From positions 1 to 22,942 of the IMG/VR virus record IMGVR_UViG_3300009703_003287: a DNA stretch of 22,942 nt; one strand, written 5' to 3'. This document shows, piece after piece, positions 1 through 22,942 of the stretch. Both the position numbers and the translations under genes were made by a program. Within the stretch, counting starts at the first letter, position 1; every line of letters begins with the position of its first letter. The notes under the pieces are model-generated. The model did no database searches. It saw only the letters and a list, made by a program, of their open reading frames with translations, and was not told where the DNA came from. The DNA is from a virus.

Positions 1-725
1 AAGATGAAGATGAAGAAGAATCAAATTTACTAGCTAAAAACAAAAAATATGTTTTTGTTTTTGTAGGAAATGGTCAATTTAGAAAGGGCGTAGATTTAGT
101 AATTAACGCTTGGAAAGATTCATTTAAAGTAGCAGATAACTGTCAGTTATTTATTAAAGATAGCCCGCAGATATACGGACAAACATCAATTTTTCAACAA
201 ATAATGGCCTTGCAATATAATACTGGATGTGGTACTATAGTATATAATGACGATTGTTTATCTGAAAGAGAGATGGCAAAAATTTATAAACAGGCTTTTG
301 CTATTGTTGCTCCCTATAGGGGAGAAGGATTCGGTATGCATATTCAAGAAGCAACAGCTTGTGGAGCTATTCCAATTATAACTAGGGGCGGTCCTACTGA
401 TGAATTTATTCCTGATGAGATTTCAGTAAAAATTGCAACAGGTCGAAAAATGGAAAATCTTATGGCAGATCATATATTTGCAGGTAAACCTGGAGACGCT
501 CTTACTTTAATGAGTACACATGGATATGTTTTAGAACCAGATTTTGATGAATTAAAAAAACAAATGAAAAATTTATATCATCATCACGAAAAGCAAAATA
601 TAATTAATAGAGTTAAAAGTGTAAAATTAGAAAATACATGGGAGAATGTTGGTAATCGTTATTTAAGTGTTTTTGACACCGTATTAAGCAAAAACGATAA
701 ACCTTCAAGAATGAACTATGTCTGA
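1..725 (+). CDS. Glycosyltransferase, GT4-like C-terminal domain (5' end outside window)
   Basis: The reading frame is open from base 3, so the gene begins upstream; the ATG at 204 is internal. The visible part matches the C-terminal Rossmann domain of GT-B (GT4-type) glycosyltransferases. A strand near codons 17-22 (VFVFVG) is followed by GQFRKGVDLVINAW. The nucleotide-sugar signature GEGFGMHIQEATACG holds the family's E-x7-E pair, with the first Glu codon at 324, followed by PIITRGGPTDEF. These enzymes move a sugar from a nucleotide donor to an acceptor. The acceptor here is unknown; in phages it may be virion protein, DNA or host surface glycan. The stop overlaps the iscA-like start by 8 nt, implying translational coupling. 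The family assignment is strong and the substrate is not inferable. Confidence 0.85.
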   Translation, partial: DEDEEESNLLAKNKKYVFVFVGNGQFRKGVDLVINAWKDSFKVADNCQLFIKDSPQIYGQTSIFQQIMALQYNTGCGTIVYNDDCLSEREMAKIYKQAFAIVAPYRGEGFGMHIQEATACGAIPIITRGGPTDEFIPDEISVKIATGRKMENLMADHIFAGKPGDALTLMSTHGYVLEPDFDELKKQMKNLYHHHEKQNIINRVKSVKLENTWENVGNRYLSVFDTVLSKNDKPSRMNYV

Positions 726-1272
726 TAAAAAGTCACAGCTACCTTCCGAGGTTAAAGATTGGTTAGATGGATTTTTCAGTGATGAAAAACCTACTGAGCC
801 TATCGAAAATGAACCATCTTCGTTTGATTTATTTGCTTTTATGGAAGATCAAAATAATCTTTCTCTTGATGAAAAAATTCTCAGAGATTTTCACGGACAC
901 CAAGTTGAGTTTGATGAAACTTATACAGATGTGTTACCTTCTCTTTCTAAAAAAGCTGAAATATATATTTCTTCTCAGTTAGAAAAAGATAATGAATATT
1001 TTAGAATTCAAATATTAGGCGGAGGTTGCAGTGGATTTCAATATGAATTTAAAATTACAGACGATCCTTTGTTAGAAGACGATAAACGTATTTCACAGAA
1101 TCCTCCTGCGTATGTAGATTCTACAAGTCTAACTTACATGCCAGGAGCCTTAATTGATTGGGATGATTCTGATTTTGGTGGACAATTAGTAATTAATAAT
1201 CCCGGAGCCAAACAAAGTTGTGGATGTGGTTCTAGTTTTTCTTTTGATTTTGACGCCTATGAGCCTGTATAA
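718..1272 (+). CDS. iscA: IscA/HesB-type iron-sulfur carrier protein with acidic N-terminal extension
   Basis: This is an A-type carrier that would receive Fe-S clusters or iron and deliver them to apo-proteins. The C-terminal ~105 residues carry the family signature: GGGCSGFQYEF with Cys104, then SCGCGSSF with Cys168 and Cys170. The 64- and 66-residue spacings equal those of E. coli IscA (C35/C99/C101), so the three cluster ligands look intact. Standard IscA is ~107 residues. This one has 184, because residues 1-75 form an added region rich in Asp, Glu and Phe (WLDGFFSDEK, SFDLFAFMED) with no family I recognise. The extension may be a docking segment for a phage target. It overlaps the upstream glycosyltransferase by 8 nt and the next oxygenase by 14 nt, so it is co-translated with an iron enzyme. 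IscA-like genes are known from other marine phages. Confidence 0.9.
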   Translation: MSDKKSQLPSEVKDWLDGFFSDEKPTEPIENEPSSFDLFAFMEDQNNLSLDEKILRDFHGHQVEFDETYTDVLPSLSKKAEIYISSQLEKDNEYFRIQILGGGCSGFQYEFKITDDPLLEDDKRISQNPPAYVDSTSLTYMPGALIDWDDSDFGGQLVINNPGAKQSCGCGSSFSFDFDAYEPV

Positions 1273-1897
1273 TTGGATAGTTAAACAAAGTGGACTACCT
1301 TGGTTAGAACTAAGGATAGAAATTCCTTTTGTAGAAATGCTTGAAGAAGCAGTAGCATTAAAAGAAGAATTTGTAGAACATAGAGATGGAGATGCTCCTG
1401 CTGGTTATTCACATAAAGGATGGAAAAGTTTATGTATACATGGAATAAGTTCAGAAAAAACTAATCATTATACACAATATGGATATAAAAATCATGAAGA
1501 AACACCATATATTTGGACAAAAGCTAGCGAAAAAGCTCCTGTTACTGTTAAATTTTTTAAAGAGACATTCCCCATGTCACAATACTTTAGAGTACGATTT
1601 ATGTTGCTTGAACCAGGGGGATATATTAGTCCGCATTGCGACACAGAAAAAAGCTCGTTAAGCCCTATTAATATAGCACTTAATATGCCAAAAAACTGTC
1701 TTTTTAAGTTTGAAAAACATGGGCTAGTTCCTATAAAAACAGGACAGAGTTTTTTACTGGATGTATCTAATAAACACGCTTATATAAATAAATCATTTGA
1801 TGATAGGTATCATATTATTGCACACGGAAAGACAAATACACCCGAATGGAGAAAGTTAGTAGAAGTAAGCTATGCGAAAAATGGGATTAGGACATAA
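1259..1897 (+). CDS. Aspartyl/asparaginyl beta-hydroxylase-like 2-oxoglutarate Fe(II) oxygenase
   Basis: The 212-residue product resembles the Asp/Asn hydroxylase branch of cupin-fold 2OG-Fe(II) oxygenases (PF05118-like). These use Fe(II), O2 and 2-oxoglutarate to hydroxylate protein side chains or small molecules. The double-stranded beta-helix core reads PGGYISPHCDTE (His126, Asp128), NIALNMPKNCLFKFE, SFLLDVSNKHAYINKS (His173) and DDRYHIIAHG (Arg183). These give the expected HxD...H iron triad plus the Arg that binds the 2OG carboxylate. I chose ATG 1259 over the in-frame ATG 1220, because 1220 lies deep in iscA while 1259 gives the usual short overlap and a family-like N terminus. The substrate is unknown. 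The neighbours (glycosyltransferase, Fe-S carrier, second oxygenase at 3463) suggest a modification module. Confidence 0.82.
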   Translation: MSLYNWIVKQSGLPWLELRIEIPFVEMLEEAVALKEEFVEHRDGDAPAGYSHKGWKSLCIHGISSEKTNHYTQYGYKNHEETPYIWTKASEKAPVTVKFFKETFPMSQYFRVRFMLLEPGGYISPHCDTEKSSLSPINIALNMPKNCLFKFEKHGLVPIKTGQSFLLDVSNKHAYINKSFDDRYHIIAHGKTNTPEWRKLVEVSYAKNGIRT

Positions 1898-3242
1898 TTA
1901 TATAGTAGCTATCTTAGATGATAGAGAGAGTATACACCAATCTAATAAAGAATACGCTGATAAATTTAAAGAATTAACAGAATTTTTTACAAGATTTAAA
2001 TATTTTGGCGAAATTTTATATGGTAAGTCTATAAATGAGATTTTAGAAAAAGCTTTACAGACTGATAATAAGTACTGTATTATTCAATGCGTTGGACATT
2101 TTATTAAAGAAAAAAACTTTTTTGATTTAGTAGAAAATTGGACTTCTAAAAAAGATTTTTTTATAACAGGACATATCATGGATAAACACACTAAGAATAG
2201 CGCTCATCCTGAAGGTAACGGTTATTACGGCTTACATAAACAATGTTTACTTGTTAATTTACATTATTATAAAAAATTTAATAAACCAGAATACGGAAAA
2301 AAGAATTCTGGAGAATATGAATTAAGAATACCAAAACGAGCTAAACAAGATATTCATGATGATTACACCCCTATAGGATTAATGGGTAGTGAAGAAACAC
2401 AAGTATGTACTCCAATTGTTGATGGATGGAATTTTATAAATAAAAGTATAGAAAATAATTTAACTGTTTATAATTTTCACCCTAAACTTAGAGATTCTAA
2501 ACAATATACTTACCCAAATAAAAACTTAGATGAGTTACAAACACAGCTAAGTTGGATAAATCAAATTTTAGTTTATGCACCACAATGCGTATTTTTTTGG
2601 AATACAGAAAAATATTATGATATTAAAAATACAGAACTAGAAATAGATAGAATAGATTATTTATATAGTGTGGCAGCTAGTTTTAAACCAAACTTTATCT
2701 TAAATAAATACGGATTCACAGATAAAACAGAAATAGTATTTTTTGATTATAGTAAACAAGCGTTAGCTTTTAAAAAGCTGTTATTAGAACAATGGGACGG
2801 TGAAAACTACCCTAAGTTTTTATATGATATTAAAAAGAAATATCCACAGATAAATGAGACTACCCATAATCCTTACGGAGATGATGATTATAATAAATTA
2901 TGGGAAATAGAAATAGAAAATTGGCAAAGCACAGAAAATATAAAAGAACATTGGGATAGATATAAAAAATTAAAACATAGTTTTATTTACTGTGATGTAT
3001 GTAAGAACCCCGACAAAGTTACTAAACTAATTAAACCTAAAGCTAATTCTGTTATTTGGTGGAGTAACGTTTTTCACACAGTAAATGCCCACTATGTTAG
3101 AAGGTTGTCTGAATTAAAAAATATTTATGAAAATAATTGGATACAAAAAATAAAAAATCAAAATCCAGATATTTGGATTTTTGGAAAGGATTATTTAAAT
3201 AATCCAGTAGAGGGAACAACCATTTTAAAATATAAGGAGTAA
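1872..3242 (+). CDS. Hypothetical protein, 456 aa, possibly two Rossmann-like halves
   Basis: I do not recognise this family with confidence. The start at 1872 overlaps the upstream oxygenase by 26 nt; an in-frame ATG at 1881 would shorten the overlap. The first ~190 residues alternate strands and helices (IVAILDD near 10, YCIIQCVGHF near 73, DFFITGHIMD near 95, YGLHKQCLLVNLHYY near 118) and faintly recall GT-A glycosyltransferases, but no clear DxD is present. The last ~200 residues (TEIVFFDYSKQALAFKKLL, HSFIYCDVC, SVIWWSNVFHT) faintly resemble the strand order of class I methyltransferases, without a visible glycine-rich SAM loop. No signal peptide or membrane span is seen. Position between two 2OG oxygenases suggests a shared modification task, which is inference only. 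Confidence 0.75.
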   Translation: MRKMGLGHNYIVAILDDRESIHQSNKEYADKFKELTEFFTRFKYFGEILYGKSINEILEKALQTDNKYCIIQCVGHFIKEKNFFDLVENWTSKKDFFITGHIMDKHTKNSAHPEGNGYYGLHKQCLLVNLHYYKKFNKPEYGKKNSGEYELRIPKRAKQDIHDDYTPIGLMGSEETQVCTPIVDGWNFINKSIENNLTVYNFHPKLRDSKQYTYPNKNLDELQTQLSWINQILVYAPQCVFFWNTEKYYDIKNTELEIDRIDYLYSVAASFKPNFILNKYGFTDKTEIVFFDYSKQALAFKKLLLEQWDGENYPKFLYDIKKKYPQINETTHNPYGDDDYNKLWEIEIENWQSTENIKEHWDRYKKLKHSFIYCDVCKNPDKVTKLIKPKANSVIWWSNVFHTVNAHYVRRLSELKNIYENNWIQKIKNQNPDIWIFGKDYLNNPVEGTTILKYKE

Positions 3243-3248
3243 AATAAA

Positions 3249-3473
3249 ATGGATAAGGAACAAATTGATTCCGCAGTAGAATGGGTTAACGAAGGTAAAT
3301 CTTTAGATGACTGGTTACGAGTTAACGGTTATACAAACAATAAAGAAGAAGCCAAAGCAGAAATTGAAATCGCACTTTCCGGTAATACCCCTGCTCCCAA
3401 ACCTGAAGTCGAAGATGACGAGGATTGGGACGAAGAAGAAGATTGGGAAGACGACGACGAGGATGACGACTGA
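3249..3473 (+). CDS. Small protein with extremely acidic C-terminal tail
   Basis: A strong Shine-Dalgarno (AAGGAGT, 3234-3240) sits well before ATG 3249. The 74-residue product has a folded-looking first half of about 45 residues (DSAVEWVNEGKSLDDWL, NKEEAKAEIEIALSG), probably helical. A short Pro linker (NTPAPKPEVE) follows, then a tail of almost only Asp, Glu and Trp that starts near residue 54. I recognise no family. Acidic tails occur in phage SSB proteins and in DNA-mimic inhibitors, but no specific function can be assigned. It ends 11 nt inside the next gene, an oxygenase, so the two are probably coupled. The Asp-rich tail could be a substrate for the neighbouring aspartyl-hydroxylase-like enzymes; this is speculation. 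Confidence 0.8.
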   Translation: MDKEQIDSAVEWVNEGKSLDDWLRVNGYTNNKEEAKAEIEIALSGNTPAPKPEVEDDEDWDEEEDWEDDDEDDD

Positions 3474-4068
3474 TTTCGTTGTTGCAAAAACAAGAATAGA
3501 AGGAGAATGGTCTTCTATTATTAGTAAGTTAGATAAATGCGTATTTTTTAAATGCGATGATTATGATTTACGCGATGCCGTTACAGGGATTGCTATAAAA
3601 AGTGAATCAGGTAATATTAATGATTTATTAATAACGAAAAGACCAGAAATCCCAGAGGACTATTCTCTAACTATTTTATATGAACATCCTGAAATAAAAA
3701 AATTAATAAATTTTTTTAAATTAGAAACCACAAGAATTAGAATTTTTAAACAAGAACCTGGAGCTAAAACTAAATTACACTTAGATTATAATAATGTTTT
3801 AGCTGCGAGTAATAATGATTTTTTAATTAGAATATGGACGGCACTAAATGACGATAAGAATTTTATTTATACATTTAGAGAAGGGGAAGCCCTTATAAAA
3901 AACATAAAATTAAAAACAGGGGAATCAATAATATTTAATCCTGATACCGTGCAACATGGAGCTATTAATAATAGTTCGGATAAAGCAAGATATAGTTTAA
4001 ATATTATAGGTAAACCAAACCCTTGGTTAAAAACATTTATAGAAAAAGAAGAAACTATAAGAATATGA
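3463..4068 (+). CDS. Second 2OG-Fe(II) oxygenase-like (Asp/Asn hydroxylase-type) protein
   Basis: The 201-residue product has its own cupin-type oxygenase core: EPGAKTKLHLDYNN (His106, Asp108), FLIRIWTALNDDKNFIYTF, TGESIIFNPDTVQHGAINNS (His165) and DKARYSLNIIG (Arg176). The HxD...H...R order and spacing match the enzyme at 1259, but the two sequences differ widely, so this is not a recent duplicate. I chose ATG 3463. The longer in-frame ATG 3307 would read the acidic gene in another frame, giving a Lys/Thr-rich artefact, and 3463 leaves only an 11 nt overlap. The likely reaction is hydroxylation or a related oxidation with Fe(II) and 2-oxoglutarate; the substrate is unknown. A non-catalytic binding role cannot be excluded. 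Confidence 0.75.
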   Translation: MTTDFVVAKTRIEGEWSSIISKLDKCVFFKCDDYDLRDAVTGIAIKSESGNINDLLITKRPEIPEDYSLTILYEHPEIKKLINFFKLETTRIRIFKQEPGAKTKLHLDYNNVLAASNNDFLIRIWTALNDDKNFIYTFREGEALIKNIKLKTGESIIFNPDTVQHGAINNSSDKARYSLNIIGKPNPWLKTFIEKEETIRI

Positions 4069-4071
4069 ATA

Positions 4072-4356
4072 ATGAATATTGATATTGGAGTAGGATATAC
4101 AAAAAATAACGGGCAAACTGTTAAAGTAACTGTTAATGAGTTTAGAAACTCTATGTATGTCCACATTAGAGAGTATAAGATGGATGGAGATACAGGATTC
4201 TGGTTTCCTACTAAATCTGGATATGCAATGCCTGCAGAAGAAATAGACACAATAATTGATTTATTATCTGATGCAAGTCAAAAAATAGCAAAATACTCTA
4301 GAAAATTTTCAAATCAATTAGAATTATTTGAGGAGTACAATACGCATGAGTGTTAA
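4072..4356 (+). CDS. PC4/Sub1-like single-stranded DNA-binding protein
   Basis: The 94-residue product matches the transcriptional coactivator PC4 fold. GQTVKVTVNEFRNSMYVHIREYKMDG covers the curved beta-sheet with the family's VxxxEFRxxxYVxIREY pattern; the next strand is TGFWFPTKSGYAMPAEEI; the C-terminal helix is EEIDTIIDLLSDASQKI. PC4 proteins dimerise and bind single-stranded DNA and melted duplex. A homologue is known in phage T5, and bacterial members exist. It starts 3 nt after the oxygenase stop and overlaps the next HTH gene by 11 nt. A role in transcription of replicating DNA or in recombination is plausible. A gp32-like SSB is encoded separately at 18960, so this is probably not the main replication SSB. 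The tail after ~75 is less conserved. Confidence 0.78.
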   Translation: MNIDIGVGYTKNNGQTVKVTVNEFRNSMYVHIREYKMDGDTGFWFPTKSGYAMPAEEIDTIIDLLSDASQKIAKYSRKFSNQLELFEEYNTHEC

Positions 4357-4660
4357 GGCATGGTCTGATGAAGACGAAAGTAAACTAGTTGAATTATATA
4401 AAAGTGAAGGTGTTAAAGACGTTCATGAACTAGCAGGTATATTCGATAAAGGATATCGAAGTGTTATTAGTAAACTTGTTCAACTAAAAATATACGAAAA
4501 ACCTGACCATAATAAAGATAAAAAGTTAAAAACTGTAAAGGTTATGCTTAGAGAGTTAGAAGAATTATTAGATATTAGTATTGAAGGTACTAATTTAAAT
4601 AAAAAAGAAAATTTAACAATCTTAGTAACTGCACTAGAAAATAAGTTAAAGAATGGATAA
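4346..4660 (+). CDS. Myb/SANT-like helix-turn-helix protein
   Basis: The 104-residue product begins MSVKAWSDEDESKLVELYK. This fits a Myb-like first helix with its hallmark Trp, followed by VHELAGIFDKGYRSVISKLVQLKIY as the second helix and recognition helix. The same repeat type (helix, then EIA..LGKS..SVR.KL..LGL) occurs four times in the protein at 6853. After a basic linker (HNKDKKLKTVK, ~53-63) comes a predicted helical segment, MLRELEELLDISIE, possibly for dimerisation. ATG 4346 is chosen because GAGGAG at 4330-4335 lies 10 nt upstream and the overlap with the PC4-like gene is short; the in-frame ATG at 4328 lies before that Shine-Dalgarno. It is probably a DNA-binding regulator; its target is unknown. 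Confidence 0.75.
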   Translation: MSVKAWSDEDESKLVELYKSEGVKDVHELAGIFDKGYRSVISKLVQLKIYEKPDHNKDKKLKTVKVMLRELEELLDISIEGTNLNKKENLTILVTALENKLKNG

Positions 4661-4663
4661 TTA

Positions 4664-4906
4664 ATGTACGAAAACGAATTTACAGACTTGGAAGACGATG
4701 TAGATATGGTAAACCACCCTCCACATTATAATAAAGGTATTGAAACTACTGAATATATTAAATCGTGGAATATGAATTGGTGTCAAGCTAATGTAGTAAA
4801 ATATATTAGTAGGTATAATTTAAAATACGAAGATAAGGATAAACAACTAGAAGACTTAAATAAAGCGAAATGGTATTTAGAAGATCTAATTCAGGGTTTA
4901 AAATAA
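4664..4906 (+). CDS. DUF3310 family protein (related to a domain of T7 gp1.7)
   Basis: The 80-residue product contains VNHPPHYNKGIETTEYI (residues 16-32) and NVVKYISRYNLKYEDKDKQL, then EDLNKAKWYLEDLI. This is the usual order of the DUF3310 domain found in many tailed phages. In T7, gp1.7 is a nucleoside monophosphate kinase that contains this domain. Here only the domain is present after a short acidic N terminus (YENEFTDLEDDVDM), and no Walker A motif is visible, so kinase activity is not claimed. It starts 3 nt after the HTH gene and is the last gene before a strong promoter at 4915, so it likely ends the first operon. Confidence 0.85.
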   Translation: MYENEFTDLEDDVDMVNHPPHYNKGIETTEYIKSWNMNWCQANVVKYISRYNLKYEDKDKQLEDLNKAKWYLEDLIQGLK

Positions 4907-4914
4907 AATTAAGG

Positions 4915-4943
4915 TTGACAACGTAACTATTTTTTTCTATAAT
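4915..4943 (+). promoter_or_regulatory. Consensus sigma-70 promoter for the DNA ligase
   Basis: TTGACA at 4915-4920, a 17-nt spacer and TATAAT at 4938-4943 form a perfect match to the sigma-70 consensus. The expected transcript start near 4950 leaves a leader of about 24 nt before GTG 4974. No hairpin terminator is visible between the preceding stop (4906) and this promoter, so upstream transcripts may also read through. Confidence 0.88.
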
Positions 4944-4973
4944 AATTAGATAAACTAATCGTTAGGTGAAAAA

Positions 4974-6707
4974 GTGAACTATACAGAATTAAAAGAAATT
5001 GTAAAAAAACATTGTCATTTATATTATGATATAAACAACCCAGAAATAACTGACCAAGAATTTGATGATATTTACGACCAATTAGAAAAAGTAGAAGAAA
5101 TACAAGGATGGACAGATCCGGATTCACCTACTCTTGTTGTAGGAGGTTCAGCAGGTAAAATTAAACACCCCCATAAACTTTATTCTCTAAATAAAGTATA
5201 TGATAAATCTGAAATTCCAGAAGGAATGTCTATAAAAGCTCCTAAACTCGATGGAGCAAATCTAACACTTATATATAAAAATAAAATGATTGACCTAGCT
5301 GTTACAAGAGGTGACGGGGAATTTGGAGAAAACGTAACACACTTAACTCCGGGGTTACTAGGTATTCCCGAATATATTAATAATGACTTTATAATTAATG
5401 GAGAATGTGTTACTGATAATGAAGTGGATAACTTTAGAAACTATGTAAGCGGAGCATTAGGGTTACTTGACTTAGAAGAATTTAAATCAAGAAAAATAAG
5501 ATTTATTGCACACGACCTTTTAGGGGTTGAAATGAGTTTCACAGCAAAGATGGATATTCTAAAAAATGCGGGATTTCACACCGTATTTAGTAAAATTTGT
5601 GATAATTACCCACAAGATGGACTAGTTTATAGAATTAATGATTGGCAAACTTGTAAACGCTTAGGATATACTTCTAAGTATCCGAGATTTGCTATAGCAC
5701 TAAAAGAACGAAATTCTTTAGTTGCGACTACAACTTTAAAAGAAGTGCTATGGGTTGTGGGGAGAACTGGGGCTGTAAACCCTACTGGTGTTGTTGAGCC
5801 TGTTGTGCTCGACGGAGCCACGGTAAGCCGTGTAACTTTGCATAATATGGAATATATTAAAAACCATGACTTGGGCCTTGGTGACCTAATCGAGCTAGAA
5901 AGAGCCGGAGGTGTTATTCCTAAGTTCAATAGAGTTATCCAACACTCATCCCATAATCTTAAAATTGAACAAAGACATGCTGAAGCTGCTGTTGGTCACG
6001 CACTTCAAATGGTCGGCCCAAGACTTTATTGTATAGATGAATCGCAACATGATACAGTAAAATTGCTTGAATATTTTATTAAAACTATAGACATTAAAGG
6101 TCTAGGTCCTGCGTCCGTGACTAAAATGCAGCTGAAACATCCAACTGATTTATATCAGTTTCACGATTGGAGTAATCTCGGGGCAAATGGAATAAAAATT
6201 CAAGATGAAATAAACCGTAGCAAGGCTAAACCTTATGAGACGGTCCTTGCATCCTTAGGTATTCCTGGTGTTGGAAAGTCTATGGCTAAAAAGATAGTAC
6301 AGCACATACCTTCGTTCAATCGGTTGCGAGAGATTGAAACGGTGCATATAATTGGGATTGGTCCCAAACGTATCGAGCAAATATTAGCTTGGCTCGATAT
6401 AAATGAAGAATGGGTAATAAAATTACCTTTACAACTTAAACAGAGCCAAAGTATAGACTCCGTTCTCAATTCCACCGGAGTAAAAAAAGTATGCATAACA
6501 GGAAAACTTGACATGACACGTTCTGAACTAGCCCTCCTTTTGGAAGGGAAGGGATTTTCGGTCACTAGCACGGTCACAAAAGACTGCTATGCTTTGGTTT
6601 CTGGGGATGATAATACAAGTTCTAAATATAAAAAAGCACAAAAACAAAACACTAAAATTATAAACTATTGGGAAAATAGAAATAATATAGTGAAGGGTAT
6701 TTTATAG
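4974..6707 (+). CDS. ligA: NAD+-dependent DNA ligase (LigA type) with altered zinc-finger ligands
   Basis: The enzyme seals nicks using NAD+. Domains in order: Ia (residues ~1-40, HLYYDINNPEITDQEFDDIY, which contacts NMN); nucleotidyltransferase with KLDG at 91-94 (Lys91 the AMP-acceptor) and TRGDGEFGENVTH; OB fold with VGRTGAVNPTGVVEPV and GDLIELERAGGVIPK; zinc finger; helix-hairpin-helix repeats (IKGLGP, LGIPGVGKSMAKKIV, IIGIGPKRIEQIL); and C-terminal BRCT (VKKVCITGKLDMTRSELALLLE). At 577 aa it is shorter than bacterial LigA (~670). The usual four-Cys finger is replaced by His335, His342, Cys353 and His359. Start GTG 4974 gives a normal Ia N terminus; no earlier start fits the promoter. It is the sole gene between its promoter and the next one. 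Confidence 0.95.
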   Translation: MNYTELKEIVKKHCHLYYDINNPEITDQEFDDIYDQLEKVEEIQGWTDPDSPTLVVGGSAGKIKHPHKLYSLNKVYDKSEIPEGMSIKAPKLDGANLTLIYKNKMIDLAVTRGDGEFGENVTHLTPGLLGIPEYINNDFIINGECVTDNEVDNFRNYVSGALGLLDLEEFKSRKIRFIAHDLLGVEMSFTAKMDILKNAGFHTVFSKICDNYPQDGLVYRINDWQTCKRLGYTSKYPRFAIALKERNSLVATTTLKEVLWVVGRTGAVNPTGVVEPVVLDGATVSRVTLHNMEYIKNHDLGLGDLIELERAGGVIPKFNRVIQHSSHNLKIEQRHAEAAVGHALQMVGPRLYCIDESQHDTVKLLEYFIKTIDIKGLGPASVTKMQLKHPTDLYQFHDWSNLGANGIKIQDEINRSKAKPYETVLASLGIPGVGKSMAKKIVQHIPSFNRLREIETVHIIGIGPKRIEQILAWLDINEEWVIKLPLQLKQSQSIDSVLNSTGVKKVCITGKLDMTRSELALLLEGKGFSVTSTVTKDCYALVSGDDNTSSKYKKAQKQNTKIINYWENRNNIVKGIL

Positions 6708-6751
6708 AATGGTATATTATGACCAAATGACAAATTACGGTCATATTTATC

Positions 6752-6780
6752 TTGCTGAACATATAAATTCTTGCTATAAT
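6752..6780 (+). promoter_or_regulatory. Extended -10 promoter for the four-repeat HTH gene
   Basis: TTGCTG at 6752-6757, a 17-nt spacer and TATAAT at 6775-6780 are preceded by TGC (6772-6774), giving an extended -10 element (TGnTATAAT). The expected transcript start is near 6787, giving a leader of about 66 nt. An in-frame 47-codon reading frame (6709-6852) spans this element but has no Shine-Dalgarno or recognisable product, so I read the stretch as promoter plus leader. Confidence 0.75.
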
Positions 6781-6790
6781 CAATCATTAC

Positions 6791-6815
6791 TTAGAGAGAG
6801 TAAGCACTCTCCTAA
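6791..6815 (+). promoter_or_regulatory. 5'-terminal leader hairpin
   Basis: Arms TTAG-GAGAG (6791-6794 and 6796-6800, with one bulged A at 6795) and CTCTC-CTAA (6807-6815) pair perfectly around a 6-nt loop. The hairpin would start about 4 nt after the predicted transcript start. 5'-terminal stem-loops of this kind protect mRNAs from decay in bacteria; that role is inferred here. Confidence 0.7.
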
Positions 6816-6852
6816 TGATTTCAAAACAAACTTTAAGAAGGGGAAAACATAA

Positions 6853-7536
6853 ATGAGTAAATTTGAATACACTGATGACATGGTTGCACGTATGAATGAC
6901 GTAGCAGCCTCTGGCGTAACCGAAGAGGTTATTGAACAGCTTGTTGATGAATTTGAGTATCCTCGCAGGTCTGTTACTGCTAAGCTTCGTAAGCTTGGCT
7001 ATGACGTACCTCGTAAGCCAGGAGCAGCTCCTGTATTTTCAGCAGAAGAAACAGAAGCTTTGGCTAAGATTCTAGAGGATAACAGTGGAAGTCAGACAGC
7101 AGATGAAATTGCTGCTGGTTTTGCTGGAGGAAAGTTCACCGCTCGCCAAATTAATGGCAAGGCACTTTCACTCGAAATGACTCAGCATATTAAGCCTGCT
7201 GAAAAGAAGGTCACACCTAAGACCTATACCGAAGAAGAGGAAGCATCAATTCACGAAATGGTAGAAGGAAACTCTTACCTAGAAGAAATTGCTGAGTCTC
7301 TTGGAAAGAGTGTAAACTCTGTTCGTGGTAAGCTTTTAAGCATGGGCCTCAAAGCCACTCAACGTGACCGTAAGGCTTCTAAGTCTGATCCGTATGAGGG
7401 TATCGAAGATATGCTTGATGAATCAGTCGAAGCTTTAGCTGATCACTTTGATAAGACCGTTCGAGGTGTCAAGACAGTACTAACTCGTCGTGGCCTTGCA
7501 TGTGCGGATTATACGCCTAAAAGTGCAGAAGACTAA
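6853..7536 (+). CDS. Multi-repeat helix-turn-helix DNA-binding protein, codon-biased, probably abundant
   Basis: The 227-residue product contains four tandem HTH units. Unit 1 is FEYTDDMVARMNDVA to SVTAKLRKLGY (~4-50). Unit 2 is FSAEETEALAKILED to ARQINGKALSLEM (~62-110). Unit 3 is YTEEEEASIHEMVE to SVNSVRGKLLSMGL (~124-167). Unit 4 is YEGIEDMLDESVEAL to TVRGVKTVLTRRGL (~180-215). All resemble the single unit in the protein at 4346. The gene is clearly richer in G+C than its neighbours (about half in a 60-nt sample near 6961) and prefers CGT and AAG over the AGA and AAA used elsewhere. With its own promoter, leader hairpin, GAAGGGG Shine-Dalgarno and terminator hairpins, it looks strongly expressed. 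It could be a transcription factor or a genome-coating, nucleoid-like protein. Recent acquisition is the alternative explanation for its composition. Confidence 0.85.
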   Translation: MSKFEYTDDMVARMNDVAASGVTEEVIEQLVDEFEYPRRSVTAKLRKLGYDVPRKPGAAPVFSAEETEALAKILEDNSGSQTADEIAAGFAGGKFTARQINGKALSLEMTQHIKPAEKKVTPKTYTEEEEASIHEMVEGNSYLEEIAESLGKSVNSVRGKLLSMGLKATQRDRKASKSDPYEGIEDMLDESVEALADHFDKTVRGVKTVLTRRGLACADYTPKSAED

Positions 7537-7544
7537 AAACTAGA

Positions 7545-7561
7545 CTACGATCCATTCGTAG
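7545..7561 (+). repeat. Small inverted repeat after the HTH gene
   Basis: CTACGA (7545-7550) and TCGTAG (7556-7561) form a 6-bp stem with a 5-nt loop, 8 nt after the HTH stop codon and just before the larger hairpin at 7573. It probably belongs to the 3' end structure of that transcript. The arms resemble the CTACGACC stem at 19654 and share TAGACTAC with the leader at 22866. Confidence 0.5.
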
Positions 7562-7572
7562 CTTGTTAAAAT

Positions 7573-7605
7573 TTGCAGATTAATGGTTTAACCATTAGTC
7601 TGCAA
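7573..7605 (+). terminator. Strong hairpin terminator downstream of the HTH gene
   Basis: Fifteen-nucleotide arms (7573-7587 and 7591-7605) pair fully with one G-U pair around a 3-nt loop. The following tract (TTCTGCTTATT) is only moderately T-rich. It may therefore work as a partial terminator or as a 3' stabiliser that lets some transcription pass to the gene at 7619, for which I see no separate promoter. Confidence 0.72.
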
Positions 7606-7618
7606 TTCTGCTTATTAG

Positions 7619-7930
7619 ATGTCCAAACGAGAATTTAATCTATACGATTTAGAAGAAAAAACTTTAGACAACTTACTGAATTTGCCAGAGCTATCAAAAT
7701 CTAAGTATATTAATGAATTAATAGAAAGATTTTATCCAGAGGTAAATCCTGATGGAGAAATGTACGCTGACTTACAACTAAATTATAGATCAAGTTGGCT
7801 ACTAGAAAAATTATATCGAGCAAATCCTGTGTTTAAGGAAAGCTTTACCTTTGTCTATACTAAAACAGGACTTGTAAGAAATATGATAAGTGATTTGTAT
7901 TTTACAGATGACCACCTTATTACACATTAG
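7619..7930 (+). CDS. Hypothetical protein, 103 aa
   Basis: I do not recognise this family. The product is soluble-looking and acidic. It has a helical N-terminal half (EFNLYDLEEKTLDNLLNLPELSKSKYINELIERF, described here by position 5-38), then an aromatic-rich stretch (SSWLLEKLYRANPVFKESF) and a C terminus ending DDHLITH. No Cys pairs, nucleotide-binding loop, signal peptide or membrane span is visible. No clear Shine-Dalgarno precedes ATG 7619, which lies 13 nt after a terminator hairpin, so expression probably depends on read-through. AGA/AAA codon use returns to the phage norm, in contrast with the gene before it. It heads a run of three small genes. Confidence 0.7.
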   Translation: MSKREFNLYDLEEKTLDNLLNLPELSKSKYINELIERFYPEVNPDGEMYADLQLNYRSSWLLEKLYRANPVFKESFTFVYTKTGLVRNMISDLYFTDDHLITH

Positions 7931-7943
7931 CGGAGAATAAAGA

Positions 7944-8276
7944 ATGTATCTTGTTACCACAGTCCAACAAAACGTACCGGGAATATATAACACAAGAGAA
8001 GAATACGAAGCTAGCGCAGAATATGATTCTTCAGGGCCTACAGCCTTTATAAATAAACATAGAGATAACACTGTTAGAAGGGCCGCAGCTTTTAGCCCAA
8101 ACTCTGAATCTAATACAACAAACGTATTAAGACAAATAGGATGGAAATCTGCGGTACAAAAATGTTATTTTACACTTGATATGTTAGAAAACTATCCAAG
8201 AACTGAAGAAACTGCTCGCGGTTATATGGTTATTAGAGAAATATTTACAAAAGATGAGGCCCAAGGACGTAGATAA
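7944..8276 (+). CDS. Hypothetical protein, 110 aa (possible paralogue of the next gene)
   Basis: The gene has a good Shine-Dalgarno (GGAG within AGCGGAGAATAAAG) before ATG 7944. The product has no family I know. It contains VPGIYNTREEYEASA near residues 11-25, a basic patch (HRDNTVRRAAAF) and a C-terminal part NVLRQIGWKSAVQKCYFTLD followed by IREIF. The downstream protein has a similar layout: VYANTEEFAS near its N terminus, then FVPSYDSS, NVMQQI and TEIF at matching distances. This suggests an old tandem duplication. No catalytic motif is visible. Confidence 0.75.
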   Translation: MYLVTTVQQNVPGIYNTREEYEASAEYDSSGPTAFINKHRDNTVRRAAAFSPNSESNTTNVLRQIGWKSAVQKCYFTLDMLENYPRTEETARGYMVIREIFTKDEAQGRR

Positions 8277-8277
8277 A

Positions 8278-8604
8278 GTGGCATACCAAACAAAACATAG
8301 GTTTCATCAAACAAATAATACTGTATACGCTAATACAGAAGAATTTGCCTCAGACTTATCTATTTTACTTAAAAATGCTCAAGAAGCACACTCATCAAAT
8401 ATAGTATCTATTACAAATACATTTGTTCCTAGTTATGATTCTTCAAAAACTATTGGTAATGTAATGCAACAAATTATTGTTTATGATAGTTTTGAAAGTT
8501 ATAAATATTTACAAATAGATCTTGCGAAAAACATAGACGCAACAAAAGCTAATTCAACTACAATGTTCACAGAAATATTCTGGGGAGACTATAAAGAAAT
8601 TTAA
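8278..8604 (+). CDS. Hypothetical protein, ~108 aa (possible paralogue of the preceding gene)
   Basis: I do not recognise the family. I prefer GTG 8278, which has AAGGA 10 nt upstream (8263-8267) and starts directly after the previous stop. An in-frame ATG at 8254 would add eight residues and overlap the previous gene by 23 nt. The N terminus from 8278 also lines up better with the upstream protein (VYANTEEFAS against IYNTREEYEAS). The body holds SITNTFVPSYDSSKTIGNV and YKYLQIDLAKNI. It is last in its small operon and is followed by a clear terminator at 8642. Confidence 0.7.
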   Translation: MAYQTKHRFHQTNNTVYANTEEFASDLSILLKNAQEAHSSNIVSITNTFVPSYDSSKTIGNVMQQIIVYDSFESYKYLQIDLAKNIDATKANSTTMFTEIFWGDYKEI

Positions 8605-8641
8605 CTTCTTTACACACCCTTAGAAAATATATATATTATAC

Positions 8642-8675
8642 AACCTGCCCATTCTCATGAGGTGGGTTTTTGTTT
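8642..8675 (+). terminator. Rho-independent terminator
   Basis: AACCTGCC (8642-8649) pairs with GGTGGGTT (8661-8668) as an 8-bp stem with two G-U pairs. A short CAT/ATG helix is possible inside the loop, and TTTTTGTTT follows. It ends the three-gene unit starting at 7619. Its last T residues form part of the next promoter's -35 box. Confidence 0.8.
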
Positions 8676-8702
8676 GACAATTAATACAATTTATTATATT
8701 AT
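8674..8702 (+). promoter_or_regulatory. Sigma-70 promoter for the UV-damage endonuclease
   Basis: TTGACA at 8674-8679, a 17-nt spacer and TATTAT at 8697-8702. The expected start near 8709 gives a leader of about 21 nt before ATG 8730. The promoter abuts the terminator, leaving no spare bases between units. Confidence 0.8.
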
Positions 8703-8729
8703 TACATATAGAATACTAATGAGGAATAA

Positions 8730-9803
8730 ATGGAATACTTTAACAAAACCAACGAAGATTGGCGACTAGGATTATGCTGTCAATTTCACGATAGAAACTT
8801 AGCAGTAAAATTTAATGCAAATACTACAACAAAAACATCTTTTTTAAAAGATAGGTCAAAAGCGCGAGTAGCAGCTACTCGTAATGTAGATAAACTAAAA
8901 TGGATTTTAGAATATTTAGCACAACAACCTAAGAATTTTAGATGTTATAGAATGACGTCTAATATGCTTCCTGTATACACGTTACCAGAAGCTAAAGAAG
9001 ACTATAGGTTATTTGAAGGTCTATTAATAGAAAAACTAAAAATTGCAGGAAAAGTAGCTATTGAAAATGAAATTAGAGTTTCTATGCATCCCGGACAATA
9101 TACTGTGTTAGGTAGTAACAATAAAGACGTTGTAGAAAAAGCAATTGAAGATATAGAATATCACGCTTTTATTGGAAAAGCTATGGGAATTCCCGCAGAA
9201 GATTACTCTATAAATATACATTTACAAGGATTATATGGCGGGAAACATGAAGACGGTATTAAACGTTTCGCTACTAATTACCAATATTTATCAGACTATG
9301 CACAAAAAGCTCTCTCAGTAGAAAACGAAGATAAACCTAATGGGTATGATATAGAACATACCTTAGAACTCGCGCAAAGAATACCAATCAAATGTACCTT
9401 AGACATTCATCATTATGCATGTCACAGGATGCGAGATTCAGAAAAAGTTAAAAACTCAGAAGGTAAAATTGTCAATAGAAAAATTAGAGATGAAGTTAGA
9501 CATATTACTGTAAACGATGATTACTTTAAAGAAGCAGTAAAAACTTGGAAAGGTCGTCGTCCTTTATTTCATAAATCACAATCGTTTCCATTAGATTACG
9601 AAGAATACTGGATGAAAGTTAATGCTCACTCAGATATTTATTATGACGAAGATCTAATGTCTTTAGCAATTCCTATGCTTGAGTATGCAGATTTTGACGT
9701 TGAAGCAAAGAACAAAGAATACGCTGTTGCTCGTTTTTACAAGTATATAAAAGAAGAAGAAGAACTAGCAGGAGAGCCCTTAAAATTTAAGCGGCTCTCT
9801 TAG
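8730..9803 (+). CDS. uvsE: UV damage endonuclease, UvdE/UvsE family
   Basis: This family nicks DNA 5' of UV photoproducts (and some abasic and other lesions) in a TIM-barrel active site with a metal cluster. The 357-residue product shows the expected run of signatures: LGLCCQF (14-20), FRCYRMTSNMLP, IRVSMHPGQYTVLGS, YSINIHLQG, ALSVENEDK and CTLDIHHYACHRM, which carry the His/Glu/Asp metal ligands, then PLFHKSQS and AHSDIYYDEDLM. Length fits the family (about 300-360 in bacteria). GAGGAA precedes ATG 8730. The gene is transcribed alone from its own promoter and its last codons form a hairpin. A UV-repair nuclease would protect phage DNA in sunlit water; that ecological reading is inference. 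Confidence 0.95.
   Translation: MEYFNKTNEDWRLGLCCQFHDRNLAVKFNANTTTKTSFLKDRSKARVAATRNVDKLKWILEYLAQQPKNFRCYRMTSNMLPVYTLPEAKEDYRLFEGLLIEKLKIAGKVAIENEIRVSMHPGQYTVLGSNNKDVVEKAIEDIEYHAFIGKAMGIPAEDYSINIHLQGLYGGKHEDGIKRFATNYQYLSDYAQKALSVENEDKPNGYDIEHTLELAQRIPIKCTLDIHHYACHRMRDSEKVKNSEGKIVNRKIRDEVRHITVNDDYFKEAVKTWKGRRPLFHKSQSFPLDYEEYWMKVNAHSDIYYDEDLMSLAIPMLEYADFDVEAKNKEYAVARFYKYIKEEEELAGEPLKFKRLS
9771..9800 (+). terminator. Hairpin embedded in the last codons of uvsE
   Basis: GAGAGCC-CTTAA (9772-9783) pairs with TTAAG and GGCTCTC (9787-9791 and 9793-9799), with one bulged C at 9792 and a tight AAT loop. The whole structure lies within the last ten codons and stops just before TAG 9801-9803. Downstream bases are only moderately T-rich (TTAGTCTATTG). 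It is probably a terminator or 3' mRNA-protecting stem. Confidence 0.68.
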
Positions 9804-9833
9804 TCTATTGTAGGACAGTAAAAAATATTTCAT

Positions 9834-9862
9834 TTGACAATATAGGTTCTTTATGTTATACT
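9834..9862 (+). promoter_or_regulatory. Sigma-70 promoter for the HTH-helicase-primase operon
   Basis: TTGACA at 9834-9839, a 17-nt spacer and TATACT at 9857-9862. The expected start near 9869 leaves a leader of about 14 nt that contains the AAGAGGAAAAG Shine-Dalgarno for ATG 9883. Confidence 0.85.
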
Positions 9863-9882
9863 AATAAAAATAAGAGGAAAAG

Positions 9883-10656
9883 ATGGCGAAAAAACCAATA
9901 GAAATATCTGAAACAAAAATAAGACAAGCTATATGGATGCAAAAAGCAGGTAAGACTAAAAAGTCTATCTGTGAACATTTAAATATTGCTTATAACACAA
10001 AACGTCTTGATACCATTATTCAAGATTTTAAAAATAAAGAAGTACGAGTAGAAGAATTAAAAAAGAAAGCTCGGGCTAAATCACTAACTGAATCTGATAA
10101 AGAAGGTATTATTAAATCATATCAAGACGGAGAAAGTCAAAGTGCTATTGCCAAACAATTATACTTAACTCCCCAAAGAGTTAAAACTGTTCTTATTGAA
10201 AAAGGTATACCTATTCGTGCGAGAAAGAAAAAAGGACAAGCAACAGTAGATCATGTTATTCAAGATTTAGACGTAAAGTTTAAAAAAGAAGAGCGGGTAT
10301 TTGTTCCTTCAATTAATTCATTCGCTAAAGTAAAAGAAGTGCTTGATGAGGATTGGGTTGAATACCATAGCCAACCTCGTAGAAGAAAGTATGTAGAACT
10401 TCATGGACTTAAAGAAGCTCGTAAAAAATGGGGAGAAGATTATGAAGGAAAAGAAGATGTTCATTGGAACATTTATTGGGAATATGATAGCGGTGGTGAG
10501 TGGAAGGAATTTGCAATCAAAGATATGATTAATAAAGTAGAAACAATAATTGAAGAAACAGGAAGGGAATATTATAGATTATACGTAGAAGGTGACTATG
10601 GACATTTCAGAACTGAAATGAGAAGTAACCTTTATCCAGTAAGAAGTAGCGCATGA
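9883..10656 (+). CDS. Helix-turn-helix protein heading the helicase-primase operon
   Basis: The 257-residue product carries two HTH-like units in its N-terminal half. The first is SETKIRQAIWMQKAGKTKKS with ICEHLNIAYNTKRLDTII (~9-45). The second is LTESDKEGIIKSYQDGESQS with AIAKQLYLTPQRVKTVLIEKG (~67-107), a resolvase/sigma-like helix pair. A very basic linker (IRARKKKG) leads to an uncharacterised C-terminal domain (~130-257) rich in Trp and Tyr (DVHWNIYWEYDSGGEWKEF, YYRLYVEGDYGHFRTEM). Its stop overlaps the DnaB-like helicase start as ATGA. Leading this operon, it could be an origin-binding or helicase-loading factor, or a regulator of the operon. I cannot distinguish these. Confidence 0.8.
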   Translation: MAKKPIEISETKIRQAIWMQKAGKTKKSICEHLNIAYNTKRLDTIIQDFKNKEVRVEELKKKARAKSLTESDKEGIIKSYQDGESQSAIAKQLYLTPQRVKTVLIEKGIPIRARKKKGQATVDHVIQDLDVKFKKEERVFVPSINSFAKVKEVLDEDWVEYHSQPRRRKYVELHGLKEARKKWGEDYEGKEDVHWNIYWEYDSGGEWKEFAIKDMINKVETIIEETGREYYRLYVEGDYGHFRTEMRSNLYPVRSSA

Positions 10657-12044
10657 GTTTAGATTTACAAAAAGTAACATTAAGAAGGTTATTTGATACT
10701 CAAAGTCACGATTTATATTCAAAATTAGTTCCACCTTATTTTAGTGGGGCTAATCTTGCTATTTTTAATAAATTAGCGTCTTTTTATAAAGCAAATTTAA
10801 GAATTCCTTCCTTAGAAGAATTTGAAACGCTTAAAAAAGAAATTAGTTTACAAGAGTATTTTGAGACTCAAATAACCATAGAAGAAAATCAAAATAATGA
10901 TATAGCTGATGAATTTTTAGTCTCTCAGTTACAGGATTTTTATATCCGTGATTCAACCATTACTTTTCTAGATAAATTTATAGATCAGTTAGATGATTTA
11001 GAAAAAGTGGAAATAGTTGATAAATTCCAAAATCATTTATTAGATTTAAATAAAGCAATTCCTTTGACAGACGAGTTATACGATGTTGCAGAATTAGATT
11101 TATTTTCAGATGACGAAACGTATAAAATTTATCCTTCAGGACTAAGCGCAGAGTATGATGCAGTAAACGGAGGTTTTGCCACACAAGAACTTGTTATGCT
11201 TGGTGGTAGACGTGGAAGTGGAAAATCTATTATAAGTGTTAATATGGCACTAAACAGATTTTTACAAGGAAATACTGTTGCTTTATTTTCAATTGAGATG
11301 AGGTATAAAGAAGTTTATGACAGAATACTTAGTATTTTAAGTGAAGTACCTTTTCTTAATATATTTAGAAATACCTTAACGGATGAAGAAAAATTAAGTC
11401 TTGCAAGATCAAAAATAGATAATTTCTATAAACCTAGTGAGGCTTTAAATAATGAATTTGATGATTTAGTTAAAACAAATGACTTTGAAAGATTTAAAAG
11501 ATATTTAAAAATTGAAAAACCGGAATTAAAAGATACTAGACTATTTATCATTGATGATGAGTCTTTAACTTTAAATAGGATTGACCATTATTGTAATATG
11601 TTTACTAATAAATATCCAAATTTTAATATGGCTGTTGTTGATTATATAAATATTATTAGACATGATGATCAAAAAGACTGGAAAACTCAAGTCGTTTTAG
11701 CTGAAGCACTGAAAGGAATAAGCAGAAAATATGATTTAACTATGTTAAGTCCTTATCAGATTGATGCAACAGGAGAAGCACGTTTCTCTAAAGGTATACT
11801 AGACAGTGCAGATAGAAGTTTTAATTTCTTTCCTGCAGAACAAGGGGAAGACCGTGAACAATCAAATAAAATTACAATTCATACTACTAAAATGAGAAAT
11901 GGTAAACATATGAGTTTTGATGTCTATATGAACTGGTCATCTGTTAAAATAGACCCGAATATGAGTGAAGTAGTTAGTGAAAAACCACACGCAGCTGTAT
12001 TATTTGGAACAGATAATGAAGAAGAAAAGGACAAAGATTTATAA
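10653..12044 (+). CDS. Replicative DNA helicase, DnaB/RecA-fold
   Basis: The hexameric replicative helicase unwinds DNA ahead of the fork using ATP. The 463-residue product has an all-helical N-terminal region (~1-145) like the DnaB primase-interaction domain. The RecA-type motor follows: Walker A GGRRGSGKS at 184-192, the Glu of motif 1a in VALFSIEMRYKEVYDR, Walker B in FNMAVVDYINIIR, sensor-like LSPYQIDA, and a late ITIHTTKMRNGKHMSF containing the arginine-finger region. The C-terminal tail is acidic (GTDNEEEKDKDL). Length is similar to DnaB (471) and T4 gp41 (475). It shares a 1-nt overlap (TAATG) with the primase gene, and the pair form a helicase-primase module. Confidence 0.9.
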   Translation: MSLDLQKVTLRRLFDTQSHDLYSKLVPPYFSGANLAIFNKLASFYKANLRIPSLEEFETLKKEISLQEYFETQITIEENQNNDIADEFLVSQLQDFYIRDSTITFLDKFIDQLDDLEKVEIVDKFQNHLLDLNKAIPLTDELYDVAELDLFSDDETYKIYPSGLSAEYDAVNGGFATQELVMLGGRRGSGKSIISVNMALNRFLQGNTVALFSIEMRYKEVYDRILSILSEVPFLNIFRNTLTDEEKLSLARSKIDNFYKPSEALNNEFDDLVKTNDFERFKRYLKIEKPELKDTRLFIIDDESLTLNRIDHYCNMFTNKYPNFNMAVVDYINIIRHDDQKDWKTQVVLAEALKGISRKYDLTMLSPYQIDATGEARFSKGILDSADRSFNFFPAEQGEDREQSNKITIHTTKMRNGKHMSFDVYMNWSSVKIDPNMSEVVSEKPHAAVLFGTDNEEEKDKDL

Positions 12045-12907
12045 TGGACATAATAGAAGCTCTTAGTCTAAAAGGAATTACTTACAAAACAACTAATAAC
12101 CCTAATGAATTGTTAGTTCAATGTACTTCAGGAAATCATGACGATAATTCGCCTAGTATGCAATATAATTTAGAAAAAAATATATTTCATTGTTGGTCCT
12201 GTGGATACTCTGGAGGATCAACCAAATTTTTAGAAAGTATTGGAATAAAAACAAAACTTCCAATAGAAAGTAAACAACCTTTTAAAATAAATAAATTAAA
12301 AAATAAACTAAATGAACGGATAGAGTATGGTAATTTATCTTTACCAAAAGATTTTAAACCTGCTTACGGAACATTTAAAAATATAGGACCAACTACTTTT
12401 AAAGAATTTAACGCTTTTTTTACTGATGAATTCCAATTAGACGGGTATTTATGTATACCTGTTTATCAATTCGGAAAACTAAGATTTATTGAAGGTAGAA
12501 ATAGATTTAAAAATGAAAAATCTAAATACTATAGACGCCCAAATAAGGCTAAAACATCTGATATTTTATTTCCATTAGACAAACTTAATAATCCCAAACA
12601 AGTAAACTTAGTAGAAGGATTATTTGATATGTTAAATATGTGGCAAAACGGTTTTAAAAATACTTTATGTATATTTGGAACTACAAATTTTGGAAAAGAA
12701 AAAGTAAAGCTATTAGATAACTTAGGAATAGTTAGTGTAAATATAATGATGGACGGGGATTTAGCTGGTAAAACAGCAGCAAAGAAAATAAAAAAGCTAT
12801 TAGAGGATAACGATATCCATTCAACTATTATAACGCTGCCTGTAAATAAAGATCCAGGTGAGTTATCAGCACACGAAATTAGTTTTTTAATTGAGCAAGG
12901 ACAATAA
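12044..12907 (+). CDS. DnaG-like DNA primase (zinc-binding + TOPRIM)
   Basis: Primase synthesises RNA primers for the replisome. The N-terminal zinc ribbon has Cys27, His32, Cys50 and Cys53 in the CHC2 order, with SPSMQYN between the ligand pairs and HCWSCGYSGG at the second pair. The TOPRIM core shows VEGLFDMLNMW (Glu191, the EGxxD motif), CIFGTTNFG and IMMDGDLAGKTAAKKI (Asp237, Asp239), which bind metal. At 287 residues it is half the size of DnaG and lacks the C-terminal helicase-binding domain. It must therefore contact the helicase in another way, perhaps through the helicase N-terminal domain. It is the last gene of its operon; a new promoter begins 15 nt after its stop. Confidence 0.9.
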   Translation: MDIIEALSLKGITYKTTNNPNELLVQCTSGNHDDNSPSMQYNLEKNIFHCWSCGYSGGSTKFLESIGIKTKLPIESKQPFKINKLKNKLNERIEYGNLSLPKDFKPAYGTFKNIGPTTFKEFNAFFTDEFQLDGYLCIPVYQFGKLRFIEGRNRFKNEKSKYYRRPNKAKTSDILFPLDKLNNPKQVNLVEGLFDMLNMWQNGFKNTLCIFGTTNFGKEKVKLLDNLGIVSVNIMMDGDLAGKTAAKKIKKLLEDNDIHSTIITLPVNKDPGELSAHEISFLIEQGQ

Positions 12908-12911
12908 CAGA

Positions 12912-12927
12912 TGCAATAATATTTGCA
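12912..12927 (+). promoter_or_regulatory. Near-palindrome overlapping the polymerase promoter (possible operator)
   Basis: TGCAA (12912-12916) and TTGCA (12923-12927) are inverted repeats around a 6-nt AT centre, and the right arm is part of the -35 box. The position would suit a repressor site. The signal is short and could be chance in AT-rich DNA. Confidence 0.3.
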
Positions 12928-12951
12928 ACAAGGTAACAAAAATTGTATAAT
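12923..12951 (+). promoter_or_regulatory. Sigma-70-like promoter for the polymerase-SSB operon
   Basis: TTGCAA at 12923-12928, a 17-nt spacer and a perfect TATAAT at 12946-12951. The expected start near 12958 gives a leader of about 22 nt. This rules out the in-frame ATG at 12923 as the main polymerase start. Confidence 0.78.
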
Positions 12952-12979
12952 AAACAGGATAAAAAAGGAAAAACAACAA

Positions 12980-15214
12980 ATGGCTGAAGTATTATTTGTA
13001 TACGCTTCAAAAGCAGAAAAAGAACCAGTAAAAATAATAAAAAACTATGAAGAATCATTAGATTTTGACGTAGCATTTTTATGTTCAGAAAAGAAAGACA
13101 AAATTTTAAAGAAAGATGTGGATTTAGATCTTTCTATATTTGAGAAATATAAAGTTGTTTGCCCTGTAGGAGCAGACTCTTTAAAATATTCTATAGGTAT
13201 GACAGGAATTACAAAGTATAATGGTATGTTTATTGAAAAAAAATATATACCTGTCATACACCCAAATCTAACAGTATTTAAACCACAATATGAAGAAGAC
13301 ATATATAAAGCCTTACAAAACGTCCTAAAAGTAATAAACGGAGAAATTGCAAGCGAAAGAAAACCAAAAAATTATTCAACAATTGAAACTACACAAGAAT
13401 TTGATAAATATTTTAAAGAGTTAAAGAGTGCAGAAACATTAGTGGTGGATATTGAAACTACATCACTTTCTCCAAGAAAAGGAAATGTTTTAGGTATAGC
13501 TTTTAGTACAAAAGTTAACGAAGGTGTATATATAACTTCTGATATTTGTAATATTTATAAGGAAGAACTTCATAAATTATTCTTAGAGAAAAAATGTGTT
13601 TTTCATAATTGTAAATTTGATGTCGGCTTTTTAAACTATGAATTTGGTTTTGAATTTCCAGACTTTGAAGATACTATGTTACTTCATTATTGTCTAGAAG
13701 AAGCTGTAGGAACGCACGGACTTAAATCTCTTGCACTTAGATTTACTGATTTAGGCGACTATGAAAAAGAGTTGGATGACTATAAAAAAGTTTTTGCAAG
13801 ACAAAATAAAATAAAATTAGCAGATTTTAATTATGGTATGATCCCGATGGACATACTTGCACCTTATGCTTGCCAAGATGCTGATGGTACTTTTCAACTA
13901 TTTGAAAAATTCTATCCTCTTGTAACTAATAACCAAAGATTTAATAATCTTTATAATAAAATCTTAAAACCTGCTACTAAAACATTGTTAATGTTAGAAA
14001 GTAACGGTGGACCAATAGACGCAAATAAATTAAATAGTATAAAAACAGAATATGAAATTGATATAGAAGAATGTGAAAACGAAATATTTTTAGATCCTGC
14101 TGTTCAAAGATTTGAAAGAATATATGAAAAAAACTTCAATCCAAATAGCACTATGCAATTAAGAGAACTATTCTTTAAAATTTTACAATTGAAACCTTCA
14201 AAGAAAACAGACTCTGGTGCTTGGTCTGTAGATAAAGAAGTACTAGCTGGGCTTAATCACCCTTTATCAGAAGCTGTTCTTGACCTTAGAGAAAAATCCA
14301 AAATGTTAGGAACATATATTTCAAATATTGTTGGAGGAGTAGACGCAGATTCTAGACTACGAAGTAGTTTTAATATACAGGGAACAACAAGCGGTCGCCT
14401 CTCTAGTTCTGGTGTACTAAATTATCAAAATATCCCAAGAGATAATAAAGATATTAAGAAAATATTTAAAGCTAGAGAAGGATTTAGTATTGTTCAGTGT
14501 GATTTAGGAACTGCAGAAGTTTACTATGCTGCTGCTTTAAGTAACGACCGTTTTTTACAAAAAGCATTTATTGAAAAACTAGACTTTCATTCTTACATAG
14601 CAAAACAAATATTTAATTTGCCGTGTAAGGTGGAAGAAGTTAAAGATTATTACTCAGATAAAAGACAACATGCAAAAGCAATTACCTTTGGTATTATGTA
14701 TCAAGCAGGGCCAGCAAAAGTAGCTCAAACAGCCGACGTAACTCCGCAAGAAGCTAAGATATTTATCAATAAATATTTTAGAGAAGCAAGAGAGTTAAAA
14801 CGTTTTATTGACGCTAGTAATGAATTTATAGAAAATAACGCATATATCTATAGTTTCTTTGGAAGAAAACGTAGATTACCAGAAAGTAAATCTACCAACG
14901 CAGGTGTTGCTAAACACTCTGTCAGAAGTGGTGTTAATTTCTTAGTTCAAAGTGTTGCCTCTGATATTAACTTACTAGGAGTGATTGATGCTATGGAATG
15001 GATTAAGGAAAATAAGTACCAAAAAGAAATTATTCCTTTTACAGTAGTTCACGACTCAATTGTTGCTGAAGTTAAAAATGAATTAGTTGATGAATGGGTA
15101 GTTAACTCAAAAAAATGTATACAAATAGATAGAGGTATATCTATACCTGGCAGGCCTATAGGCGTAGATTTCGAAATAGGACCTAGTTGGGGAGAACTAG
15201 AAAACTATGAGTAA
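12980..15214 (+). CDS. polA: DNA polymerase, family A, with 3'-5' exonuclease
   Basis: This is the phage replicative polymerase. ATG 12980 lies downstream of the promoter and after AAGGA, giving 744 residues. After a ~145-residue N-terminal region (not a 5' nuclease) comes the proofreading exonuclease: LVVDIETTS (Asp157, Glu159), CVFHNCKFDVGFL and PYACQDADGTF. The polymerase domain has the TSGRLSSSGVLNYQNIP primer-template motif. Motif A is VQCDLGTAEVYYAA (Asp508, Glu513). Motif B is RQHAKAITFGIMYQ (Arg562, Lys566, Phe570, Tyr574). Motif C is VVHDSIVAE (Asp692). Phe570 occupies the E. coli Pol I F762 position, a residue reported to vary with viral lifestyle. All catalytic residues are present. 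It is first in a seven-gene operon ending at the SSB gene. Confidence 0.96.
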   Translation: MAEVLFVYASKAEKEPVKIIKNYEESLDFDVAFLCSEKKDKILKKDVDLDLSIFEKYKVVCPVGADSLKYSIGMTGITKYNGMFIEKKYIPVIHPNLTVFKPQYEEDIYKALQNVLKVINGEIASERKPKNYSTIETTQEFDKYFKELKSAETLVVDIETTSLSPRKGNVLGIAFSTKVNEGVYITSDICNIYKEELHKLFLEKKCVFHNCKFDVGFLNYEFGFEFPDFEDTMLLHYCLEEAVGTHGLKSLALRFTDLGDYEKELDDYKKVFARQNKIKLADFNYGMIPMDILAPYACQDADGTFQLFEKFYPLVTNNQRFNNLYNKILKPATKTLLMLESNGGPIDANKLNSIKTEYEIDIEECENEIFLDPAVQRFERIYEKNFNPNSTMQLRELFFKILQLKPSKKTDSGAWSVDKEVLAGLNHPLSEAVLDLREKSKMLGTYISNIVGGVDADSRLRSSFNIQGTTSGRLSSSGVLNYQNIPRDNKDIKKIFKAREGFSIVQCDLGTAEVYYAAALSNDRFLQKAFIEKLDFHSYIAKQIFNLPCKVEEVKDYYSDKRQHAKAITFGIMYQAGPAKVAQTADVTPQEAKIFINKYFREARELKRFIDASNEFIENNAYIYSFFGRKRRLPESKSTNAGVAKHSVRSGVNFLVQSVASDINLLGVIDAMEWIKENKYQKEIIPFTVVHDSIVAEVKNELVDEWVVNSKKCIQIDRGISIPGRPIGVDFEIGPSWGELENYE

Positions 15215-15800
15215 AAATACAAATGTATGGTTTGTACGGCACGGGGAATCTGAATATAATCAAAAAGGGTTATTTACTGGTTGGCATGACCCTAAATTAA
15301 CAGAAGTAGGAATAAACCAGATAAAAGAGTTACAACATAACTTTAATGAAAAGTTTATAATTTTTGATAAAATATTTTGTTCAACTTTAAGGCGCTCTAT
15401 AGACTCAGCAGTTATTATGGCTAGAGAGTTTGATACTCCGTATGAAAATATGTCTCTTACTCTTGTAGAAGAACTAAAAGAGAGAAATTATGGGGACTGG
15501 TCAGGGCAAGCTAAAGAAGAAATATTAAAAAATGTTGGAGAAGAAGAGTACCTTAATACTAGAAGAGGATGGGAAACAAAACCTCCTAATGGTGAAAGTT
15601 TAAGGGATGTTGCAATAAGAGTTGAGCCTTTTATACAAAAAAACTTTATTTCTAACCCCGGAGGTAATTATCTAGTTGTTGCTCATGGAAATACTATCAG
15701 AGCAATTGCTGTTATAATTGACGCACATAAACCAGAAACAATACATATGTATGAAATAGAAGTAGGTAGTCATTTAAAATATCGAATAATAAATGAGTAA
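15207..15800 (+). CDS. Phosphoglycerate mutase-like histidine phosphatase
   Basis: The 197-residue product has the histidine phosphatase core. VWFVRHGESEYNQKG holds the phospho-accepting His12 (RHG at 11-13). FTGWHDPKLTEVG and KERNYGDWSGQ resemble the cofactor-dependent mutase GpmA, and RRGWETKPPNGESLRDV carries the GES motif. VVAHGNTIRAI supplies the second His (His160). GpmA is usually about 230-250 residues, so this is a shortened relative. It may be a true mutase, a phosphatase of sugar phosphates or nucleotides, or another branch such as CobC-like. The 8-nt overlaps with polA and with the next gene place it firmly in the replication operon, which hints at nucleotide or phosphate metabolism. 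That is inference. Confidence 0.85.
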   Translation: MSKNTNVWFVRHGESEYNQKGLFTGWHDPKLTEVGINQIKELQHNFNEKFIIFDKIFCSTLRRSIDSAVIMAREFDTPYENMSLTLVEELKERNYGDWSGQAKEEILKNVGEEEYLNTRRGWETKPPNGESLRDVAIRVEPFIQKNFISNPGGNYLVVAHGNTIRAIAVIIDAHKPETIHMYEIEVGSHLKYRIINE

Positions 15801-16299
15801 ATATTCTAAAATAAAATTTCCTTTTTATGGACTAAAAAATAAACCGTATAATATACAGTTTGAATTAGACAAAATTTTTTTACAAATATCTGAAAGAGAT
15901 AATCATATAAAAGTACTTGATGACAAAAGTATTGAAGGAGATTATTTTACAAGACTAGTAAAAATGGACGAAGAAAAATATACTAGAGTAAAATTTGATA
16001 TAACCTGTTTAAATATTGGAGATATTATAAGAAACAACATAAAATGGGGATTAGATTCTTCTGCAATAATATTTGATTTCTCTAAGAAAGAAAAATTTTC
16101 TCTGACTTGTAGAAAAATTAAAAAAATAACAAACAATTATGTATGGGTAAATAAAATAAGTTACCCTTTTAAAATATCAAACATTAAAAAAGCAGAAAAT
16201 AAAGATCAAATATATCTAAGTTTAGTAAATATTGATAGAAAATGGTATCCTTATCAATTTTCTTATAGCGAACATAATAGAAAGGTTATTTATTTATGA
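15793..16299 (+). CDS. Hypothetical protein, 168 aa
   Basis: I do not recognise this family. The product is basic and beta-rich by pattern. It has alternating hydrophobic strands (NIQFELDKIFLQISE, YTRVKFDITCLNIGDII, SAIIFDFSKKEKFSLTC, YVWVNKISYPFKI) with many Lys and Ile, and two Cys residues far apart. No signal peptide, membrane helix or nucleotide-binding loop is seen. Its stop and the pyrB start overlap as ATGA, and it overlaps the histidine phosphatase by 8 nt, so all three would be translated together. Its position next to PyrB does not make it a PyrI homologue: PyrI's C-terminal four-Cys zinc site is absent. Confidence 0.75.
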   Translation: MSKYSKIKFPFYGLKNKPYNIQFELDKIFLQISERDNHIKVLDDKSIEGDYFTRLVKMDEEKYTRVKFDITCLNIGDIIRNNIKWGLDSSAIIFDFSKKEKFSLTCRKIKKITNNYVWVNKISYPFKISNIKKAENKDQIYLSLVNIDRKWYPYQFSYSEHNRKVIYL

Positions 16300-17171
16300 T
16301 TTTAAATAAAAACAAACATTTTTTAACTTTAGACGGTGTATCGAAAGATAAAATTATAGAATTTTTTGAATATTGCGACCGTACTAATTATACTAATTTT
16401 ATAAATCGTATGGTGTTAACTAATTTATTTTATGAACCTTCTACAAGAACTAGTTCTAGTTTTCACTCCGCTGCTTATGAACTTGGAATTAATGTAATTC
16501 CAATTAATGAAGTTCATTACTCTAGTGTAACAAAAGGAGAAACCCTTGAAGATACAATTCAAACATTAGCATGTTATTCTAATGTAATTGTACTGAGACA
16601 TCCTGAAAAGGGAGCAGCAAAAAAAGCTGCAAAAATATCCTCAATACCAATTATAAATGCAGGGGATGGAGAAGGTGAGCACCCTACACAAACCTTGTTA
16701 GATTTATATACAATATGGAAAAATAAAAAAGAAATAGATGGACTAACTATAACTTTAATGGGAGATTTAAAAAATGGAAGAACAATTCATAGCCTTATAA
16801 AAGTACTAAGACAGTTTAAAGTTAAAATAAACTTAATAAGCCCTCATGAATTGCGAATACCTTCTGAATATTATGTAGGGATAACAGATATAGAATCAAC
16901 AACATTAACTCCATACGCTAGTGATACTGATGTGCTATATGTAACTAGAATTCAAAAAGAAAGGGGTTCATCAGGATTTTATGAATTAACTAATAAAGAT
17001 TTTTCTTTATTAAAAGATTCGGCAATTATTTTACACCCATTTCCTAGAAATAAAGAAATTCCGACATGGGTAGATCAAGATACTAGGGCAAAATACTTTG
17101 AACAGATTAAGAATGGTGTCATAGTAAGAAAAGGATTACTTAGATTAATATTAGATTATGAACAAGGTTAA
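16296..17171 (+). CDS. pyrB: Aspartate carbamoyltransferase catalytic chain
   Basis: ATCase joins carbamoyl phosphate and aspartate to make carbamoyl aspartate, the committed step of pyrimidine synthesis. The 291 residues cover both domains. The carbamoyl-phosphate site shows PSTRTSSS (49-55), TKGETLEDT (Lys80, the Lys84 of E. coli), LRHPEKGAA (Arg101) and GEHPTQTLLDL (His129, Gln132). The aspartate domain shows MGDLKNGRTIHS (Arg162), TRIQKERG and LHPFPRNKEI. All residues I know to be catalytic in E. coli PyrB are present, and the length is slightly under the usual ~305 because the first helix and the 240s loop are short. It overlaps the unknown gene before it by 4 nt and the UvsW-like helicase after it by 14 nt. 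Activity looks intact. No regulatory chain is nearby. Confidence 0.95.
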   Translation: MILNKNKHFLTLDGVSKDKIIEFFEYCDRTNYTNFINRMVLTNLFYEPSTRTSSSFHSAAYELGINVIPINEVHYSSVTKGETLEDTIQTLACYSNVIVLRHPEKGAAKKAAKISSIPIINAGDGEGEHPTQTLLDLYTIWKNKKEIDGLTITLMGDLKNGRTIHSLIKVLRQFKVKINLISPHELRIPSEYYVGITDIESTTLTPYASDTDVLYVTRIQKERGSSGFYELTNKDFSLLKDSAIILHPFPRNKEIPTWVDQDTRAKYFEQIKNGVIVRKGLLRLILDYEQG

Positions 17172-18450
17172 AATAAAACACGCTACTATAACAGATAGAA
17201 TTTATATAAAAGAAGAAGATATTGTTGATCTTGCTTCTTTTAAGTCAGCATACACATATTTAGTAGGTGATGATATTTTTCAAACATATGACTATGATGA
17301 AGAAAAAACATTGTATTCTGTACCTAGTAATTCTTATAAAAAATTAAATTTTCAAGAATATGAAGATTTGAGAAATTTTGAAGACCATACAAAAGAACTC
17401 ACCTTTAATGGAGAACTTAGACCTGAACAACAAGTAATGGTCAATGAGTTTTTTGCTATTAATGATAGAGTTAGAAGTGGACTTTTTCAAGCACCCTGTG
17501 GATGGGGTAAAACATATGTAGCATGTAATTTAATTACAAGGGCAAATAAAAAAACACTAATATTAGTACATACTAAATTATTATTTAGACAGTGGATAGA
17601 AGAACTTACAAACCAAATTCCTGATATAGAAATAGGAGCTATAGGAGACAGTTTATTTTCAATAGGAGAAATAACTGTTGGAATATATAAAAGCGTATTA
17701 AATAACATAGAAAGTTTACACGATAGTTTTAGTTTATTAATAGTGGACGAAGCACATTTATGCCCTGCTGATATGTTTTCCCAAGCAGTAAATTCTATTA
17801 ATTGTAGAGCAAAAATTGCTATTACCGCAACTCCAAAGAGGAAAGACGGTAAGCATGTATTTTTAGATGATTACTTTACTTCTTTTAAATCTTTTGCAAA
17901 AGACCCTCGAATTTTATTGGACCCAAAAGTAGAAATTATGCCTACAGATATACCATTTATGGTAATTGATCCAAAACGTGATTGGAGTCGGCAAATAAAT
18001 AAACTTTCTAAAAATTCGGAATATATAAAATTAATTGCAAAAACAGCTATTGAAAAAATAGCAAATGGAAGATGTCCTTTAATTTTAGCAGATAGACTTG
18101 ATATGTTAAAAGACCTTAATAAACTTATACCTAATAGTGCATTAATGATTGGTTCAACAAAAGAAGAAGACCGTAAAGAAACACTTGAAAACGTAGGAAC
18201 TAAATATAAATGTGTTTTAAGTACAAAACTTTTTGATGAAGGAATTAGTTGTCATAGATTAGATACCTTATTTTTAACATGTCCTTCTAATAACCCTATA
18301 AAATTAGAACAAAGAATAGGTAGGATTATCAGAGAACACGAGGACAAACAACGACCTTTAATAGTAGATTTTTGGTTAAAAGGACCCATAGTAGGAAAAC
18401 AACAAAAAAATAGGTATGAATGGTATAAACGTCAAAACTATGACTTATGA
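17158..18450 (+). CDS. uvsW: UvsW-like superfamily 2 DNA helicase
   Basis: T4 UvsW is an SF2 helicase that remodels replication forks, R-loops and recombination intermediates. The 430-residue product has the same motif set: the Q-motif-like LRPEQQVMVNEFF, Walker A FQAPCGWGKT (APCGWGKT at 112-119), ILVHTKLLFRQW (Ia), LLIVDEAH (DEAH at 197-200), AITATPKRKDG (III), VLSTKLFDEGI (V) and LEQRIGRIIRE (VI). The N-terminal ~85 residues resemble the UvsW substrate-binding domain only in position. Length is somewhat below T4 UvsW (503). It overlaps pyrB by 14 nt. The next gene starts inside its last codons, so expression is coupled with the SSB end of the operon. Confidence 0.9.
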   Translation: MNKVKIKHATITDRIYIKEEDIVDLASFKSAYTYLVGDDIFQTYDYDEEKTLYSVPSNSYKKLNFQEYEDLRNFEDHTKELTFNGELRPEQQVMVNEFFAINDRVRSGLFQAPCGWGKTYVACNLITRANKKTLILVHTKLLFRQWIEELTNQIPDIEIGAIGDSLFSIGEITVGIYKSVLNNIESLHDSFSLLIVDEAHLCPADMFSQAVNSINCRAKIAITATPKRKDGKHVFLDDYFTSFKSFAKDPRILLDPKVEIMPTDIPFMVIDPKRDWSRQINKLSKNSEYIKLIAKTAIEKIANGRCPLILADRLDMLKDLNKLIPNSALMIGSTKEEDRKETLENVGTKYKCVLSTKLFDEGISCHRLDTLFLTCPSNNPIKLEQRIGRIIREHEDKQRPLIVDFWLKGPIVGKQQKNRYEWYKRQNYDL

Positions 18451-18958
18451 CTGGATGACAGAACTACAGAAAAAAATAAAATCAAATAAAACTTACTATA
18501 ATTGGCAAGAGCTAAAATCAGATGCAGATGGACATCCTAATGGCATATTGATCTTGACTTTTGCCCTTTATAAAAGGTATAATACAATACTGGCTAAAAA
18601 CACAGAAAGCCTTTTTCAAATCTTACACATAGATAGTATTCCTTTAAAAATTGTAAGGAATAGTAATATAATAATTACTACTGACTTTAAAGAAGTAGTT
18701 TCTCATTATATGTGTAAAGATGAACAAAGTTATTTTACAAACGGTAATTTTCTTACAGCAATTTGTCCTGTTAGAAAAAAATTAGAATATTTATTTCTAT
18801 TATCTATGAGAGATCCAAGTGATCCCTCTGCTAGAATTCCAAAAGAATATCTAGATGAAGAACAACTTAATTGGGCAGAAAAAAATCCGTTTATAAAAAC
18901 CATCGAAGACAAAATAGTTTTCGTTCCAGAATTAATACGAAACAAAGGAGAAAAATAG
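18440..18958 (+). CDS. Hypothetical protein between UvsW-like helicase and SSB
   Basis: I do not recognise this family. I chose ATG 18440, which overlaps the helicase stop by 11 nt; ATG 18416 would overlap by 35 nt, and ATG 18455 is a further option. The ~172-residue product begins TYDWMTELQKKIKSNKTYYN and contains ILILTFALYKRYNTILAKN and YLFLLSMRDPSDPSARIPKEY. It ends with a Lys/Glu-rich tail. It looks mainly helical, has no membrane span despite short hydrophobic runs, and shows no catalytic motif. Being translated just before SSB (1 nt between stop and ATG) suggests a replication or recombination role, for example a loader or mediator. That is only by association. Confidence 0.72.
   Translation: MTYDWMTELQKKIKSNKTYYNWQELKSDADGHPNGILILTFALYKRYNTILAKNTESLFQILHIDSIPLKIVRNSNIIITTDFKEVVSHYMCKDEQSYFTNGNFLTAICPVRKKLEYLFLLSMRDPSDPSARIPKEYLDEEQLNWAEKNPFIKTIEDKIVFVPELIRNKGEK
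18554..18583 (+). promoter_or_regulatory. Possible internal promoter for the SSB gene
   Basis: TTGACT (18554-18559), an 18-nt spacer and a perfect TATAAT (18578-18583) lie inside the preceding gene. They could give an extra SSB transcript starting near 18590. Such matches arise by chance in AT-rich coding DNA. Confidence 0.35.
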
Positions 18959-18959
18959 T

Positions 18960-19613
18960 ATGGTATCATGGGATCAAGCAAAGGGAAATACAAGTACCGG
19001 AAATCAAAGAAGAGAAGTCGAACGACTTTCAATGCAAATCGGAGACACTAAAGTCCGTTTAATCGGAGAAGTCTTACCGAGATATGTATATTGGGTAACT
19101 ACCAATGAAGGCAAGAAAATGCCTGTAGAATGTTTACGATATAGTAGGGTAACAGAGACATTTGATGATTCTGTTCCTGATCCTCTAAAAGAAGTTGATG
19201 AAGCTATCTTTGGGGATAAACCACAGTTTGCATATATTTGTAATGTAATCGACAGGTCAGATGGCAAAATTAAGTTATTTGATTTAAGAGCTACAATTTA
19301 CAGACAAATTGTTGATTATGCAACTAATCCAGAGTATGGTAATCCTGCTGATGTTAAAACAGGTTACGATCTTACGATTAAGAAAGAAAAAACAGGTCCA
19401 CTACCTCAAAACGTAAAATATACAACTATTCCCGCACGAGCAAGCACTGAACTAACAGACGCCGAAACGGGATTAGAACTTTTTGATTTAGAAAGAATCT
19501 ATAAGCGCCAAACATATGACGAGCAAAAACAATGGTTAATACAAAATACTGCGTATTTTGCTGATCTTGCCGGAGGCGAGATGGCTGCTGAATCTGTAGA
19601 TGATTTGGATTAA
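18960..19613 (+). CDS. Single-stranded DNA-binding protein, T4 gp32-like
   Basis: The protein coats ssDNA at the fork and during recombination. The 217-residue product shows the OB-type core seen in gp32-like phage SSBs: TKVRLIGEVLPRYVYWV (30-46), MPVECLRYSR, FAYICNVIDRSDGKIKLFDL, IYRQIVDYATNPEYGNPAD and GYDLTIKKEKTGPLPQNVKY. An acidic tail (GGEMAAESVDDLD) follows, as is usual for SSBs that recruit partners. The gp32 zinc ligands are not visible; only two Cys are present. The N-terminal basic segment (RREVERLSMQ) may serve cooperative binding. AGGAG lies close upstream. It is the last gene of the polymerase operon and is followed by a hairpin terminator. Confidence 0.85.
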   Translation: MVSWDQAKGNTSTGNQRREVERLSMQIGDTKVRLIGEVLPRYVYWVTTNEGKKMPVECLRYSRVTETFDDSVPDPLKEVDEAIFGDKPQFAYICNVIDRSDGKIKLFDLRATIYRQIVDYATNPEYGNPADVKTGYDLTIKKEKTGPLPQNVKYTTIPARASTELTDAETGLELFDLERIYKRQTYDEQKQWLIQNTAYFADLAGGEMAAESVDDLD

Positions 19614-19631
19614 ATTAATTATAAAAACTAA

Positions 19632-19661
19632 GGTCGTAGACTCTATGAAAGAGCTACGACC
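19632..19661 (+). terminator. Hairpin terminator after the SSB gene
   Basis: GGTCGTAG (19632-19639) pairs with CTACGACC (19654-19661). An inner CTCT/AGAG helix follows a single bulged A at 19640, around a 5-nt loop. The trailing CTATATTTATG is moderately T-rich. It ends the polymerase operon. No promoter is visible before the next gene at 19683, so read-through is likely. Confidence 0.72.
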
Positions 19662-19682
19662 TATATTTATGAGGGGACTAAT

Positions 19683-20495
19683 ATGAAGAAAATAAAACTT
19701 TCAGACAAAACTAAAGAGGCAAAAGTAGAAGGTGTTTCATCTGATAATCTTAGTGGTATAGAATCCATTAAAATTGATGAAGATTTTATGCGAGAAAATT
19801 GTAATGTATTTTTCGCTACTCCTTGCTATGGTGGACTCATTACAGACCAATACTTTTTAAGTATGTTTAAAACTACGCAAGAATTAATTAGAGCAGGTGT
19901 TAATTATCGAGTTACTACGCTTAGAAACGAAAGCCTAGTCACAAGAGCAAGAAATATCTTAACCGCAATGTTTTTACAAAGCGGAGCATCACATTTATTC
20001 TTTATTGATGCAGATATTGAATGGGATCACGAATCAATTTTTAGAGCACTTTCTTTAGACGAAGATATTGTAGTAGGAGCTTATCCTAAAAAAGCCCTGC
20101 CTGTTCAATATGCGTTAAATTTTAAATTTGTAAGTCCAGAAACGCACGAAGTTAGGATTAACAAAGGCGCAGTTGAAGTATTAGACGCATCTACAGGGTT
20201 TTTCTGTATAAAAAGAGAAGTATTTGATAAAATGATGGTCGCGTATCCAGAATTACATTATAAAAATGATAGTAATATTGACGAAGATGCGGCAAGATAC
20301 TGTTATGCTTTTTTTGATACTATGATTGACCCTGACGATAATAGATATTTATCGGAAGACTATACATTTTGTAGATTATGGCAGAAACTTGGTGGAAGTA
20401 TTTGGTTAGACCCAAAAACTAGGTTAAACCATGTTGGAACATATACTTTTGAGGGAGATGTTAGTAAGATTATATCTTTTAACAATAACAAATGA
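19683..20495 (+). CDS. GT-A-fold glycosyltransferase
   Basis: The 270-residue product fits a GT-A nucleotide-sugar transferase: NVFFATPCYGGLITDQYF (opening Rossmann strand), VTTLRNESLVTRARNILTAMF, HLFFIDADIEWDHES with the metal-binding DAD at 109-111, and DIVVGAYPKKALPVQY. LDASTGFFCIKREVFDKM and LSEDYTFCRLW supply the late acidic and Trp-containing motifs; WLDPKTRLNHVGTYTFEGD closes the domain. The first ~35 residues are a Lys/Ser-rich extension. GAGGGG precedes ATG 19683. It overlaps the next gene by 4 nt (ATGA) and leads a five-gene sugar-related cluster. The acceptor is unknown. Similar proteins occur in marine tailed phages as far as I recall. Confidence 0.88.
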   Translation: MKKIKLSDKTKEAKVEGVSSDNLSGIESIKIDEDFMRENCNVFFATPCYGGLITDQYFLSMFKTTQELIRAGVNYRVTTLRNESLVTRARNILTAMFLQSGASHLFFIDADIEWDHESIFRALSLDEDIVVGAYPKKALPVQYALNFKFVSPETHEVRINKGAVEVLDASTGFFCIKREVFDKMMVAYPELHYKNDSNIDEDAARYCYAFFDTMIDPDDNRYLSEDYTFCRLWQKLGGSIWLDPKTRLNHVGTYTFEGDVSKIISFNNNK

Positions 20496-21193
20496 AAATA
20501 AAATTTCACCAAGTTAGAGAGCTACCAGAACCTATAGAAAAACCTTATCCAGGATCAAGAAATTTACCCGATTGGTTTAAAAACTTATCTAACAAAACTA
20601 CAGGTGATTTTAAAACTGTTAAAAAATGTCCACCATTTTTAGATGCCATGTCAACAGGATATATTATACCTGTTCCAATGGATTTAATTATTGCAATAGA
20701 CGAAAAAGGGGAAGACTGGGTCTTATTTCCAAAAAAAGGAGATAAAGAAAAGTATGGAAAATATACTATTGTTGAGAGTCATGATGCGAGTCAATACCCA
20801 GGAACCCCTTTCGCAAATATGCCTGTCCGTAAATTATACACTCCTTGGATTATTGAAACTGAACCGGGATATTCTTTGTTATTTTTACCCCCTATTAATA
20901 GGTTTGATTTACCCTGTGTACCTATAAGTGGACTAGTTGAGTGTGACAATTACTTTAACACAGTAAATTTTCCTTGTGTTTTTCCTACATTAAGACCTGG
21001 ATATGAAGTTAGATTAACTAAAGGTGATCCTTTAGTACAGGTTGTACCTATAAAAAGAGATACCTGGGACGCAAAACATACTTTTTTAGATGATGACATT
21101 CTAAACAGAGCACATGACTATCGAGAAAGTATGGCTGCCGACAGAGATGATTTTTATAAAAGAAAAGCGTGGGAAAAGAAAAATTTTAAATGA
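20492..21193 (+). CDS. Hypothetical protein, 233 aa, possibly DUF6065-like
   Basis: I recognise the pattern only loosely. The order PDWFKNL, VKKCPPFLDAMSTGYIIPVP, DWVLFPKK, SQYPGTPF, YTPWIIETEPGYSLLFLPPIN, GLVECDNYFNTVNFPC and GDPLVQVVPIKRDTW recalls an uncharacterised phage and bacterial family often labelled DUF6065. That label is from memory and unchecked. The protein looks beta-rich and cupin-like, with many Pro and aromatic residues, and has no clear metal triad. The C terminus (RAHDYRESMAADRDDFYKR) is charged and helical. It sits between a glycosyltransferase and an epimerase with 4-nt overlaps on both sides, so it likely serves the same modification pathway. Confidence 0.8.
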   Translation: MKIKFHQVRELPEPIEKPYPGSRNLPDWFKNLSNKTTGDFKTVKKCPPFLDAMSTGYIIPVPMDLIIAIDEKGEDWVLFPKKGDKEKYGKYTIVESHDASQYPGTPFANMPVRKLYTPWIIETEPGYSLLFLPPINRFDLPCVPISGLVECDNYFNTVNFPCVFPTLRPGYEVRLTKGDPLVQVVPIKRDTWDAKHTFLDDDILNRAHDYRESMAADRDDFYKRKAWEKKNFK

Positions 21194-21906
21194 AAATTTT
21201 AGTTACAGGACACAAAGGATTTATCGGTTCTCAGCTAGTAGAAAAACTAAAAAATTTAAATCACGAAATTCATGGAATTGATCACCATGAAAATAAAGAT
21301 ATTTTAACATCAGAATTTCCAAAAGTTGATTTAGTTATACACTTAGCAGGAATTGGAGGAGTAAGGGAGAGTCTCGCTAACCCTGCAAAATATTGGCTCA
21401 ATAACGTAGAGGGAACTAAGCGTATTCTTAATCATTATCAAAAAGTAAGAGTATTAGTTGCGGGATCGAGTTCACAATATGAGCCAGAATTAAATCCATA
21501 TGCAGCAAGTAAACATATTATTGAATACATTAAACATCCTAATGTGTGCTTTATGCGGTTTCATACTGTTTATAACGAAAAACCTCGTAAAGATATGTTC
21601 TTTGATAAACTACTCAAAGGCACTCTAGAATACGTTACTACACACGAAAGGGATTTTATACATTTAGATGACCTAACGGATGCTGTTATTTTACTTATGG
21701 ATAAAGATATCACGGGACCTATAGACATTGGAACCGGTAAATCTATAAAAATACAAGATATTGCTCCAGACCTGCCTGTTAAACTAGAAACTATTGGTGA
21801 AAGAATAAAAACTAAAGCAAATATAAAATTAATGACTGGTATGGGTTTTAAACCTAAACATACAGTAAACAATTTTTTAAAAGTAATAAACAATGGAAAA
21901 ATATAA
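21190..21906 (+). CDS. NAD(P)-dependent nucleotide-sugar epimerase/dehydratase
   Basis: This is an extended short-chain dehydrogenase that remodels nucleotide sugars. The 238-residue product opens with the NAD-binding loop TGHKGFIGS (6-14), has VIHLAGIGGVRES, then VAGSSSQY and PYAASKHIIEY, which hold the catalytic YxxxK (Tyr104, Lys108). Late motifs are CFMRFHTVYNEKPRKDMF, FIHLDDLTDAVILLMD and PIDIGTGKSIKIQDI, all typical of UDP-glucose/galacturonate epimerases and relatives. It is shorter than the usual ~310-330, with loops missing in the substrate domain, so the exact sugar cannot be named. It overlaps the cupin gene by 14 nt. Confidence 0.9.
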   Translation: MKILVTGHKGFIGSQLVEKLKNLNHEIHGIDHHENKDILTSEFPKVDLVIHLAGIGGVRESLANPAKYWLNNVEGTKRILNHYQKVRVLVAGSSSQYEPELNPYAASKHIIEYIKHPNVCFMRFHTVYNEKPRKDMFFDKLLKGTLEYVTTHERDFIHLDDLTDAVILLMDKDITGPIDIGTGKSIKIQDIAPDLPVKLETIGERIKTKANIKLMTGMGFKPKHTVNNFLKVINNGKI

Positions 21907-22225
21907 ATTTAATAAATCTATCGGTGGAAAAATTGTTAAAAAAGACGATAGATATATTGTAACAGACAATAATATATTAGATACCTTAGTATTAAGTTCT
22001 ACAAATTTAAACCCTAATAAAAGTACTGGTGGTCACAGCCACGTTGGGCAAGAAGAAATTTACTTCTTCATTAAAGGTTCTGGAGAAATGGAACTCGATG
22101 ATAAAAGATTTTCAGTCTGTGAGGGAGAAGTTGTACTGATTAAAAGTGGAGTATATCACCGAGTCCATTCGGGTGACGATGGTTGTTATTTTATTTGTGT
22201 ATTTAACGGAAATAGAAAACAATGA
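21893..22225 (+). CDS. Cupin-domain protein
   Basis: The 110-residue product is a single cupin barrel. TGGHSHVGQEEIYFFIKGSG (45-64) carries the first metal motif (His48, His50, Glu54), MELDDKRFSVCEGEVVLIKSG is the middle strand pair, and VYHRVHSGDDGCYFICV supplies the second-motif His. Small cupins of this type include sugar-phosphate isomerases, dTDP-sugar epimerases and oxygenases. The context (epimerase, cytidylyltransferase) favours sugar metabolism. It overlaps the cytidylyltransferase by 4 nt. The fold assignment is firm and the reaction is not determined. Confidence 0.88.
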   Translation: MEKYKFNKSIGGKIVKKDDRYIVTDNNILDTLVLSSTNLNPNKSTGGHSHVGQEEIYFFIKGSGEMELDDKRFSVCEGEVVLIKSGVYHRVHSGDDGCYFICVFNGNRKQ

Positions 22226-22644
22226 AAATAGGATTTACATGTTCAACATTTGATTTATTACATGCAGGACACATACAAATGTTACGAGAAGCTAAAAGTC
22301 AGTGTGAATATTTAATATGTGGATTACAGGTTGACCCTAGTGTGGATAGACCTGAAAAAAATTCTCCTATTCAAACAGTTGTAGAAAGATATACACAACT
22401 TAACGCTGTTAAATATGTAAATGAAATTATCCCTTATTGCACTGAACAAGATTTAGAAGATATTTTAGAAATGTATCATATTGATGTAAGAATTATAGGA
22501 TCAGAGTATAGGGATGGAAAATTTACTGGAAGAGCGATATGTGCTAAAAGAGATATAGAATTATATTTTAATAGCAGGGACCATAGATTTAGTTCTAGTG
22601 ACCTTAGAAAAAGAGTCCGTAATCAAGACACAAATGTAACGTAA
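22222..22644 (+). CDS. Cytidylyltransferase, glycerol-3-phosphate type (TagD-like)
   Basis: The enzyme would activate an alcohol phosphate with CTP, for example glycerol-3-phosphate to CDP-glycerol. The 140-residue product opens IGFTCSTFDLLHAGHIQML with the HxGH nucleotide-binding motif (His14, His17), followed by LICGLQVDPSVDRPEK, SPIQTVVERYTQLNAVKYV and IRIIGSEYRDGKF-like strands. It ends with the RFSSSDLRKR motif that replaces RTxGISTT. TagD is 129 residues, so length fits. Ethanolamine-phosphate and FAD synthetase-like relatives share the fold. It is the last gene of the cluster. CDP-glycerol-type donors are used for teichoic-acid-like or sugar-alcohol decorations in bacteria and some phages. 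Confidence 0.88.
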   Translation: MKIGFTCSTFDLLHAGHIQMLREAKSQCEYLICGLQVDPSVDRPEKNSPIQTVVERYTQLNAVKYVNEIIPYCTEQDLEDILEMYHIDVRIIGSEYRDGKFTGRAICAKRDIELYFNSRDHRFSSSDLRKRVRNQDTNVT

Positions 22645-22649
22645 CATTA

Positions 22650-22685
22650 GAGCACTCCGTGCTCACGCTATGTCTCTCCGAGACA
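22650..22685 (+). terminator. Twin hairpins after the sugar cluster (terminator candidate)
   Basis: Two consecutive 6-bp stems share the same TCC loop: GAGCAC/GTGCTC (22650-22655, 22659-22664) and TGTCTC/GAGACA (22671-22676, 22680-22685). The trailing ACGTTTAAAAAAG has only a short T run. They follow the cytidylyltransferase stop by 5 nt and probably end that transcript. Confidence 0.55.
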
Positions 22686-22791
22686 ACGTTTAAAAAAGTG
22701 TGGGGCCATGTTCCATAGCTGTTCACCTACGGTGTGAATTTATTCACTAGTTTGTAAACATAATTTAGCATATTATTTGACTTTCGTCAAA
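22650..22791 (+). other. Structured, gene-free stretch (possible untranslated RNA or switch)
   Basis: The bases from 22645 to 22928 hold no gene. Besides the twin hairpins, GCTATG (22667-22672) can pair with CATAGC (22714-22719) to enclose the second hairpin. CACC/GGTG (22724-22727, 22731-22734) competes with GTGAAT/ATTCAC (22734-22739, 22742-22747) for the same GTG, and TTTGAC/GTCAAA (22776-22781, 22786-22791) forms a last stem. The TTGACT at 22777 with TTTAAA at 22800 could also be a weak promoter. No named RNA family is recognised. Confidence 0.4.
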
Positions 22792-22848
22792 CACTAAAAT
22801 TTAAAATTCTCAAATGCACAAAATTGTAATGAAATTGTAATATAAATA

Positions 22849-22857
22849 TGATATAAT
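22849..22857 (+). promoter_or_regulatory. Extended -10 promoter for the next gene
   Basis: TGA plus TATAAT (TG at 22849-22850, TATAAT 22852-22857) is an extended -10 element, and no good -35 lies at 16-18 nt. The expected start is near 22864, giving a ~65-nt leader before ATG 22929. The layout matches the promoter at 6752-6780. Confidence 0.7.
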
Positions 22858-22862
22858 CTAAT

Positions 22863-22904
22863 TGTAGACTACAGGTCTACACTTTTATGATGGCCCAACA
22901 GGGC
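22863..22904 (+). promoter_or_regulatory. Leader hairpins of the last gene
   Basis: TGTAGAC (22863-22869) pairs with GTCTACA (22875-22881) as a 7-bp stem placed at the predicted 5' end of the mRNA. A smaller GCCC/GGGC stem (22893-22896, 22901-22904) follows. The pair may stabilise the message or tune translation; the Shine-Dalgarno at 22916-22921 stays unpaired. Confidence 0.6.
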
Positions 22905-22928
22905 ACTAACCATATAAGGAGATAAAAA

Positions 22929-22942
22929 ATGGTCAAATCATT
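22929..22942 (+). CDS. Start of a further gene (3' end outside window)
   Basis: Only ATG and the next codons (MVKS) are visible. AAGGAG at 22916-22921 is an optimal Shine-Dalgarno, and the promoter with hairpin leader just upstream shows that this is a true, probably strongly expressed, start. The product cannot be named from four residues. Confidence 0.75.

Follow-up and report, generated by a model that had tools for sequence, protein, structure and literature searches.

An AspH-superfamily oxygenase and U456, a new protein family, occur together at the optional end of a phage glycan operon

The genes described here form an optional block that closes a conserved glycan operon in a widespread group of uncultured, T5-like aquatic phages. 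At its core lie two overlapping genes, one for an AspH-superfamily Fe(II)/2OG oxygenase (AspH) and one for a 456-residue protein (U456), which were present or absent together in everything examined. The block was analysed in an IMG/VR record (IMGVR_UViG_3300009703_003287, positions 1 to 22,942; the whole stretch of 22,942 nucleotides is referred to as the window), where an IscA-like iron-sulfur carrier (IscA) and a second 2OG oxygenase (Ox2) are encoded next to the pair. As to function, the chances appear about evenly balanced that AspH and U456 are one functional pair, acting as an optional tailoring step that ends the glycan operon, with IscA separate from it. This reading is based directly on gene content, intact ligands, purifying selection, co-occurrence, operon context and the separability of IscA and Ox2, and additionally on predicted folds.

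Gene layout and operon setting

As the original prediction had it, an IscA-like protein, two HxD..H..R oxygenases, a 456-residue protein and a glycosyltransferase lie in translationally coupled, overlapping frames, and the open reading frames and family matches agree with this. All genes of the region, including the block at 718-4068, are on the plus strand. The GT4-family glycosyltransferase gene (3..725; PF00534, 4.8e-15) is cut at its 5' end by the window start; the full-length protein in relatives has ~390-400 aa (for example, 7655-8857 in L001). It overlaps by 8 nt the gene for the IscA-like A-type Fe-S carrier (718..1272; PF01521, 7.3e-11), which has a conserved N-terminal tail (..KIL.DFHG..) and overlaps the AspH gene by 14 nt. 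AspH (1259..1897; PF05118, 7.5e-12; HxD..H..R intact) starts with the ATG at 1259; the GTG listed for this ORF at 1220 is not the start seen in the alignment. An overlap of 26 nt leads into U456 (1872..3242), followed after 6 nt by a 74-aa ORF with an acidic tail (3249..3473), a poorly conserved small-protein slot at which many relatives carry small ORFs (c18, c49). This ORF overlaps Ox2 by 11 nt (3463..4068; ATG at 3463), a second, diverged and optional AspH-related 2OG oxygenase whose relatives match PF05118. The right flank begins 3 nt further on with a PC4-like protein (4072..4356; PF02229, 1.3e-9), which adjoins GT4 in block-less relatives, and continues with an HTH/D5-like DNA-binding protein (4346..4660; phrog_323, 4.3e-5), located after PC4 in 76/76 loci having both. 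The dN/dS ratios of IscA, AspH, U456 and Ox2 in the closest pairs are ~0.02-0.23, reflecting purifying selection and indicating that all four are real genes.

Relatives are encoded by ~270 IMG/VR stretches, a count obtained with short conserved peptides, from which divergent members may be missing. The genes for DNA polymerase, ligase, a D5-like regulator and helicase point to a distant T5-like relationship. Gene order (GT2b-GT4-IscA-AspH-U456-(Ox2)-PC4-HTH) hardly varies across 80 loci; many loci are fragments. The operon upstream encodes a hexapeptide acyltransferase, a DegT aminotransferase, a GDP-mannose 4,6-dehydratase, an NAD epimerase, GT2-like enzymes and GT4. By established pathway logic, the combination of 4,6-dehydratase, aminotransferase and acyltransferase would fit an N-acylated amino sugar.

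The oxygenases and the U456 family

AspH matches PF05118 with 45.8 bits (curated cut-off 22.6), and its residues H126, D128, H173 and R183 are invariant. The HxD..H..R motif occurs in all AspH and Ox2 entries, which, like the IscA entries checked below, overlap between loci and are not independent phages. PF05118 is also matched by 21 of 30 Ox2 relatives (best 1e-6), the match of the window Ox2 alone being weak, and the Ox2 profile aligns to the AspH profile (hhalign 92%, E 6.6e-7). Among solved structures, the AspH profile matches L-proline cis-4-hydroxylase best, though weakly (E 0.018). Judged from its sequence, the phage AspH is a member of the PF05118 superfamily and not an AspH in the strict sense, because it has retained the aspartate of HxD, a position occupied by Gly in the aligned human AspH. 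No relative of AspH or Ox2 was found in cultured phages at E 0.01; the AspH consensus gave weak matches only, including one in Mosig EXVC030M. In cellular genomes there was a single AspH match (L388), in a contig of a 'Flavobacteriales' MAG. This contig is itself a phage contig, with proteins mostly 90-95% identical to those of L012, and therefore gives nothing sure about the host.

U456 had no match to Pfam or PHROG in sequence searches and none to the sequences of solved structures, and only scattered weak matches were obtained when 56 members were searched against Pfam. Nor was a relative found in the cultured phages and cellular/bacterial genomes searched. An AlphaFold2 model built with 56 relatives (pLDDT 80.5, pTM 0.67) predicts two domains. 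Residues ~8-216 superpose over ~150 residues on GT-A enzymes, namely BcsA (Z 9.0), PBCV-1 A064R (2p6w, 8.8) and LH3 (8.6; VIA-align), and residues ~222-453 superpose on the class I methyltransferase NNMT (Z 9.8 over 185 aligned residues; Foldseek prob 1.0) and on the uncharacterised Leptospira protein 6ulo (Z 10.7). These Z values are only moderately specific, since scores of Z 8-10 are common among GT-A and Rossmann folds; the domains were compared as parts of the full-length model. Full-length viral look-alikes are proteins of uncultured Caudovirales (TM ~0.6, 14-20% identity). According to the model, U456 thus looks like a two-domain protein, GT-A-like and class I methyltransferase-like, which fits the chemistry of the original prediction, hydroxylation followed by glycosylation.

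U456 is very strongly conserved despite the absence of two textbook motifs, at sites that were placed from predicted strands. In the sampled alignment rows, Q-x-V/I-G-H stands at the expected place of DxD; motif I (GxGxG) is replaced by A-A-S/A-F-K-P, and the acidic D292 after strand 2 is kept. Some GT-A enzymes are active without DxD. Since both motifs are missing, it could be that one or other domain is inactive or serves a different purpose. The two halves of U456 gave no match to the profiles of GTc, GT2b and MTx from the same operon. U456 is a new protein family with many members.

Co-occurrence of the pair and separability of IscA

Gene-neighbour conservation, which the original prediction had named as a check, was confirmed in 108 distinct contigs. 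Of those that cover the respective place, 92/92 carry AspH, 80/80 IscA and 94/106 Ox2. Ox2 is thus absent from 12 contigs; it is missing in one clade and was never seen without U456 in contigs covering the place; Ox2 is dispensable and optional. With AspH as the query, 71 new loci were recovered, and U456 was adjacent in 71/71, the U456 frame of L129 starting late. The exceptions to the block came to light when the flanking genes PC4 and GT4 served as queries. In the GT4 scan, AspH and U456 were jointly present in 57 cases and jointly absent in 14. In fourteen contigs GT4 abuts PC4, and all four genes are lacking from that place. AspH and U456 are absent over the entire length of the block-less contigs, including those of 107 and 113 kb. 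In a GT4 tree with 72 rows, 7 changes of state occur for AspH and U456, each of them shared by both genes. However, only 3 independent pairs sit on well-supported branches, and these statistics are therefore suggestive, not decisive. In 74 loci the median overlap between the two genes is 20 nt, so losing both at once is mechanically simple as well; neighbouring genes that overlap can be gained or lost jointly without working together, which speaks against a functional pair. Independent scattering in relatives, which the original prediction had set against a joint system, is seen for IscA and Ox2, which come and go alone, and not for AspH and U456, which are never apart.

The window IscA matches the PF01521 profile and contains the three cluster-binding cysteines (C..CxC). 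C104, C168 and C170 are invariant, the cysteines being present in 277/277 entries, and the IscA profile matches solved IscA/SufA-family proteins (best 6e-24). AspH lies immediately downstream of IscA in nearly all loci, which, together with the presence of IscA in every covered contig, is what a single system of IscA, AspH, U456 and Ox2 with iron loading of the oxygenases by IscA would predict. Iron loading of this kind has analogues: E. coli IscA binds mononuclear iron and is a proposed iron chaperone (PMC12683245), and mammalian PCBPs load iron into 2OG hydroxylases (PMC4106451). In addition, genes for an AspH-like protein, IscU and IscA all fall within a 2.8 kb stretch of the unrelated phage L228.

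Several loci argue against this arrangement. In one phage (L203/L263/L264), the tailed IscA is kept and AspH, U456 and Ox2 are all absent, with IscU lying downstream of the lone IscA in L203. Conversely, L320 carries AspH-U456-Ox2 without IscA; its AspH overlaps the end of GT4 with no ORF between them, and searches with PF01521 and with the lineage profile agree on the absence. "No IscA" is a weaker statement for divergent copies, as the IscA of L342 escaped the PF01521 search and was picked up by the lineage profile. Furthermore, no AspH-like neighbour was present in 45/46 other phage IscA loci, a different IscA occurs elsewhere on some block-less contigs (L317/L318, L332, L354), and a NifU/IscU-like gene is inserted right behind IscA in L016/L017. 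The IscU/NifU neighbours argue for partners in Fe-S biogenesis, not partners of 2OG enzymes. A role of the IscA tail (KIL-x-DFHG) as a dock for AspH was considered and rejected, since the tail persists in the AspH-less L203.

Being separable from the pair, having counterparts in block-less phages and being accompanied by IscU/NifU, IscA appears to do its own work, and it is likelier a general Fe-S/iron helper than an obligate member of the pair's system. By analogy with the E. coli protein, delivery of mononuclear iron to AspH and Ox2 is possible, though not obligate in L320. That all four genes form one system, with IscA loading the oxygenases, is regarded as unlikely. Of the single iron-dependent system envisaged originally, the AspH-U456 pair in a glycan operon is retained, and obligate IscA and an indispensable Ox2 are not. 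More generally, the presence of an Fe-S carrier next to Fe(II) enzymes does not by itself make them parts of one machine.

Proposed function and likeness to known systems

For the functional pair of AspH and U456, we infer catalysis, the order of the steps, the acceptor and the role of IscA as follows. AspH would hydroxylate an acceptor, which may be a glycan or lipid-linked group or a side chain of a virion protein, and U456 would then add a sugar and/or a methyl group to the hydroxylated acceptor. Ox2 may contribute a further oxidation in most lineages. IscA would keep Fe enzymes supplied during infection, merely sharing the operon. We also put forward, tentatively and as rather unlikely in this specific form, a hydroxylation-primed two-gene modification, in which AspH would introduce a hydroxyl into an acceptor of the virion or surface glycan for U456 to cap, an independently evolved counterpart of LH3 or mimivirus L230.

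A narrower possibility is that a virion-protein side chain is the substrate of AspH and that U456 puts a sugar on the hydroxyl so formed, as a split, two-gene analogue of mimivirus L230 or LH3. The strict AspH-U456 pairing and the resemblance of the GT-A domain to the LH3 glycosyltransferase and A064R, among others (Z 8.6-8.8), are consistent with it; however, these scores fail to single out LH3/A064R, U456 has no DxD, and the phage AspH is not a lysyl hydroxylase, making this possibility improbable. AspH may instead hydroxylate a free amino acid-like metabolite or a lipid as a glycan building block, with U456 attaching the product. L-proline cis-4-hydroxylase as the best solved match and the retained HxD aspartate would suit such a substrate, but that match is weak and no gene for amino-acid or lipid activation was seen in the operon; we hold this version to be distinctly doubtful. 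That the block genes are hitchhikers in a conserved gene order without joint function is very improbable: the surrounding operon is also syntenic and IscA and Ox2 come and go alone, but the block is compact and comes and goes at a single site, its metal ligands are invariant and AspH and U456 never separate.

The preferred reading, a functional AspH-U456 pair, would tie iron/2OG chemistry to glycan building in widespread uncultured T5-like aquatic phages. Natural comparisons among these phages (pair present, pair absent, IscA alone) make the role of each gene testable.

Among known systems, PBCV-1 A064R is a rhamnosyltransferase-rhamnosyltransferase-methyltransferase of chlorovirus N-glycans (PMC9614988). 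Like A064R, U456 is predicted to join a GT-A domain and a SAM methyltransferase domain in one virus-encoded protein, with residues 1-216 superposing on A064R-D1. In contrast to A064R, it has one predicted GT domain instead of two, shows no sequence similarity in the searches made, lacks DxD and GxGxG, is paired with an oxygenase and occurs in phages of bacteria. Mimivirus L230 and animal LH3 combine a lysyl hydroxylase with a glycosyltransferase (PMC9614988). The hydroxylate-then-glycosylate logic with an Fe(II)/2OG enzyme proposed here would be shared with them, as would the GT fold of LH3, whereas AspH and U456 are two separate overlapping genes, the oxygenase belongs to the AspH superfamily rather than PLOD, and U456 is predicted to carry an extra methyltransferase-like domain.

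The phage AspH resembles the PF05118 family (AspH, L-Pro cis-4-hydroxylase) in a match over most of its length and in HxD..H..R, and differs from the aligned human AspH in the HxD aspartate. It shares with the pelagimyophage AspH (PMC7029224) that both are PF05118 proteins of aquatic phages, but identity to the Mosig EXVC030M protein is only ~28% over half the length (E 0.5), and U456 was not found in any cultured phage searched. Fe-S carriers have already been described among the auxiliary metabolic genes of marine phages (PMC5332604). The window IscA is like these A-type carriers in belonging to the IscA/SufA family and sometimes being accompanied by IscU, and unlike those reported in its extra conserved N-terminal tail and its fixed place in a glycan operon. 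By analogy, L230/LH3 would be closest in logic and A064R closest in domain make-up, and membership of U456 in either is not claimed. The block is a variant of the glycan-modification cassettes known from phages, and U456, a new protein family, stands at its core.

Further Fe-S and oxygenase genes in and beside the block

In two relatives, a NifU/IscU-like gene lies exactly between the genes for the A-type Fe-S carrier IscA and the PF05118 Fe(II)/2OG oxygenase AspH (L016:3241-3669, PF01592, 3.5e-29; L017:8979-9377). In L001, the closest relative of the window, the variable slot between the HTH and DUF3310 genes holds additional Fe/2OG and Fe-S genes, one for a TauD-family oxygenase and one for a glutaredoxin of the monothiol (CGFS) type (L001:12870-14252).

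Phage L012 lacks Ox2, the second, diverged AspH-related oxygenase, and carries two tandem ORFs of ~200 aa, homologous to each other, between the glycosyltransferase gene GT4 and IscA (L012:7688-8943). Both contain HxD-like motifs and neither has any Pfam match; these ORFs are perhaps replacement oxygenases. The contig L388, whose proteins are mostly 90-95% identical to those of L012, is assigned in GTDB to a Flavobacteriales MAG and is a phage contig of the same lineage of uncultured T5-like aquatic phages. Its placement is likely a binning artefact, or else a hint of a host.

Other genes of the glycan operon and the window

Between the gene for U456, the 456-residue protein of the block, and Ox2, two contigs carry a 3.1-kb gene pair of ~322 and ~730 aa (L043:7046-10196 and L052:11352-14508), the larger gene of which apparently encodes an FkbM-type methyltransferase with TPR. 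A 420-aa ORF resembling cytochrome b of the bc1 complex lies inside the phage glycan operon of L040 (L040:1653-2915), representing either an unusual gene or an assembly fault.

In the phage replication region of the window, positions 16296-17171 encode a protein reading like aspartate carbamoyltransferase, with no counterpart in the flanks of the clustered relatives. At the window end opposite the block, NAD epimerase-like, cupin and cytidylyltransferase-like genes follow in overlapping order (21190-22644), forming a second small sugar-nucleotide cluster.

An AspH/Fe-S neighbourhood in an unrelated phage

A second AspH/Fe-S neighbourhood was observed in L228, a phage unrelated to this lineage, in which an AspH-superfamily gene (PF05118, 9.8e-14), IscU, IscA and a cytochrome c-like ORF all lie within ~3 kb (L228:12-3115).
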